A DNA stretch of 64,000 nucleotides, from contig JAPLUR010000045.1 of NCBI GenBank assembly GCA_026397505.1, forward strand, positions 1 through 64,000, given 5' to 3'. This DNA comes from Candidatus Zixiibacteriota bacterium. GTDB lineage: Bacteria > Zixibacteria > MSB-5A5 > GN15 > PGXB01. The stretch's first letter is position 1, and every line of letters starts with the position of its first letter. The translations under genes and the position numbers were made by a program. The notes below the pieces were generated by a model, which was not told where the DNA came from, searched no databases, and saw nothing but the letters and a program-made list of their open reading frames with translations. Of the stretch, positions 1-64,000 are shown piece after piece.

Positions 1-307
1 CCCCGCAACCTCATCATGAAGACAGGAAAACCCCAATTGATTAACATCCTCGCGACGATATATCATCTCTCTTCCTCCAATTCACCACCATATTAATCGC
101 TCCATCAATGCCAATCAACCAAAACTTATGGGACAGCCTCCGTGGGTCGCCCCTACGAGTTCTGTCGGGCCGTAAAGAAGCGGGGCGAAACGTCGGTCGA
201 CCGCCAAAAAGAAAGCGGCAGACGAGGACCCGCCCCTGCGGGCCGGGCACATAATGACAGAAGGCGCATTGTCAAGACCCCAAGGGGTCATTGACCTACA
301 ATTTCGT

Positions 308-346
308 GCCAAAACCGCACGACTTCGTCGGGGGATTTTGCCCTAC
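308..346. repeat. dispersed hairpin repeat, copy 1
   Basis: A 39-base unit with CACGAC-TTC-GTCG at its centre and CAAAACC/GGATTTTG as outer arms, followed by CCTAC. A near-identical copy lies at 1433-1470, differing by one inserted G and two substitutions. The arms pair into a stem with a three-base loop, as in REP or MITE-like intergenic palindromes. Both copies flank the same gene (432-1157). Confidence 0.7.
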
Positions 347-366
347 GGAACTAATTAGTTAAGTGT

Positions 367-394
367 CGAAACCGCCCGCCACTGGCGGGTTTCG
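367..394. terminator. GC-rich hairpin downstream of the barrel-protein gene
   Basis: The arms CGAAACC..CGCC and GGCGGGTTTCG pair across a three-base loop with a three-base bulge. It lies about 40 bases past the stop of the minus-strand gene 432-1157. No U-tract follows, so it may be a transcript-end stabiliser or another intergenic repeat rather than a classical terminator. Confidence 0.35.
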
Positions 395-431
395 GCCTAT
401 CTGGCTCGATTAAAAGACTCTGTTATTTCCT

Positions 432-1157
432 TTAATAACCACATACCGCGATTGTAAAAGCAATCGAGAGGACATCGTATTTGTCGCGGGTGTGCTGAAG
501 GCGATTCTCTTTATTGTAGTGAGATCCTGCATGAGTTACATGCCCCCACATGCAATGGATCTCCAGACTGAGATGACTTTTCACTTCCCAGCCGAGTCCG
601 CCGACTATCGTCAAAACGACATCCATATTCCGAGGCGGTTTGGGGACAATCTCATCTTTGTAAGGGAATGAACAGCCCGAAACCCCCGCGCCCAGGTCTG
701 CAAACAGCGAAGGCGCCTCCGGTTTGAAGTACTGCCTCAGGCCAAAACCAAATGGCATTATATGTTGTTCCGACCAGATTGCGATGAGAGGCAGAGCTAT
801 GGGCGCAATTATCAAATGAATGGCGGCTTTATCCGTTCCCTGCCCAATATCATCAAGTAGATTCCCCCAACGCTCGATGATTTTGGGAATATATACGCAC
901 TGTCGCCACACATAATATAGCTGGAGCTTGTCCGACGGAGCATATCCGATCCGCAAGTCATAAATCACCGTGGAGGGGTTTCCGCGACCGGAGGAAATTT
1001 CATTCGACGATGAATATCTGGTAATACCGAATCCAATTCCGGCTCCGATTATAAAACCCTGACGTTTTCCGTCGAACGTCTCCGCGGTAGTGTTTGCCGC
1101 AAATAGCAGATAGAGCAGGACAAGTATTGCTTTGAAAAGGAATCTGCTCTTACCCAT
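432..1157 (-). CDS. putative outer-membrane beta-barrel protein
   Basis: A 241-residue protein. The start at 1157 is chosen because AGGGAGGAA sits directly before this ATG and the next residues form a signal peptide: basic MGKSR, then a hydrophobic stretch to about residue 22 ending near TTAETF. The longer upstream reading would bury the signal peptide. After the signal come alternating Gly/aromatic segments (GFIIGAGIGFGITRY, LRIGYAPSDKLQLYYVW, GGLGWEVKSHLSLEIHCMWG) that look like antiparallel barrel strands. A central hydrophobic patch (AIHLIIAPIALPLIAIW) is unusual for a barrel. I do not recognise a specific family. It stands alone between two hairpin repeats and is read convergently with nothing on its left. 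Confidence 0.6.
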   Translation of the reverse strand: MGKSRFLFKAILVLLYLLFAANTTAETFDGKRQGFIIGAGIGFGITRYSSSNEISSGRGNPSTVIYDLRIGYAPSDKLQLYYVWRQCVYIPKIIERWGNLLDDIGQGTDKAAIHLIIAPIALPLIAIWSEQHIMPFGFGLRQYFKPEAPSLFADLGAGVSGCSFPYKDEIVPKPPRNMDVVLTIVGGLGWEVKSHLSLEIHCMWGHVTHAGSHYNKENRLQHTRDKYDVLSIAFTIAVCGY

Positions 1158-1305
1158 AAATTCCTCCCTTAAATCTGATATTTCTTGCCGTTCAGATTCC
1201 GATGCAGCACAAAGGAAGTGACGCCTATGACAATGATAACTAATTATTCTTCCGGAAGTCAAGAAGGAATTAAAAGAAAAGATGTATGGGGAAAATATTC
1301 AGAGT

Positions 1306-1351
1306 TGTGTCGGTTCTTGCACCAGATTCATCGAGCGTGTGAGCCGACACA
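1306..1351. repeat. inverted repeat between barrel gene and mazG
   Basis: TGTGTCGG (1306-1313) is exactly complementary to CCGACACA (1344-1351), with 30 bases between. It lies in the 367-base gap 1158-1524, which otherwise contains only repeat DNA and no supported gene. It may belong to the same repeat cluster as the copy at 1433-1470. Confidence 0.45.
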
Positions 1352-1432
1352 TTTCCATATGCGGGCGTAGGCCCGGTCACATTCCCCCCGGTTTCACCGA
1401 GGGAAACAAGGCCCGGCATAACAATCAAAGAC

Positions 1433-1470
1433 GGCAAAACCGCACGACTTCGTCGTGGATTTTGCCCTAC
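1433..1470. repeat. dispersed hairpin repeat, copy 2
   Basis: A 38-base unit matching 308-346. Here the stem is cleaner: GGCAAAA and CACGAC pair with GTCGTG and TTTTGCC around a TTC loop, followed by CTAC. It sits between mazG and the barrel-protein gene. Confidence 0.7.
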
Positions 1471-1486
1471 AAGAATTTTGAGCTGG

Positions 1487-1506
1487 GGCCGATGAGGACA
1501 TCGGCC
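1487..1506 (-). terminator. hairpin after mazG
   Basis: A perfect 8-base stem, GGCCGATG/CATCGGCC, with an AGGA loop (as read on the plus strand), 19 bases beyond the mazG stop. There is no U-run, so function as a terminator is a guess from position. Confidence 0.35.
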
Positions 1507-1524
1507 GCCCACATAGTCGGGAGG

Positions 1525-2295
1525 TTAGTCTTTGGCTTCCTGCCAGAAAGATTCGAGTTCATCGAGAGTGAAATCGCCGAATTTCCGCCCTGATTCTTTC
1601 ACTTTCAATTCAATATACTCGAACCGTCGGGTAAATTTGGCCAACGTCTTATTGAGCGCTTGCTCCGGGTTGATCTCCATCTTCCGCGCCAGCGAGGCGG
1701 TGACAAAAAGAAGGTCGCCGATTTCTTCCTCCAGATGCGCCTTATCCCCCGATTCGATCGCGGCCTCAATCTCGCCGATCTCTTCCTTGACTTTGAGCAT
1801 AACCTCGGCCGGATCTTTCCAGTCAAAACCGACACCGCCCGCTTTCTCGCCGAACCGGAACGCCTTAATAAGAGCCGGCGCCGACCGGGGAATGCCGGAA
1901 ATGACCGATTCTTTCTCGCCCGATTCGATCTTTATCTTCTCCCACTGGTCGCGCACCTCCTGCGGCTTGAGGTCTTTTTTCTCACCAAAAACATGGGGAT
2001 GGCGGTTGATCAGTTTCCGGCTGATATCCTCGATCGAATCATCGATGTCGAATTTGCCGGCCTCCTCGGCTATCCGGCAATGGAAAACAATCTGGCAGAG
2101 CAGATCGCCCAGTTCCTCGCGGAGTTCATCATAATCCTCATTTTCGACCGCCTCGACGACCTCGTACGATTCCTCTATCAGATACGGCAGAAGCGACTTA
2201 TGGGTCTGTTTGCGATCCCAGGAACAGCCGCCGGGGGCGCGCAGGACGGCAATAATCTCGCGCAAGCGGTCAAACGGCTCTTTATTATCATTCAT
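1525..2295 (-). CDS. mazG: nucleoside triphosphate pyrophosphohydrolase MazG
   Basis: A 256-residue all-alpha NTP pyrophosphatase, which hydrolyses (d)NTPs to NMP and PPi and is linked to house-cleaning and (p)ppGpp control. Two tandem MazG domains are visible. The first (about 10-120) carries EESYEVVEAV and EELGDLLCQIVFH; the second (about 150-245) carries EEIGEIEAAI and EEIGDLLFVTASLA. These are the acidic Mg-binding E-E-x-x-E / E-x-x-D signatures. The length matches the usual 255-270 residues. The start ATG has AAGGA upstream. It is divergent from valS across a 150-base gap. Confidence 0.95.
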   Translation of the reverse strand: MNDNKEPFDRLREIIAVLRAPGGCSWDRKQTHKSLLPYLIEESYEVVEAVENEDYDELREELGDLLCQIVFHCRIAEEAGKFDIDDSIEDISRKLINRHPHVFGEKKDLKPQEVRDQWEKIKIESGEKESVISGIPRSAPALIKAFRFGEKAGGVGFDWKDPAEVMLKVKEEIGEIEAAIESGDKAHLEEEIGDLLFVTASLARKMEINPEQALNKTLAKFTRRFEYIELKVKESGRKFGDFTLDELESFWQEAKD

Positions 2296-2397
2296 CTTCG
2301 TTTATTCCTTTTTTGTTTGGCTTTTATGACGATATTATTGAGAAAATACGGCGAACCGGCCGTTTAATAAAGCAAATTCTCCTGACCCGGCATTAGC

Positions 2398-2426
2398 TTG
2401 ACAAACCGGATTCTGGATGATATAAT
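2398..2426 (+). promoter_or_regulatory. perfect sigma-70 consensus promoter of valS
   Basis: TTGACA (2398-2403), a 17-base spacer and TATAAT (2421-2426) match the housekeeping consensus at all twelve positions. The predicted transcript start near 2433 gives a leader of about 14 bases that contains the AAGGA ribosome-binding site at 2440-2444, just before the ATG at 2447. Confidence 0.85.
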
Positions 2427-2446
2427 CGGTCTTTTGAAAGAAGGAT

Positions 2447-4468
2447 ATGAAAGAGAATAAAGAAGATAAGCCGAAAGCGGCGCCGTACGACCCCAAAACG
2501 GTCGAGGACAAGTTATATAAGCGCTGGTTGGAGGCCGGATATTTTAGGGGCGAAATAAACCGATCGAAAGAGCCTTACTCGATCGTGATTCCGCCGCCGA
2601 ATGTCACCGATATTCTGCACCTCGGGCACGGGCTCAATAATACGATTCAGGATATTTTGATCCGGCAGAAGAGAATGTCCGGTTATGAGGCCGAATGGCT
2701 TCCGGGCGCCGACCATGCCGGTATCGCCACCCAGGTGGTGGTGGAAAAGCAACTGGCCAAAGAGGGAACCACAAGGCGCGAGTTGGGACGCGAGAAATTT
2801 CATGAGCGGACCAAAAAATGGGCCTATCGAAACAAGGATATAATCCTCAATCAGCTGAAACGGATCGGCTGTTCCTGCGATTGGGAGCGGACCCGATTCA
2901 CGATCGATGAATCATTGTCGAAAGCGGTGACCGAGGTCTTCATCCGGCTTTATAAAAAGGATTTGATTTATCGCGGGAATCGGATTGTCAACTGGTGCCC
3001 CTCATGCCAGACCTCTCTATCCGACGATGAGGTGGAGTTCGAGGAGAGAGACAGCCATCTCTGGTATATCAAATATAAATTGCAGGGAAGCGATGATTTC
3101 CTGACGGTCGCCACTACCCGCCCCGAGACAATGCTGGGAGATACGGCGCTGGCGGTCAATCCGAAAGACGCCAAATATAAGAAATTTGTCGGCAAGACGG
3201 TGATCCTGCCAATTCTGGAACGGGAGATTCCGATTATTGCCGATGCCTTTGTCGATCCGGCTTTTGGCACGGGCGTGGTCAAAGTTACGCCAGCGCACGA
3301 TCCGAACGATTTTGAAATAGGCAAGCGGCATGATCTCGAGGAAATAAACATTCTCAATGTCGATGGTACGCTCAACGCCAACGCCGGAAAATTCAAGGGG
3401 CTCGATCGCTACGAGGCTCGCAAGCAGTTGGTCAAGGAACTGGAGAAAAAGGGATATCTGGAGAAAATAGACCCCTATCATCTGGCGCTGGGAACCTGTT
3501 ACCGCTGTCATAAGGATATTGAGCCGTATCTCTCGGTGCAGTGGTTTGTCCGGATGGCGCCGCTGGCCCAACCGGCGGTAGCAGCAGTCCAGAACGGTGA
3601 ACTGCGTTTCCACCCCGATTATTGGTCCAAGACCTATCTTCACTGGACCGAGAATATCCGCGACTGGTGCATTTCCCGTCAATTATGGTGGGGCCACCGG
3701 ATACCGGTTTATTATTGCGAGTGCGGCGAAATGATCGTGGCGGCGGCGCGTCCTGAAAAATGCCCCAAATGCGGCGGCACGGAATTGGCTCAGGATGAAG
3801 ATGTTCTCGATACCTGGTTTTCATCCTGGCTCTGGCCTTTCTCCACTTTCGGCTGGCCCGAAAGGGACCCGCTTCTGGATTATTTTTATCCCACCCGGGT
3901 TCTGGTTACCGCCTCCGAAATTATTTTCCTCTGGGTGGCGCGGATGGTTATGGCCGGTTATGAGTTTATGGGGAAACTGCCGTTTAACGATGTTTATATT
4001 CATGGGACGGTCCGCGATGCCAATGGAATCAAAATGTCCAAATCGCTCGGGAACGGCATCGACCCACTCGAGATCGTCGATAAGTACGGCGCCGACGCGC
4101 TCCGGATTTCTCTGGTGCTGGCCACCCCCGATGGACAGGATCCCTGGATATCCAAGAATGCTTTCGAGATCGGGCGCAACTTTGTCAACAAGCTGTATCA
4201 GGCCTCCCGATTTGTGATGATGCGGATCGGCGATAAAAAATTCGATATCAACTCCATTTCCGATGACGACCTGATTCTGGTCGACCGCTGGATATTGAGC
4301 CGCCTCGAAAAAACGATCGAGACGGTGGATACCAATTTTAAGGAGTTCAAACTTTCCGCGGCGGCCAAGAGCCTCTATAGTTTCACCTGGAACGATTTCT
4401 GTTCTTGGTATAAAAATTCTGAAGTTGCTGCATCCTTTTGTCCCCTTTGTCACCGAGGAAATCAATGA
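2447..4468 (+). CDS. valS: valyl-tRNA synthetase, N-terminal part (frame broken near 4410)
   Basis: A class I aminoacyl-tRNA synthetase charging tRNA-Val. The N-terminal PPPNVTDILHLGH segment holds the HIGH-type motif (HLGH), followed by the CP1 editing domain (TTRPETMLGDTALAV, KVTPAHDPND), Cys pairs that look zinc-binding (CECGEMI, KCPKCGG), and NGIKMSKSLGN with the KMSKS loop. The anticodon-binding domain starts normally (FTWNDFCSWY) but after about residue 655 the frame runs into 18 unrelated residues and stops. The conserved continuation ILKLLHPFVPFVTEEI is in the next frame (see 4425-5036). About 30 residues normally found between these two motifs are absent, so this is a deletion with frame change, not a simple indel. 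It could be an assembly error, because ValRS is normally essential and single-copy. Confidence 0.9.
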   Translation: MKENKEDKPKAAPYDPKTVEDKLYKRWLEAGYFRGEINRSKEPYSIVIPPPNVTDILHLGHGLNNTIQDILIRQKRMSGYEAEWLPGADHAGIATQVVVEKQLAKEGTTRRELGREKFHERTKKWAYRNKDIILNQLKRIGCSCDWERTRFTIDESLSKAVTEVFIRLYKKDLIYRGNRIVNWCPSCQTSLSDDEVEFEERDSHLWYIKYKLQGSDDFLTVATTRPETMLGDTALAVNPKDAKYKKFVGKTVILPILEREIPIIADAFVDPAFGTGVVKVTPAHDPNDFEIGKRHDLEEINILNVDGTLNANAGKFKGLDRYEARKQLVKELEKKGYLEKIDPYHLALGTCYRCHKDIEPYLSVQWFVRMAPLAQPAVAAVQNGELRFHPDYWSKTYLHWTENIRDWCISRQLWWGHRIPVYYCECGEMIVAAARPEKCPKCGGTELAQDEDVLDTWFSSWLWPFSTFGWPERDPLLDYFYPTRVLVTASEIIFLWVARMVMAGYEFMGKLPFNDVYIHGTVRDANGIKMSKSLGNGIDPLEIVDKYGADALRISLVLATPDGQDPWISKNAFEIGRNFVNKLYQASRFVMMRIGDKKFDINSISDDDLILVDRWILSRLEKTIETVDTNFKEFKLSAAAKSLYSFTWNDFCSWYKNSEVAASFCPLCHRGNQ

Positions 4469-5036
4469 CAGCCTGCGGGCCTCATTTCCAGACAAAGAAG
4501 AAACCCTTGTTTTCGGCCCCTGGCCGACCGAAACGTCTCGTTTCCGGGATGATAAGCTTGAGGCCTCTCTGGAGGTTATTCAGACCGTGGTTAACGCCGT
4601 CCGTTCAGTCCGCGCCGAGATGAATGTTCCGCCGGGAAAGCGCTCCGACCTTTATGTTCGCATTAAAGACAAGCAGATGGCAAAATTGCTGGAGGATTAC
4701 CAGGAGTATTTTCGGAGCCTGGCCAAGATCAACAATCTGCATATCGGCGAGAAAATAAAAAAGCCGGGACTTTCCGCATCAGCGGTCATTTCCGGCGCCG
4801 AGATATTTATTCCACTGGAGGGGTTGATCAATGTTGAGGCCGAAAAGAGCCGTCTGGAAAAGGAATTGAGTAATCTGAAAGACCAATTGGAGAAGCTCTC
4901 TAAGAAATTGGCCAATGCCGATTTCCTTAAGAACGCCCCGGGGGATATAATCGAGAAAGAGAAGGTCAGAAAAGCCGATTTCGAGGAGCGAGTGGAGAAA
5001 CTCAATAGCAACCTCGAGCAGCTCATGGGTTGGTAA
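4425..5036 (+). pseudogene. valS: valyl-tRNA synthetase, C-terminal part displaced in frame
   Basis: This is the C-terminal end of ValRS in the frame one base ahead of the upstream part. Homology begins at about 4416 (ILKLLHPFVPFVTEEI), and no ribosome-binding site precedes it, so it is not a separate gene. It holds the end of the anticodon-binding domain and the Val-tRNA-synthetase C-terminal coiled coil (EAEKSRLEKELSNLKDQLEK to the end). The usual Trp of TEEIW is Asn here. Together the two pieces total about 870 residues, close to a normal ValRS minus the missing stretch. Confidence 0.85.
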
Positions 5037-5064
5037 GGACTACTCCCCTTTCAAACCTTTATCG

Positions 5065-5099
5065 AAAAAACAAAACGGCCGCCCCGAGAGGCGGCCGTT
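5065..5099 (-). terminator. bidirectional intrinsic terminator
   Basis: AACGGCCGCC (5074-5083) pairs with GGCGGCCGTT (5090-5099) over a six-base loop. The minus-strand transcript continues into UUUUGUUUUUU, giving a classical terminator for the gene 5128-5598. The same stem lies 38 bases past the valS stop and could also end valS transcripts. Confidence 0.8.
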
Positions 5100-5127
5100 C
5101 AAGTTTGGAATATTGGGCCGGTTTCCC

Positions 5128-5598
5128 TTAATTCGTCTCAGCGAATTCCTCAAGATAGCTGGCAATCGGCCGCGCGCCGGCCGCATCCGGAAAAGATGAA
5201 ATCTCAACCGGGATCAAATATTCCGCCGGATTGTTAAAATAATCGTTGCAGAAATTATTGACCATTTCCGATAGACGACGAACCGCCGCTTCGGCTCCCT
5301 GCCGCGGCGTCTCCGGGAACAATAGCCCGATCCGGGGCCGACCCGAATTCGAAACAGCATCAATCTCGCGAATTGAACCTCGCATTACTCCGCCCAATGC
5401 CGCGACAAACTTCTCCCGTAATTCTTCCTTGTCCGTCCCGTATCCGGAGATACTCTCCAGTATCGGGCCGAGATTAAAGACCACCAAGGAAACAAAAATT
5501 CTGTATCGCTCGGCTCTCTTTAACTCGAAATCAATCCTTGAAGCAAAGTTACTCAAAGCTGACCAATCTCCCTGATTTCTCAATAGACTCCGATTCAC
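5128..5598 (-). CDS. degenerate GGDEF-like domain protein
   Basis: A 156-residue protein resembling the GGDEF fold without its catalytic motif. The opening (FELKRAERYRIFVSLVVFNL) matches the ELxRARRYxxPLSLLLxDID start of diguanylate cyclases. IREIDAVSNSGRPRIGLLFP occupies the place of the R-x-D-x-[A/V]-x-R-x-GGDEF-x-x-LLP segment, and ETPRQGAEAAVRRLSEM matches the following helix. The GGDEF signature is replaced by GRPRI, so cyclase activity is unlikely; a nucleotide-sensing or scaffold role is possible. The start is a GTG with AGGA about ten bases upstream. It is monocistronic, with its own terminator. Confidence 0.6.
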   Translation of the reverse strand: MNRSLLRNQGDWSALSNFASRIDFELKRAERYRIFVSLVVFNLGPILESISGYGTDKEELREKFVAALGGVMRGSIREIDAVSNSGRPRIGLLFPETPRQGAEAAVRRLSEMVNNFCNDYFNNPAEYLIPVEISSFPDAAGARPIASYLEEFAETN

Positions 5599-5882
5599 TA
5601 TTTATCAATCCTACCTTTATAAAAAGGCAATTATCCATAATAAGTGGAGCAATTATCGTTCCATCATGACTATGGAACCGCAAAATTTGCAAAATGTTGC
5701 TGATTGGGCCGCGCTATTTCAGAAACGCTCTGTATTCATTGGCCAAGAGTCAATTTCATTGGTGACTTACAGGTGGACAACCTGTTAATAACTTATCCAC
5801 AGATAATTAATATGCAATCGTTTGCTTATTTAATGAATGGTGATGTCAAAGATATACAATTCCTGTCACACTATCAAACTTG
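5599..5882. other. AT-rich intergenic region with DnaA-box-like sites
   Basis: No gene is supported here. It holds one perfect DnaA-box consensus, TTATCCACA at 5793-5801, a one-mismatch copy TTATCCATA at 5631-5639 and a weaker inverted TTGTCCACC (complement of 5771-5779). These could be chance, DnaA-titration sites or regulatory DnaA sites; an origin is not supported (see rejected list). Confidence 0.35.
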
Positions 5883-7304
5883 CTATTTGGCTGTGTTCAG
5901 GTTGTACTCTTTGATCTTATAGAGCAGAGAACGATAGCTGATTTCCAGGATATCAGCCGCTTTGCGCCGATTCCAATTGGTCTTATTGAGGACCTCGCTG
6001 ATGAGTTTCTTCTCTTCCTGAGCTATTGCGGTTCCTATCCGTCTCTTCAGTGAGAAGGCATTTCCATCTGTCTCAAGGTGTAAGGATTTGGCGGCGGTGT
6101 CCCCGTTTTCAGGTGAATACCGATAATCAGTCACCGCATCGCTATTAGCAATTAGCTCGGTTACAATCGATTCATCTCCTCTTACCAATACCTGCTTAAT
6201 CAAGTTTTCCAGTTGCCGAACATTGCCGGGCCAGGAAAAATCGAGAAGCCGGGACATAGTTTCCGGAGAAAGAGCCGGGTAATTGCGCTGATATAGACTG
6301 TTGTAACGTTGCAGGAAGTGGGTTACCAGCAATGGAATATCTTCCTGGCGCTGCCGCAATGGCGGCAGTAGGATGGTTATTTCGTTAAGTCGATAAAAAA
6401 GGTCATCGCGGAACAACTGGCGGCGAATGGCATCCTCAAGGTTCTTGTTCGTGGCGCATATAATTCTGACATCGACATGTATATTATGGATGCCGCCGAC
6501 CCGCACAAATTCCTGCTGTTCGAGAACCTGCAATAGTTTGGATTGAAGTTCGAGCGGCATATCCCCGATTTCATCCAGGAAAATGCTTCCCTTATTGGCC
6601 ACCTCAAAGCGCCCGGGCTTCGTTTTGTGCGCTCCGGTGAAAGCTCCCTTTTCATACCCAAACAGTTCTGCTTCCAGAAGGTCTCGAGGGATCGCGGCGC
6701 AGTTGACTTTGGTAAATGGTTCTTCGGCCCGGCCGGAAAGATTATGGAGCAATCGCGCCACGATTTCCTTGCCGGTTCCTGATTCACCTCGAATCAGGAC
6801 GGTCAATTCGGAACCAGCCACCTGCTCAATAATGCTGTTAACCTGCATCATTTTGGGTGAGTCGCCGATAAACTGTTCATATTGGCTGCGTGATTTAAGT
6901 TCGGATTTAAGATGCTTGAGCTCCTGACGCAGTTTCCCCTTCTCTATTACCGATTGAATATGTATCTCTACTTCTTTAACATCAAAAGGCTTGTTGAGAA
7001 ATTCCGAGGCTCCCAGCTGCATCGATTCAACAATGTTCTTGGTTTCTCCATGGCCGGAGAGCATGATGACATCGGGACGATTCGGCGCCTTGTTCAATTT
7101 CTCGAGAACTTCCAGTCCCGTCATCCCCGCCATTTTGATATCCAGTAAAATGAGATCAGGCTTTTCAGTGGAAACCATCTGAATCCCCTCGGCACCATCG
7201 CGGGCCGAGACAAAATCATAATTAGCCGATAACCCCTCGCTCAAAATCCAGGAAATCTTGGGGTCATCATCGATTATAAGGATTTTAATCTTTTCTTTTT
7301 TCAT
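5883..7304 (-). CDS. NtrC-family sigma-54-dependent response regulator
   Basis: A 473-residue transcription activator. The receiver domain (1-120) has the acidic pocket DDD at 12-14, phospho-acceptor Asp55 in LLDIKMAG and Lys105 in NKPFD. The AAA+ domain has Walker A GESGTGKE (173-180), the sigma-54-contacting GAFTGA loop (220-225) and Walker B SIFLDEIGD. The Fis-type helix-turn-helix at the end (NRRKAADILEISYRSLLYKI) binds enhancers. It is the last gene of the block that contains two histidine kinases immediately upstream, which are its likely phosphate source. No AlgB/NtrC-specific sensor domain allows naming the target regulon. Confidence 0.92.
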   Translation of the reverse strand: MKKEKIKILIIDDDPKISWILSEGLSANYDFVSARDGAEGIQMVSTEKPDLILLDIKMAGMTGLEVLEKLNKAPNRPDVIMLSGHGETKNIVESMQLGASEFLNKPFDVKEVEIHIQSVIEKGKLRQELKHLKSELKSRSQYEQFIGDSPKMMQVNSIIEQVAGSELTVLIRGESGTGKEIVARLLHNLSGRAEEPFTKVNCAAIPRDLLEAELFGYEKGAFTGAHKTKPGRFEVANKGSIFLDEIGDMPLELQSKLLQVLEQQEFVRVGGIHNIHVDVRIICATNKNLEDAIRRQLFRDDLFYRLNEITILLPPLRQRQEDIPLLVTHFLQRYNSLYQRNYPALSPETMSRLLDFSWPGNVRQLENLIKQVLVRGDESIVTELIANSDAVTDYRYSPENGDTAAKSLHLETDGNAFSLKRRIGTAIAQEEKKLISEVLNKTNWNRRKAADILEISYRSLLYKIKEYNLNTAK

Positions 7305-7404
7305 ACGAAATAGTTTGCACTCTCTTTATTTATCGTCAATGTATAACAAAAATCAACCCCCAATTGGCACTTTTTGTGCTTTTTTTTGCAATATTTTGCA
7401 ATAG

Positions 7405-9537
7405 CTAAATCGGGAAATATAACGTGAAGTCGGTTCCCTTCCCATATTCAGAGTCAATTTTGAGCGTTCCACCATGGGCGGCGATAATCCTTTCGACCAC
7501 GGCCAGCCCCAGACCGGTTCCAGTCGCTTTAGTAGTGTAATATCGTTCAAAGACTTTGGCCAGATTCTCCTTTTTGATCCCGGCGCCGTTATCGGAAACG
7601 GTCACGGCCAGAAAGTCTGATTTTTTGAATGATGGACGGTCAATTCGTCCCCAAACACGAATCTGTCCCCCCTCCTTAATCGCATCAACCGAGTTGAGGA
7701 AAAGATTCAGGAATATCTCCAGAATCTGGTTTTTGTTTACCGGGATTTCCCAGTTACAGGTCTCATATTCGTCAGAGAAAGTAATCTCCTTCTTCTTGAA
7801 TTCCGGCTTTAATAGTTCGGCGGCGCGCTTGATAATTTTTCTGATATCTCGAATCTCGGTCTCGTACTTATGGGGCCGGGAAAAATCAACCAGTTCCTTT
7901 ACCAGGTCATTGAGACGATGAATTTCTTCCTCGGCCATGGCAAAGAACTCGGCATCCTTGGCCATTTCAGGCCCTTTATCTCGGAGGATTTGGATCCACC
8001 CTTTGATATTGGTCAGCGGTTTTCGGAGATCGTGGGAGATTTCGGATATCATATTTCCCATGGTGAGAAGACGAGTCGCATTTAGAAGCGCTTTCTCCCT
8101 TTCGTAAAAGACCGATGCATGCGATATAATCAGGCGCGCCAGAGAGATTTCCTGAGATGTATAGGCTCTATCGCTGTCGGAGCCAAGGCAATAAATATGT
8201 CTCAATTCACCTTCCTGGAGCACCGGCAAGGCGGTAAAATTGGAACGCGGTTTGGGATAGGCAGGGCATAGAGCAATATGATCGGCCAGGTACTTCGACA
8301 ATCCGGAAATATCATCAAGATCGATCTGTTCCAGTTCCAGATTATCAACCACAATTTCCTCGGTCTTGACCAGGTCGAGATTGATTGAGCCACTATCGGT
8401 CAGCGGAATATTGGTTCCAGCCGCTCCGATAGGGTTCAGGCTTCCGGCCCCCGATTGCCATTCAAACCAGAGGGCAAAATCGATCGGCATCAATTTCTTG
8501 AGATATTCAAAGACGGCCTGCCGCATCGCCGCCACCGAACCGACCGAGGAGAGCCGCTGGGAAAGCTCAAAGAGGATGGAGAATTCCCGGAGTTTCTGCA
8601 AATTGTTTTCAAACTGGCGGACATCGTCAATGGCAACGGCGGCCTGGGAAGCAAAAGTCGTGAGTAGCTTCAGGTCATGCTCGGTGAATCTCTGGCCGCC
8701 CTGTTTGTTGGCCATGTTGATGACCCCCATGATTCGCTCGCTGACTTTTAACGGGACACAAAGCAGGGAAGCCGAACTATAGCGCTCCTTATTTATCCTT
8801 TTAAATCGTTCATCCTTTTCAACATCGTCGACAATCAGAGGGGCGCCCGATTGTGCCACATATCCGGCGATGGAGGAGCCGACCGGCAGCCTGACTGTTT
8901 CGGCCAGCTTCTTATCGAGCCCTATCGAGGATTCAATGGTCAGGAATTCACCAGACGGGTTGATTAGCATCAGGGAGCCGATTTCTGCCTGAGTCACTCC
9001 CGCCGCCAGAGTGACAATCTTGTTAAGCAGCTCTTTTAAGTTTAGAGTCGAACCAAGCGATTTGCCCGCTTCATAAAGAGCATTAATTTCCTGGAGGCGG
9101 TTATTAAGATTAAGATTGACCAGTTTGAGATCCTCAACGAGTCTTTTGCGGGCGATATCGGATTCTCGTTTTTCCAGCCCTCTTTTTACCGAGATGGCCA
9201 ACTGCGAAAATTCAACCGGTTTGAGGAGGTATTCAAAAGCGCCGTTCCTTATCGCCTCGAGGGCTGTTTCCAGCGAAGCATAGCCCGTCATAAGAATGAC
9301 GATGGCCCCCGGGTCGACTTCCCGCGCGACTCGAAGGATATCCAGTCCCGAAAGATGCGGCATCTTTATATCGGTCAGGATCAGGTCGAATCGCTCTCTT
9401 TTAAGCTTCTCGACCGCATCAACCGCCGACTGAGTGGTGACGACCTTATAGCCGTTACCTGAAAGAAGTTTTTCCAGAGATTCGCACATCCGCACCTCAT
9501 CATCGATTACCAGAATTCTTTCAGATACGCCAGTCAT
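7405..9537 (-). CDS. hybrid histidine kinase with N-terminal receiver and GAF domains
   Basis: A 710-residue soluble signalling protein. Receiver domain 1-125 has Asp56 in LTDIKMP and Lys106 in LLKPVEF. A coiled-coil linker leads to a GAF domain (about 155-310: AEIGSLMLINPSGEFL, LLCVPLKVSERIMGVINMAN) and a second, weaker GAF-like region (about 320-480). HisKA has His502 in EISHDLRKPLTNIKGW, and HATPase_c has N-box NLFLNSVDAI, DNGAGI and TGTGLGLAVV. No membrane segment is seen, so the input is cytosolic or comes from the preceding kinase. It overlaps the upstream kinase gene by 17 bases. A receiver at the N terminus suggests phosphorelay from another kinase, plausibly the neighbour 9521-10876. 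Confidence 0.9.
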   Translation of the reverse strand: MTGVSERILVIDDEVRMCESLEKLLSGNGYKVVTTQSAVDAVEKLKRERFDLILTDIKMPHLSGLDILRVAREVDPGAIVILMTGYASLETALEAIRNGAFEYLLKPVEFSQLAISVKRGLEKRESDIARKRLVEDLKLVNLNLNNRLQEINALYEAGKSLGSTLNLKELLNKIVTLAAGVTQAEIGSLMLINPSGEFLTIESSIGLDKKLAETVRLPVGSSIAGYVAQSGAPLIVDDVEKDERFKRINKERYSSASLLCVPLKVSERIMGVINMANKQGGQRFTEHDLKLLTTFASQAAVAIDDVRQFENNLQKLREFSILFELSQRLSSVGSVAAMRQAVFEYLKKLMPIDFALWFEWQSGAGSLNPIGAAGTNIPLTDSGSINLDLVKTEEIVVDNLELEQIDLDDISGLSKYLADHIALCPAYPKPRSNFTALPVLQEGELRHIYCLGSDSDRAYTSQEISLARLIISHASVFYEREKALLNATRLLTMGNMISEISHDLRKPLTNIKGWIQILRDKGPEMAKDAEFFAMAEEEIHRLNDLVKELVDFSRPHKYETEIRDIRKIIKRAAELLKPEFKKKEITFSDEYETCNWEIPVNKNQILEIFLNLFLNSVDAIKEGGQIRVWGRIDRPSFKKSDFLAVTVSDNGAGIKKENLAKVFERYYTTKATGTGLGLAVVERIIAAHGGTLKIDSEYGKGTDFTLYFPI

Positions 9538-10876
9538 ACGCCTTTTCCTTCTGTTCTATCGGCAGGACAATTTCAAAACATCCCCCGGTATCGGCATTAT
9601 GATACTCTATCGACCCACCGTGATTTTTAATTATGCCGTAACAGACAGAAAGTCCCAGACCGCTCCCTCCCCGTTCCTCTTTGGTCGTAAAAAACGGCTC
9701 GAAAATATATTGAATATGCTGGGGGTCAATTCCAGGCCCGGTATCTTTCATACATAACCTGATAGTATGGTCGTGGGATTTGACTGAGATTTCCACCGCC
9801 CCTCCATCTTTTATCGCCTCTTTGGCATTTATGAGGAGGTTCAAAAAGACCTGTTTGAGCCCATCGGGCCAGGCCATAATGTGAGGCGTTTCCATTTCAG
9901 CATTCAGGGTCATTTTCACACCGGCCTCATCCATCTGGCGCTGCATCAGCGCCACAACCTCGTTGATAAGCCCAACCAGATCGGTTCGGACAAACTTGAT
10001 AACCCGAGGACGATAAAAATCGAGCAATTGCCGGACAATCATGGCAATGCGGTCAATTTCCTGGCTGACAACATTCAGATATTCCGCGGTCGGGCCTTTC
10101 TCCTCGAGATCGCGGCTAATGAGAAGCAAGTAATTTTTTATTATCCCCAGAGGATTATTTACCTCATGGGCAATCTTGGCTGAAAGCTCGCCCAGCGCCG
10201 CCAGTCTTTCCGACTGCAGCAGCAATTCCTGAGCCTTTTGCAGCTTATTCAACGCCTCTTCTTCCGATTCATACAATCGGGCGTTTTCAATCGAAACGGC
10301 CGTCTGATTGGCCAGAATGGAAAGAAATTCGATATCGTCATCAAGATAGGGTTGATGGGAGGCTTTATCGGAGATAATCAAGAAGCCTCGCAGCTTGGTC
10401 TGGAAAATGAGCGGGACGACCAGCCCGGCGGGAAAATGCCGGATAAAGCCGATATCATCGGTGGGCGCAAATTTCCGCTCGATATCCTCAAGCTGAACGG
10501 GGCGATTAAGGGCGGTAATATAGCGCCCGAAACGTCCCTCGGGATCGATGGTAATCGATTCATCGGGAAAGGGCGCCGACCCTTTCACTCGTGCCAGTCG
10601 GAACTCTTTCTTGCCTATTTCGAGGGGAAGATATAAGACCGCCTTGGCGGCTCCCATCTGCCCCATCGAGGTCAGGACAAAGGAATCCAGAAGGGTTTCA
10701 TAATTGAGAACCGCATTGAAATTGCGGCTCAATTCAAAAATAGTGTAAAGGTCGAAAAGCTTTCGTTTCAAGTGGCGGTTGGAGGCGGTTAATTCCACCA
10801 GCTTCTGATTGACTTCGGCCCGGAGCGACCGCTCCGAATTGGTCTTGGTCTTCTTGGCGCCTTTTTTATCTTTCAT
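9521..10876 (-). CDS. GAF-domain sensor histidine kinase
   Basis: A 451-residue soluble kinase. The start at 10876 (MKDKKGAKK) is chosen for its AGGA seven bases upstream; an earlier in-frame start would add 19 unlikely residues. A basic N-terminal coiled coil precedes a GAF domain (about 45-205; KKLFDLYTIFELSRNFNAV, AGLVVPLIFQTKLRGFLII). HisKA has His237 in KIAHEVNNPLGIIKNY, and HATPase_c has NLLINAKEAI, DTGPGI and GSGLGLSV. The PAS/GAF plus HEVNNPL type resembles NtrB-like kinases that drive NtrC regulators, as found two genes downstream. The gene starts inside the folC 3' end (11-base overlap), implying coupling. Confidence 0.9.
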   Translation of the reverse strand: MKDKKGAKKTKTNSERSLRAEVNQKLVELTASNRHLKRKLFDLYTIFELSRNFNAVLNYETLLDSFVLTSMGQMGAAKAVLYLPLEIGKKEFRLARVKGSAPFPDESITIDPEGRFGRYITALNRPVQLEDIERKFAPTDDIGFIRHFPAGLVVPLIFQTKLRGFLIISDKASHQPYLDDDIEFLSILANQTAVSIENARLYESEEEALNKLQKAQELLLQSERLAALGELSAKIAHEVNNPLGIIKNYLLLISRDLEEKGPTAEYLNVVSQEIDRIAMIVRQLLDFYRPRVIKFVRTDLVGLINEVVALMQRQMDEAGVKMTLNAEMETPHIMAWPDGLKQVFLNLLINAKEAIKDGGAVEISVKSHDHTIRLCMKDTGPGIDPQHIQYIFEPFFTTKEERGGSGLGLSVCYGIIKNHGGSIEYHNADTGGCFEIVLPIEQKEKAYDWRI

Positions 10877-12158
10877 AAATCCTATCCATCCCGGCCATAA
10901 ACTCACCCACCCCATAATGTGAACCGCAGACAATTACTATATCGTCCGGGGCAGCCGAATTTATCATCATCTTTGCCGCCGTTGTGAGGCTGGCGAAGGT
11001 CCTGACCCAAGAAACTTTTCGGTCGAACAGGGATGCAATCTCCTGGGGCGAGGCGGTGCGAGGCGTATCCAGACGGGCCACCGCCACTCTTCTCACAATC
11101 GGAATTAGCGGTTTTATAGTTCCTCTCAGATCCTTGGTATTCACCAGCCCGATGACCATGTCGGCTTTTCGTCGCGGAAACATTTCGCGGAAACATGCCG
11201 CCATTGCCCCCGCGCCGGCCGGATTGTGGCCAACATCCAGAATTACGACCGGTTTCCCCCGGCGCCTGACAATCTGGAATCTTCCGGGCCAGTAGGTATT
11301 TTCCAACCCTCTGCGAATATCAACCCGACTCACCCGAAAACCGGAGCCTCCAAGCATCACAGCCGCCTGAATGGCCACGGCCGCATTGGTCATCTGATGA
11401 TTGCCCGGCAAAGAAGATCGCAAATCCTTCAGTGTCAGCCCATCACGATGATAGTCGAAAAGGAAATTGCCGCCCGAGCGCGAAAAATCTCTCGCCGAGA
11501 CAGTGGCAAGAGAAGCAGATCTCTGGCGGGCCGCCTTTTCTATCACTTTTCTAGCCGACGAAGGGAGGATGCCTATCAAAACCGGAACTGATTCCTTAAT
11601 TATCCCGGCCTTCTCGAAAGCAATTTTAGGGAGCGTATTTCCAAGGATGTCGGTATGGTCATAAGAGATATCGGTTATAATCGACAGCAGGGGTCGGAGC
11701 GTATTGGTGGCATCAAGACGTCCCCCCAGGCCGGTCTCAATTACCGCAATATCGACTTTCCTGTCGGCGAAATAGCTGAAACCCAGAGCGGTGCAAACCT
11801 CAAAAAAGGTGATCTTCTTCCGAGCAATGAGCGTTCTATTCTCTTCTATGAATCGGGTAATGTATCCTTCATTGATAAGCGCACCGTTGACTTTTATTCT
11901 CTCCCGAAAATCAACCAGATGCGGGGAAGTGAACAGGGCGGTCTTATATCCGGCCTGCCGCAGGATCGAGTCGATATAGGCGGCCGTGGAACCTTTCCCA
12001 TTAGTCCCCGCGATATGAATTGACCGAAATTTATTCTGAGGATTGTCCATTTTGTCCAGCAGGCCTGAAATATTTTCCAATCCCAATTTCATGCCGAACA
12101 TTTCTCGGGAGAGGATAAATCGCAGAGCCGATTCATATCCGCCGATCTTTTTTGCCAT
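10866..12158 (-). CDS. folC: bifunctional folylpolyglutamate / dihydrofolate synthase
   Basis: A 430-residue Mur-ligase-fold enzyme adding Glu to dihydropteroate and to folates. The ATP loop AGTNGKGSTAAYIDSIL lies near residue 50, and ETGLGGRLDATN and ITDISYDHTDILGNTL are the FolC signatures. ILDVGHNPAG lies at the start of the C-terminal domain. The length is typical. It follows accD by five bases, the same accD-folC order as in E. coli and many other bacteria, and runs into the histidine kinase gene. Confidence 0.95.
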   Translation of the reverse strand: MAKKIGGYESALRFILSREMFGMKLGLENISGLLDKMDNPQNKFRSIHIAGTNGKGSTAAYIDSILRQAGYKTALFTSPHLVDFRERIKVNGALINEGYITRFIEENRTLIARKKITFFEVCTALGFSYFADRKVDIAVIETGLGGRLDATNTLRPLLSIITDISYDHTDILGNTLPKIAFEKAGIIKESVPVLIGILPSSARKVIEKAARQRSASLATVSARDFSRSGGNFLFDYHRDGLTLKDLRSSLPGNHQMTNAAVAIQAAVMLGGSGFRVSRVDIRRGLENTYWPGRFQIVRRRGKPVVILDVGHNPAGAGAMAACFREMFPRRKADMVIGLVNTKDLRGTIKPLIPIVRRVAVARLDTPRTASPQEIASLFDRKVSWVRTFASLTTAAKMMINSAAPDDIVIVCGSHYGVGEFMAGMDRIYER

Positions 12159-12163
12159 AACGA

Positions 12164-13003
12164 TTATCTCTGAAAATATTTTAACAGGAGCGCCAGAGTT
12201 TCCCGAAGCCGGCTGCGCTCGACAATTTTGTCGAGAAAACCCTTTTCGAGAAAGAATTCTGAAGATTGGAAGCCGGGCGGGAGGTCCTGCCCGATAGTCT
12301 GCTGGATGACCCGGGGGCCCGCAAAACCAAGGAGCGCTTTCGGCTCGGCAATCGTGACATCGCCCAGCGAGGCATAACTGGCCATAACGCCGGCCGTGGT
12401 CGGATTGGTGAGCACCGAAATATATGGAAGCCCCTTCTCGGCCAGCACCGCCAGCAGGGCTGAGGTTTTGGCCATTTGCATCAGCGAGAGTATCCCCTCC
12501 TGCATCCGCGCCCCGCCGGAGCAGGAAACAATGATAAGTGGAATATTTCGCTCTATGGCCCGTTCAATAGCCCGGGCAATCTTCTCCCCCACCACCGAAC
12601 CCATCGACCCGCCGACAAATTCAAAATCCATGATGGCAAAAGATATCTCGATCGAATCGATTTTGCCGATTCCGGCGATAACGGCATCAGTGAGACCCGA
12701 TTTGGCCTGGGCCCCTTTGATGCGGTCGGGATATTTCTTGGAGTCGCGGAATTTAAGGGGATCCATCGATTCCAGATTGGCATCAAACTCTTCCAGTTCA
12801 CCGTTATCCAGAATGATTTTAATATATTTCCGGCTGGAAATACGAAAATGATATTTGCAGCCGGCACAGACCCAGAAATTGGCCTCGAGCTGTTTGGTAT
12901 AGATAATCTCGCCGCAGGAGGAGCATTTCGACCAGAGGCCGTCCGGAATTTCTTTCCGTTCCTGCGGGGTCAGACCATCCTTAGTTTTTCGAAACCAGTC
13001 CAT
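12164..13003 (-). CDS. accD: acetyl-CoA carboxylase carboxyltransferase subunit beta
   Basis: A 279-residue beta subunit of the carboxyltransferase that makes malonyl-CoA for fatty-acid synthesis; the alpha subunit is not in this window. The N-terminal zinc ribbon is CSSCGE (C27, C30) with CAGC about 16 residues later. The crotonase-type core has SCSGGARMQEG with the oxyanion-hole Gly-Gly and TNPTTAGVMASYASLGD. It lies three bases after rimI and five bases before folC. Confidence 0.97.
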   Translation of the reverse strand: MDWFRKTKDGLTPQERKEIPDGLWSKCSSCGEIIYTKQLEANFWVCAGCKYHFRISSRKYIKIILDNGELEEFDANLESMDPLKFRDSKKYPDRIKGAQAKSGLTDAVIAGIGKIDSIEISFAIMDFEFVGGSMGSVVGEKIARAIERAIERNIPLIIVSCSGGARMQEGILSLMQMAKTSALLAVLAEKGLPYISVLTNPTTAGVMASYASLGDVTIAEPKALLGFAGPRVIQQTIGQDLPPGFQSSEFFLEKGFLDKIVERSRLRETLALLLKYFQR

Positions 13004-13006
13004 AGT

Positions 13007-13486
13007 TTATTGCGATTCATCCGTCAGGGTTTTGACCATCACCACGGCATCTTCGGGGGGCATCCGATAATATTTGGGCCGCCGATACAGCTCAAAGAAG
13101 CCGAACTGGTTATATAAATTAATGGCGGCCGTGTTGCTGGGCCGCACATCCAGAAATATATAGTCGCACTCTCCCTTTCTGGAGATTTCTAAGATACTAT
13201 TTAATAGAATTTTGGCAATAGCTTTTCCCCGGAATTCGGGAACCACCCCGATATTGGTCAAGTGGGCTTCCCCAGGGCCGATTATATACCCGGCATAACC
13301 GGCAATTACTCCGCCCACCTCGGACACAATAATTCCCCGGCCATTATTGTCCAGTTCTTCCTCGAAAGCCACAGTTGGCCAAGGATCGGGGAAAATTCTG
13401 TTCTCGATAAGAACAATGGTGGAAATATCTGACCGGGCCATCGGTCGGATAATAACTTCCTCTTTTACTCTCTCGGGGTCGCTCAT
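13007..13486 (-). CDS. rimI: ribosomal-protein/TsaD N-acetyltransferase RimI
   Basis: A 159-residue GNAT enzyme. The acetyl-CoA loop region is LTNIGVVPEFRGKAIAKILL, where the usual R/Q-x-x-G-x-A is R-G-K-A, and LDVRPSNTAAINLYNQFGF is the RimI signature before the last strand. The family acetylates ribosomal protein S18 in E. coli and is usually found with tsaB. The start overlaps the tsaB stop as ATGA, showing translational coupling. Confidence 0.9.
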   Translation of the reverse strand: MSDPERVKEEVIIRPMARSDISTIVLIENRIFPDPWPTVAFEEELDNNGRGIIVSEVGGVIAGYAGYIIGPGEAHLTNIGVVPEFRGKAIAKILLNSILEISRKGECDYIFLDVRPSNTAAINLYNQFGFFELYRRPKYYRMPPEDAVVMVKTLTDESQ

Positions 13487-14160
13487 GGCTCCTTCCTGAC
13501 AGGGAATTTTTGAATATAGAGCGGCTCCAACCTTTCGATATCTTCGCCCCCGGTTTCCAGCAGTCTTTTGCCGCCGGCACGGAAAAGGTCGGCCATATCG
13601 GGAGAAAACTGATCCGGAGAGATGATATGACTCGTAAGGGAATCGATATTGACGGCCTCAAAATCAAGCGGAAACAACGGCCGTCCCTTGAGATGCGCGT
13701 CCAGGTCGTCTTTCCGGACGACAGTTATTCGGCTATCATCAAAATCGGTGGTCTCCACTATTCCTAGGTAAAACTCATCCCGTCGGGAGGGGACAATCAT
13801 GCCGGTCGGGCCGAATTGCTCGAACAGGCGGGGCGCATTGGAGGAAAATATCGAAACACCAATCACTGAAATCCTGAGCGCCACGGCCAGCCCTTTGGCC
13901 GCGGCCATTCCAATGCGCAGGCCGGTAAACGAACCGGGGCCGGTCGAGACAATTATTCCTTCAAGTTGCTCTTTCCCCACCCGATTTCGGCTCAAAACCT
14001 CGGAAATCAATTTGAAAATGAATTCGGCATGACGAAACCGGTCATGGCTTTCGAAAAAATCAAAACGACTGCCGCTTAGGGAAAGGCCGACCCGCAATAC
14101 TGAAGTGGAACTTTCTATGGCCAGTAGATTGGGTATGATTTCAAACATATTCTTTTGCAA
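13483..14160 (-). CDS. tsaB: tRNA t6A biosynthesis protein TsaB
   Basis: A 225-residue ASKHA-fold protein, the scaffold partner of TsaD in making threonylcarbamoyl-adenosine at position 37 of ANN-decoding tRNAs. LLAIESSTSVLRVGL is the N-terminal phosphate-like loop, and STGPGSFTGLRIGMAAAKGL is the TsaB signature. It lies between tsaE and rimI in the common tsaE-tsaB-rimI order. tsaD and tsaC are not in the window. Confidence 0.95.
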   Translation of the reverse strand: MQKNMFEIIPNLLAIESSTSVLRVGLSLSGSRFDFFESHDRFRHAEFIFKLISEVLSRNRVGKEQLEGIIVSTGPGSFTGLRIGMAAAKGLAVALRISVIGVSIFSSNAPRLFEQFGPTGMIVPSRRDEFYLGIVETTDFDDSRITVVRKDDLDAHLKGRPLFPLDFEAVNIDSLTSHIISPDQFSPDMADLFRAGGKRLLETGGEDIERLEPLYIQKFPVRKEP

Positions 14161-14162
14161 TT

Positions 14163-14609
14163 TTAATCTCTCAGAAGAGTGATGCTGAGACGCCGTTCAT
14201 TTTCCGAAATGATATCAATCGCCACTTCAACCCTTTTTTCCGGGAGAAATTCCTCGGCTTTCTCTCCCCATTCGACAACGACGATGCCATCACGAAGAAG
14301 ATAATCATCCCAACCTATTTGATACAACTCCGACACTAATTTCATCCGATAAAGGTCAAAATGAAAAAGAGGTCTGGAGCCATAATATTCATTCACCAGA
14401 GTAAACGACGGGGATTTTATTTCCTCCTCTTTAACCCCCAATCCGAGGGCAATGCCCTTGATAAAGCAGGTTTTCCCGGCGCCGAGCGGGCCGGTCAGAA
14501 CTACCAGGTCTCCATTTTGGAGGATAGCGGCAAACCGTCGCCCGGTGCGGATAGTCTCTTCCTCAGACCCGGTTATTATTATATCAATATTTTTCTGAGC
14601 CATGGTCAC
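14163..14609 (-). CDS. tsaE: tRNA t6A biosynthesis ATPase TsaE
   Basis: A 148-residue P-loop ATPase that regulates the TsaBD complex. Walker A is LTGPLGAGKTCFIKG (about residues 38-52), SPSFTLVNEYYG is the switch-like segment, FHFDLYRM follows, and VVVEWGEKAEEFLP is the conserved W-G-E region. The marked start is a GTG overlapping the upstream stop (GTGA); an ATG two codons later (14603) is equally possible. Neither has a strong ribosome-binding site, which supports coupling to the upstream gene. Confidence 0.93.
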   Translation of the reverse strand: MTMAQKNIDIIITGSEEETIRTGRRFAAILQNGDLVVLTGPLGAGKTCFIKGIALGLGVKEEEIKSPSFTLVNEYYGSRPLFHFDLYRMKLVSELYQIGWDDYLLRDGIVVVEWGEKAEEFLPEKRVEVAIDIISENERRLSITLLRD

Positions 14610-16153
14610 TTGGGAGTCATAGTGATGATAGGAACCACCATCTCCTCAAGCGAGATGCCGCCGTGCTGGAACGAATTTTGGAATTGCCGGATATATTCAT
14701 TGTATTTGTTGGGATAGACAAAGTAAAAATCTTCCTTGGCAATGATGTAGGTGGTGGCGAGGTTGAATCGCGGCAGGCGGAAATCCTCCGGCTTCTTTAT
14801 GAGGAGGGCATTTTTCTGGTCACAGTTGAGATTATCGCCGTACTTGTACCGAAGATTGGTGGAAGTATCTCTCCGTCCGTGCGCCATGGTTCCGCGAGAG
14901 CAGAGCACCGAACCGTGGTCGGCGGTGACAATAACGGTGAATTCCTTTTCGGCAAACGATTTCAGAATTGAAAAGAGGGGTGAATGAATGAACCAGCTTT
15001 TCATCAGGGAACGGAAAGCGGCCTCGCTTCCGGCGATTTCTTTCAGGATGACATTATTGGAGCGTCCATGCGCGAGAATATCGAGGAAATTGAAAACAAA
15101 GGCCACCAGTTCCGACTGAAAATAATCGGCCACCCGTTTGGCCAGCACTTCCCCTTCGGTGTTGTCATATATCTTTTCATACCGAACATTGCTATTCAGC
15201 TTGACCTTTTCGGATACGATCAGGTCGGCGAGAAGCTGGTCCTCATTCCGGTTCAGAGAGCCTTCATCGTCATCTTTCCAGTTTTCCGGATATCTTTTGG
15301 CGATGGCATCGGGGAATTGTCCGGCGAAAAGGGCATTGCGGGCAAAAGGGGTGGCGGAGGGAAGAATAGAGAAATAGGTGTCACGTTCAATATTGTAGAA
15401 TTCCGCCAGAAGCGATTCGATTGTCAGCCATTGGTCCAGCCGCATGCAGTCGACCACGACCAGAAGGACTCTGCGTCCCTGCCGCAGCAGGGGAATCATA
15501 TATTTCCGCAGGAGGTCGGGCGATAGAACCGGTCGTTCCTGCGCGAAAATCCATCGGGCGTAATTCTTCTCCAGGTACTTGGTGAATTCGGTATTCCAAT
15601 CCTTGCGTGTTCCGAGATGTGTCTGGGAAAGTCCCGCATCGGGGCTGTTATCCAGTTCCAGATCCCACTCCGCCAGTAACCGGGCTGCCTCCATCCAGTC
15701 TTTCGGCTCCATCACACCGTACAATTTCTGGTTAAAACGATTTACATCGGTGATATACCGTTTCATCTGGCTTTCGGAGATGATTTTCCTGGTATCCAGA
15801 AACCTCTTGATGACCATCAAAACCTGAGAGGGATTGACCGGCTTGGTGAGATAGTCATCTATCTTTTGTCCGATCGCCTCATTCATCAGGCTTTCTTCTT
15901 CGGACTTGGTCACCATCACCACCGGTAAATGCGGTTTGATATCCTTGATTTCCTCAAGCGTTGTGAGACCGTCTTTCCCCGGCATTACCTCATCCAGCAG
16001 GACCAAATCAAGATTCTCATTCCGCACTTTCACCAGCGCATCATCGCCGGAAAGGGCGGTCACCACCTCAAATCCCTTCTGTTCCAGAAAAAGGATATGA
16101 GGTTTCAATGAGTCGATTTCATCATCGACCCATAATATTTTTTTCTTCATCAT
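14606..16153 (-). CDS. porX: PorX-like response regulator with PglZ domain
   Basis: A 515-residue response regulator whose output is an enzyme-like domain, not a DNA-binding one. Receiver 1-125: D10/D11, phospho-acceptor Asp54 in LLDEVMPG, T82 and Lys104. After a helical linker (about 130-205) comes a PglZ/alkaline-phosphatase-superfamily domain with metal-site residues in place: D235 (VVVDCMRLD), T268 (SATPFARN), D358/H362 (LDILAHG), D412/H413 (TADHGS) and H497 (FQHGGISLEEM). This architecture is PorX of Bacteroidetes, which controls type IX secretion and hydrolyses cyclic oligonucleotides in characterised members. A membrane kinase is encoded 60 bases upstream. tsaE starts inside its stop codon. 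The function here is inferred from architecture only. The ATG at 16150 is an alternative start. Confidence 0.88.
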   Translation of the reverse strand: MMKKKILWVDDEIDSLKPHILFLEQKGFEVVTALSGDDALVKVRNENLDLVLLDEVMPGKDGLTTLEEIKDIKPHLPVVMVTKSEEESLMNEAIGQKIDDYLTKPVNPSQVLMVIKRFLDTRKIISESQMKRYITDVNRFNQKLYGVMEPKDWMEAARLLAEWDLELDNSPDAGLSQTHLGTRKDWNTEFTKYLEKNYARWIFAQERPVLSPDLLRKYMIPLLRQGRRVLLVVVDCMRLDQWLTIESLLAEFYNIERDTYFSILPSATPFARNALFAGQFPDAIAKRYPENWKDDDEGSLNRNEDQLLADLIVSEKVKLNSNVRYEKIYDNTEGEVLAKRVADYFQSELVAFVFNFLDILAHGRSNNVILKEIAGSEAAFRSLMKSWFIHSPLFSILKSFAEKEFTVIVTADHGSVLCSRGTMAHGRRDTSTNLRYKYGDNLNCDQKNALLIKKPEDFRLPRFNLATTYIIAKEDFYFVYPNKYNEYIRQFQNSFQHGGISLEEMVVPIITMTPK

Positions 16154-16213
16154 ATTGCTTACTCTTATCCTAATGTAATTCCGGCGCGGTTTGTTCCAGT
16201 ATCCCCGGCCGGT

Positions 16214-17461
16214 TTATTTGACCGCTTTTCGGAGGGGCAGGACAATCTGGAAAACGGTTTCCCCGGGGTGCGACCGGAGCAGGGTTATTCTTCCGCCGTG
16301 ATAATCCTCGACGATGCGGCGGGCCAGGGTCAGTCCCAGTCCCCAGCCTCGTTTTTTGGTCGTAAAGCCGGGGCGGAACAATTTCCGGGCCGTGCCCGAC
16401 GGTATACCGCTTCCATTATCAATGACTTGAACGATCAATCCGTAGGAGTCCCGGGCAAGAGTGGATAGAATCTCTACCCGTCCTTTCTGAGGGTCAACGG
16501 CTTGAAGCGAATTTTTTACAAGGTTTTCGACGGCCCAAGTAATCAGTTCGCCGTTTAATTTTACCGGCGGCAGGTCAGCCAGGGTGCAGATGATTTGAAT
16601 TCCTTTCCCGTCATAAGGAAGACGGCGCCGGTAATAGGCAGCGGTCTCTTCCAAGAGGACATTTATATTGATTTCTTTCAATTCCGGCTTGGAGCCTATT
16701 TGGCCGAACCGGTTGGCCACTCTCTGCAGCCGGTCGACATCGGTCTTCATCTGCCGAAATATGTCAGCCGTCTCAATATCTGTCGATTTATCGACCGCGC
16801 CTTCACCCCGGGCTTTATCCGGAAGCAATTCCAGCCACCCCATCAAAGAGGAAATCGGCGTGCCCAGTTGGTGCGCGGTCTCTTTGGCCATACCGACCCA
16901 GATGTGTCGTTCCTCGGAACGCCGGATATTCTGGAAACCGATAAATCCAACCAGGATAAAGGCTCCGACCAGCCCAATTTCGATAAAGGGCATCCGCTGC
17001 AACTGCCGAATGACAGGAGAATCACCATAGTAGAAATAGTTAATGGTCGTTTTACCGAATTTAAGCGGAATTTCCCGACCGCTCTGCTTCAGTTCATCGA
17101 CCAGCTTCTGCACTCTGGATCTGGTCTCGGGCAGAGGATCATTATCGATTATGCCTTCGACATTGCGCCAGAAAATCGGCTGCCCTTCGGGATCGGCGAT
17201 GACCACGGGGAAATTGGCCTTCTTAATCACCTCTTCAAAAATGATTTGAACCTCGCCGCTGGAAGTGCTGTCGCTGGCGGCTTTCTGCCAGAGATTGACA
17301 TACGATCGCACCATCTGTTCGGCATCCTCCTTGAGTTGTTCAATGACATCCAGGGTATACCAGATGAAAACAATCGAGATGAGGACAATTCCCGCCAGCA
17401 GAAACAGTTTGAAAAGGGTCGTCGCCCCGATGGCGAGTCTGATGTTTCTTTTCTTATTCAC
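16214..17461 (-). CDS. membrane sensor histidine kinase (PorY-like H-box)
   Basis: A 415-residue kinase. Transmembrane helices at about 15-34 and 159-178 enclose a roughly 120-residue periplasmic sensor with no recognised fold. The H-box MAKETAHQLGTPISSL has His197 and is the sequence type common in Bacteroidetes-lineage kinases, including those that partner PorX-like regulators. HATPase_c has NLVKNSLQAV (N-box), DNGSGIP, and GWGLGLTLARRI. It overlaps the end of serS by eight bases and precedes the PorX-like gene, so it is the obvious cognate sensor. Pairing is inferred from position. Confidence 0.88.
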   Translation of the reverse strand: MNKKRNIRLAIGATTLFKLFLLAGIVLISIVFIWYTLDVIEQLKEDAEQMVRSYVNLWQKAASDSTSSGEVQIIFEEVIKKANFPVVIADPEGQPIFWRNVEGIIDNDPLPETRSRVQKLVDELKQSGREIPLKFGKTTINYFYYGDSPVIRQLQRMPFIEIGLVGAFILVGFIGFQNIRRSEERHIWVGMAKETAHQLGTPISSLMGWLELLPDKARGEGAVDKSTDIETADIFRQMKTDVDRLQRVANRFGQIGSKPELKEININVLLEETAAYYRRRLPYDGKGIQIICTLADLPPVKLNGELITWAVENLVKNSLQAVDPQKGRVEILSTLARDSYGLIVQVIDNGSGIPSGTARKLFRPGFTTKKRGWGLGLTLARRIVEDYHGGRITLLRSHPGETVFQIVLPLRKAVK

Positions 17462-18728
17462 GTCCGGTTATTTCCGCAAGGCCGCCCAGATAAGGTCGCA
17501 AAACCTCAGGTATCAAAATGGTCCCGTATTCGGTTTGATTATTTTCAAGGATGACCGGCACCAGCCGTGCCAGAGCGACCCCGGAGCCGTTGAGCGTATG
17601 GACAAAGTGGACTTTTTTATCCTTATCGCGAAATCGGGTGTTCATGCGACGGGCCTGGAAAGCCTCGAAATTGGTGACCGAGGATATCTCCAGGTATTTT
17701 CCCATGCCGGCCGCCCAGATTTCGATATCGTAGCATTTGGCCCCGGCAAAAGATAAATCGCCGGTGGAGAGAAGCCGTACCCGATACGGGATTTTAAGCG
17801 CCTGGATGATTTTCTCCGCCTGCTGTAACAGAGTTTCATGTTCTTCATAGGATCTATCCGGATGGACGATTTTGACCATTTCCACCTTATCGAACTGATG
17901 AACTCTGATCATCCCGCGGGTATCTTTCCCGGCCGCGCCCGCCTCACGCCGGAAGCAGGGGGTATAGGCGACATAGTAAACCGGCAGCTTCTCTACGGGA
18001 AGTATTTCATCTCGATGGAGATTGGTCACCGGCACTTCCGCGGTCGGGATGAGATAGAGGTTTTCCTCGGCCAATTTGTACATATCGGCGGCCAATTTGG
18101 GGAGCTGACCGGTGCCGGTCATGGACTCGGCATTGGCCAGAAAAGGAGGACAGATCTCGGTGAAACCATCGCGGCCGTGAGTATCGAGCATGAAAGATAT
18201 CAAAGCTCGCTGAAGTTTCGCACCGATTCCTTTCAAGACATAGAAACCAGACCCGGCGATCTTGGCCGCGGCGGGAAGATCGAGCAATCCGAATTTTTCC
18301 CCCAGATCCCAGTGTGGCAGAGGCGTGAAGGAAAACTGCGGTATTGTCCCCCATTCTTTGATGGTTTCGTTGCACCCTTCATCACATCCGATTGGGACCG
18401 ACGGATGCGGAATATTGGGAACCCATTTAAGTTTCTGATTCAATCCTTCTTCCAATTCCCGCAGTTCATTATCCTGAGAGGCAATTTTGTCACCGACTTC
18501 TTTCATCCGCGCGATGTCGGCAGCAGCATCTTGCTTGGCCTTTTTCTTGTTTGCAATCTCCTCACTGACTTTGTTGCGCAAGGCCTTTAGCTGCTCGACC
18601 TCGGCAATAATGGCCCTGCGGCGTGTGTCAAGCTGAAGGATTTCGTCAATATCTGCCTTCTCGTTCTTGTTTTTGACCGCATCTTTAACCAGTTGCGGGT
18701 TTTCCCGGATAAATTTAATATCAAGCAT
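17454..18728 (-). CDS. serS: seryl-tRNA synthetase
   Basis: A 424-residue class II synthetase charging tRNA-Ser and, through selenocysteine or other pathways, supplying Ser-tRNA. The N-terminal long coiled-coil arm (about 30-100; Lys/Ala/Glu-rich) binds the tRNA variable arm. Motif 2 is CFRREAGAAGKDTRGM, and motif 3 is NGSGVALARLVPVILEN ending in IPEVLRPYLGG. The length is typical. It is the first gene of the block read from the promoter at 18800-18828 and overlaps the kinase downstream. Confidence 0.97.
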   Translation of the reverse strand: MLDIKFIRENPQLVKDAVKNKNEKADIDEILQLDTRRRAIIAEVEQLKALRNKVSEEIANKKKAKQDAAADIARMKEVGDKIASQDNELRELEEGLNQKLKWVPNIPHPSVPIGCDEGCNETIKEWGTIPQFSFTPLPHWDLGEKFGLLDLPAAAKIAGSGFYVLKGIGAKLQRALISFMLDTHGRDGFTEICPPFLANAESMTGTGQLPKLAADMYKLAEENLYLIPTAEVPVTNLHRDEILPVEKLPVYYVAYTPCFRREAGAAGKDTRGMIRVHQFDKVEMVKIVHPDRSYEEHETLLQQAEKIIQALKIPYRVRLLSTGDLSFAGAKCYDIEIWAAGMGKYLEISSVTNFEAFQARRMNTRFRDKDKKVHFVHTLNGSGVALARLVPVILENNQTEYGTILIPEVLRPYLGGLAEITGRE

Positions 18729-18799
18729 ATCTTACTCTATTTTCTCAAAAGATTATACGCAGTAACCTTTTGGCAAACATTTATATATACTTTTTCGGC

Positions 18800-18828
18800 A
18801 AGATAAAGGTTTTGAAAAGGGGTGTCAA
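18800..18828 (-). promoter_or_regulatory. sigma-70 promoter of the serS operon
   Basis: Read on the minus strand: TTGACA (18828-18823), a 17-base spacer and TATCTT (18805-18800). The -35 box is perfect and the -10 box matches at four of six. The predicted start near 18793 leaves a leader of about 65 bases before serS. Confidence 0.7.
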
Positions 18829-18863
18829 GGGTGGTATGATCGATGATATGCCATTGCAGGAGG

Positions 18864-18892
18864 TTGACAGGAATTTAGCTGGCCGGTATTTG
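18864..18892 (+). promoter_or_regulatory. possible promoter of rpmB
   Basis: TTGACA (18864-18869) is followed after 17 bases by TATTTG (18887-18892). The -35 is perfect and the -10 is weak. It is arranged back to back with the serS promoter, 35 bases away, so the two could share regulation. Confidence 0.4.
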
Positions 18893-18964
18893 TTAGACAA
18901 TTTATCTTGCTTTTTTGGTCAAAATGATTATTATTGGAAGTTTATATTTTTGGAGTATATAGAA

Positions 18965-19183
18965 ATGGCTAAAGTATGCGAAATCTGTGGGAAAAAGCCT
19001 GCTGTCGGGGCCAATGTCTCCCACGCCCATAATGTGACCAAAAGGCGCTGGAATCCGAATCTCCGCAATGTTCGGGCCAGTGTCGATGGGTCGGTCAGGA
19101 CTGTCAAGATATGCACCGGTTGCCTTAAGGCCGGGAAAATTCTGAAAGTCACCAGAGCCAAAAAAGCGGTTCCGGCGAAATAG
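18965..19183 (+). CDS. rpmB: 50S ribosomal protein L28 (bL28)
   Basis: A 72-residue protein of the large subunit. The true start is the ATG at 18965 with GGAG upstream; the longer reading from 18770 runs through the promoter. Signatures: CEICGKKPAVGANVSHAHN and RRWNPNLRNVRA. Two Cys pairs (C-x-x-C at 5/8 and a CTGC motif) indicate the zinc-binding (C+) form. It is monocistronic, with its own promoter and terminator; rpmG is not adjacent. Confidence 0.95.
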   Translation: MAKVCEICGKKPAVGANVSHAHNVTKRRWNPNLRNVRASVDGSVRTVKICTGCLKAGKILKVTRAKKAVPAK

Positions 19184-19228
19184 TCCGGGAAACGCGATTT
19201 GCTATAGGTCAATGAGATTGCAGCATTT

Positions 19229-19257
19229 AAACCGTCTTGGCAAGAGACGGTTTTTTT
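19229..19257 (+). terminator. intrinsic terminator of rpmB
   Basis: AAACCGTCT (19229-19237) pairs with AGACGGTTT (19245-19253) over a seven-base loop and runs into seven T residues (19251-19257). It lies 45 bases past the stop. Confidence 0.9.
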
Positions 19258-19391
19258 GTATCTATGGCTGCTCGGAAATTTTTCTGCATTTACCTGTCAG
19301 TTTTCTTGCCGACAATTATAGATAACCACTCGGAGTAGTGCGCACGGAGGTAATAAAAACCTCCGGAGCCTGTTTTTGATGACGATTGAAC

Positions 19392-19420
19392 TTGACTAAA
19401 ATAGGCTTTATTACTATATT
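19392..19420 (+). promoter_or_regulatory. sigma-70 promoter of the secreted M6 protease
   Basis: TTGACT (19392-19397), a 17-base spacer and TATATT (19415-19420) match ten of twelve consensus bases. The start is predicted near 19427, with the GGAGG ribosome-binding site at 19442-19446. Confidence 0.75.
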
Positions 19421-19451
19421 ATTGATAGACTTACACACCTCGGAGGTTTTG

Positions 19452-22430
19452 ATGAAACGTCTTTTACTGCCGGTTCTTTTTATTTTCTCACTTCTTTTCC
19501 TTACCACTTTGCTAAAGGCCATGCCCCCTTCCGAAAAAGTTTTGCAACAACTTAAAGACGAGGGGAGATTTGATGAATATGTCAGGATAACTGCCGAGGC
19601 ACGAGCCCGGGGGTTTGATGTACCGATGTCCGATGACGGTAAGCTCCCAAAAAGCAAGGCCTTTGCGCAACTGACGGTTATGCGGGTGCTGGTTATTCTT
19701 ATTGATTACCCTGACAAGCCGTATACGGCAGGAGCGGCGGCGCCTACGCCTGCCCACTTTGATTCTGTCCTTTTTTCGGACGGCAGAAAGAATCCGACCG
19801 GCTCGATGAAAGAATTCTATATCGAAAACTCTTATGGCAATTTTATTCTTCAGGGAGATGTGGTCGGATGGTACCGAGCCTCGCAGCTATTCAGATATTA
19901 CACAAACTTTTGTGACGGTTCGCACGGATTTGGACCTTATCCCAATAATGCCCAAAAATTAGCGGAAGAGGCGGTCGCTCTGGCCGATCCCGATGTCGAC
20001 TATTCACTTTATGATAATGACCAGAACGGCTATGTTGACGGCATTTTTGTCGTTCATTCCGGCACCGGCACGGAGGAATCGGGCGATGACTGCGAGATCT
20101 GGTCGCATGCCTCGGGCATTCCCGCCCAGTTCAGAGACGGTGTGTATGTCTCATCATACTCGATGGAGCCGGAAGAAGCGGTCGGCGGCCCGATGATTTC
20201 GATCGGCGTCTTTTGTCATGAATATGGCCACACTCTCGGTCTTCCCGACCTATATGATTACGATTATTCCTCGCGTGGTTGCGGCAATTGGACGCTCATG
20301 GCGGGAGGAAGCTGGAACGGGGGAACGCGTCTTCCGGCTCAGCTTGATGTATGGAGCAAGAACCAACTGGGCTTTTTGTCCGTCACCAATGTAACCTCCA
20401 ATTTGAAAGACGTGTCAATCCCGGCGGTGGAATGGAATCCGGTCGGGTATCGCCTCTGGTCGGGGGGGTCGATGGGCAGTCAATATTTTCTGGTTGAGAA
20501 TCGCCGGAAACAGGGATTTGATGCCGCTCTTCCGGGGGAAGGAATTCTGATTTATCATGTTGATGAGACAGTCTGGGGTAACGATAACGAATGGCATCCG
20601 CACATTATGGTGGAGCAGGCGGATGGGAGATTCGATCTCCAGAACAATAACGGCGGCGGCGACGGCTCCGACCCTTATCCGGGTGCCGGCGGTGTCACTC
20701 ATTTTGACGATAAGACCAATCCCAATTCGAAATCATATGCTCCGGCCACGACGCAGGTAGCGGTTTGGGATATATCCTATTCCGATTCGATCATGAATGC
20801 CAACCTCGACATAAACTGGTCGCACCCTTATTATATACTCGATTCGTCCAAATTTGTCGACCCTAACGGTGATGGTTTCTATGATCCCGGTGAGACGGTC
20901 CGCTTCTATTTTTTCCTGAAAAACGACTGGCTGACCGCCAACGGTGTCACCGTAACTCTTTCATCGCCCGACCCCAATATAATCTTCACCACACCTTCGG
21001 TCTCTCTCTCGGCTATCAATGGTAATGGGGGAAAAGTCAACAATTTATCTGTCCCGATTGAGTATGTGGTTCCTAATACAATTAATCCGATCATTGATTC
21101 TTTTTACTTGACCATCGAGTCCGATGGCGGCACTTTTTATGACAGAATCGCTCTGGAAAAGGAAGTCGGGCACACGCGCATCCTGACCGTCAATGGCGAC
21201 CATAATGGAAGCTACGAGGATATCTATGTCGGTGACCTGCATGCAATGCGGGTTCCCACGCATATCTGGCGCAAGAATACCGCCGGTTCGCCCACCGGAT
21301 CGCTGCTCAGTAATTACACTACCGTAATTTGGTACACCGGCGACAGCGCCGCCGACTTTCTCACGCCAAATGATATAGCCGCAATGAAACAATTTCTGGA
21401 TAACGGCGGCCGGCTCTTCCTGACCGGCCAGGGCCTGGCCGGAGAGCTTCGGAATGAAGACTCCCTCTTTCTGGACAATTACCTGCATGCTCGCTTTGGA
21501 GGCAACCTTTTCTATTTTATACATCTGGGAGTCGCCGGTTCGCACATTGGAGATGGTTTCAAGGTTCGTTATGACAACGTCGGCACGCAGGTTTTTTCGC
21601 TTTCACAGCAGATTATACCTATCAACGGCGCCCAGCCGGAATTCAAGTTTCAGATTGGCAACAACTATTCCGCGCTCAGTTATCAGGGGACATTCAAAGT
21701 TGTTTACTTCAACTGGGGTTATGAGGCATTACTTAATACGGCCACTGCTTATGCCCGTCGCGACACAATAATGACCCGTATCCTGCTCTTTCTTGACGGC
21801 TGGGCTGCTCCCCCCTGTTTTGACACCGACGGCGACGGGTTCGGCAATCCCAATCATCCGGAAAATGTCTGCCGTCTGGACAACTGTCCCAGTGTGAGCA
21901 ATCCTGGGCAGGAGGATGCCGACGGTGATGGTGTCGGCGACGTCTGCGACAACTGCTCTGCCACGGCCAATCCTTTACAGAGCGATCAGGACGGCGACGG
22001 GTTCGGCGATGCCTGCGACAATTGCCCCAGTGTCGCCAATCTTGAACAGGCCGATGGCGACGGCGACGGAATCGGTAATCTGTGCGACAATTGCCCCGCT
22101 ATGGCTAACGCAGACCAGGCGGATGCCGACCATGACGGAATTGGTAATGTCTGCGATAATTGCCCGAATATCGCCAATCCGGGTCAGGAAGATTCCGACA
22201 GTGACGGCATCGGTGATGCCTGTGAATTCATCTGCGGTGATATCAATGGGAATCAACTGGTCAATATCCAGGATGTGACATATCTTATCAACTTCTTGTA
22301 CAAAGGCGGCCCGGCGCCGATTCCACCTCTTTCGGGCGATGTCAATGCCAGCGGCATAACTAATATTCAGGACGTAACTTATCTGATCAATTTCCTGTAT
22401 AAGGGGGGGCCGGTTCCGCATTGTCTATAG
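19452..22430 (+). CDS. secreted M6-family metalloprotease with TSP3 and dockerin-like repeats
   Basis: A 992-residue protein. The start at 19452 follows GGAGG by five bases and opens a signal peptide ([17 protein letters not shown]). The zinc site [11 protein letters not shown] has His256, Glu257 and His260, as in immune-inhibitor-A (M6) proteases; [14 protein letters not shown] and [14 protein letters not shown] are further M6 signatures. Central beta-sandwich segments follow (about 460-780). From residue 791 come Ca-binding thrombospondin type-3 repeats ([14 protein letters not shown] units) with paired Cys, then a dockerin-like pair from Cys928 ([24 protein letters not shown] twice), ending in PHCL. 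It is likely exported through Sec and held at or released from the cell surface. The tail is shared with the next two genes. Confidence 0.9.
21822..22226 (+). repeat. tandem thrombospondin type-3 repeat tract
   Basis: About five units of roughly 69 bases encode D-x-D-x-D-G-x-G-D/N-x-C-D-N-C-P-x-x-x-N-x-x-Q. Each carries Asp ligands for calcium and two Cys. The units have diverged at the DNA level but keep the residue spacing, so the array is old or under protein-level selection. Confidence 0.85.
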
Positions 22431-22482
22431 GAAATCCATCCGAGATGGATAATAAAAAGAGAAATAGTGAAAGGAATGGGAT

Positions 22483-24666
22483 TTGAGTTCAAAACATGGG
22501 ACTGCCTCAAATGAATGGTTTCCGGGAAGGAATTCCCGGACGGGGGCGGATTGTATTACCACTCCGGGTGCAGCCGAATTTCTGCTGACGGCGTTTTTCC
22601 TGATTCTCTTATTATCACCGGTAGTGCAGGCGGAAAGAGCCACCTCTTCCGAAATGGAATTGGTTTGCCGGAACTGGCTGACCTATATGACCAATACCAG
22701 AGGGATCTGGGGGGGCTCGACCGCTCCGGCGGTTGTCAGGGTGCATGAAATTATCGTCAACGATACTCTTCTGGGTCGTTGTTTCATGATACAACCGGTC
22801 GGGTTTGTGATCGTGCCGGTGCTCAAAGAACTTCCGCCCGTTATGTACTGCTCCGATGAAAACGGCATCGACCTTTCCGAAGAAAAGGGTCTTCCGGCTC
22901 TTATAAAAGAGGTGTTACAGCATCGAGTCAGAAGTTTCGTGACGCGGTATGGTTCTCTGGATATTGCACAGCCCGATACCGGGGAGGTCATGATGGCCCG
23001 CGAGCAACGCGGGGAATGGGCTTTTTTCAATCAGAATGAAGAAACGTTCCGGACATCGCTGACGGCCAGAAAGATGATACCGATGGAGGATTTGGGGCCG
23101 CTCCTGACAAGTACCTGGCATCAGGGGGCACCATATAACAATTTCTGCCCGATGGGCGACGGCGGTCGCACGGTGGTGGGCTGTGTGGCCACGGCGGCCG
23201 CTCAGATTATGGCTTATTATAATTGGCCGCCCCAGGGCTCGGGCCGACGCACCAACTATTGGAACGGCGATTATTCCTGCGGCGGCAGCAGCCCGCCGCT
23301 TAATCTCCGGGCCGATTTCTCGGACACTTATGATTGGGCCAATATTCCCGATTATTGCTCGATGAGCAGTCCTGCGGCGGTACAGAAGGCCGTGGCCGAG
23401 CTGTGCTATGAAGTAGGTGTTGCCTACAATATGGATTATGGACGCTGCGGCTCAGGGGCCTATACCGGCAGCGGAACCGGTCTCTTTCCTTATTATTTCC
23501 GCTATCGAAATCAGATTCGCGAATTGAAGCGAAGCAGCTACACCCGTTATGATTGGTCGGCACTCATCCGCGATGAGATCGCGGCCGGGCGCCCCATTGC
23601 CTACGGCATTTACTCTCACGCCATTGTGGCCGACGGATGGCGGCGCATCGAAGTGACGGATCAGGTACACATGAACTACGGCTGGGGGGGAAGTCAGAAC
23701 GCCTGGTTTTCCGTCGACGAACTCTACTGCCCATGGAGCGGCTGCACTCCCTGGGTCGAGGATATGCTTACGAATATCGAACCGGATGATGACTGTTATT
23801 TTTCCGCCGATACCACCGGGGGTCAGGTACCGCTACCGGTTTCATTCACCGGAATCAATACTGTTCCCGCCGATAGTTGGATATGGTCTTTTGGCGATGG
23901 GGACTCCGCCTTTGTTCAATCCCCGACTCATGTTTTCCAGAAATCCGGCCAGCATGATGTAACACTCAAGATCATTTCCGGGACTGAAACACATACTTAT
24001 ACGGTTCCCAAGTACATTAATGCTCTTGGTGACACAATGACGGTGTACAGTGCTCTGGCCAAAGCCGACTCAATTGTCGAGGTCATTATTATGGGTGGGA
24101 ATACCGTTCCCCTTAATCACATAGTCATTCCGATCGGATACGGCGGTCCGCTTGACCTAAGCTATGACACATTTTCCACGACCGGTTGCCGCGCCGATTT
24201 ATTCCCGATAAAAACCAGGATGAGTTACGACCCCACCAACAAACGGATGGCTTTCTCCTTTCATAATTCTGTCAACGATACGCTCGAGCTGACTCCGGGA
24301 TACGGACCGATTCTCAAGCTTTACTTCCGTGCGCCACATTATTTCACCGATGCCGACACGGCGGTAATTTCATTGGAAGGATATGATATCTATAATGCCC
24401 TTTACTCGGGGTCGGTGCTTCAATATCAGCCCAATATAGAGGACGGCGCCGTATATAAATATTTCATTTGCGGTGATGCCGACGGCGAAGGTCGTGCGAA
24501 TATTATGGATGTCACTTACCTGATAAAGTATCTCTATAAGGACGGTCCGGCGCCCAATCCGCTCAGAGCTGCTGACGCTAATCATAGCGGCACTGTCAAT
24601 ATTCAGGATGTGACTCGGCTAATTAATTTCCTGTATCAGGCCGGCCCGCCGCCCGACTGCCTGTAG
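22483..24666 (+). CDS. secreted C10-family cysteine peptidase with PKD and dockerin-like domains (copy 1)
   Basis: About 727 residues. Streptopain-type (C10) catalytic Cys234 lies in VVGCVATAAAQIMAYYNWP and His379 in SHAIVADGW; HMNYGWGG follows. After the protease come a PKD-like domain (VSFTGINTVPADSWIWSFGD), a cohesin-like beta-sandwich (about 510-645) and a dockerin-like pair from CGDADGEG, ending PPDCL. The start is doubtful: the only suitable in-frame codon is TTG at 22483, with AAGGA eight bases before it, and it leaves an unusually long 33-residue stretch before the signal-peptide core (FLLTAFFLILLLSPVVQAE). It is a paralogue of the gene at 24775. Confidence 0.85.
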   Translation: MSSKHGTASNEWFPGRNSRTGADCITTPGAAEFLLTAFFLILLLSPVVQAERATSSEMELVCRNWLTYMTNTRGIWGGSTAPAVVRVHEIIVNDTLLGRCFMIQPVGFVIVPVLKELPPVMYCSDENGIDLSEEKGLPALIKEVLQHRVRSFVTRYGSLDIAQPDTGEVMMAREQRGEWAFFNQNEETFRTSLTARKMIPMEDLGPLLTSTWHQGAPYNNFCPMGDGGRTVVGCVATAAAQIMAYYNWPPQGSGRRTNYWNGDYSCGGSSPPLNLRADFSDTYDWANIPDYCSMSSPAAVQKAVAELCYEVGVAYNMDYGRCGSGAYTGSGTGLFPYYFRYRNQIRELKRSSYTRYDWSALIRDEIAAGRPIAYGIYSHAIVADGWRRIEVTDQVHMNYGWGGSQNAWFSVDELYCPWSGCTPWVEDMLTNIEPDDDCYFSADTTGGQVPLPVSFTGINTVPADSWIWSFGDGDSAFVQSPTHVFQKSGQHDVTLKIISGTETHTYTVPKYINALGDTMTVYSALAKADSIVEVIIMGGNTVPLNHIVIPIGYGGPLDLSYDTFSTTGCRADLFPIKTRMSYDPTNKRMAFSFHNSVNDTLELTPGYGPILKLYFRAPHYFTDADTAVISLEGYDIYNALYSGSVLQYQPNIEDGAVYKYFICGDADGEGRANIMDVTYLIKYLYKDGPAPNPLRAADANHSGTVNIQDVTRLINFLYQAGPPPDCL

Positions 24667-24774
24667 ATTGGATTGACGGAAATAATCAGATGACGATATC
24701 TTCAAGAAAACAAGTATTGTTCAGCACTCTTATGACTGTCAGCCTTGTATGACATGTCCCCACGTGAGGAGATT

Positions 24775-26892
24775 ATGAGAAAACCCTCGATGAGCACCGC
24801 CGGGATTTCTATTTTCGTTGCCGTGATACTTATGGCCCTTTATTCTTCCGCATGGGCGGAGAAAGCCAATATTGCTGATATGGAATCGGTCTGCCGTAAC
24901 TGGCTGACCTACGTGACTTATTATAAGGGCGAATGGGGTGGTTCACCTGTTCCTGAGATTTCGTCGGTACAGGACCTCGTGGAAAATGATACTCTGCTGG
25001 CCAGAGTTTTCCTCATCAGGCCCAACGGTTATGTCGTTGTTCCGGTTCTCAAGGAATTGCCGCCGGTGCGAGCCTACTCCGATGAGAATGGGATCAATAT
25101 CAATGATCCCGAGGGATTCCCGGCATTGCTTCGGGAAGTCCTGCTTCATCGTATCCGCCTTTATGTTCAAATATACGGCAGTCTGGAGGCAACCCAACCG
25201 GATACCGGAGAGGTTCTTCTCGATCGCACCCAGCGCCAGGAATGGAATCGTTTTCAGACTAATTCTGATTTGTTTAAAGCGAACCTGTCAGCACAGAAAT
25301 ATCAGCCGATGGAACAATTCGGTCCGCTCCTGACCACCTCCTGGCACCAGGGATTTCCCTATAACAATTATTGCCCGGCCGGAGACGGCGGGCGAACCGT
25401 GGTCGGGTGCGTGGCGACAGCGACGGCGCAGATCCTGGCATACCACCGATGGCCATTGCAGGGAAGCGGCACCCATACTTATTGGTGGGGCGGCGACAAC
25501 TCATGCGGCGGGAGCTCGCCCGGAGCGCTGCTGACCGCCGATTATTCCGACCCCTATGATTGGGATAATATAGTTGATTACTGCAACAATCCGTGTCCGC
25601 CGGCCACCCAGAATGCCCTGGCCGAACTCTGCTCTGAAGTCGGGGTGGCATTCAATATGGAGTACGGCCGTTGCGGTTCCGGAGCTTATACCTCGGATGC
25701 GCAGAATGTTTTCCCGACCTATTTCCGCTATTTCAATCATATTCAACTGGAAAATCGCACCAGCTATTCCCAGACTGAATGGTCCGATTTGATTCGCACC
25801 GAGATTGCGGCCAACCGCCCCCTCCAGTATAGAATCATGAGTCATTCAATAGTTGCCGATGGCTGGCAGGAGGTCGGCAAAATTCCGCAGGTTCATATGA
25901 ATTACGGCTGGGCCGAAGGCCACACTACATGGTATAGTATTGATCAATTGTACTGCAACTGGCAGGGGTGTTCGTATTTGGAAGAATTCATGTTGACACA
26001 TATTGAGCCGGATCGCGGGCTGTTTTTCGCGGTTGATACTTCGTGGGGACAGGTGCCCATTCCGGTCAATTTCACCGGTACCAGCACCGTGCAGCCGGAT
26101 TCCTGGAAATGGGCATTCGGCGATGGTGATTCGGCGTTCGTGCAATCTCCAACACATCTCTATACCCGCGCGGGAAGATATAATGTAACCGTCCAGACAG
26201 CCACCGGCGGTGAAACAAAATCGTACACTATCACCAATTGTGTCACCGCTCTGGCCGATACGATGAGGATTCTTGATACGGAGGGTGAAGCCAATGCCGA
26301 GGTGGTTGTAACTATCTCCGGTTCAAACACAATTCCATTGCGGAGAATTATGATCCCCATTTCCTATGCCGGTCCTCTCGATCTGACTTATGACTCCTGC
26401 TCGGTGGTCGGTTGCCGCACGGAGACTTTTGACAAGAAGAATCCTATCAGTGACGATCCCACCAACAAGAGAATGACTTTCGCCGTTTATTGCAGCAGCA
26501 ACTCACTGCCCGATCTTGCTCCCGGCGACGGCCCGGTGCTCAAAGTCTATTTCAGACTTCCCGCTTATCCTAGCCAGAATGATTCCGCGTTAATAGAGCC
26601 GATTGAATATGATATGTATAAACCGCTTTTCGCCGGCCCGGCGCTCGAATACATTCCCGGACTGAGAGCCGGGATGGTCTGTCCCAGTTTTATGTGCGGT
26701 GATGCCAACAGCAGCGAAAATGTTAATATCAGCGACATTACCGCTCTCATAAATTACCTTTATCGCGACGGGACGGCGCCTCTGCCGGTGCGGGCCGCCG
26801 ATGTCAACAATTCCAATTCGGTCAATATCGCCGATGTCACCTATTTGATTAATTTTCTTTACAAGAGCGGCGCTCCATTAAAGTGCATGTAG
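24775..26892 (+). CDS. secreted C10-family cysteine peptidase with PKD and dockerin-like domains (copy 2)
   Basis: 705 residues from the ATG at 24775, which has GAGGAG just upstream and begins a normal signal peptide (MRKPSMSTAGISIFVAV). Catalytic Cys212 (VVGCVATATAQILAYHRWP) and His357 (SHSIVADGW) are present. PKD-like (VNFTGTSTVQPDSWKWAFGD), cohesin-like and dockerin-like (CGDANSSENVNISD) domains follow in the same order as copy 1, ending LKCM. A tandem duplication with copy 1 is clear from collinear identity along the whole length, though divergence is substantial. It is followed by a strong terminator. Confidence 0.9.
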   Translation: MRKPSMSTAGISIFVAVILMALYSSAWAEKANIADMESVCRNWLTYVTYYKGEWGGSPVPEISSVQDLVENDTLLARVFLIRPNGYVVVPVLKELPPVRAYSDENGININDPEGFPALLREVLLHRIRLYVQIYGSLEATQPDTGEVLLDRTQRQEWNRFQTNSDLFKANLSAQKYQPMEQFGPLLTTSWHQGFPYNNYCPAGDGGRTVVGCVATATAQILAYHRWPLQGSGTHTYWWGGDNSCGGSSPGALLTADYSDPYDWDNIVDYCNNPCPPATQNALAELCSEVGVAFNMEYGRCGSGAYTSDAQNVFPTYFRYFNHIQLENRTSYSQTEWSDLIRTEIAANRPLQYRIMSHSIVADGWQEVGKIPQVHMNYGWAEGHTTWYSIDQLYCNWQGCSYLEEFMLTHIEPDRGLFFAVDTSWGQVPIPVNFTGTSTVQPDSWKWAFGDGDSAFVQSPTHLYTRAGRYNVTVQTATGGETKSYTITNCVTALADTMRILDTEGEANAEVVVTISGSNTIPLRRIMIPISYAGPLDLTYDSCSVVGCRTETFDKKNPISDDPTNKRMTFAVYCSSNSLPDLAPGDGPVLKVYFRLPAYPSQNDSALIEPIEYDMYKPLFAGPALEYIPGLRAGMVCPSFMCGDANSSENVNISDITALINYLYRDGTAPLPVRAADVNNSNSVNIADVTYLINFLYKSGAPLKCM

Positions 26893-26914
26893 GATTAGAT
26901 AGAATCTGAATAAG

Positions 26915-26943
26915 AACGGTGGGATTCAAATCCCACCGTTTTT
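26915..26943 (+). terminator. intrinsic terminator of the secreted-peptidase cluster
   Basis: AACGGTGGGA (26915-26924) pairs perfectly with TCCCACCGTT (26931-26940) over a six-base loop and runs into TTTTT. It lies about 23 bases past the stop of the second C10 peptidase. Confidence 0.92.
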
Positions 26944-27001
26944 ATTCACCCTTTTCCGGTCAACACGCCGGTCGTCCCATACAATAAACCCGGCTCGCCG
27001 G

Positions 27002-27772
27002 CTACCGATCGGACAGCAGTGTCAGCACTGTCCGGGCATTAAGGCTGCCGTGCGCGAGAAGCGACATAGCCGAGCGGAGAAGCAACTGATTTCGTAGAAA
27101 ATTGGAATACTCAAGAATATAATCGGCATCGGTTATCTGTGATTCGGCCGCAGTCAGGTTCTGCGCCTCGACGCGGAGATTGACCAACTGAGACTCCAGG
27201 GCATATTTCTGCGTGGCGCCGATATCGGCGATTGCCTGATCGAGCCGTGATGTCGCTTCGTCAAGAGCAGTGATGGAATGCTCGGTACCGGCGGTTGTGG
27301 AAAAATCTATCTCCTGAAGACTCTGCACATGCGTCACTGAACCGGCCGAACCGTCAAGCAGTTTCTGTTTTCCAAAGGAGGTCTCGGATATAATCCGGTT
27401 ATAAGATTGCACCAGATTATCCGCCTCGCTCTGATAAGCCTCAAGCATTTTCCCGTCATTCACCGCGCCATTGGCGGCCCCGACCGCCAGAGAGCGTATT
27501 TCGGTGAGAATACTTCGCAACTGCTCCAGGGCCGAATCGGCGGTTTGATACTTACTGATGGCGACAGATATATTTGCAATTTCCTGATTGAGCGATGCAA
27601 TCCGCGCCCGCATCTGCACCGAAATGACCAACCCGGACGGATCATCGTGAGCGAAATTTATCCTCATCCCCGAGGATAGTTTCTCCATCGAGTCCAGCAT
27701 GAGGACAAGCCGCAGGTCGGCATTTCTCCAGACGCCGAGGGACGAGATATTATTCTGAATAGCCAGGCCCAT
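27002..27772 (-). CDS. fliC: flagellin, short form
   Basis: 256 residues, starting at the ATG at 27772 with GGAGG five bases upstream; the longer reading lacks a site. The conserved N-terminal D0/D1 part (NNISSLGVWRNADLR, LDSMEKLSSGMRINFAHDD, ISVQMRARIASLNQE) is joined through a short centre to the C-terminal D1/D0 part (LDQAIADIGATQKYALESQ, NLTAAESQITDADYILEYSNF). There is almost no variable D2/D3 region. The extreme C terminus (LLAHGSLNARTVLTLLSDR) departs from the usual QAN-x-x-x-x-x-x-L-x-L-L pattern and ends in a charged tail. No other flagellar gene lies in the window. Confidence 0.85.
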   Translation of the reverse strand: MGLAIQNNISSLGVWRNADLRLVLMLDSMEKLSSGMRINFAHDDPSGLVISVQMRARIASLNQEIANISVAISKYQTADSALEQLRSILTEIRSLAVGAANGAVNDGKMLEAYQSEADNLVQSYNRIISETSFGKQKLLDGSAGSVTHVQSLQEIDFSTTAGTEHSITALDEATSRLDQAIADIGATQKYALESQLVNLRVEAQNLTAAESQITDADYILEYSNFLRNQLLLRSAMSLLAHGSLNARTVLTLLSDR

Positions 27773-27947
27773 ATCAACCTCCCTGTTAAATAGTGATCGG
27801 ACAGGCATCACCAGAATAAAGATATGCAATCGCAATGCCGTCCGTAACACATCAATAACCACTGTAGCAACAAAGTGTTAGCGATGGCGGAGTTCGGGAT
27901 AGAGTTGACCGATATGGCCTTTTCCCTATACTTTATGGCGTAATACA

Positions 27948-27980
27948 AACCGCCGGCCGGGTAGAGAGACCGGCGGTTTG
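27948..27980 (-). terminator. hairpin after ftsZ
   Basis: AAACCGCCGG (27948-27957) pairs perfectly with CCGGCGGTTT (27971-27980) around a 13-base loop, 33 bases past the ftsZ stop as read on the minus strand. The following minus-strand sequence has only a short U-poor run, so termination may be weak. Position favours an operon end for the division cluster. Confidence 0.55.
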
Positions 27981-28012
27981 GGTGTGGAGGAACCGAGTGG
28001 GCTTATAATATT

Positions 28013-29194
28013 CTATTCGTCAAGACGCCGGATATAAGCCGGTATCTTGCGATTCTCATCCTCAAAATTCGGAATGCGACTACGATGGCCATTGCCGCCG
28101 TTGCCGCCGACTACTTTCCGCAGAGGGTATGCGGTGTGCTCGGGAAACAGCGACATGATTTTGGCCGGAGTTGAGGCCGGGATAAAATCCTTCTTTTCCT
28201 CAAGTACCGTAGTCTCGGCCGCAGGGCCAAAGCCGGTAGCGATAACGGTCACACGCATCTTGTCGTTCATGCTCGGGTCGATGACGGCGCCAAAAATAAT
28301 ATTGGCCTCGGCGCCGGCCGCCTGATAGACGATCGAGGTCGCGGTGTTGACATCAAAGAGAGTCATATCTTCGCCGCCGGTGACGTTAATCAACACCCCT
28401 TTGGCGCCGGAGATACAGACATTCTCAAGAAGCGGCGAGGAAATCGCCTGCTTGGCGGCGGTCTCGGCGCGCTCCTCACCGGTGCCGAATCCGGTACCCA
28501 TCAGAGCGCCGCCCTTTTCCAGCATGACGGTCCGGACATCGGCAAAGTCGCAATTGATCAGACCCGGAATCGTTATCAATTCGGAAATGCCTTTGGTCGC
28601 CTGATGCAGTACTTCATCGGCAAAGCTGAAGGCCTGTGTCAGACGGGTTGACTTATCCACGATGGAGAGCAGTCGCTCATTGGGAATGGCGACAAGGGTA
28701 TCGGCTTTTTCTTTGAGCTCGCGGACGCCTGCTTCCGCCTTTTCATTACGGCGCTGTCCCTCAAATTTGAACGGGCGGGTGACGATGGCCACTGTCAAAG
28801 CCCCGTTCTCGCGGGCGATTTCGGCGACCACCGGCGCCGCACCGGTACCGGTTCCGCCACCCATACCGGCGGTGATAAAGACCATATCGGCTCCAGCCAG
28901 TGCGGCCGCAACCTCGTCCCGGTCTTCATCTATAGCTTTTCTTCCGATATCGGGATTGGCGCCGGCGCCAAGCCCTTTGGTGAGTCTCTTGCCGATCTGG
29001 ATTTTTTTGCCGGCCAGGTTGCTTTCCAGAACCTGGGCGTCGGTGTTGATGGCAATGAATTCCACCCCCGAGAGCCCGGCCTCAATCATTCGGCTGATGG
29101 CATTGCCGCCGCCGCCGCCGACGCCAACCACTTTGATTTTGGCGAAATTATTCGAATCATCGTCAAAATCAAATTTCAAAGTTTCCTCATTCAT
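28013..29194 (-). CDS. ftsZ: cell division GTPase FtsZ
   Basis: A 393-residue tubulin homologue forming the division ring. The G-box is [13 protein letters not shown], the N-terminal nucleotide loop is [12 protein letters not shown], and [13 protein letters not shown] is the T7 synergy loop. The C-terminal peptide [11 protein letters not shown] is the conserved tail that binds FtsA. A linker of roughly 50 residues joins the core to the tail. It lies 21 bases after ftsA, the last gene of the division cluster. Confidence 0.98.
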
Positions 29195-29215
29195 CGGTTA
29201 CTCCTCCATGATTTA

Positions 29216-30439
29216 TTAAAAATTTCCTGAAAACCAATCTTCCATTTTTCTAAAGAATCCGCGCAGTCCGCCCCGCCTTTTCGCCTGTCCTGTCCCGTGC
29301 CGGAAACCGTAATTCACCAGGCCCACGGCCGTGGCGTATTCCGGATTGACAATTGTCACGGGCAATCCCTCAATGCCGGCCGGGATGCCCAGCTTGACCG
29401 GCATATTTAGTATCTGCTCGGCCAGTTCCACCACCCCGGGTAGCAGGGCGCCGCCACCGGTCAGAATGACACCGGCCGCCAGAGCATCGGGAGGATTTGC
29501 CTTTTTGATTTCCCGCGACGCCAGCGAAAGTATTTCCTCCATTCTCGGCTCGATAATCGAGGCCAGAACATTACGGGAGATGCTTCGCGGCGCTCTTCCC
29601 ATAACGCCGCTCACCTCGATCATTTCATCCGCATCAACCATCGAGGTCAGCGCCGCGCCATGCACCAGTTTCAGCCGCTCCGCCTGTTCGACCGCCGTCC
29701 GCAGTCCGATTGTAATATCATTGGTGACATTCTTACCGCCCAGAGGAACGACCCCGGAATGTCGAATGGAACCGTCGAAGAAAATCGCCACATCGGTCAG
29801 ATCGCCGCCGATATCGAGCAATACCACCCCCATTTCCTGCTCCTCGCTGCTGATCGTGGCGTACGATGCGGCCAGCGACTGCAGCACCAGATGATCCGCT
29901 CCGATTTCGCACCTTTCCAGAGAGCGGTAGACATTTTTTGCCGAAGTCACCGCGGCGGTGACAATATGAACCTCGACCTCCAGCCGGACACCGGTCATGC
30001 CGACCGGATTCTTGATCCCCGGCTGCTCATCAATGGTGTACTGCTGCGGAAGGACATGGATAATTTCGCGGTCGGCCGGAATTGCCACGGCGCTGGCCGC
30101 CTCGATCGCTTTGTCGACATCGGTCTGGGTGATTTCGCTGTCGGAACGGGAAACCCCTATCACCCCCTGGCTGTTGACCGATTTGATATGATCCCCGGCA
30201 ATACCGGCAACGGCCGATTCGATATGAACGGCGGCCATCAACTCGGCATCCTCAACTGCCCTGGATATGGACTGTACCGTCTTTTCCATATTCACCACGA
30301 CACCACGGCGAAGACCGACCGCCGGTGCAATGCCGTAGCCGAGGAAGATCGGCAATCCTTTCTCGTCGCTCTCGGTAATGAGAGCGCGGATTTTGGTCGT
30401 ACCGATATCAATTCCGGTTATGATTCTTTTTTCTGGCAT
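29216..30439 (-). CDS. ftsA: cell division protein FtsA
   Basis: A 407-residue actin-like protein that anchors FtsZ to the membrane. The start at 30439 (MPEKRIITGIDIGTTKIRAL) is chosen since family members begin just before the phosphate-1 loop; upstream residues would overlap ftsQ further. VVLLDIGGDLTDVAIF is phosphate 2. The basic amphipathic end (GLRGFFRKMEDWFSGNF) is the membrane-targeting helix. It overlaps ftsQ by 22 bases. Confidence 0.96.
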   Translation of the reverse strand: MPEKRIITGIDIGTTKIRALITESDEKGLPIFLGYGIAPAVGLRRGVVVNMEKTVQSISRAVEDAELMAAVHIESAVAGIAGDHIKSVNSQGVIGVSRSDSEITQTDVDKAIEAASAVAIPADREIIHVLPQQYTIDEQPGIKNPVGMTGVRLEVEVHIVTAAVTSAKNVYRSLERCEIGADHLVLQSLAASYATISSEEQEMGVVLLDIGGDLTDVAIFFDGSIRHSGVVPLGGKNVTNDITIGLRTAVEQAERLKLVHGAALTSMVDADEMIEVSGVMGRAPRSISRNVLASIIEPRMEEILSLASREIKKANPPDALAAGVILTGGGALLPGVVELAEQILNMPVKLGIPAGIEGLPVTIVNPEYATAVGLVNYGFRHGTGQAKRRGGLRGFFRKMEDWFSGNF

Positions 30440-31158
30440 TTCTTCTTTGTCGCTACAATTTGTCCCTCGGTGCGAAAATCGAGGCTTGTTATCTCGCGCA
30501 GTTCCGGGCCACAATCCAACACGAAATTTCTCAACCCGGCTATCCCCCGGTACAGCCCCCCCGCCTGCATTAACAGGTGAAAGGGAATTCCATCCATAAA
30601 GACGGTGATGGAATCGCCGTCGGATAGATCCACGGTTGAAAGAATATGATAGAAATCGGGATCATCGGTTTTTATCTTCTGCAACTGCCTTATGATGAGT
30701 CCCAGATGCGGATACTCGGGCTTCTGATAAAAGGGGCATCTTTTCAGGCCGGTTATCAGAGGTAAATCGATATCTTCCCCCGGTCTTTCATACGGAATCA
30801 GCCTGCCGCGATCGTCGATTCCATAAATGGATCGCTTGTCCTCGCCGAGCGCCAGCGCCACCGGCTTTACATCGTTCACTCTGATGGTAAGCCCGTTCGG
30901 CAGATTGTAATCAACTTGCACTCTGGTGACCGATTGCATGGCCATAAGATAATCGACGGCATTTTCAACCGGAGCCAGAAGCAAATTCTGTCCCAGAGCG
31001 AGATTAAAATTATCGACCTGTCCGGCATACGCATCGGGTACAACTGTCACGTTTTCTAACAGAAAGAATTTGGTGTAGTAAGCCGCCGCCGCCGCACCTG
31101 CCAGCAGCACCACCATAAGCAGCATCACGGTAAAAGGCCAGCGGACTCGCAGACTCAT
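30418..31158 (-). CDS. ftsQ: cell division protein FtsQ/DivIB
   Basis: A 246-residue bitopic protein: short cytoplasmic start, one transmembrane helix (about 8-28, Ala/Val/Leu-rich), a POTRA-like segment (FFLLENVTVVPDAYAG to NGLTIRVNDVKPVA) and a beta domain (IYGIDDRGRLIPYE). It links FtsL to the synthase complex. The assignment rests on topology, the POTRA pattern and the position between murC and ftsA. It overlaps murC by four bases (ATGA). Confidence 0.9.
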   Translation of the reverse strand: MSLRVRWPFTVMLLMVVLLAGAAAAAYYTKFFLLENVTVVPDAYAGQVDNFNLALGQNLLLAPVENAVDYLMAMQSVTRVQVDYNLPNGLTIRVNDVKPVALALGEDKRSIYGIDDRGRLIPYERPGEDIDLPLITGLKRCPFYQKPEYPHLGLIIRQLQKIKTDDPDFYHILSTVDLSDGDSITVFMDGIPFHLLMQAGGLYRGIAGLRNFVLDCGPELREITSLDFRTEGQIVATKKKCQKKES

Positions 31159-32576
31159 CGCTTTTCTATTCCTCTCACTATCTCCGGGTTGATCCGCGTG
31201 ATACTTCCGGCGCCAATGGTAATTATCATATCGCCGGAACGAATCGTTTTAAGTACTTCACCCACCGCATTCTCTTTGGGACCGACATAATGTATGTTGT
31301 TATACCCCATCTGAAGCGCGCAGCGGCTGATCATCTCGGAGGTAACGCCCTCTATCGGCTTCTCGCGCGCCGGATAGATATCAACCAGATAGGCGATATC
31401 GGCCAGATGGAGCACCTCGGCAAATTCCCGATAGAACTGCCGCGTGCGGCTGAAGAGATGAGGCTGGAAGACAGCAATCACGCGGCGGTTGTACGAGGTT
31501 CGGGCGGTTTCCAGAGTGGCCCGAATTTCGGTCGGGTGGTGAGCATAATCATCAATCACCATGATATTGCCGGTGATACTCTTGATTTCGAAGCGGCGGT
31601 CAACCCCGCGGAATTTGAGCAGGGCATCGGCAACGGTTTCGAACTTTACCTCCAGCTCCGACACGGCCGCAATCGCGGCCAGGGCATTGAGGACATTGTG
31701 CCGTCCGGGAACATGCAATTCGATCTGCCCGAGAAGTGTCTCCCGCTTGAAAACGGAAAAGCGCGATCCGCCCTCGAAATACCGGACATCGGCGGCGCGA
31801 TAATCGGCCCCATCCGAAAATCCGAAACTCACCGCTGCCCGACCGATGCGATCGTGCAGCCGGAGCAGAGTGGGATCGTCCATGCAATAAACAACCAGAC
31901 CGTAAAACGGTACCCGGTTCATATAAGTCAAAAAAGAATTCTCCAGATCTTCCATGCCGTCATAGCAATCGAGATGATCCGCTTCGATATTGGTGATTAC
32001 CGCCATGGAGGGAAACATGGAAAGGAACGAGCGGTCATATTCATCGGCTTCAGCCACCAGATAATCGCCGGCGCCGAGCGTTGCCCCCGAGCCGGTTCCG
32101 GCAACAATGCCGCCGACAATAACGGTCGGTTCCAGACGGGCATCCGTCATAATCTTGCCGATCATTGATGTAGTCGTAGTCTTGCCGTGCGTGCCCGCAA
32201 TGCCGATGGAATATTTCAGTCGCATCAACTCTCCCAGCATTTCCGCCCGCTTGATAACGGGAATGCCGCGCCGCTTGGCCTCGACTACTTCGGGGTTGTC
32301 GGCGCTGACCGCCGATGAGATAACAACCACATTGGCATTACCGATATTGGCTCCGTCATGGCCCTCGAATATCCGCACGCCCAGCTGATCCAGATGCGCG
32401 GTGACTTCGCTGTGCGACAGGTCGGAGCCGCTCACTGTGTAGCCGAGATTATGGAGGATTTCGGCGATGCCCGACATCCCGGCGCCGCCGATTCCGACAA
32501 AAAACAGTTCTCTGAATTTTCCGAATATCATCTTCTTGCCTTCAAATTTTGGTTGTACCGCAATCCCTGCTTTCAA
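31155..32576 (-). CDS. murC: UDP-N-acetylmuramate--L-alanine ligase
   Basis: A 473-residue cytoplasmic ligase adding L-Ala to UDP-MurNAc. FVGIGGAGMSGIAEIL is the Rossmann start, IAGTHGKTTTTSMIGKI the ATP loop and NIEADHLDCY a catalytic segment. The start is taken as the TTG at 32576, overlapping the murG stop, because AAGGAG lies six bases before it; an ATG 15 codons later (32531) has a weaker site and is the alternative. It lies between murG and ftsQ. Confidence 0.96.
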   Translation of the reverse strand: MKAGIAVQPKFEGKKMIFGKFRELFFVGIGGAGMSGIAEILHNLGYTVSGSDLSHSEVTAHLDQLGVRIFEGHDGANIGNANVVVISSAVSADNPEVVEAKRRGIPVIKRAEMLGELMRLKYSIGIAGTHGKTTTTSMIGKIMTDARLEPTVIVGGIVAGTGSGATLGAGDYLVAEADEYDRSFLSMFPSMAVITNIEADHLDCYDGMEDLENSFLTYMNRVPFYGLVVYCMDDPTLLRLHDRIGRAAVSFGFSDGADYRAADVRYFEGGSRFSVFKRETLLGQIELHVPGRHNVLNALAAIAAVSELEVKFETVADALLKFRGVDRRFEIKSITGNIMVIDDYAHHPTEIRATLETARTSYNRRVIAVFQPHLFSRTRQFYREFAEVLHLADIAYLVDIYPAREKPIEGVTSEMISRCALQMGYNNIHYVGPKENAVGEVLKTIRSGDMIITIGAGSITRINPEIVRGIEKR

Positions 32577-33703
32577 GAGGCACTCCTTCTGATGTTGATC
32601 AACTGAAAGATTTCGTCGACAATCAAATCGGCGGCGCTGCGGGAGCGCTTGTCGCGAAGGCGCGCGGTTGCCTGCGCCATCCGATCACGTTCCCCGTTTT
32701 CAAAAAGCCTCACCGTTTCGCCGAGCAGATTCACCTTATCCAGTTCGCCATCATCGAAAATAACCGCCGCACCACATTCCTTGAAAACCGCCGCATTTTT
32801 CCGCTGGTGATCGCCGGCGGCAAAGGGATAAGGAATGAGAACCGACGGCAGACCGGCGGCGGTGATTTCGGCCAGTGTCAGAGCCCCCGCCCGGGCAATA
32901 ACCATATCGGCGGCAGCATAGGCCATCTCGATGCGATCGGTAAACGGAAAAAGGGAGCGGCCGGGGACCTTGCCGCCCGCATGTGCGGCCACTTCCTTGT
33001 AATCCCTTTCTCCCGTTTGCCAGATGATTTGATAATTATCAGCCAGACCCTGCAGATTTTTTAAAATGTTTCGGTTAATAGCCGAGGCGCCCTGGCTGCC
33101 GCCGAGTATCAATATGACTTTTATATCCGGTGATGCATATCCAAAATGATTCCTTCCTTCTTCTCGGGAAACTCTTCCGATGATTTCCTTAATGGGATTG
33201 CCGGTCTCTACAGTACGGCTCTTCCTACCCAGATATTCGGCCGCGGCGCCAAATCCCAGAAAGACCCGGTTGACTCTTGAGGCCAGCTGCCGGGTGGTTA
33301 CACCCGGATAGGAGTTCTGCTCCTGAATTACCCGCGGCCGATTCAAAAGCGCCGCCGCCATGATCACCGGTCCCATCACATAGCCGCCGGTCCCAATGAC
33401 GATATCGGGATGAAAGCGGTGCATGAGCCGAAGAGATTTTATGACCGCTCCTACCAGCAGGAATGGCACCAATAAATTGGCCGGAGATAGAGAGCGTGCC
33501 ATGCCGCGGATATTAATCAAGACCAGAGGATATCCCAGTTTTTCCCTCATTCGATATTCCAGACCACGGCGCGTCCCGACAAAAATGAAATCCGGCTCAT
33601 ATTCGGGAACCAGCCGTGATTTCAGTTTTTCGGCAATAGCCAGCGCCGGTATCAGATGTCCGCCGGTACCGCCTCCGGCAAAGATGACTTTCACCTTTTT
33701 CAC
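32573..33703 (-). CDS. murG: UDP-GlcNAc--lipid I N-acetylglucosaminyltransferase
   Basis: A 376-residue GT28 enzyme that turns lipid I into lipid II on the inner face of the membrane. GGGTGGHLIPALAIAEKL is the N-terminal glycine loop, VIQEQNSYPGVTTRQLA and LGGSQGASAIN are family motifs, and ITAAGLPSVLIPYPFAAGDHQ is the donor site. It overlaps ftsW by four bases. Confidence 0.97.
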   Translation of the reverse strand: MKKVKVIFAGGGTGGHLIPALAIAEKLKSRLVPEYEPDFIFVGTRRGLEYRMREKLGYPLVLINIRGMARSLSPANLLVPFLLVGAVIKSLRLMHRFHPDIVIGTGGYVMGPVIMAAALLNRPRVIQEQNSYPGVTTRQLASRVNRVFLGFGAAAEYLGRKSRTVETGNPIKEIIGRVSREEGRNHFGYASPDIKVILILGGSQGASAINRNILKNLQGLADNYQIIWQTGERDYKEVAAHAGGKVPGRSLFPFTDRIEMAYAAADMVIARAGALTLAEITAAGLPSVLIPYPFAAGDHQRKNAAVFKECGAAVIFDDGELDKVNLLGETVRLFENGERDRMAQATARLRDKRSRSAADLIVDEIFQLINIRRSAS

Positions 33704-34779
33704 CTAGCGACTATCCCCTTTCGTTTTGACAGGTTAAGCAATACGGCCACCGAGGCAATCGAAACCATCAGCGCCGAGCCGCCATACGAAAGCAGCGGCA
33801 GAGGAATACCGGTGGTCGGCAGAAGGGAGGTGACGACGGCGATATTGATCAGGATGGAAACCAGAAGCGAGAGCGTGACGCCCATGGCCAGCAGATATCC
33901 GAATCGATCCGGCTGATAAAGGGCAATCTTGATGCCGCGCCAGATGACGATGTAAAAAAGTATCAGAATTACCAGCAATCCGATAAATCCAAGCTCTTCG
34001 CCGATCGTTGCAAAAATGAAATCGGTATGGGGATAAGGGAGGAAAAAGAGCTTCTGTTTGCCGTTCCCCAGCCCGGCGCCGAAAAGATTTCCTGCGCCCA
34101 TACCGAGTACCGCCTGCTTGATATGATAACTTCCCTTAAGCGGATCAATGACCGCCGCAAGATAATCAATGACCCGTTCTCGCTTATAACCGAGCACAAA
34201 AACCATGAATGAGGTAAGTCCAGCCAGGGGAAGAATCAGCGCTCCGAGATGATAGAGCCTTACGCCGGCCAGGAAAAATACGGTCAGAACGGTCAGGCTG
34301 ATAGTCATGGCCGAACCCAGTCCCGGTTCGAGAATGATGAGGAGTAATCCGGCACCGACCAGCGGCGCATAAGGCAGCAGTATCTGTTTCCAATTGTCGA
34401 GATTTTTCTTCTTCTGCGACAGGGAAAAGGCCAGATAGAATATAACCACCAGTTTGAAGAATTCCGATGGTTGCACCGTGAACGGGCCGAAAAAAAGCCA
34501 CCGATGCGAGCCATTGCGGGCCGGCATGATGAATACCAGCGAAAGGAGGATAAGACACCCCAGCAGGAGCGGGACGGAAGCAATGGCATTCTTCTTGAGG
34601 TCGATTTTTGTGATACCCCAGGCAACGGCGACAGAGAGCAACAGCCAGAGCAATTGCCGCTGGAGGAAATAGAAATGAGAACCGAATCGATCCTGGGCCA
34701 GAATCGATGATGATGAGTACACCATCACCATCCCGACAATGGACAGAGCCACCGTACTATATAATAATTTCTTATCCAT
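33700..34779 (-). CDS. ftsW: SEDS peptidoglycan glycosyltransferase FtsW
   Basis: A 359-residue polytopic membrane protein with about ten hydrophobic helices. It polymerises lipid II with its partner FtsI. QPSEFFKLVVIFYLAF and LPTTGIPLPLLSYGGSAL are SEDS signatures, and the order murD-ftsW-murG supports FtsW over RodA. It lies six bases after murD. Confidence 0.96.
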   Translation of the reverse strand: MDKKLLYSTVALSIVGMVMVYSSSSILAQDRFGSHFYFLQRQLLWLLLSVAVAWGITKIDLKKNAIASVPLLLGCLILLSLVFIMPARNGSHRWLFFGPFTVQPSEFFKLVVIFYLAFSLSQKKKNLDNWKQILLPYAPLVGAGLLLIILEPGLGSAMTISLTVLTVFFLAGVRLYHLGALILPLAGLTSFMVFVLGYKRERVIDYLAAVIDPLKGSYHIKQAVLGMGAGNLFGAGLGNGKQKLFFLPYPHTDFIFATIGEELGFIGLLVILILFYIVIWRGIKIALYQPDRFGYLLAMGVTLSLLVSILINIAVVTSLLPTTGIPLPLLSYGGSALMVSIASVAVLLNLSKRKGIVAR

Positions 34780-34785
34780 TTTTAC

Positions 34786-36177
34786 TTATGAACCAAGCTT
34801 TACGGTCGTCTTTCCGTTGCTTCGCAGGGAGGCCACCACTTTCTTAAACACTTCTCCCCGGTGTTCGAAATTGTTGAACATATCAAAACTGGAGCAGGCG
34901 GGTGAGAGTAGTACTGTCTCGCCGGGCGAGGCAGCATCAAAAGCCTTTCTGACCGCTTCCTCCATGCTTTCCGCAAATTCTACGGGAAATTCCTTCCCCA
35001 GGACGTTGAAAATTTTTTCCCGTGCTTCGCCGATCAGTACTATTTCCTTGATCTTCCCCTTGCCGTAATCGACAATCGGCCGGTAGCTGCCGCCCTTGTC
35101 GCGCCCGCCCGCAATCAGGCAGACCGGCGTATCGATAGAGCGCAGGGCGTAGCAAACCGAATCGACATTGGTGGCCTTGGAATCGTTGATAAACCTGATC
35201 CCGGCTACCAACCCCGCATCCTCCATGCGGTGCGGCACACCGGGGAAAGTTCGAAGCGTTTCGGCAATGGCCGCAGGAGCGATACCGAGAAGCAGGCCGG
35301 CCAGGGCGGCCGCCGCCGCATTCTGCCGGTTATGCGGCCCGGGAATACGAATCTTATCAACTTCAATAATTTCATATTCATTCCCGCCCACCCTGCCGAC
35401 CAGTGTCCGTCCCCTCTGACAGACCCCGGTCGGCAGGGCACGGGCGGTGGAAAAATATATCCTCTGCGCTTTGCTTCCGATATGGTTCTTATCGATGACC
35501 GTGTCATCGGCATTCAAAATAAGGTAATCATTTGATGACTGATTTTCGGTGATACGATACTTGGCCTTCTTATAACCGTCAAAATCATCATAACGGTCAA
35601 GATGGTCCGGCGTCAGATTGAGAATCATGGCAATGTACGGTGCAAATTCCTCGATGGTCTCAAGCTGGAAATTGGAAATCTCGAGGACGGCGTAGCCATC
35701 GGGCGGAATATCCATTACAACCTCGGCAAAAGGACGCCCGATGTTGCCGCAGACGATACTGGTTATCCCGGCGGTACTTAATATGGCCCCGGTGAGACTG
35801 GTGGTTGTGGTCTTTCCGTTGGAGCCGGTGATGGCGATAATCCGGCCGCGGCAGAACCATGAGGCCAGTTCCACTTCCGAAAATACGGGTATGCCGGCGT
35901 CGGCGATATTTTTCATGATTGGAATAGTCCGGGGAACGCCGGGGGAAATTATAATGAAATCCGATTCCAGCAGGCGCTCGGTATGACCGCCGGTTTCGAA
36001 CTCCACGCCCAGTCCCTTAAGCTGTGCCAGTTCCGATGCGAGTTTCTCGGCCGTCTTGACATCTGACACAAACGAGGTGCCACCGTGCAGATGAATCAAT
36101 CGTGCCGCCGCCAATCCCGAACGGGCCATGCCGATAATGCCGATTGTTCTTCCTTTGATTCTTTCTTTTGTCGTCAT
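34786..36177 (-). CDS. murD: UDP-N-acetylmuramoylalanine--D-glutamate ligase
   Basis: A 463-residue ligase adding D-Glu. The start at 36177 (MTTKERIKGRTIGIIGMARS) overlaps the mraY stop as ATGA; a longer reading would intrude on mraY. ITGSNGKTTTTSLTGAIL is the ATP loop, LNLTPDHLDRYDDFDGY the catalytic region and FINDSKATNVDSV a C-terminal signature. Confidence 0.96.
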   Translation of the reverse strand: MTTKERIKGRTIGIIGMARSGLAAARLIHLHGGTSFVSDVKTAEKLASELAQLKGLGVEFETGGHTERLLESDFIIISPGVPRTIPIMKNIADAGIPVFSEVELASWFCRGRIIAITGSNGKTTTTSLTGAILSTAGITSIVCGNIGRPFAEVVMDIPPDGYAVLEISNFQLETIEEFAPYIAMILNLTPDHLDRYDDFDGYKKAKYRITENQSSNDYLILNADDTVIDKNHIGSKAQRIYFSTARALPTGVCQRGRTLVGRVGGNEYEIIEVDKIRIPGPHNRQNAAAAALAGLLLGIAPAAIAETLRTFPGVPHRMEDAGLVAGIRFINDSKATNVDSVCYALRSIDTPVCLIAGGRDKGGSYRPIVDYGKGKIKEIVLIGEAREKIFNVLGKEFPVEFAESMEEAVRKAFDAASPGETVLLSPACSSFDMFNNFEHRGEVFKKVVASLRSNGKTTVKLGS

Positions 36178-37262
36178 CTTATTTTCAAAGTCGACAGGGT
36201 TAATAGGGCAAACAGCGCCCCGATTATCCAAAATCGGATAACCACCTTTGATTCCGGCCAGCCGAGCAACTCGAAATGATGATGCAACGGCGCCATCTTG
36301 AATATTCTTTTCCCTCCGCGGTACTTATAGGAAAGGACCTGCAGAATAACGGAAAGAGTCTCAATGACAAACACCCCGCCGACAATAACCAGCAGAAGTT
36401 CCTTCTTAATCAAAATGGCGATCGCGCCCAGCACGCCGCCGAGCGTGAGAGCGCCGGTATCACCCATGAATACTTCCGCCGGATGGGTGTTAAACCAGAG
36501 AAATCCAATGGCCGCACCGATAGCGGCGCCGCAGTAAATGGCCATTTCGCCGGCTCCGGGGATATATTCGATCTGCAGGTAATTGGAGAAGTCGGCGCGA
36601 CCCGCAACATAGGTAAATCCGGCTAAGGCCACAAAACATAATCCGGTCAGTCCGATCGCCAGACCGTCAAGACCGTCGGTAAGATTGACGGCGTTGGAGG
36701 AGGCGGTAATAACAACGACTATGAACGGAATGTAAAGAATACCCAGTGAGAGGACATAATTTTTGAAAAAGGGAATGCCGGTCGTACCGTCATAAAGCGA
36801 ATTGGGCGGCAGAAAAGTGAGAACCAATCCGAAAACCAGACCAAGCCCTATCTGCCCGATAAGTTTCTTCCGTCCCACCATACCTTTCTTCTGATGCTTG
36901 ACCGCTTTGAGATAGTCATCCATGAAACCGATCAACCCCAGCCAGAATGTCACCAGCAGAATCATAAGTACAAAATAATTGGTCATGTCGGCCCAGAGGA
37001 CCGTGGGAATGATTATCGCCGCCAGGATAATTAACCCCCCCATTGTGGGCGTCCCCTGTTTGGAAAGGTGGGTCTGCGGACCATCGGTTCGAATCTCTTC
37101 CCTAATTTGGTACCGGCGCAGAAGTCTGATGAACAACGGTCCCAGGAAAAGCGCAATCAGAATGGCCGTTATGGTGGCGGCGGCGGTCCGGAACGTAATA
37201 TACCGAAAAAGATTGAATCCGGAAACATATCCGACCATATGGGTGAACAGATAGTACAGCAT
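36174..37262 (-). CDS. mraY: phospho-N-acetylmuramoyl-pentapeptide transferase
   Basis: A 362-residue integral membrane enzyme with about ten helices, forming lipid I from UDP-MurNAc-pentapeptide and undecaprenyl phosphate. QTHLSKQGTPTMGG is the cytoplasmic loop 1 signature, ASSNAVNLTDGLDGLA carries the catalytic Asp residues, and MAPLHHHFELLGWPESKVV is the C-terminal His motif. It lies two bases after murF. Confidence 0.98.
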   Translation of the reverse strand: MLYYLFTHMVGYVSGFNLFRYITFRTAAATITAILIALFLGPLFIRLLRRYQIREEIRTDGPQTHLSKQGTPTMGGLIILAAIIIPTVLWADMTNYFVLMILLVTFWLGLIGFMDDYLKAVKHQKKGMVGRKKLIGQIGLGLVFGLVLTFLPPNSLYDGTTGIPFFKNYVLSLGILYIPFIVVVITASSNAVNLTDGLDGLAIGLTGLCFVALAGFTYVAGRADFSNYLQIEYIPGAGEMAIYCGAAIGAAIGFLWFNTHPAEVFMGDTGALTLGGVLGAIAILIKKELLLVIVGGVFVIETLSVILQVLSYKYRGGKRIFKMAPLHHHFELLGWPESKVVIRFWIIGALFALLTLSTLKIR

Positions 37263-37263
37263 C

Positions 37264-38676
37264 TCAATTCTGCCGGAAAGCCGTACCTTTCAACAGGGTT
37301 ATAATTTTTTCCAGACCGATTCCACGCGAAGCCTTAAGATAGACTATGTCTCCCCTCATGACATTATCCACCAAATAAGCCCCGGCTTCCTCGGTACCGG
37401 AGAAATGTTTTATTCTTTTGGCATCATACCCGTTCTCCACCGCCGCCTGGCGCATCGACTCCGAATGCGGCCCCACCGCCACGACCATATCAAAGTGCAG
37501 ACGAGCCAGCAATATTCCGATTTCCCGATGATATTCCTCCGACCGTTCGCCCAGCTCGAGCATATCGCCCACAACGACGATATTTGTCCGACCCTGCATG
37601 GCGGGATGTTCGAGATAGCGTCGTAGCGACTCCAAACCGGACTCCATGGAGGCGGGATTGGCGTTGTAACAGTCGGCAATGAGAGTCAGACCGTTGATAT
37701 TTGCGATTTCACCCCGGTAGGGTGCAAATCGATATTCGATATTATCAAGTTCAGAGGCCTTTATATTCAATCCCAGTACTTTGCAGACGGCGTATCCGGC
37801 CAGAAGATTATAGGCCTGATGCTCCCCAAACAGTTTTATGGTTATGCGGCTGCCGTCGATTTCGATAATCGGAAAACCGTCATCGGAGATGCCGACCGCT
37901 TTGGCGGTGAAGTCGGCATTCGTCTCGATACCATAGGTGATAAAATTCCTTTTCCTTCGGGAGGCGGCTTTCATGAGCACCGGGAAATCTTTATTCAGGA
38001 TAACCGGTTTATCCTCTGAGAGCATGTCAACCAGTTCGAGCTTGGCTTCCGCAACTCCCTCAATAGTACCGAGTGTCTCCAGATGGGTCGGCCCAACATT
38101 GGTAATCAGGGCCAGGTCGGGCACCGCCATTTCGGCCAGACGGGTCATCTCACCGGGGACAGATATCCCCAGCTCAAACACGCCATACTTCGAGTTCTGC
38201 GGCATGGCGAATATCGCCAAAGGAAATCCAAAAAGATTATTAAGATTCCCCGAGGAACGATAGGTCAGCTTTTCCTTTGAGGCAATCATAGCATAGATAA
38301 ATTCTTTGGTCGTGGTTTTACCGTTCGAACCGGTGATGGCTATGAAACAGGCGGATAGCCTGCGGCGGTAACTTCTCGCCAGCTGCATCATCGATTCGTG
38401 CGTATTCTCCACGATCACGATCGGCACGGTATCTTTAATCGAGGGCAGGTCGGGGTAATCGCGCTGTATGAGCAAGCCCGCGCCGGTTCTTTTCAGGACA
38501 TCGTTGATGTACTTATGGCCGTCATCCTTTTCGCCCTTGACGGCGACAAACAGCTGCCGCTCGGCAATGGTTCGGCTGTCGATAGAAACACCCTCAAAGA
38601 CCGTGGTACCGAACCGGCTCTGCACCAGTTCTCCCTTAACTTCTTTTGCCAGTGTATAGAAATCCAACTTTATCAC
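37264..38676 (-). CDS. murF: UDP-MurNAc-tripeptide--D-Ala-D-Ala ligase
   Basis: A 470-residue ligase completing the pentapeptide. FIAITGSNGKTTTKEF is the ATP loop, NLNNLFGFPLAIF and NVGPTHLETLGTIEGVAEAK are MurF signatures, and LIADCYNANPASMESGLESL begins the C-terminal domain. The D-Ala-D-Ala supplier ddl is not in this cluster. Confidence 0.97.
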   Translation of the reverse strand: MIKLDFYTLAKEVKGELVQSRFGTTVFEGVSIDSRTIAERQLFVAVKGEKDDGHKYINDVLKRTGAGLLIQRDYPDLPSIKDTVPIVIVENTHESMMQLARSYRRRLSACFIAITGSNGKTTTKEFIYAMIASKEKLTYRSSGNLNNLFGFPLAIFAMPQNSKYGVFELGISVPGEMTRLAEMAVPDLALITNVGPTHLETLGTIEGVAEAKLELVDMLSEDKPVILNKDFPVLMKAASRRKRNFITYGIETNADFTAKAVGISDDGFPIIEIDGSRITIKLFGEHQAYNLLAGYAVCKVLGLNIKASELDNIEYRFAPYRGEIANINGLTLIADCYNANPASMESGLESLRRYLEHPAMQGRTNIVVVGDMLELGERSEEYHREIGILLARLHFDMVVAVGPHSESMRQAAVENGYDAKRIKHFSGTEEAGAYLVDNVMRGDIVYLKASRGIGLEKIITLLKGTAFRQN

Positions 38677-38681
38677 CCTAT

Positions 38682-40151
38682 TTACGCCTTCTTATATCCC
38701 CGCTCTTCCAGAGCGCGGCTGACCTCAAGCGTGTCATCAAAGGGATATTTCTTGAGTCCAATCTCCTGATAATCCTCGGCCCCTTTTCCGGCCAGAAGGA
38801 CGGTATCGTTTTCGCGGGCCTCTTTGATTATTTCGCGAATTGCCTCCCGCCGGTCAGGGACGATTTTATAATTATTTCCGGACATGCCGGGCAATATGTC
38901 ATCAATGATCTTGAATGGGTCTTCGCTCCGGGGATTATCAGACGTGACTATCGCGAGATCCGAATATTTCGAAGCCATCTGTCCCATCAGAGGCCGTTTC
39001 CCCCGGTCACGGTCGCCGCCACAGCCGAAAAGAAGCAGCAGCCGCCCGGAGGTTATTTCGCGGGCCGACTGGCACAGTCTCTCAATGGCACCGGGGGTGT
39101 GTGCGTAATCGACCAGCACCGTGAAGAGCTGACCCCTATCAACCGGGCGGAACCGCCCCGGGACCGGTTCGGCGGTCTCGAGTGCTTTAACAATGATATC
39201 CGGATCGATTTTCAGGGCAAGGCCGGTCGCGGCGGCACCGGCGGCATTGGAAAGATTGTACCGCCCAAGCAGCCGTATACTCACCGTCCGGCTCCCGGCC
39301 GGAGTTACCAACTCAAAAGTTGTTTTATTCGTCCCGAGGCGGGGCGAATGTACCATCACATCAGCCTTATTGCCGTTGGCCGAATATGTAATCACCGGGC
39401 AATCGGCATCTTTTATGAATCCCTTAAACTCCGGGACATCGACATTTATTACAGCATGCTTATGCTTTCCGGTAAGTTTTTTCAAAAACAATTTTTTTGC
39501 CGCCAGATATTCTTCCATAGTATTATGGAAATCAAGATGGTCGCGGCTGAAAGTCGTAAACAGGCCGACCTCAAACTCAATATTTTCCACCCGGCTCAGG
39601 ACCAGCGCATGCGAGGAAACCTCCACCACCGCATGCGTACACTCTGCTTCTTTCATTTCACGCAGAAACCGCTGTACTTCCAGCGATTCGGGCGTTGTTC
39701 TTTCGGCTCTGTAAGTCTCTTTTCCGATATCATAAACAAGGGAGTTAAGCATGCCGGTTTTATTCCCGGAAACATCGAGAATATGCTTTATAAGATAGAC
39801 GGAAGTACTCTTGCCGTTGGTGCCGGTCACACCCACGATAAACAGGCTCTTCCCGGGATATCCATAGAAAGAAGCGGCGGTATCGGCAAGAGCTTTCCGG
39901 GCGGAGGTGACGACAATTATCGGTACATCGGCATTGACCGGCTGGTCCGAGATTATCGCCACCGCGCCGTTCTTAATGGCATCACTCACAAACTTCTTGC
40001 CGTCGGTCTTGTATCCGGTGACAGCGACAAATACCATCCCCGGTTTTATGCGCCGGGAGTCGTAATCGATGCCGGTCACGGGTAGATCATCACGACCGAT
40101 CAAGCGGTAGTTTTCCAGCGGTCTAATTAGATTTTTTAACAGTATCTTCAT
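38682..40151 (-). CDS. murE: UDP-MurNAc-L-Ala-D-Glu--meso-diaminopimelate ligase
   Basis: A 489-residue ligase. VGVTGTNGKSTSVYLIKHI is the ATP loop and TTPESLEVQRFL a family motif. DNPRSEDP is the DNPR-type motif associated with meso-diaminopimelate instead of lysine, implying a DAP-type wall. The N terminus overlaps the ftsI 3' end by 29 bases. Confidence 0.95.
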   Translation of the reverse strand: MKILLKNLIRPLENYRLIGRDDLPVTGIDYDSRRIKPGMVFVAVTGYKTDGKKFVSDAIKNGAVAIISDQPVNADVPIIVVTSARKALADTAASFYGYPGKSLFIVGVTGTNGKSTSVYLIKHILDVSGNKTGMLNSLVYDIGKETYRAERTTPESLEVQRFLREMKEAECTHAVVEVSSHALVLSRVENIEFEVGLFTTFSRDHLDFHNTMEEYLAAKKLFLKKLTGKHKHAVINVDVPEFKGFIKDADCPVITYSANGNKADVMVHSPRLGTNKTTFELVTPAGSRTVSIRLLGRYNLSNAAGAAATGLALKIDPDIIVKALETAEPVPGRFRPVDRGQLFTVLVDYAHTPGAIERLCQSAREITSGRLLLLFGCGGDRDRGKRPLMGQMASKYSDLAIVTSDNPRSEDPFKIIDDILPGMSGNNYKIVPDRREAIREIIKEARENDTVLLAGKGAEDYQEIGLKKYPFDDTLEVSRALEERGYKKA

Positions 40152-42234
40152 CTATGCTTCCCCGCCCGCAGATAAGGCGGCATACGGCTTTTTTATCAAC
40201 TAAGGCGCCGGGAAGGGGCGTCTGACTATCGACAATTCCGCTTCCCTCAATTTCAAATTCCAGTCCCTGAAAATTCAGCAATGATATGGCGGTGCGGAGG
40301 TTCAGTCCGGTCAAGTCAACCATTGCCAACGAATCCAGTTCCGATTCTTCCACCAGCACGACGACTTTTCCACTTCCGGGAATCTTGCGGCCTGAGGCCG
40401 GATACTGCCAGGCGATGATGCCATGTTTTGCATTGCAGACCAAATCCATGCCCAATCTCCTGGCCATGGTCTGGGCCAGCGTCACCTCGCGCCCGGTAAA
40501 ATCGGGGATGACATTCAGATCCGTCTGATCCGTAACAGCTATGACTTTCGGCGCCGCCGCGACCCGGTCCGGATTGGCGGCAACATATCTCTCGGCGATA
40601 TTCCTGAATGCCGGGCCGGAGGTATATCCTCCATAGTGAATCGGTTCCGGCTGATGCAGGACAATTACCCCGGCGACCTTGGGATCCTCCGCCGGGAAAT
40701 ACCCCATGAATGATGCGACAAATTTATTTTTCTTATATCCGCCGCCGCCAAGTGTGGCCACCTCAGCCGTGCCGGTTTTTCCCGCAATCGCCACGGATTT
40801 GGATTTCACCGGCGTGCCGGTTCCCCGCTCGACCACCCCGACCAGAAACTCGCGAAGGATTCGGGCGCTTTCGGGTTTCACCACATTAGCGATGACCTCC
40901 GGATGGTATTCTTTGAGCGGTTTTCCTTGGCTGTCAAGAATTGCCTTAATCACCCGGGGACGATACAATTTCCCGCCGTTGGCCACGGCCGCCATGCCTG
41001 TCGCCAGTTGAAGAGCGGTTACGGAAACCGAATGCCCCATCGCCAGTGCGGCCACATTATAGTCCGACCATTTGCCGGGATTGCCGATCGATCCGGAGGC
41101 TTCGCCGGGCAGGCCGACAAAGTACCTTTGCCCGAACCCGAAACGATGCGCCCCCTCGCTCAATTTTTTCCCGCCGATGCGCAGCGCCATCTTGGCGGTG
41201 CCGATATTGCTCGACTTCTCAATAACCTCCTGGAAGGTGAGAAAGCCATGACGATGGTCATCATGAAGCACTCGCGGCCCGCATTTCCAGGCGCCGTTTT
41301 CGCAGTAGACCTGATCGGTCGGGCGGGCTTTATTTTCATCCAGAATCGCAGCGGCGGTGAAGACCTTAAAAACGGAACCGGGCTCAAAGGCGTTGCTGGC
41401 CGCGCGAAGTTTGATGGGATCATTCTTGCCGTCCGCCACGCAATCAGCCGCGGCCAGGATTTCCCCGGTTCGGCAATCGATAAAAATGGCCGTTCCCTCA
41501 AGGGCCTTGAATTTTTCCACCGCCGCTTTCAACTCTTCCTCGACGATTTCCTGAAAGTTCCAGTCGATGGTCAGGATGATTGAATTTCCTCTGACCGGGG
41601 CCACCAGTGGGAGTTCTCTTATGCGATAAGTATTCCTCTGCCCATCGCGAAGGTAATCGATCAGGCCGGGCTTACCGGTCAACACGGAATCGTAACTGTA
41701 CTCCAGACCGGCTATCCCCCGCCCATCAACATCGGTGAAACCAACCAGTTGCTGTCCCACTCCCCAGAGGGGATAGCTGCGCTTGGTTCCTTTGGTAATA
41801 AACAATCCCGGGATATTATCATCCTTCACTTTTTCCGCCAGAGCATCAGGTAAATCCCTGTCAACTGGACGCGATTTCCCCGCCTGAAGATTATATTTCC
41901 CGGCCGCATATCCGCGAGACTTGCCAAGAAGCTTATCAAGGTAGGCATTGATGCGTTTGACGGCAGCCTGATCTTCCGGGTCGGCTATCAGAATATTCTT
42001 GAAAACATTTATGGCCAGTTCCTTGCCGGTACGGTCATAAATAATTCCCCGGTCAGCCTCAATTTCCCTCTTGCCCAGGGTTTGACGGCGGGCTTTATCG
42101 GTATATTCACTTCCGTGAACCAGCTGTATCTGTACCAATCGTCCCACCAGTACCAGCCAGAGCAAAGTCGCCAGGACACCCAGGAGAATCAATCTTTTCT
42201 TCTTGATATCAATTTCCGTTGGTATCAAAGACAT
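40123..42234 (-). CDS. ftsI: division transpeptidase FtsI (PBP3) with PASTA domains
   Basis: A 703-residue class B penicillin-binding protein: one N-terminal transmembrane helix (about 13-33), dimerisation domain (ADRGIIYDRTGKELA), transpeptidase with SxxK (EPGSVFKVFTA), SxN (EKSSNIGTAKMA) and KTGT (AGKTGTAEV), then two C-terminal PASTA modules (VIPDFTGREVTLAQTMARR; MVDLTGLNLRTAISLLNFQ). PASTA modules on FtsI/SpoVD-type proteins are common outside Proteobacteria and make the protein longer than E. coli FtsI. It overlaps ftsL by 26 bases. Confidence 0.95.
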   Translation of the reverse strand: MSLIPTEIDIKKKRLILLGVLATLLWLVLVGRLVQIQLVHGSEYTDKARRQTLGKREIEADRGIIYDRTGKELAINVFKNILIADPEDQAAVKRINAYLDKLLGKSRGYAAGKYNLQAGKSRPVDRDLPDALAEKVKDDNIPGLFITKGTKRSYPLWGVGQQLVGFTDVDGRGIAGLEYSYDSVLTGKPGLIDYLRDGQRNTYRIRELPLVAPVRGNSIILTIDWNFQEIVEEELKAAVEKFKALEGTAIFIDCRTGEILAAADCVADGKNDPIKLRAASNAFEPGSVFKVFTAAAILDENKARPTDQVYCENGAWKCGPRVLHDDHRHGFLTFQEVIEKSSNIGTAKMALRIGGKKLSEGAHRFGFGQRYFVGLPGEASGSIGNPGKWSDYNVAALAMGHSVSVTALQLATGMAAVANGGKLYRPRVIKAILDSQGKPLKEYHPEVIANVVKPESARILREFLVGVVERGTGTPVKSKSVAIAGKTGTAEVATLGGGGYKKNKFVASFMGYFPAEDPKVAGVIVLHQPEPIHYGGYTSGPAFRNIAERYVAANPDRVAAAPKVIAVTDQTDLNVIPDFTGREVTLAQTMARRLGMDLVCNAKHGIIAWQYPASGRKIPGSGKVVVLVEESELDSLAMVDLTGLNLRTAISLLNFQGLEFEIEGSGIVDSQTPLPGALVDKKAVCRLICGRGSIDEDTVKKSN

Positions 42235-42673
42235 TTGTCGTATCCGCCTTACTTTCGGTTAGGACCGGAAGGTTATCCGCCAGTTTGCGCAGGGAGAGGA
42301 CCACATTATCAAGAGCGTCCCGTTTGACTTCCGGTTTATTCATCACCAGCGTGTACATATTTTCCGCCTTGGTTCGACCCAGACCCAGTTCTCGAGCGGC
42401 AACCTCTTCGACCCGCGAGAGGCGCGAAAGGTCGGCAATCTCGGCATTGGTTTTCTTCAGCAGGTCATCAAGATTAGCGCTCTCCTTTTCCAACCGGGAA
42501 ACCTCATTTACCAGGCCAAAAACATAGACCCTCTGCCAGACATGCAGACAGGCGAAGAGAATAATGGCCATAATAAAGAGGGACGGAATAAGCGCCCGCG
42601 AGGAAACCAATCTTCTCCCCAGTGACTTCTTATATCTATCAGTTGAACGGTGTCTCTGTAACGATATTTCCAT
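42209..42673 (-). CDS. ftsL: cell division protein FtsL-like
   Basis: About 154 residues: a basic cytoplasmic start, one transmembrane helix (about 31-50; LIPSLFIMAIILFACLHVW), then a leucine-zipper-like coiled coil (NEVSRLEKESANLDDLLKK) and a region with VEEVAARELGLGR, typical of FtsL/DivIC. Assignment relies on topology and position between rsmH and ftsI. The ATG at 42673 is preferred over a TTG two codons earlier. Confidence 0.85.
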   Translation of the reverse strand: MEISLQRHRSTDRYKKSLGRRLVSSRALIPSLFIMAIILFACLHVWQRVYVFGLVNEVSRLEKESANLDDLLKKTNAEIADLSRLSRVEEVAARELGLGRTKAENMYTLVMNKPEVKRDALDNVVLSLRKLADNLPVLTESKADTTNVFDTNGN

Positions 42674-42679
42674 TGGCAA

Positions 42680-43633
42680 CTATCCCAGTTTTTCCGCGGC
42701 CCGCAATCGAGCCGATTCCGCCCGGCGATTCTGTTTTATTTCCTCCACCCCGGGGCGCACCGCTTTTCGGGTGAGATTTTTCAGCGACGGTTTTTTCCCG
42801 CAGACGCAGACCGGGAAATTCGGCGGGCAGGTGCATCCGCGCACTTTTTCCGCTATGAATCGTTTCACGATGCGATCCTCCAACGAGTGGTAGGCAATGA
42901 CCACCAGTCGTCCCCCGACTCGGAGGAAATCAACCGCTTTCGGCAAAACGCCGGCGAGCTGCCCCAATTCATCATTGACCTCAATCCGGATCGCCTGAAA
43001 GATTCGGGCCAGCGAGGCGTTGCGTTCGCGAGACGGGAACAGCGGCTCCAAAATCCGGCGCAGTTGCCCGGTGCCCGTGATTCTTTCTCCGGTCCGCTCA
43101 TGGACAATCGCTGCGGCCGCCCGGCGGGCTCTCTTTTCCTCACCATATTTCTTGAAAAGAAGCGTTAGCTCCCTTTCCGAATAATTATTTATGATCTCCT
43201 CGGCCCCTGCGCCGGAGTCTTTCCCCATCCGCATATCGAGCGGCCCATCCTGCATAAAGGCAAACCCACGATATGGGGCATCCAGTTGATGGGAGGAGAG
43301 ACCCAGATCGAGAAGAATTCCATCGACTTGTTGCATTCCGATCGCTTCCGGGAGTTCGTCCACTCGGGCGAAACTCAGGTTAAAGAGTCGCTTTTTTTGC
43401 GGAATCGATTCTAGATTTTCCGAAGTGGCGGAAATTGCTTCTGGATCGCGATCCAGACCGACAAGAATGGCCTCCCGGGAAACGGCCCCGGCGAGATATT
43501 TCATGTGTCCCCCGCCGCCGCAGGTCAGATCCAAGTAGACACCATCAGGGCGGGTGACCAGAAGGCTCACCGTTTCCTCAACCAGCACCGGGAGGTGATA
43601 GGCTTCATTCTTTCTGCCAGTGGTTGATGTCAA
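42680..43633 (-). CDS. rsmH: 16S rRNA m4C1402 methyltransferase
   Basis: A 317-residue SAM-dependent methyltransferase (formerly MraW). YHLPVLVEETVSLL starts the family domain, LDLTCGGGGHMKYLAG is the SAM site, ILLDLGLSSHQLD is motif IV and IAYHSLEDRIVKRFI is a C-terminal signature. It overlaps mraZ by 29 bases. Confidence 0.97.
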   Translation of the reverse strand: MTSTTGRKNEAYHLPVLVEETVSLLVTRPDGVYLDLTCGGGGHMKYLAGAVSREAILVGLDRDPEAISATSENLESIPQKKRLFNLSFARVDELPEAIGMQQVDGILLDLGLSSHQLDAPYRGFAFMQDGPLDMRMGKDSGAGAEEIINNYSERELTLLFKKYGEEKRARRAAAAIVHERTGERITGTGQLRRILEPLFPSRERNASLARIFQAIRIEVNDELGQLAGVLPKAVDFLRVGGRLVVIAYHSLEDRIVKRFIAEKVRGCTCPPNFPVCVCGKKPSLKNLTRKAVRPGVEEIKQNRRAESARLRAAEKLG

Positions 43634-44090
43634 AAAGCTTTTCCGCTACCTCTTCATAACTCTGACCGTACTGGTCAAGGTATTGCTGGTACAAACCGGG
43701 ATCCCAGAATTCAATCCAGCGGTAAGCTCCGATGACGAGAATCTCCTTTTTAAGGGAGGCTTCTTCCTGAAGATGTGAGGGGATCAGCAATCTTCCTTGA
43801 CGGTCCAGGGTAATCAGAACGGCCCCGGAATGAAGCAGGCGGCTAAAGTATCTAAAATCTTTCCGTGTAAAACTGAGCGAATCCAGTCGCTGCTGGATCT
43901 GCTCCCAGTGTTTGCGGGGGTAGAGAGCAAGACATCCATCCAGTCCCTTGGTAAGTATGAAGTTGTCCGGTTCGCCGGCGCCTTCTATAGAAGAGGGGCG
44001 CAATCTGGCCGGAAGGGAAATTCTTCCCTTCTCGTCCATCAGCACATCATATCTGCCGTAGAAGCCGTCCACTGACCGGGCATCCTCCAC
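43605..44090 (-). CDS. mraZ: transcriptional regulator MraZ
   Basis: A 161-residue DNA-binding protein with two AbrB-like halves, each with the DxxGR motif: LMDEKGRISLPARL and LDRQGRLLIPSHL. In E. coli MraZ represses the division cluster by binding TGGG repeats near its promoter; similar repeats exist here (44095-44121). The start is a GTG at 44090 with GGAG four bases before it; a second GTG six codons later is possible. Confidence 0.93.
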   Translation of the reverse strand: MEDARSVDGFYGRYDVLMDEKGRISLPARLRPSSIEGAGEPDNFILTKGLDGCLALYPRKHWEQIQQRLDSLSFTRKDFRYFSRLLHSGAVLITLDRQGRLLIPSHLQEEASLKKEILVIGAYRWIEFWDPGLYQQYLDQYGQSYEEVAEKLFDINHWQKE

Positions 44091-44094
44091 TTTA

Positions 44095-44121
44095 CTCCAT
44101 TTCCCACCAAAACTTCCCCCA
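44095..44121 (-). promoter_or_regulatory. candidate MraZ operator (TGGG repeats)
   Basis: On the minus strand, TGGGG starts at 44121, TGGGA at 44106 and TGGAG at 44099, between the -10 box and the mraZ start codon. The last one doubles as the ribosome-binding site. The spacing is not the strict ten-base period described for E. coli, so this is a candidate only. Confidence 0.45.
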
Positions 44122-44149
44122 TTGTGTCATTTCTTTTGAATAATGTCAA
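44121..44149 (-). promoter_or_regulatory. sigma-70 promoter of the division (dcw) cluster
   Basis: TTGACA (44149-44144), a 17-base spacer and CACAAT (44126-44121), minus strand. The -35 is perfect and the -10 matches four of six. It drives mraZ and probably all fourteen genes to ftsZ, since no gap in the cluster exceeds 21 bases. Confidence 0.7.
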
Positions 44150-44526
44150 GGGAAAAAAATATTTTTTTGCGGCCGGAAGTCTTTAAAATTCAAGAGGTAA
44201 TATAGAAAAATTAAACAAAAAAAGCCAATACTTTGATTGACTTTATGTTTTGTTAACGACTTAAGTCTGAAAAAATGAAAAAAAGCTTCAACTTTGACCC
44301 ATAACTCATAGAGTTTCAAGCGAAAACAAAGGGAAAGGGGCATTTTCGAAGCTATTCGGGGCAATAATCGGGAAAAAGGAAATAAAGACCCCTTAGCTGA
44401 AGGTGAGTGTCATTCATATCTTTGTCATGATGTCGGCAAAATAACGGATTTATATTATCCATGTTTCACTCGCATGCATCGTCATGGCTTGCACCATGCA
44501 ATTCGGCGCGAAGAACACAGGATCAG
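44150..44526. other. AT-rich intergenic region upstream of the division cluster
   Basis: 377 bases between the dcw promoter and the end of the glycosyltransferase operon. The first 150 bases are rich in A- and T-tracts that could act as an upstream element or bent DNA. No RNA gene, no supported ORF (the 72-residue frame here is Phe/Lys low complexity) and no clear terminator for the operon on its right were found. Confidence 0.5.
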
Positions 44527-45402
44527 TTATTTTTTTGACACAATATGAAAGAGAGCGCGAACCAGCGCCGAGAGAAAGAGCAGCCCGCCCCAGAAATAGA
44601 GAGCCGGAATTCCGGTCGAACCACGATTGTATTTCCGAAAATATTGATACATGGCCCGATGTGATGCAATTACCATTCGCGGTTTCATTTTTCGGGTGGA
44701 ACCTCCGATAAAATGCTCCACGACCGCCTCGGGATAGTACAAATTTATAAATCCGCTCTCTTTGGCCCGGCGGCAGAAATCGACATCATTGAAGAACATC
44801 CCGAAACTTTCATCGAAGCCGCCGATTTTCTCAGTCAGTTCGCGGCGAATCATCAGCGCCGCACCCATCGGCTGATCGACCTCGCGTTCGGTCAGATGGT
44901 CGAACCATCCCATTTTCCAGTGAGCAAATATTTTTGAATGCGGAAACAGATATGACAATCCTGTAAACTCAAATAGCAAATCGCGGTAACGGGGAAATGC
45001 CCGGCATGATTTCTGGAGTCGCCCATCAAAACCGATAAATCGTGGCCCGGCAATACCAATTCTTGCATCCTTTTCCATCCGCTGCAGCAATTGCGTAATA
45101 GCCGTCGGATTGATTCTTGTGTCCTGATTGAGAAGGAAAATATGCCTCCCATGCGCTACTGCAAATCCCTGGTTGACGGCATGCGCGAAACCAAGGTTAC
45201 TGTCATTGCATTCCATTAGTACCTTAGGAAACCGGGCGGCCATGAATTCCCGGGTACCGTCTTTCGAGCCGTTATCAATCACAATTATCTCAGCTGGAAT
45301 ATCTTCGACCGATCCGAGAACACTCGACAGGCAGGCCTCGACAAATTCCATACCGTTGAAGGTGATAACGATGACCGAGACAAAGGGAAGCCGGTCGTTC
45401 AT
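44527..45402 (-). CDS. family 2 glycosyltransferase (rhamnosyltransferase-like)
   Basis: A 291-residue GT-A enzyme. VSVIVITFNGMEFVEACL and VIDNGSKDGTREF are the nucleotide-sugar site, and FLLNQDTRINPTAI supplies the DxD-like motif. GAALMIRREL-x-E-K-IGGFDESFGMFFNDVDFC is the acceptor-loop signature of WbbL-type rhamnosyl or related transferases. A C-terminal hydrophobic segment (ALYFWGGLLFLSALVRALF) may anchor it to the membrane. The sugar is not predictable. It is the last gene of the purM-started operon and overlaps the preceding GT4 by four bases. Confidence 0.88.
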   Translation of the reverse strand: MNDRLPFVSVIVITFNGMEFVEACLSSVLGSVEDIPAEIIVIDNGSKDGTREFMAARFPKVLMECNDSNLGFAHAVNQGFAVAHGRHIFLLNQDTRINPTAITQLLQRMEKDARIGIAGPRFIGFDGRLQKSCRAFPRYRDLLFEFTGLSYLFPHSKIFAHWKMGWFDHLTEREVDQPMGAALMIRRELTEKIGGFDESFGMFFNDVDFCRRAKESGFINLYYPEAVVEHFIGGSTRKMKPRMVIASHRAMYQYFRKYNRGSTGIPALYFWGGLLFLSALVRALFHIVSKK

Positions 45403-46652
45403 TTCAAAACCCTGTCAAGAAGAGCGGCGTATTTTTTGGCGGTAGTGATCGAAGAGTACTTTAATTTGATGTGCTCATCCAATTTGGGCGACCGATCAAT
45501 GATTTTAGGCCTTCCGGCCATTTCTTCAAGATGCCGCGCGATTAATTCCGATTTCTCCGGCGGGATCACGGTTCCAAGAGGATATTCATGCAGAAGAGCC
45601 GCGGCATCGGAGTCCTTTGCCACCACCCCCAGTATCGGTTTGCCGGATATAAGATAGTCGAAGATTCTTCCGGGGAGGATATTGTAGCCGCCGAACTTCT
45701 CCACCGCCAGATAAAGGAGATCGCAATCCGCCATTGCCTTTATTGCCTCCCCTTTCGGCAGATACCCCTTGCGCCTTATGATATCCTCAAGCCCATGTCT
45801 TGAAATCGATGCAATTGCCTCTTTGGCGCAATGTCCGACATGAATAATAGAAAGTCTCTCCTTCCACTTCGAGTCGGCTTTGATAAGGGCGCTGATACCC
45901 TTAAGCAGTGGCTCGATCGGGCAAAGGTAATTAATAGTACCGAGAAGTCCGATTACCAGCCTGTCATCCGACCTTGCCTTTGGCCCTTCCCAGAGTCGCG
46001 CGGTCTCAATATCCGCCCCATTCATGATAACTTCTCCCCGCCCGAGATACCGCCGAATATCATTATTTACCGACACGACTTCATCGGCCCTTTCGATTAT
46101 CATCTTTTTCAGGTCAAGGGCATAAGCCTGATCGGCGGGATGGGCATAGACCTGTTCAATGGGAAGCGAGAACCAGAGATCCCTGAAATCGGCGACCCAT
46201 CTGATATTGAATTTTTCCTTAAGCTTTAAACCAAGCAGGTGGGAAGAAGGGGGCGGTGAGGTTGTTATGACGGCATCGATTTTCTCTCTTTTGATTATTT
46301 CCTCGGCTTTTCGGAGCGCAAAGAAATGCCATCCCCGCTTGGAATCGGGGCGGCGTCGCCGGGACAAAGAGCGAATGCCCGATGTGTCAAGGGCCATGGT
46401 ATTGCGGAGCCCGAGCAAATACAGAAGACGCGCAGGATCAAACGAGTCGGTACGAATAACATTGGCCGCATCAATTCCTTCAAGAAGAGAATAATCATAT
46501 TCGGGATAGAGAATATTTTTCACCGTCAGGACTCTGACTTTATACCCCGATTCGGGCAGATATTTATATAGCGCCAACGGACGACCAACTCCACCCATTC
46601 CGAGCGGCGGGAAATAGTATGATATGAGCAGAATAGTCCGGTCAGGAGGCAT
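45399..46652 (-). CDS. family 4 glycosyltransferase
   Basis: A 417-residue GT-B enzyme. LLISYYFPPLGMGGVGRPLAL is the N-terminal acceptor loop with the GGVGR glycine run; DAVITTSPPPSSHLLGLKL and WVADFRDLW follow. The C-terminal half has VIGLLGTINYLCPIEPLLKG, and its donor-site segment (KFGGYNILPGRIFDYLISGKP) carries the family's G-x-x-P-x-K/R-x-x-D/E-Y pattern. The start overlaps the next gene upstream by 11 bases. It probably builds cell-surface glycan with its neighbours. Confidence 0.88.
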   Translation of the reverse strand: MPPDRTILLISYYFPPLGMGGVGRPLALYKYLPESGYKVRVLTVKNILYPEYDYSLLEGIDAANVIRTDSFDPARLLYLLGLRNTMALDTSGIRSLSRRRRPDSKRGWHFFALRKAEEIIKREKIDAVITTSPPPSSHLLGLKLKEKFNIRWVADFRDLWFSLPIEQVYAHPADQAYALDLKKMIIERADEVVSVNNDIRRYLGRGEVIMNGADIETARLWEGPKARSDDRLVIGLLGTINYLCPIEPLLKGISALIKADSKWKERLSIIHVGHCAKEAIASISRHGLEDIIRRKGYLPKGEAIKAMADCDLLYLAVEKFGGYNILPGRIFDYLISGKPILGVVAKDSDAAALLHEYPLGTVIPPEKSELIARHLEEMAGRPKIIDRSPKLDEHIKLKYSSITTAKKYAALLDRVLK

Positions 46653-47715
46653 GACTGATCAGCCTTTCCATAATCTGTATCGTGCTCCTGATATTCTCCG
46701 CAAAAATCGCCGATTCTTTGATTTTTAGATGATTCTCTTCAAGAATAGGATCAAGGTCTATCTGATCATTAATAAGTCGTTCAAATCCCTGCTTCAGAGA
46801 ATCGGGGTTGTTAGGATTAAACAAAATGGCATTCCCCGGACCGACCCATTCCTTTACTCCCGGAATATCCGAAACAATGGGAAATAACCCGGCTCCCATT
46901 GCCTCCAGAAGCGACGCCGGTGAGGAATCCGAAACCGAGGCCGAAAGGTAATAATCAAATTGTGCCAGGAATTCGGTATACTTCTCATGAGGCATAAAGC
47001 TATAATAATGTACATTTCCTTTGGGACATTCTCTCTTAACCAGTGCGCGGAAAGAATCAATTTCGCTTCCCCAATCGGGGAAAGTAAGAGATATTTCGCC
47101 CCTAATAATAAATGGAGCCAATGCCCTTATGATAAATGAATTATTGTAGACATAATTGTGCGGGCGCGGGACAAGAACTCGCAGGGGCCTTTGTCTCGGA
47201 TTATGCCTGTTCACCCTTTTTTCAAATAATTTTATGATGTCGTTCTCGACCCCCCAGGGGATGATAGATATATTTTCCGCCGGATGAAGCTTCCTCACCT
47301 GGTCAGCAAGGAAGTGTGAGTCGACAACCAGGTGATCCGCCCGCGACAAAGCGAAAGCGACTCTTTTCCGATGAAGAAATGATTTCTCTGGCGAAATAAG
47401 GATATCGGAACCAAGGCAGTGAAGCAGGAGCGGCTTTCCGTGGGATTTCTTCGACCGGGCGGCCGCAAAGCCATACCCGGAAGCAAAATGAGGATTGATC
47501 AGGTCAGGGGCGGTCCGCTTCACGATGGCGGCAATCTCTCCCGATGACAGGAAATAATTGAGGCTATTGATCGCTGTTTTTCTCTTAAGCTGAATATCCA
47601 CTGTTGTACCCGATTCAAGCGAGGCCAAAACGACTCGAATCCCCTGTGCAAGCAATCCCTGCCGGAAACGTTCTGTGTGCACCGAGCGGCCATCGGCCAG
47701 AAGAAGAACTCTCAT
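46642..47715 (-). CDS. family 4 glycosyltransferase
   Basis: A 357-residue GT-B enzyme. It opens with MRVLLLADGRSVHTERFRQG, then PDLINPHFASGYGFAAA and LHCLGSDILI in the acceptor half. The donor half has LRVLVPRPHNYVYN and SASVSDSSPASLLEAMGAGL, with the E-x7-E type signature (S-P-A-S-L-L-E-A-M-G) and PIVSDIPGVKEWV. It overlaps the FemAB/GNAT gene by four bases. The substrate is unknown. Confidence 0.88.
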   Translation of the reverse strand: MRVLLLADGRSVHTERFRQGLLAQGIRVVLASLESGTTVDIQLKRKTAINSLNYFLSSGEIAAIVKRTAPDLINPHFASGYGFAAARSKKSHGKPLLLHCLGSDILISPEKSFLHRKRVAFALSRADHLVVDSHFLADQVRKLHPAENISIIPWGVENDIIKLFEKRVNRHNPRQRPLRVLVPRPHNYVYNNSFIIRALAPFIIRGEISLTFPDWGSEIDSFRALVKRECPKGNVHYYSFMPHEKYTEFLAQFDYYLSASVSDSSPASLLEAMGAGLFPIVSDIPGVKEWVGPGNAILFNPNNPDSLKQGFERLINDQIDLDPILEENHLKIKESAIFAENIRSTIQIMERLISHAS

Positions 47716-48656
47716 ACCCGTTTTCCCCGATAAATCAATTTACCCAGACCGCTCAAATATGTGTAGTAAGGGTAAGTGGATTTCCTGCCGCCCCAGCGTT
47801 CTTTGAATTCCACCAGACTATCCACTCCGGGTGGTGAACCGCCCAGATTTATTTCCTTTATATTGAGACTGACAGCCAGATTGACAATATAATCATACAG
47901 AAGATAATTTGGGCGGAGGGGGTCATCGCGATCGGAATAGCTCTGCCAATCGAAAATCTGCGACCTTTCCCTGAAATAAATATGTGAAGCGGTGATTGTC
48001 TCACCCGAGAGCACCATCGGCCATATGACTCGGGAATCCCTCTTTGCTATTGTCAGCAGACGTTTAAAGAATCTGCGAGAATAGCGCGGTTTGCTGTTAT
48101 GCCGCCGGCTTGTGGCCAGCACCAAGTGATAGAAATCCTCCAGATAACTTTCATCATCAAGAGTAACGATGCGGAAATCCCCCTCCCTTCCGGCATGACG
48201 GATGTATCTTTCCATTCTGCGGTTGGGGAATTTATATGAATTAGTTCCCAGATGGAGGATGTGGGTTGATTCCGGTCGCTCCTCAAAGGCGGCCGCATGA
48301 AAAGGGGATGGTGGATTATAAATATCGGCCCTTATGAATTTCTCTTTTTTGAGATAATTTTCAAATGACGCTATGAACTGCCTTTTCTCCATTTCAGAAA
48401 CGGCATCATTCCAATATATCCCGCCATATAATCCCTCGGGCATCGATTGGAAACGGCGGAGATATTTCCGCCCAAAGACAATGCCCGCCATCCCCGCTTT
48501 CAGAATGCCCTGTTCCTCATCAGCCAGGAAAACCTCTCTGCCTCCAAATACTTCCCAGAGAGATGCAAAAGCCGGTGAGGCAAAGAAAGAATTGCCGGTC
48601 AGCGAAGACCAGGCTTCTAAAGGAATATCTTTGGCCGAATAGATTTGAAACGCCAT
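47712..48656 (-). CDS. FemAB/GNAT-like acyltransferase (Acetyltransf_6 type)
   Basis: A 314-residue protein of the duplicated GNAT fold used by FemAB aminoacyl-tRNA transferases and polysaccharide-associated acyltransferases. SFFASPAFASLWEVFGG is the usual start of such proteins in exopolysaccharide clusters, and ASHIYFRERSQIFDWQSYSD with PNYLLYDYIVNLAVSLNIKEINLGGSPPGV forms the second GNAT domain, where the chain ends F-K-x-R-W-G-G. It may add an acyl or aminoacyl group to a surface glycan made by the adjacent GTs. It shares one base with the propeller gene (TAATG). Confidence 0.75.
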   Translation of the reverse strand: MAFQIYSAKDIPLEAWSSLTGNSFFASPAFASLWEVFGGREVFLADEEQGILKAGMAGIVFGRKYLRRFQSMPEGLYGGIYWNDAVSEMEKRQFIASFENYLKKEKFIRADIYNPPSPFHAAAFEERPESTHILHLGTNSYKFPNRRMERYIRHAGREGDFRIVTLDDESYLEDFYHLVLATSRRHNSKPRYSRRFFKRLLTIAKRDSRVIWPMVLSGETITASHIYFRERSQIFDWQSYSDRDDPLRPNYLLYDYIVNLAVSLNIKEINLGGSPPGVDSLVEFKERWGGRKSTYPYYTYLSGLGKLIYRGKRV

Positions 48657-50854
48657 TACTTTCGAATCAGCAGGATTTTGCCCCGGCCGACCGAACCATC
48701 CGGCGCGGTGATGAGAAAAAGGTAGACCCCCGGGGCCACCTTTTGGCCCTGCTGATTGGTCCCATCCCAGTTGACATTGACACTCATTTCGCGCACCAAT
48801 TCGCCGGCGGCGGTGTACAGCCGAACTATGGCATCACCATTATAGTTAAATGATAGAACTTCATCCGCGCCTCTGATGATGAACGGATTGGGAAAAGCAA
48901 TAACCCGCGCGATATCAGAGGTTGGCGGGCCGATAGGGGATTCCAGCACCGAGATCCCGTCCGAAGTGCCGATCCAGAGATCGTTGGTGAAAGAATTGAT
49001 CATCAGCGCCGAAATCTCAATATCGGAGAGGCCGGAATTAAGGGTTGTAAAAACCTCGAAATCGCCGCTCACGGCATCGTAACGCGCCAGACCGTTATGT
49101 GCTCCCATCCACGCATTTCCGCGACGGTCAAAAATCAGTCTGGTCACCTCCGGCCCGAACCCGCCCGGCAATTGCACATTTATGAAACGTTCTATTCCGG
49201 GATCGTAGCGGGAGAGACCGAATTTGGTGCCCACCCAGAGCACCCCATGGTTGTCGAACCTGACGACATTGACATTATTGGAGCCCAGCCAGCTGTTATC
49301 CTCACGGTAATTGACGGCTGAATCGTCGCTCTTATCGAACGGATCCGGCCCAAAATAGTACAAAAATACGCCATTGTTCTCTGTCCCCAGGGCCAGAGTA
49401 TTGCTGCTGCAATCGATTGAAATCAGGCGGTCGGTGGAAATCCCCTCGGCGGCGCCGAACGACACCCAATTATCCAGATGATTTAAATCAACCGCCGAAA
49501 CCGGATTTCCATCCAGCGCCCGGTAATTGGTCATGAAAATATACCGGGGAGTGCTGACCAGACTGTTAACCACCACGTAATGCGGCCCCTCTAAAACACC
49601 CCGCAGCGAGGAGTTATTCTGATTATAGTGGACAATAGTATCATCTTTTATTTTAAAGAGACCATTACCCCATGTTCCCACCCAGAGATTCCCCGAATTA
49701 TCCTGTGTGGTCGAGGTGGCCCAATCGCTGACAAAAATATTCAGTTTATTCCATCCGGTCGTATCCAGTATGGCCGCCCCATCCCGCCTGAAACATGCGG
49801 CCACCTGCCCCTGCCGGCTCGAAGAAAGGGAGGAGATAATATTGCCGGGAAGCCCCCCATCATTAAATTTGGTCAGATTCGGGCCGGTGCCATACCAAAG
49901 GCCGCGCGCCTGAGTCCCGGCCCAGAGAACGCCGGCAACAATACGGCCGGCGCAGAAATAATCGCTATAAGCAGCATGATTCTCAAGCTCGGCCGCCGTT
50001 TGTATATAATACCCGTTGCTGCCATATATAAAAAGGGAATCTCCCTGTACAATCATATGTTTGACAGAAAAAGGCTCGCGTGTGACGAGTTTGACAAAAG
50101 ATGTATCAGCGCCACTCACCGAAAGATAGAAGGCGTTGCGCGTCGTGCCCAGATAGAGCGCTCCCCGATAATAGGCCAACGCCTTAATAGTATCGACGCG
50201 CAACTCGGGGTAAACGGTGGTGCTGAAAGTCTTCCAGTTGATAAAAGACTTGAGCAGATCGGGATTGCTTTTATCGGATACCGCCAGACCCTCCGAAGTG
50301 GCTATCCAAATCGAATCGCCCCTTAAAAGAAGGTCATAGACGGCTGGTTCCGGGTCAAAATCGCCAAAGCGAAAATACAAATCCTGGATTTGCCCGCCAT
50401 CGATTGTCTTTGAGAATAGAGCCAGTCCGGTCGAGCTGCCTACCCAGAGATTGTCGTTATCATCAGCCAGCGAATAAAGGGTGAGGAGACTGTTGTTGCG
50501 GTCGAAAAAGAGATAGGGAATGTACTGGTTGTCTGCAGACTTGATAAGTCTTCCGTACCCGGCCAGCCAGATTGATGAAGAGGCGTCTTTAAGGATATAA
50601 TTGAGATCGTTCGTCCCGATTCCCTTATCATTGGTAATTTTTGTCATCCCGAGGGTAAGCGGGTCAATTTTGAGCCACCCGCCGGAGGTTACCACCTGAA
50701 GCGAATCATCGAAATAATCAATATATCGAACCTGATTGGCGGAGGTATAAGTATGCCAGTTATCGAACCCGGCGGCCGGAACACCGACTACGGGAAGGAA
50801 AAAGAGAACAATGAGAATAACAGTGACTATCTTCGTATTTTTTTCCATATCCAT
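48656..50854 (-). CDS. secreted two-component-propeller protein with FlgD/T9SS-like C-terminal domain
   Basis: A 732-residue exported protein. Signal peptide at 8-29 (VTVILIVLFFLPVVGVPAAG). A beta-propeller is built of repeated blades of the type LWVGTxxGLxxF (DNLWVGSSTGLALFS, NLWVGTWGNGLFKI, VLWVGTKFGLSRYD, DLWIGTSDGISVLE), as in periplasmic sensors of hybrid kinases but here not joined to a kinase. The last 80 residues (VIAFPNPFIIRGADEVLSF, IVRLYTAAGELVRE, W-D-G-T-N-Q-Q-G-Q-K-V-A-P-G-V-Y) match the FlgD Ig-like/type IX sorting domain pattern. It overlaps lnt by 28 bases. The ATG at 50848 is an alternative start. Confidence 0.82.
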   Translation of the reverse strand: MDMEKNTKIVTVILIVLFFLPVVGVPAAGFDNWHTYTSANQVRYIDYFDDSLQVVTSGGWLKIDPLTLGMTKITNDKGIGTNDLNYILKDASSSIWLAGYGRLIKSADNQYIPYLFFDRNNSLLTLYSLADDNDNLWVGSSTGLALFSKTIDGGQIQDLYFRFGDFDPEPAVYDLLLRGDSIWIATSEGLAVSDKSNPDLLKSFINWKTFSTTVYPELRVDTIKALAYYRGALYLGTTRNAFYLSVSGADTSFVKLVTREPFSVKHMIVQGDSLFIYGSNGYYIQTAAELENHAAYSDYFCAGRIVAGVLWAGTQARGLWYGTGPNLTKFNDGGLPGNIISSLSSSRQGQVAACFRRDGAAILDTTGWNKLNIFVSDWATSTTQDNSGNLWVGTWGNGLFKIKDDTIVHYNQNNSSLRGVLEGPHYVVVNSLVSTPRYIFMTNYRALDGNPVSAVDLNHLDNWVSFGAAEGISTDRLISIDCSSNTLALGTENNGVFLYYFGPDPFDKSDDSAVNYREDNSWLGSNNVNVVRFDNHGVLWVGTKFGLSRYDPGIERFINVQLPGGFGPEVTRLIFDRRGNAWMGAHNGLARYDAVSGDFEVFTTLNSGLSDIEISALMINSFTNDLWIGTSDGISVLESPIGPPTSDIARVIAFPNPFIIRGADEVLSFNYNGDAIVRLYTAAGELVREMSVNVNWDGTNQQGQKVAPGVYLFLITAPDGSVGRGKILLIRK

Positions 50855-52407
50855 AGACAGATCATTATAAGTAATATGGTGGTGGTAATCAACAGCGAGA
50901 ACGATCCGAAGACCGGCCCGATCCTGGTGAAAACGGATTCCTCTTCGCTCAGGGCCAGCCGCCCGCTTACCACTTTCTGCACATAGAGATCGGCCCGGGC
51001 TGTTTCGCGCCCAAACGGGTCGATCAAAGCAGAAATACCACTATTTGCACAACGGGCCAGCCAGATCCGATTTTCCACGGCCCTGAAGACGGCAATCCGC
51101 ATATGCTGGAAAGGACCGGAGGAACGTCCAAACCAGGTATCATTGGTAATATTGACCATGAACTCCGCCCCCCCGCGCACGCATTCGCGGACATATTCCG
51201 GAAAGGCCGATTCAAAACAGATAAGCACCGAATAGGCGCCTTTATCGGTCTGAAACAGTATGGCCGAGTCGCCGGGATAGAAGTCAGACCACCATTCCAC
51301 GTCGTGATTCTTTATCAAGGTGAGATATTTGGCGAGGAAATCCCGGGTGAGAAAAGGCATATAGTCCTCATAAGGGGCATGCTCCGAAAAGGGCACCAGT
51401 TTAACCTTGTTATAAGATGTCCCCATAGTGCCATCCGGGGCAAATTGAAAGGCGGCATTATAAGACCTTTCCTTTCCATTGCTGATCTGATTGTCCATGG
51501 CGCCGATGAGATTATAGGCCCGGCTGTTGGCAACCGTGCTACTCAATATCTGGCGATATTTCGGTTCCAGGCGGGGATAACAGGGTGCGGCCGTCTCCGG
51601 CCAGACGATCAAATCGGCCGAATCGCGCGAGGCCTCCTGAGCCAGCGAGTCATACAGCACAAAATTATACTCCCTCATACCCGGAGACCATTTCGTGTTG
51701 AGATCGACATTTCCCTGGAGCAAGGAAACACGGAAATTCCCCGGCTCGACATAAGGCGGAAAAACCACCCAGCCATATAGATATATCGATAACGTGATAA
51801 ACAGGAAAGCGATCCCGGAACTGACCCGGGTCTCAAGGCGATTGACTTTTGTCATCGCCTGCCAGATAAAGAGATTCATCAGTATCAGAGCAAAGGAGAG
51901 TCCATAAGAACCGACGACGGAGACAATCTGAATGAAAGTCAGATAATAACCCTGACTGTAAGATAAATCGGTCCAGGGGAAAGCATACTGGCTGAGAGAG
52001 CGGAAATATTCCATTCCAACCCACAGGAACGGAAGCGCGATCAACCCCAGGACTTTTTTCCATCGATAGATTTTGACAAAAAGATAAAGAATGAAGGCCG
52101 GATAGAGAGCCAGAATAAAGACTGCCGCCACCATCCCCGGCGGCGTGACAACCGCCACCCAGTACAGCTGAAAGATATTGGACAGAAGGGCAAAGAAATA
52201 TGCCGCCTTGAAAGCTGTCTTGCCCTCAAGCGAGGATATGATAGCCAGCGGCCGCACCAGCGCTATCCAAACCAGGAAACCGAGCGGAAGCGGAAGATAG
52301 GCCAGGGCCAGAATAAAGGCCCAGAAGGTCAATTCGGCCCGGCGCAGTCTGACTGCGGCATCTCTGGGCCAGAAGAAGGCTTTAATGCTTGACAGCAGGG
52401 ATCTCAC
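50827..52407 (-). CDS. lnt: apolipoprotein N-acyltransferase
   Basis: A 526-residue inner-membrane enzyme that N-acylates lipoproteins for export by Lol. Six or so hydrophobic helices fill the first 215 residues, followed by a periplasmic nitrilase domain with the catalytic Glu in VWPETAAP, Lys in YNKVKLVPFSEH and Cys in VLICFESAFPE, and a final C-terminal helix. NITNDTWFGRSSGPFQHM is a family signature. Its presence shows a Gram-negative envelope with lipoproteins. It overlaps gpmI by 26 bases. Confidence 0.95.
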   Translation of the reverse strand: MRSLLSSIKAFFWPRDAAVRLRRAELTFWAFILALAYLPLPLGFLVWIALVRPLAIISSLEGKTAFKAAYFFALLSNIFQLYWVAVVTPPGMVAAVFILALYPAFILYLFVKIYRWKKVLGLIALPFLWVGMEYFRSLSQYAFPWTDLSYSQGYYLTFIQIVSVVGSYGLSFALILMNLFIWQAMTKVNRLETRVSSGIAFLFITLSIYLYGWVVFPPYVEPGNFRVSLLQGNVDLNTKWSPGMREYNFVLYDSLAQEASRDSADLIVWPETAAPCYPRLEPKYRQILSSTVANSRAYNLIGAMDNQISNGKERSYNAAFQFAPDGTMGTSYNKVKLVPFSEHAPYEDYMPFLTRDFLAKYLTLIKNHDVEWWSDFYPGDSAILFQTDKGAYSVLICFESAFPEYVRECVRGGAEFMVNITNDTWFGRSSGPFQHMRIAVFRAVENRIWLARCANSGISALIDPFGRETARADLYVQKVVSGRLALSEEESVFTRIGPVFGSFSLLITTTILLIMICLWIWKKIRR

Positions 52408-53941
52408 CCGGAATCAATAACGATTGGCCAGTCATCTGGGCCGGCTGATTTATATTCAAATACTGCAGGATGGTGGGTGCGACATCGGCCAGAATCCCTC
52501 CTTCCCGCAGACTAACCTTACCGAGTCGATTGGTACAGTCATAGAATATGAAAGGAACCGGATTGGTGGTATGCGCCGTAAAAGGTCCGTTGGTCTCCGG
52601 GTCGAACATCTGCTCGGCGTTGCCGTGATCGGCCGTGATAATCGCCTGCCCCTGTACTTCCTCGACCGCCCGGATGACTTTCCCCACTCCGGCATCAATG
52701 GCCTCGACCGCTTTCACCGCCGCTTCGAAAATGCCGGAATGCCCCACCATATCGCAGTTGGCAAAATTCAGAATCACAACATCATATTTCCGCGACAATA
52801 TCCGCCGCACGGTTTCATCGGCCACCTCCACCGAGGACATCTCCGGTTTCAAATCGTAGGTGGCAACTTTTGGTGATTGTATCATCACCCGGTCTTCATT
52901 TTCAAATGGCTTTTCCACCCCGCCGTTGAAGAAATAGGTCACATGGGCATATTTCTCCGTTTCAGCGATACGCAACTGCCGTAAGCCGTGACGCGAAATT
53001 ACCTCGCCGAAAATATTGGTCAAATGCACCGGCGGGTAGGCGACCTGTGCCTCTTTAAGCTCAACATCATAATTGGTCATAGTTATCAAGTGCACTTTGG
53101 GATTATCGGGATGCGGGTAACCATCATACTGGCGGCCGGCGAAAATATATGATAACTGGCGCACCCGGTCGGCGCGGAAATTGAAAAAGAGCGCCACATC
53201 GCCGTTGCGTAGTTTCCCTTCCTCCTCATCGCCGAGATTCATCACCGCCGGAATAATAAACTCATCAGTCACATAATTCCGGTAAGATTCTTCTATGGCC
53301 GCAACAGGATTATCAAATCTGGGACCGATCTTCTTTACAATCGCCTGATACGCTTTCTCGGTTCGCTCCCATCTTTTATCACGATCCATCCCATAATACC
53401 GCCCCATTACGGTGGCAACTTTCCCGACACCGGTCTGATTGAAGAAATCAACCATTTCTTTAATATATCCGGCGCCCGAGTTGGGCGGCGTATCACGGCC
53501 ATCCATGAAAGCATGAAGATAGACTTTCTTCAGGCCGACGTCTTTGGCCATTGTCACCAGCGCCTTCAGATGCTCCATCGAGGAATGAACGCACCCATCG
53601 GAAACAAGCCCGAATAGATGTATCGAAGAATCTTGATTTAGAGCGGTTTTCATGCCCCATAGAAAAGCGGCGTTGGTGAAAAAATCTCCGTCCGAAATCG
53701 ACTTGTCAATCCGGGTGACATCCTGGTAGACAATTCTTCCGGCGCCGAAATTGAGATGCCCCACTTCGGAGTTCCCCATTTGCCCCATGGGAAGCCCTAC
53801 CGCCAGACCGGAGCCTTCGATAGGTATATTGGGACAACTCTGAAAGAGCTTTATCAGATTTGGTTTATTGGCTTTGACAACGGCGTTGTAGTAGGGGTCG
53901 GTGCGCAGGCCGAAGCCATCGAGGATACAAAGGAGAAACAT
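52382..53941 (-). CDS. gpmI: 2,3-bisphosphoglycerate-independent phosphoglycerate mutase
   Basis: A 519-residue Mn-dependent glycolytic enzyme. The catalytic Ser lies in GQMGNSEVGHLNFGAGR, LHAFMDGRDTPPNSG and FFNFRADRVRQLS bind substrate, and NFANCDMVGHSG with ITADHGNAEQM are metal sites of the alkaline-phosphatase core. The very start is LCILDGFGLR, whereas most members keep LIILDGWG. It lies two bases after purM. Confidence 0.96.
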   Translation of the reverse strand: MFLLCILDGFGLRTDPYYNAVVKANKPNLIKLFQSCPNIPIEGSGLAVGLPMGQMGNSEVGHLNFGAGRIVYQDVTRIDKSISDGDFFTNAAFLWGMKTALNQDSSIHLFGLVSDGCVHSSMEHLKALVTMAKDVGLKKVYLHAFMDGRDTPPNSGAGYIKEMVDFFNQTGVGKVATVMGRYYGMDRDKRWERTEKAYQAIVKKIGPRFDNPVAAIEESYRNYVTDEFIIPAVMNLGDEEEGKLRNGDVALFFNFRADRVRQLSYIFAGRQYDGYPHPDNPKVHLITMTNYDVELKEAQVAYPPVHLTNIFGEVISRHGLRQLRIAETEKYAHVTYFFNGGVEKPFENEDRVMIQSPKVATYDLKPEMSSVEVADETVRRILSRKYDVVILNFANCDMVGHSGIFEAAVKAVEAIDAGVGKVIRAVEEVQGQAIITADHGNAEQMFDPETNGPFTAHTTNPVPFIFYDCTNRLGKVSLREGGILADVAPTILQYLNINQPAQMTGQSLLIPGEIPAVKH

Positions 53942-53943
53942 GG

Positions 53944-54984
53944 TCAGTCCTTCAAGATAACTTCCTTTTCACCCTTTTCAATCTCACCAATGATATACGG
54001 CAATTCCTCCAGACTTCCTAATGCCTCCATGACCGTCTTTGCAATATCGGGCGCGACCACAATTATATACCCGATGCCCATATTAAAAGCCTGATACATG
54101 GCCTCGTCATCCACTCCGCCGGTGCTCTGGATAAAATCAAAGATTCTCGGAACCGACCAGGTTTTCTTGCTGATAACCGCTTTCAGGTTTTCGGGCAGGA
54201 CCCGCACCAGATTACCGGCTATTCCGCCGCCGGTTATATGCGCCATCCCCCGGATTTCAAATTTACCCAACAGGGAAAGAATCGGTTCGAGATAGCAACG
54301 ATGGGTCATCAGAAGCGCCTCGCCAATCTCCATCCCAAGGGCGTCAATTCGGTTATGATGCTTATGCCCGCCCATCTCAAAAACCACTTTCCGTGCCAAC
54401 GAGTAGCCATTGGTATGCAGCCCATTGGAGCCGAGACCGATAATGATGTCCCCTTCCTTAATAGCGGCGCCGGTTACAATCCTGCTCTGGTCAACGACAC
54501 CGACAATGAAGCCGGCCAGGTCATACTCGCCGGGGGCGTAAATATCCGGCATCTCTGCCGTCTCGCCTCCTATCAAGGCCATACCAGCTTTCCGGCAGGC
54601 CTGAGAAAGTCCTTTGACAACCTCGGCCACAATCTCAGGATTGAGTCGTCCGGTGGCAATGTAATCGAGAAAGAAAAGGGGGCGGGCGCCATGGACCAGA
54701 ATATCATTGACACAGTGGTTGACTATGTCCTCCCCAACCGTGTCATGACGGCCGGTCATAAAAGCAATTTTCAGTTTGGTCCCGACACCATCGGCCGATG
54801 AGACCAGGACCGGATCGGCATATCCGGCAAAATCAGGCTTAAAAAAGCCGCCAAAAGCCCCAATCTCGGAGAGAACCGACTTATTAAATGTCGCTCTGGC
54901 CAGTTCCTTTATTCTCTCTTTTGCTTTATCGGCCGCCGCGATATCTACCCCGGCCGCGGCATAATCTATCTTCTTGTTTTTCAT
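53944..54984 (-). CDS. purM: phosphoribosylformylglycinamidine cyclo-ligase
   Basis: A 346-residue AIR synthetase of purine synthesis. YAAAGVDIAAADKAKERI is the start, VSSADGVGTKLKIA the ATP-binding motif, GGETAEMPDIYAPGEYDLAGF the central signature and AHITGGGIAGNLVRVLP the C-terminal glycine loop. It is the first gene of the purM-to-GT2 operon. A TATAAT at 55018-55013 (minus) may be its -10 box, though no good -35 is seen. Confidence 0.97.
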   Translation of the reverse strand: MKNKKIDYAAAGVDIAAADKAKERIKELARATFNKSVLSEIGAFGGFFKPDFAGYADPVLVSSADGVGTKLKIAFMTGRHDTVGEDIVNHCVNDILVHGARPLFFLDYIATGRLNPEIVAEVVKGLSQACRKAGMALIGGETAEMPDIYAPGEYDLAGFIVGVVDQSRIVTGAAIKEGDIIIGLGSNGLHTNGYSLARKVVFEMGGHKHHNRIDALGMEIGEALLMTHRCYLEPILSLLGKFEIRGMAHITGGGIAGNLVRVLPENLKAVISKKTWSVPRIFDFIQSTGGVDDEAMYQAFNMGIGYIIVVAPDIAKTVMEALGSLEELPYIIGEIEKGEKEVILKD

Positions 54985-55071
54985 AGCAGTGGGCGAAAAC
55001 TAATATTCCCGCATTATAAAGTCAAGGTAATAAGCCTTATGAATTTCCTGTAGACCTGCTTATATTAGCCT

Positions 55072-55785
55072 ATGCTCTTGACTGTTCTGATGCCGCTTTT
55101 CAACGAGGAAAGAACGGCCGCTGAAATCATCCAGCAGGTCATCGACCTTCCCTTACAACTGGAACTGATAATTATCAACAACGGTTCCGATGATGCCACC
55201 GGGATGATAATCCGGCAATTCGGCGACCAGCCCAACATCCGGATAATCGACCGGGATAAAAATATCGGCAAAGGGGATGCTATCACCGAAGGTTTGAAAC
55301 TTGCCCAGGGGAAGTACACTGTCATTCAGGATGGTGATCTCGAATATGACCCGAATGATCTGGTCCGGATGGTCAAGCTGGCGGAAAGAGAGATGGCCCC
55401 GGTCGTTTTCGGTTCAAGGATTCTCAATCCCGCTTCCGGGATATCGTATCAACGGTATCTCTGGGGCGGGAAATTGCTGACCTGGCTGGCCAATTTCCTC
55501 TATGGCGTCGGCATCACCGATGAATCCACCTGTTACAAGATGATTCGCACCAACATAATGAAAGGGCTGAATCTGGAATGTCGCCGCTTTGAATTCTGTC
55601 CCGAGGTGGTAGCCAAACTTGGACGCAATAAGATTAAGATTGTTGAGATTCCCATAACCTATCGGCCAAGAAATTTCGCCGAAGGGAAAAAAATTCGCTG
55701 GTTTGACGGCGCGGAGGCAATCTGGACGTTACTTAAGTACCGTTTTCAGTCGATGCGCCGCTTTGCGGTTAAGAATCAGAAATAA
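55072..55785 (+). CDS. family 2 glycosyltransferase (DPM1-like)
   Basis: A 237-residue GT-A enzyme resembling polyprenyl-phosphate sugar synthases. VLMPLFNEERTAAEIIQQV and IINNGSDDATGMII start the donor site, GKGDAITEGLKLAQGKYTVI and QDGDLEYDP give the D-x-D metal site, and VVFGSRILNP, STCYKMIRTNIM and IPITYRPRNFAEGKKI are typical of this clade. No transmembrane helix is seen. A TATATT ends five bases before the ATG. Its last 57 bases overlap the opposing gene 55729-57462. Confidence 0.9.
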   Translation: MLLTVLMPLFNEERTAAEIIQQVIDLPLQLELIIINNGSDDATGMIIRQFGDQPNIRIIDRDKNIGKGDAITEGLKLAQGKYTVIQDGDLEYDPNDLVRMVKLAEREMAPVVFGSRILNPASGISYQRYLWGGKLLTWLANFLYGVGITDESTCYKMIRTNIMKGLNLECRRFEFCPEVVAKLGRNKIKIVEIPITYRPRNFAEGKKIRWFDGAEAIWTLLKYRFQSMRRFAVKNQK

Positions 55786-57462
55786 TCCACTCGCCGCGGC
55801 CAGAAGCGTGATAATCAGGCCAAAATAGAAATAAGGGGTGCGATAATAGAGTCCAATCTTCCGGTCATTAATTCCATAGCGGACTGATACCAGACCGTTG
55901 TTTTCTGATGTGGGGCGCCCATCGTCAGCATGCCATCCTTCATCATACCCGATGCCGAATATTATCGTTCCGGCCTGTGCGGGAGCAATGTCATATTCCA
56001 CCCGGTTCGGTGTATAGTTGCGCCTCAGAACCTGCAGTTGCCCCTCCGGGATATACTCCATCAAAACTTCATTTAAAGGGGTAACCAGTCCCCGGCTTTC
56101 GCGGTATCCCGACAGCCAGGGAGCCGCCAGCGACCCGCGATTATGCAGAAACTGGTCATATATTTTATCCTTGCGGCCAATCTCCTGCTTGAACTCCTCG
56201 TTGAATCTCATTGACTCCGGCTTTTTCAAAGCGATCGACTGGAACGCCGGAAGATTTATCAGAAAATTCCCCAGCAGAATGATACCAACGAAGATTCCCG
56301 CCAGAATGCCCGCACCGCGCATCGAGGTTCTCAATTTTTCAATAAGATAATCCATCCCGAAACCGCCCATGACCGCAGCCGTAAGAATAACAAATTGAAA
56401 GGCGCGGGCAGGCGAGCGAATCGAGGAAAAGCCGGGCACCTGCATCATCAGATTCCAGGGCGAAAGGCTGGAAAAACTCCCCATCCCGAAAATCAGAAAA
56501 AAGAGGCCGATAACCAGCCAGAGACGGCATTTCTTGAATGAGAAAATCAATCCCACCAGAGCCAGTAGTACCACTAATGGCGAAATATAGGCGCTGTACT
56601 CATGCCATCCCCAGTATTGCCCGGAACCAGCCTGCCGGAAAATCTCGTGATTAAACGAAAAAAAGGCCGGCGGCAAAAGAGCTATCGGAGTGGAGTCGGA
56701 GGGCATTCCCTCCCATTTGTTCTGCGAAAGGTAATGAAACATCGGGATAAACTTCACCGCGGCCAGAAGCAGACCGCCTATGACGGAAAATAGATATGCC
56801 TTAATCAAGGTAAAAGACTTCCCTTCAATGGAAAAAGCAATCGCAAAAATGGCCGAGAAGAAAGCCGTATAGAGAAATGGCACCGCGGCTCCGTTACCGA
56901 GAATTATCAGCGCGACAGCTACAACTCCGGCCAGAACATATTTCCAGTCATTCCGGGTTTGGAGAAGAAAATATAGCAGCCAGGGCAGAAAGCAAAAATG
57001 CGTGAACGGGATATGCCCGATACTGAAATGAAGGGCAAAATAGGAACCGCCGAAATAGACAAAAGAAACCAGATATGATGCAATTCCGGATAATCCCAAT
57101 TTCCGCGCCAGAAGAAAACTCCCCCAAAAACCGAGAAAATATGCCAGGAGGACTTGCAGTTTTAATCCTGCCACCGCGCCAAAAAGCAGGACGAGAGGGA
57201 AGAAAGGCGAAAGTATTCCAACCTCTGGGTGGGCAAACAGGATATTCCCCCCGCCGATATAGGGATTCCAGAACGGAAACTGATGATAATAAAGAATGGT
57301 CTTGGCCGGCACCGCCATTATGGTGATAAAGAGCTCCCAGTCGCCGACGCCGATATAATCCCATTTCAGAAGAAACGGCAGGGTGAAGATAAAAGCCACC
57401 AGTAAAGAGATCAACGGCGGAATGTATTTACCGTAATGATTTCCGGGGGTATTGTCAGTCAT
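55729..57462 (-). CDS. YfhO-like multi-spanning membrane protein
   Basis: A 577-residue protein with about a dozen hydrophobic helices. Motifs of the YfhO/GT-C fold are visible: the first periplasmic loop VGDWELF and FPFWNPYIGGGNILFAHPEV, AGLKLQVLLAYFLGFWGSFLLA, and SSIRSPARAFQFVILTAA. A soluble stretch (about 410-540) precedes the last helix. YfhO proteins in Bacillus act with a polyprenyl-phosphate sugar synthase (CsbB) to glycosylate surface polymers; the opposing GT2 (55072-55785) could play that part. This link is inference. Confidence 0.82.
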   Translation of the reverse strand: MTDNTPGNHYGKYIPPLISLLVAFIFTLPFLLKWDYIGVGDWELFITIMAVPAKTILYYHQFPFWNPYIGGGNILFAHPEVGILSPFFPLVLLFGAVAGLKLQVLLAYFLGFWGSFLLARKLGLSGIASYLVSFVYFGGSYFALHFSIGHIPFTHFCFLPWLLYFLLQTRNDWKYVLAGVVAVALIILGNGAAVPFLYTAFFSAIFAIAFSIEGKSFTLIKAYLFSVIGGLLLAAVKFIPMFHYLSQNKWEGMPSDSTPIALLPPAFFSFNHEIFRQAGSGQYWGWHEYSAYISPLVVLLALVGLIFSFKKCRLWLVIGLFFLIFGMGSFSSLSPWNLMMQVPGFSSIRSPARAFQFVILTAAVMGGFGMDYLIEKLRTSMRGAGILAGIFVGIILLGNFLINLPAFQSIALKKPESMRFNEEFKQEIGRKDKIYDQFLHNRGSLAAPWLSGYRESRGLVTPLNEVLMEYIPEGQLQVLRRNYTPNRVEYDIAPAQAGTIIFGIGYDEGWHADDGRPTSENNGLVSVRYGINDRKIGLYYRTPYFYFGLIITLLAAASGLFLILNRKAAHRLKTVLK

Positions 57463-57647
57463 GGCCGGAATATAATCGGTTTTGACACAATGGCCAAATG
57501 GGATTTGGAATACACCCTCGTGAAATCCACAGACGCCCCATCATCACTGCCACAGGCAACGGCTCATTGAAGCTTGAGGTTGAGGCGAAAGATCAATTTT
57601 CTTACCGGGTCAGTCTGGTCCATATAAAGGCTGTCGGAGGAAGAATG

Positions 57648-58082
57648 TCAGAGGGCGCGGAGACGCAGTTTAAATGTGAGTCCGCCTACCGTATCTATAC
57701 CGTCCATATTCAGGCTGTCCGCAATCCGCCAATAGCGATATTTCCCCGAAAGGTCATATCGATGATTGCAGTCTGAGGAGAAAGTTGCCCCTTCCAAGAT
57801 GAAATCTATAGTATCAGGCGAAATATACAAGTAGGGAACAGTGGCTTCACAGGATTTCTCAACGTCTTCCTCGATGCAGTAATCATACGCGACATTTTCC
57901 GGCAGAACTGAGAAATAGACGTAAAATGTATGAACATAAGGACGACCAGAGATCATCTCGGTCGCACAATATTGACCGACATAAGAGTTTTTTGGCTCGA
58001 CTGATCGATTGGAGAAATCTTTTCTGCACCCCGATAGAAGACAAAGCAAAGCCGCCATGCCAATAAATAGATTTTTTGCCAT
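57648..58082 (-). CDS. small lipoprotein of unknown function
   Basis: A 144-residue protein with a lipoprotein signal: MAKNLFIGMAALLCLLSGC, with the lipobox LLSGC and Cys19 as the lipid-bearing residue. GGAGAG lies upstream of the ATG. The mature part has beta-rich alternating residues and four further Cys, which could form disulfides. I recognise no domain. An antisense frame at 57498-57776 covers part of it and is not supported. Confidence 0.75.
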   Translation of the reverse strand: MAKNLFIGMAALLCLLSGCRKDFSNRSVEPKNSYVGQYCATEMISGRPYVHTFYVYFSVLPENVAYDYCIEEDVEKSCEATVPYLYISPDTIDFILEGATFSSDCNHRYDLSGKYRYWRIADSLNMDGIDTVGGLTFKLRLRAL

Positions 58083-58182
58083 TCTCTCTCCTTGCCTGTG
58101 TACAATTTCCTAAAAAATTATTCAAAAATCAAGGAGAAATCGGACAATCTACAAGATATTTGTTTTCCGTTTCAAGAGAACC

Positions 58183-59589
58183 TCATGGATTCTTGGGATT
58201 GCTATCGGTCCGACCGTTGTCATACATGCCGACCAGTTCCGTCACCTTGCCGGAGGAATCTCTGACAAACTTTATCCGGAAATAGTCGAGCCCCTCCGCC
58301 ATAAATTTATCATTCCCCATCGGTATCAAGGAAAACCGAGGGTTCTTTTCCCTTTGGTAATAGAGGCGGCCGTTTTCAATGGTAACATGGCGCGGGCCAA
58401 AGTCACCCACATACAATTTGAGGGAGTCTTCCGGAAGGCTGATCGGATTGACAATCGTCTCCAACCCTTCCATTGCCCACTCCAGCTCCCTTTTTCTATC
58501 CGGGCTGTCGGCTTTCTGAGCCAACTTCTTAAGAGCCTCCAGATGCGCCACGTTTAAAGCCTGGTCGGATGGAACAGCAATATCCGGCGTCACTCCGGTT
58601 CCTTCCCAATTGGTGCCGGAAATAGGATTTATAGCGCGTCCATAAGGAAGTTGTACCCCGACATTCAGATTCTTAAAGACTTTTCGGTTGACCGGATGAG
58701 CCCCTCCGCCGGTGGTTTCACCTATGATGGTGCCTCGTTTGAGGTTCTTCATATTATAAGTGAATTCCTCCGCCCCCGAGAAAGTATAGGAACTGGTCAG
58801 AACATAGAGATCGGCCTTGGGGAGCCGCGTCCCGGGGACATAGGCATAACTCCAATACTGTTCGGTGGAGTCGCTGGCGCGAATATAGAAACTATTAAGA
58901 TGAACCGGCTCTTCAAAGAAATAGCTGGAGAGAAGCTGAATCATGCTGGGGTAACCGCCCCCATTCTGGCGCAGGTCAATAATAATAGCATCAGTGTTCC
59001 CCAGAAAATTCATGGCGGCAATTGCGGTTGCTCCGGCGTTTTTAGCATCGGAAAATTGGCGGAAATCCAGATACCCGATATTGCCGTTAAGAATCTTAAC
59101 CTCTTTAAATCCAAAATTATCGCGCTTGCTTTCGGTTAGCTGTACTGCCTTGGCCGAATCGGTCAGGGTATCGTTGGCCATCTGGTCAATATATTTATCC
59201 GGAACAAACCTGACATTGAGATGCTTATCATTGCTCACCGACTGCAGGTCTTCGCTCAGTTTACGACAGAAAGCATCACAACCGGCGAGTTCCTTATACC
59301 TGCCATCCTTGAGCTGTTTTCGAAGATGCTCCTCCATCTTCCTGGCCACGTCCGGAAAAACATAGGTTGTGTTGAGGGCGCCGGAGATACTGTCAATGAT
59401 CTCTTTCTGCATACGGGCATCAATTGTTTTGTCCTCCCCCGGTCCCACCGGCCCTCCCTGAGCCACGGACATAAGAGGCATCAGCAGGACCATAAAGAAA
59501 ATCGTGACTGCAATTATCCCGGGTATTACCGCTTTTGCAGAACGAGTTCTTCCCGGCATCTGCCTGGTCAACGGAATTTCTACTGTCAT
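58183..59589 (-). CDS. S41-family peptidase (IRBP/CtpA-like) with signal anchor
   Basis: A 468-residue protein exported by an N-terminal hydrophobic segment (about 22-43). An IRBP-type N-terminal helical domain (DARMQKEIIDSISGALN, YVFPDVARKMEEHLRK) precedes the S41 catalytic core: NIGYLDFRQFSD, IIIDLRQNGGGYPSMIQLL, catalytic Ser in TSSYTFSGAEEF and Lys in LKRGTIIGETTGGG. No PDZ domain is apparent between them, unlike CtpA. The ~90-residue C-terminal part resembles those of tail-lacking S41 hydrolases found widely in Bacteroidetes. It starts 21 bases downstream of the MarR-GNAT gene, so the two may be cotranscribed. Confidence 0.9.
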   Translation of the reverse strand: MTVEIPLTRQMPGRTRSAKAVIPGIIAVTIFFMVLLMPLMSVAQGGPVGPGEDKTIDARMQKEIIDSISGALNTTYVFPDVARKMEEHLRKQLKDGRYKELAGCDAFCRKLSEDLQSVSNDKHLNVRFVPDKYIDQMANDTLTDSAKAVQLTESKRDNFGFKEVKILNGNIGYLDFRQFSDAKNAGATAIAAMNFLGNTDAIIIDLRQNGGGYPSMIQLLSSYFFEEPVHLNSFYIRASDSTEQYWSYAYVPGTRLPKADLYVLTSSYTFSGAEEFTYNMKNLKRGTIIGETTGGGAHPVNRKVFKNLNVGVQLPYGRAINPISGTNWEGTGVTPDIAVPSDQALNVAHLEALKKLAQKADSPDRKRELEWAMEGLETIVNPISLPEDSLKLYVGDFGPRHVTIENGRLYYQREKNPRFSLIPMGNDKFMAEGLDYFRIKFVRDSSGKVTELVGMYDNGRTDSNPKNP

Positions 59590-59610
59590 GGTTTGCTCCT
59601 TGCTATACGG

Positions 59611-60576
59611 TTACGTGTTTTTCGTCAAATCCAATTTCATGTAGATTGATTTTCTCCGATAATCTGTCGCCCATTCCGGCTTGCCCAAAATCTCCTTAAA
59701 GCCCAGTTTACGATATAGCGCCGACGCGATTTCCAGTTTCGGGCTGGTCTGAAGGACAATTTCCCGGCCGCCAAGCCGGCGAATCCGATCAATCGCACTC
59801 AAGGCCAGTTTTTTTCCCGCCTGCATACCCCGTGCCTTTTTTGTTACTGCCATTTTTGTCAGTTCATAAACATCATCATTGTGCTTGATCACGGCCGCTG
59901 TCCCGATAATCGAGCGATCAAGCCGGGCGAAAATCACCAAGCCTCCTTTCCGGATAATCTTGCGGGCCGGATCGGATAGGATTTTTCGATCCGATTCCTC
60001 TAATGAAAAAAATTCCCGCAGCCATTCGGAATTCAGCTCCAGAAAATATCTTTTGTGTCGCCGATGATAGCCGATTATTTCCACCATATTGAACTGGCGA
60101 TTCTTCACCCGCATCATGACTCTCTCAAACATGCCAGACCGATTCAGGGCGGCTTCCAGCCGCCCCAGGTCTTTCATAAAATCACCGTCAGCCTGGCGAA
60201 TGAATTCCCTCGTGGCCGATTCAACATCCCCCCAGATAGGCTCAAGTATCTTCAAGGTTCTTCTTCCCTCGGGGGTGAGCAACAGCAGGCGCTTTCTTCG
60301 GTCATCTTTATCGGTGGTCGAGGCCAGCAGCCCGCGCGCCGCCATTTCGCCGGCTATTTGATTTACCGCCGGGTAGGTCAGCCCAATAGCCGCCGCCACG
60401 GCCGTAACAGTCATGGATGGCTTATCTCTCAAAGCATACATCACCGGAAACCATCGGGCCTCAAAGTCAATCCGGCAGGCTTCATAGACCCGCGAAACAT
60501 CATGCTGCAGTGCCTCGGCCAGCCTTTTGAGCCGGCTGGCAAGTGCTAAAGGCCCCAATCGGGCAATCAAATCCAT
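59611..60576 (-). CDS. MarR-type regulator fused to a GNAT acetyltransferase
   Basis: A 321-residue bifunctional protein. Residues 1-150 form a MarR winged helix (MTVTAVAAAIGLTYPAVNQI recognition region; GLLASTTDKDDRRKRLLLLT wing). Residues about 165-315 form a GNAT domain (AAVIKHNDDVYELTKMAV, KKARGMQAGKKLALSAID for acetyl-CoA, and SALYRKLGFKEI). Such fusions occur in several phyla. GGAGG lies seven bases before the ATG. A strong palindrome upstream (60615-60639) probably binds it. Confidence 0.9.
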   Translation of the reverse strand: MDLIARLGPLALASRLKRLAEALQHDVSRVYEACRIDFEARWFPVMYALRDKPSMTVTAVAAAIGLTYPAVNQIAGEMAARGLLASTTDKDDRRKRLLLLTPEGRRTLKILEPIWGDVESATREFIRQADGDFMKDLGRLEAALNRSGMFERVMMRVKNRQFNMVEIIGYHRRHKRYFLELNSEWLREFFSLEESDRKILSDPARKIIRKGGLVIFARLDRSIIGTAAVIKHNDDVYELTKMAVTKKARGMQAGKKLALSAIDRIRRLGGREIVLQTSPKLEIASALYRKLGFKEILGKPEWATDYRRKSIYMKLDLTKNT

Positions 60577-60614
60577 TCACTTTCCTCCATATGATACAAT
60601 TCCATCAATATGGG

Positions 60615-60639
60615 TGTAAGAATATGTAAGTTCTTACAT
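60615..60639. promoter_or_regulatory. candidate MarR operator
   Basis: ATGTAAG-TT-CTTACAT (60624-60639) is a perfect 7-base inverted repeat. A larger one, TGTAAGAA (60615-60622) and TTCTTACA (60631-60638), overlaps it. Both lie 38-63 bases upstream of the MarR-GNAT start codon, where autorepression would act. Confidence 0.65.
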
Positions 60640-60901
60640 TTTATTTTGACGTTTTGTTTCGATTTTTGTTCAGCCGGGTGATGTTTGCCCGAATTAAAAC
60701 ATGCGCCAACCATAGAAACGGTCCGGGATTCCGGTCGCAGCCAATTGCCAATCGATCGCGCCGAAAGGCCGTTTTACTATGAGCGACAGCCTGAAATCAC
60801 GGGCCCAATGGCCGGAAATCGATCTTTCCGGGGAATCTTGATTTGATGGAAAATTGCCTCTCCATTTGCCCAAACGAGATAAATACCGCGACATGGAGGA
60901 C
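60640..60901. other. intergenic region without a supported gene
   Basis: 262 bases between the MarR-GNAT regulatory region and the SWIB terminator. A minus-strand 69-residue frame (60694-60903) runs into the terminator stem and has no ribosome-binding site or recognised domain. Nothing else stands out. Confidence 0.5.
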
Positions 60902-60930
60902 AAAAAAAGGCCGAATTTGCATTCGGCCTT
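60902..60930 (-). terminator. intrinsic terminator of the SWIB gene
   Basis: AAGGCCGAAT (60907-60916) pairs perfectly with ATTCGGCCTT (60921-60930) around TTGC. The minus-strand transcript then runs into seven U residues. It lies 20 bases past the SWIB stop. Confidence 0.92.
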
Positions 60931-60949
60931 TATAGAATAGCAATGAAAT

Positions 60950-61327
60950 CTATTTCATGTGCTTGGCAACCAGCTTGGTCATCTCAAACATGCTGACCTG
61001 CTTTTTGCCGCCGAAGACCGCTTTCAGGTTGTCATCTGCGTTGATCATTCTCCTGTTGACACTATCCTGCAGCTTGTTCTTCTTGATATACTCCCAGAGC
61101 TTCTTGGTGATTTCCGTGCGGGGAATCGGTTTCAACCCCACCACGGCCCCAAGCATCTCATCGGGCTGCATCGGCCTCATGAAAGCTGGATTCGGTTTGC
61201 GAGCTGTTTTCTTCTTAGGAGCCGCTTTCTTCTTCACCACTTTCTTTTTGGCCGGCATTTTGGCGGCTTTTTTCTTAACCGGCGCTTTTTTCTGGGCCGG
61301 CTTCTTAGCCGCTTTCTTAACTGCCAT
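60950..61327 (-). CDS. SWIB/MDM2-domain protein with Lys/Ala-rich histone-H1-like tail
   Basis: 125 residues from the ATG at 61327, with AGGAGG five bases upstream. Residues 2-45 are a Lys/Ala/Pro-rich basic tail (KKAAKKPAQKKAPVKKK pattern), like histone H1 or bacterial HU extensions. Residues about 48-125 are a SWIB domain (AFMRPMQPDEMLGAVVG, IPRTEITKKLWEYIKKN, LQDSVNRRMINADDNLKAVF). SWIB domains are best known in eukaryotic SWI/SNF and in Chlamydia; in bacteria they are thought to be DNA-associated. It likely binds DNA non-specifically. A 23-residue relative lies just upstream. Confidence 0.9.
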   Translation of the reverse strand: MAVKKAAKKPAQKKAPVKKKAAKMPAKKKVVKKKAAPKKKTARKPNPAFMRPMQPDEMLGAVVGLKPIPRTEITKKLWEYIKKNKLQDSVNRRMINADDNLKAVFGGKKQVSMFEMTKLVAKHMK

Positions 61328-61395
61328 CAATTCCTCCTTTTAACCTTCAGAGGGGATTTCGTGGTTTCTCAGATCGTCATTGGATCTGAAACTCG

Positions 61396-61467
61396 TCATT
61401 TCTTCTTGGCCGTCTTCTTGGTCTTCTTGGGCGGCTTCTTGGCGACTTTCTTCTTCGCTGCTGGCAT
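61396..61467 (-). CDS. 23-residue Lys-rich micro-ORF upstream of SWIB gene
   Basis: ATG at 61467 with a perfect AGGAGG seven bases upstream, then 22 more codons to a TGA. Twelve of 23 residues are Lys, the rest Ala, Pro, Thr and Val, in a pattern close to the SWIB protein's own tail (MPAAKKKVAKKPPKK opening). It could be a tiny DNA-binding peptide, a regulatory leader peptide, or the remnant of a duplicated gene. The strong ribosome-binding site argues for translation. It is separated by 68 bases from the SWIB start. Confidence 0.6.
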   Translation of the reverse strand: MPAAKKKVAKKPPKKTKKTAKKK

Positions 61468-61600
61468 TAGATCCTCCTGAATAATTGAGGGGTTTAAGGC
61501 TTATGTTTACCTTGGTTTATTTCTTCCTTGAACCGGAGCTGTACTTACTACCCAGGCACCGATTTTCCTTTTTCCTCCACAATTTTCGTGTTGCTACCGA

Positions 61601-61629
61601 ATTAAAATTATGTTTAAAACTTATTGCAA
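61601..61629 (-). promoter_or_regulatory. possible promoter of the micro-ORF/SWIB unit
   Basis: Minus strand: TTGCAA (61629-61624), a 17-base spacer and TTTAAT (61606-61601), four of six and five of six consensus bases. It lies in a very AT-rich stretch. Confidence 0.4.
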
Positions 61630-61660
61630 CAAAAATTTTTCATTTTTGCAATATATTTTG

Positions 61661-61825
61661 CTATGAGAGGCCGCAATTCTCATAGGGGAAAACGACCCTT
61701 TCCGATAATGTATTAAAATCTCCATTATCAGCCGCGGAATCGCAGGGGGCGTTTTTTGGCTTATACAAGCCATCTTCGGCCAATCGTGCAAATTCGGGGA
61801 AAGCCTTCTGAAGAAAAAAGTCCAT
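61661..61825 (-). CDS. 54-residue small protein coupled to the kinase-like gene
   Basis: The ATG at 61825 overlaps the TGA of the preceding gene as TGATG, with GGTGA six bases upstream, a typical arrangement of translational coupling. The product starts MDFFLQKAFPEFARLAEDGL and is acidic, with two Cys. No known family is recognised. The length is too short for homology by eye. Codon choice matches its neighbours. Confidence 0.55.
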   Translation of the reverse strand: MDFFLQKAFPEFARLAEDGLYKPKNAPCDSAADNGDFNTLSERVVFPYENCGLS

Positions 61826-62544
61826 CAGTTTTCACCGCCGGGGGCCGCCGACTCTAATTGACGCCATTTGGCCCTGATAGCCTCGTCACAGATTTTTACC
61901 GCCGAATCGACATCAATATTGGTGGTATTGACGACCAGATCATAGGCGCTCGAATCATTGATATCACGTCGGAAAGTGGTTCTGATAAACTCGGTCTGCG
62001 TCCGGTCATTCCTGATAATTTCATCTCTGGCGTCATTGGGAGACAACTTCTCATATCGCTGCAAATTTTCGATCCGGCAGGGCAGCGCCGCTATCGTGCG
62101 CAGGCTGAAACGCCGTTCCGGCGGCAGAATGAAGTTGGCCCCGCGACCGATAACTAACACTCCACCCAGTTCCGACATGGAAAGTATCACTTTGACCAGA
62201 CTCTTGGTGTAATCAGGCTGAGTGACATACTGTCCTTTAAACAACCCCTCCAGCCAGAATTCGACCGGATTGGGAACCTTTCCATCCAGCGCTTGAATTA
62301 TTTTCTTCTGATAACCGGCCGACTTGCATATTTCATCGACGATCTCACGACGGAGGATTCGATAATCAAGTTGTTTTGCCAACTTCTCGGCTATGAGAAG
62401 GCCCAGGCTGCCTTTCTGCCGACTAAACGTCACAATCGGACGAATTCGCAAACCGGCCCCCGATTTTCCTTCAGCTTCCCGCTGAAGCCGTTCTTTTTCC
62501 CAGACCTTAAACTGGCTGGCAATAATCGCCTCGATAGAGCGCAT
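61825..62544 (-). CDS. cytidylate-kinase-like family protein
   Basis: 239 residues from the ATG at 62544, which has AGGAG four bases before it; a longer reading adds 17 unlikely residues. The N-terminal helix is followed by a P-loop-like segment IVTFSRQKGSLGLLIAEKLA, in which G-S-L-G replaces the usual GxxGxGK[S/T] and the canonical Lys is missing. RRREIVDEICK-like text (ILRREIVDEICKSAG) and VLVIGRGANFILP are hallmarks of the cytidylate kinase-like (Cytidylate_kin2) family. The substrate is unknown and need not be CMP. Confidence 0.8.
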   Translation of the reverse strand: MRSIEAIIASQFKVWEKERLQREAEGKSGAGLRIRPIVTFSRQKGSLGLLIAEKLAKQLDYRILRREIVDEICKSAGYQKKIIQALDGKVPNPVEFWLEGLFKGQYVTQPDYTKSLVKVILSMSELGGVLVIGRGANFILPPERRFSLRTIAALPCRIENLQRYEKLSPNDARDEIIRNDRTQTEFIRTTFRRDINDSSAYDLVVNTTNIDVDSAVKICDEAIRAKWRQLESAAPGGEN

Positions 62545-62706
62545 ATATCTCCTGTGAATTACATTTAAATAGCATCTTTTTATTATGTCTGTCAATCCAA
62601 TTATGGCTCACCATTAGAACTTGCCTCCAATTCATTACCTGCTGAAGTGACGGTTCCAGCAAAAATCCCTTTATTTTTCCCCATTCTGGTATATATTGGG
62701 GGCGAA

Positions 62707-64000
62707 ATGGTCAACTATGGAATCGACATAGAGGATAATTCTCTCTTTGAATCCCTGGGGTTCAAATGCGGGCTGGAAATCCATCAGCAAGTAGCCACCG
62801 AAAAGAAACTGTTCTGCCATTGTCCGGTCGGCCTGACCAAGAGGAAATATGATGCTGAGATTCTGCGCCATATGCGCCCGACCCTGTCGGAACTGGGCGA
62901 GTATGACGGCACCGCCCTGATGGAATTCAAGACCAAGAAGGAAGTCATCTACCGTCTCTATCGAGATCGCACCTGCACTTACGAGATGGATGATACCCCG
63001 CCCTTTCTGGTCAATCAGCAGGCGGTCGATTTCGCTATTCAACTGGCCCTTCTTTTCAATTGCAGAATTGTCGATGAGATTCATGTCATAAGAAAACAGT
63101 ATCTGGACGGTTCCATCCCGACCGGTTTCCAGAGAACCATGATTATCGGGGTTGACGGCTGGATGCCGTATAAGGACCGAAAAATCACTGTCAGTCAGGT
63201 CAATCTGGAAGAAGAGGCCTGCCGTGAGGTCTCCGATATCGGGCATCGGATTACTTATGCCACCGACCGCCTCTCGATACCGCTGGTTGAAATTATTACC
63301 GGATCCGATATGCGAAATCCGACCGAGGCGGCTGAGGTTTGCCGACTGCTGGGAAATTCAATGAAGATTACCGGGCTGGTGCGGCGCGGCATCGGCACCG
63401 TTCGGCAGGATGTCAATGTTTCCATCACCGGCGGTACCCGGGTCGAGATCAAAGGGGTCTATAAAGTCGGCAATATCAAACCTCTGACTGCTATCGAGGC
63501 GCTTCGCCAGAAGGGATTGCTGGAATTAAAGAAGCTCTTCCCGAGCCGCTTTGGGACAGCAGAAAAGATTGCCTATGCCGAAAGCAATCTTACCCCCATG
63601 TTCAGCGGCACTAACAATCTAATCGGCCATCGGCTCGAAAGTGATACGCCCCTAAAAGTGGTCGGTCTCTATCTGCCGGATATGGCCGACATCATCAATT
63701 TCCCCCTGCAGCCAAACTGGGATTTCGGTTCGGAATTGGGCGGAAGAGTGCGGGTCATCGCCTGTATCGACAGCAAACCCAACCTCTTTTTCTATTCCCG
63801 GAGAGATAAATATGACATTCCGGAGCAAATCTGGAATGAAATCCGCGGCATATGGAATATCGGTTCCAATGACGATATCGTGGTTATCTGCGGGCCATCC
63901 GCCGATGTTGTCACGGCCATAAACGAAATCAAGATTCGGATATCGGAACTGGCGGGCGGTGTAGTCAATGAAACCCGCCAGGATATGAAAGACGGCACCA
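62707..64000 (+). CDS. gatE: Glu-tRNA(Gln) amidotransferase subunit E, archaeal type (3' end beyond window)
   Basis: The first 431 residues, running off the window. GatE, with GatD, converts Glu-tRNA(Gln) to Gln-tRNA(Gln) and is otherwise known from archaea, whereas bacteria use GatCAB. LGFKCGLEIHQQV, EKKLFCHCPVGL, GFQRTMIIGVDGWM, VNLEEEACREV, RLSIPLVEIITGSDM and VRRGIGTVRQDVNVSI are GatB/GatE kinase motifs. The stretch from about residue 315 (LKVVGLYLPDMADI, FGSELGGRVRVIACIDSKP) is the AspRS-type GAD insertion that separates GatE from GatB, and VVNETRQDMKDGT follows it. The expected total is near 620-640 residues. The ATG is preceded by GGGGG, not a standard GGAGG. Confidence 0.92.
   Translation, partial: MVNYGIDIEDNSLFESLGFKCGLEIHQQVATEKKLFCHCPVGLTKRKYDAEILRHMRPTLSELGEYDGTALMEFKTKKEVIYRLYRDRTCTYEMDDTPPFLVNQQAVDFAIQLALLFNCRIVDEIHVIRKQYLDGSIPTGFQRTMIIGVDGWMPYKDRKITVSQVNLEEEACREVSDIGHRITYATDRLSIPLVEIITGSDMRNPTEAAEVCRLLGNSMKITGLVRRGIGTVRQDVNVSITGGTRVEIKGVYKVGNIKPLTAIEALRQKGLLELKKLFPSRFGTAEKIAYAESNLTPMFSGTNNLIGHRLESDTPLKVVGLYLPDMADIINFPLQPNWDFGSELGGRVRVIACIDSKPNLFFYSRRDKYDIPEQIWNEIRGIWNIGSNDDIVVICGPSADVVTAINEIKIRISELAGGVVNETRQDMKDGT

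Follow-up and report, generated by a model that had tools for sequence, protein, structure and literature searches.

Does the tRNA-dependent amidotransferase GatDE have a place in bacteria, and what would it do there? The question is raised by a gene that runs off the end of the window, that is, the 64,000-nucleotide stretch of a Candidatus Zixiibacteriota contig analysed here. In GatDE, GatD frees ammonia, and GatE activates and amidates the Glu carried by tRNA(Gln). A 2022 review (PMC9499178) describes GatDE as now found in archaea only, and archaea as having no GlnRS. The archaeal enzyme is reported there to read the D-loop and A1:U72 of tRNA(Gln), which has A73; in the same review this specificity explains why archaea never acquired GlnRS, and bacteria may descend from ancestors that lacked GatDE. 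A 2014 paper knew of no bacterium with both routes to Gln-tRNA, and a survey of GluRS, GlnRS and gatCAB in bacteria (PMC3927822) does not mention GatDE. No report of bacterial GatDE was found among open-access papers, to which the search was confined, with subscription journals outside its scope. The sequences themselves are recognised by annotation pipelines, since NCBI models already name such proteins GatE.

The gene (gatE, plus strand) starts with an ATG at 62707, with an alternative GTG start at 62647. Its first 431 codons (62707-64000) lie inside the window and the stop is at 64620 on the same contig (G000:C45, 98,118 bases), giving a product of 637 amino acids counted from the ATG. The initial annotation had called it GatE and not GatB, and curated cut-offs, nearest structures and motifs bear this out. 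The protein passes both NCBI curated GatE equivalog models (NF003107, 465.5 bits with a cut-off of 456; TIGR00134, 387.8 with a cut-off of 319.55), and among solved structures it comes closest to two GatE chains, 2d6f_C and 1zq1_C, with E about 1e-80 and alignments that span the insertion described below. Tried as GatB, it fails at 124.7 bits against a cut-off of 338, and the true gatB of the genome is on C41.

All the domain features lie on the plus strand. The first part of the GatB/GatE cradle (kinase/transamidase) domain occupies approximately 62746-63565 (Pfam PF02934, 169.6 bits, its first stretch mapping to 62764-63546), and carries GLEIHQQ, RKQYLDGSIPTGFQRT, LEEEACRE and RVEIKG in columns conserved among 95 bacterial GatEs. 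An AspRS-type (GAD) insertion within the cradle, also part of the initial annotation, is supported at approximately 63565-63960 by alignment to 2d6f_C and 1zq1_C and by a structural model, with no separate Pfam GAD match called in the window protein. The model, an AlphaFold2 prediction for the GatE of a close relative (L035, 71% identical in the best segment; pLDDT 87, pTM 0.82), resembles most closely the GatE structures 1zq1_C and 2d6f, with some 510-550 columns matched, and then GatB; weak matches to bacterial-type AspRS rank after these and fit an AspRS-type insertion. The ETR-x-x-x-x-D-G-T step is likewise present in the sequence itself, as ETRQDMKDGT (63970-63999). Beyond the window, up to 64620, come the rest of the cradle, a helical domain and the YqeY-like tail that the initial annotation expected. 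The tail is diverged: the GatE profile match ends at 556/622 in the window protein and reaches 615-627 in GatEs from other bacterial phyla. In the L035 model the tail is helical, and its mean conservation of only 0.29 makes it the least conserved domain. About 100 columns are invariant in an alignment of 50 relatives. In M. thermautotrophicus numbering, the residues E13, H15, E157, E158, E184, E235 and K237, presumed to be catalytic, show at least 95% conservation across the 95 bacterial sequences.

That the gene sits in a bacterial chromosome, as first proposed, is confirmed by its native composition and by a neighbourhood shared with related genomes. A cytidylate kinase-like gene, gatE and a glycosyltransferase follow one another in this order also in G089 (a single-contig genome), in G084 and at L035-L037; the GC content is 0.519 for gatE and 0.535 for gatD, compared with 0.516 +/- 0.024 for the window genes; and this genome's gatD shares its two neighbour clusters with G089 and G090. 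An assembly chimera or contaminant near 62.6 kb, raised at the outset as an archaeal join, might draw credence from an archaeal-type GatE piece that the same assembly holds at a contig end (C118:1-about 480). That piece is, however, a different one (GC 0.402, with the archaeal signature), whereas the window gatE lies inside a 98-kb contig and its synteny is found in independent genomes, including the single-contig one. A join at this point is contradicted by synteny and native GC and is hardly conceivable. The fragment itself (G000:C118:1-480, L136; GC 0.40 versus 0.495) runs into a bacterial truB region; it is a chimera or contaminant and distinct from the window gene. Upstream of gatE, both on the minus strand, are the cytidylate kinase-like protein (61828-62595; PF13189, 112.9 bits), conserved beside gatE in the window's family, and a small protein (60953-61330) whose N-terminal part is Lys/Ala-rich and histone-H1-like and which also has a SWIB/MDM2 domain (Pfam SWIB, 95.6 bits).

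Relatives of the protein are spread widely. A scan with one genome per species returned 263, and the names in the best 80 of these, which are the depositors' own, include Zixibacteria, Ignavibacteria, Aminicenantes, Latescibacteria, KSB1, Calditrichia, WOR-3, Elusimicrobia, Fermentibacteria, Krumholzibacteria and others. Among 95 full bacterial GatEs from many phyla, 13 residues fixed in bacteria differ from all three archaeal references; 84 of the 95 have all 13 and the other 11 have 12, while the archaeal references (n=3) have none, a signature defined against only these three references and one fragment. The bacterial motif RKQYLDGSIPTGFQRT stands where the archaeal form is DGSN, and the bacteria-specific substitutions sit beside catalytic motifs. 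GatD has 41 sites fixed differently from archaea (as judged from two archaeal references); it retains the catalytic Thr, Thr, Asp and Lys, and 199 of its columns are at least 95% conserved. Distances in GatE and GatD are correlated (Mantel r 0.78, 58 loci). In the tree, a split with support 0.994 sets the archaeal sequences, together with the C118 piece, apart from every bacterial GatE; rooted with one GatB outgroup, the tree gives the bacterial clade a support of 0.119 and does not place the root. A search of viral contigs for GatE relatives found none, and a search of plasmids yielded a single copy, on an archaeal megaplasmid; a frame change in the record interrupts it, and it served as a reference in two pieces joined by X.

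The bacterial GatDE branch is very probably old and separate. The earlier suggestion of a transfer of GatDE from an archaeon into this lineage is unsupported, the gene belonging to a separate bacterial branch common to many phyla. A recent horizontal gain would accord with the description of GatDE as archaeal only (PMC9499178), yet the window GatE has 0/13 archaeal states, the archaeal sequences split from all 95 bacterial GatEs at the support given above, and both the GC content of gatE and the neighbourhood common to G089, G084 and L035-L037 are those of a resident gene, making such a gain very improbable.

The partner subunit is encoded in the same genome, at C120:35205-36407, as an asparaginase fold with GatD_N (TIGR02153, 522 bits; PF18195 and PF00710), and its score passes the equivalog cut-off. 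The initial annotation had looked for gatD near gatE, which is not so in this genome, where the genes are on C120 and C45; in most other lineages gatD is a direct neighbour. Among the 66 loci from other phyla that offer enough room, gatD is downstream of gatE, adjacent or close by and in the same orientation, in 57; it is elsewhere in the locus in 1 and absent from 8; among recurring operon partners of gatE that might hint at another pathway, only gatD was found. That the window gene is GatE, partnered by GatD and belonging to a genuine bacterial genome, is almost certain. The gatCAB and glnS genes, which were also to be sought, are both present: GlnRS is on C43 (763.7 bits), and GatCAB is complete, with GatA just upstream of GatB on C41 and GatC on C79. 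AsnRS is on C77 (635.6 bits). Of tRNA(Gln) there are two genes, UUG and CUG, both read from the sequence as U1-A72 with G73; tRNA(Asn) has U1-A72 as well. An unusual tRNA(Gln) as partner for GatDE was considered and set aside, both genes looking ordinary bacterial. A tRNA-like gene given a two-base anticodon by ARAGORN (G000:C16:2479-2550, L186) adjoins the end of an apparent other tRNA.

The company that GatDE keeps was surveyed in 133 genomes of the phylum, which the nearest named relatives place as candidate division Zixibacteria, with profile results transcribed by hand and clear contig-end fragments counted, and co-occurrence was counted in the 84 that are at least 90% complete. GatD and GatE are both found in 56 of these, GatE only in 1, GatD only in 3 and neither in 24, so that 56 of 57 genomes with GatE have GatD. 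GlnRS is present in 53/56 genomes with GatDE versus 10/24 without; counted by genus with one genome each, a partial correction for shared ancestry, the figures are 40/43 versus 8/14 (Fisher p 0.0045). GatB is present in 28/56 versus 16/24. Thirteen genomes have GatB without GlnRS and without GatDE, and six genera have GatCAB alone, lacking both, as expected if GatCAB there does what GlnRS and GatDE do elsewhere. Seven well-assembled genomes with GlnRS have neither amidotransferase, and clean-up of mischarged tRNA would therefore not be obligatory. In 50 GatE genomes of other lineages, GlnRS is found in 40 (39 above cut-off and one fragment) and GatB above cut-off in 22. Three genomes have GatE with GlnRS and GatB not found above cut-off, namely G121 in the phylum survey and G154 (L067) and G172 (L094) among the other lineages; if complete, these genomes may, like those of archaea, rely on GatDE to provide Gln-tRNA. 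As to gene position, glnS lies near gatE, the two pointing apart, in G130 (C28) and G131 (C39), and it adjoins gltX in many other genomes.

On these findings, the window protein would serve as GatE in a GatDE heterodimer, a tRNA-dependent amidotransferase from a bacterial branch that is distinct and old. Since the catalytic positions are kept, the chemistry predicted from sequence is very likely the same as that of known GatDE: GatD would release ammonia from Gln or Asn, and GatE would phosphorylate the side-chain carboxylate of the tRNA-attached amino acid and then amidate it. Two things make Glu-tRNA(Gln) the most likely acceptor, and probably the one used: every member scores as GatE, and the recurrent genomic companion is GlnRS. 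GluRS may load Glu onto a share of the tRNA(Gln), which GatDE would then amidate before Gln codons are misread. GlnRS already charges tRNA(Gln) in the window's genome and in most of its relatives, and for this reason GatDE is proposed, at about even odds, to serve as a second or clean-up route beside it. The GluRS residue equivalent to T. thermophilus Arg358 neither supports nor refutes clean-up, since it is Arg in 50/50 genomes, among them genomes in which tRNA(Gln) has to be mischarged. Counting against this reading are the U1-A72 and G73 of tRNA(Gln) in the window's genome, as compared with the A1:U72, D-loop and A73 reported for archaea (PMC9499178), and the low conservation of the tRNA-binding tail. 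With 13 GatE and 41 GatD sites fixed differently from the archaeal references, the choice of substrate may have shifted, and a changed role for GatDE is plausible given its co-occurrence with GlnRS.

One such change would have bacterial GatDE make Asn on tRNA, by amidating Asp-tRNA(Asn) formed by a relaxed AspRS. GatCAB provides the precedent in Bdellovibrio, Deinococcus and Thermus, which have AsnRS and GlnRS (PMC4206432). AsnRS is above cut-off in 111 of the 133 Zixibacteria genomes, with some match in all, and as it already covers Asn-tRNA an amidotransferase would be free for Asn biosynthesis; the U1-A72 of the window genome's tRNA(Asn) and the bacteria-specific substitutions beside the catalytic motifs are also consistent with this role. 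Every member nevertheless scores best as GatE, for which the described archaeal role is amidation of Glu-tRNA(Gln), and an Asn-making enzyme has no reason to track GlnRS. Synthesis of Asn is therefore unlikely to be the function. A shade less likely again is recruitment to an acceptor unconnected with the supply of Gln- or Asn-tRNA, for example a small molecule or a different glutamylated tRNA. The usual redundancy of GatDE with GlnRS, GatCAB or both would be in keeping with it, as would the branch-specific fixed residues in both subunits and a weakly conserved tRNA-binding tail; against it, the only conserved neighbour is gatD, the recurring genomic associate GlnRS is a translation gene, and in the three genomes with neither GlnRS nor GatB above cut-off GatE may be the sole route to Gln-tRNA.

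These results bear on how GatDE has been viewed. A deep bacterial GatDE coexisting with GlnRS contradicts the archaea-only distribution and puts in question the argument that GatDE and GlnRS are incompatible. It offers material for testing whether the last common ancestor already had GatDE, and raises the question of why an indirect Gln-tRNA enzyme is retained where a direct one exists. A bolder reading, held at somewhat below even odds, is that GatDE is an old enzyme of both domains whose bacterial branch persisted across phyla and was re-tuned beside GlnRS; these would then be the first bacteria with two Gln-tRNA routes, or their GatDE would have changed its acceptor.

In comparison with known systems, archaeal GatDE (1zq1 from Pyrococcus abyssi and 2d6f from Methanothermobacter) is the best structural and sequence match to the bacterial enzyme, with the same subunits, domain order and catalytic residues. 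The bacterial branch differs in being separate, with its fixed differences in both subunits (13 in GatE, 41 in GatD), and in coexisting with GlnRS and a tRNA(Gln) having U1-A72 and G73, whereas archaea are without GlnRS (PMC9499178). Bacterial GatCAB has the cradle, helical and YqeY domains of GatB in common with GatE, but GatE has the AspRS-type insertion and an asparaginase-like GatD partner in place of GatA and GatC. Deinococcus, Thermus and Bdellovibrio likewise keep an indirect route beside direct charging (PMC4206432), although there the enzyme is GatCAB and the product Asn, while here it is GatDE, sometimes with GatCAB in addition.
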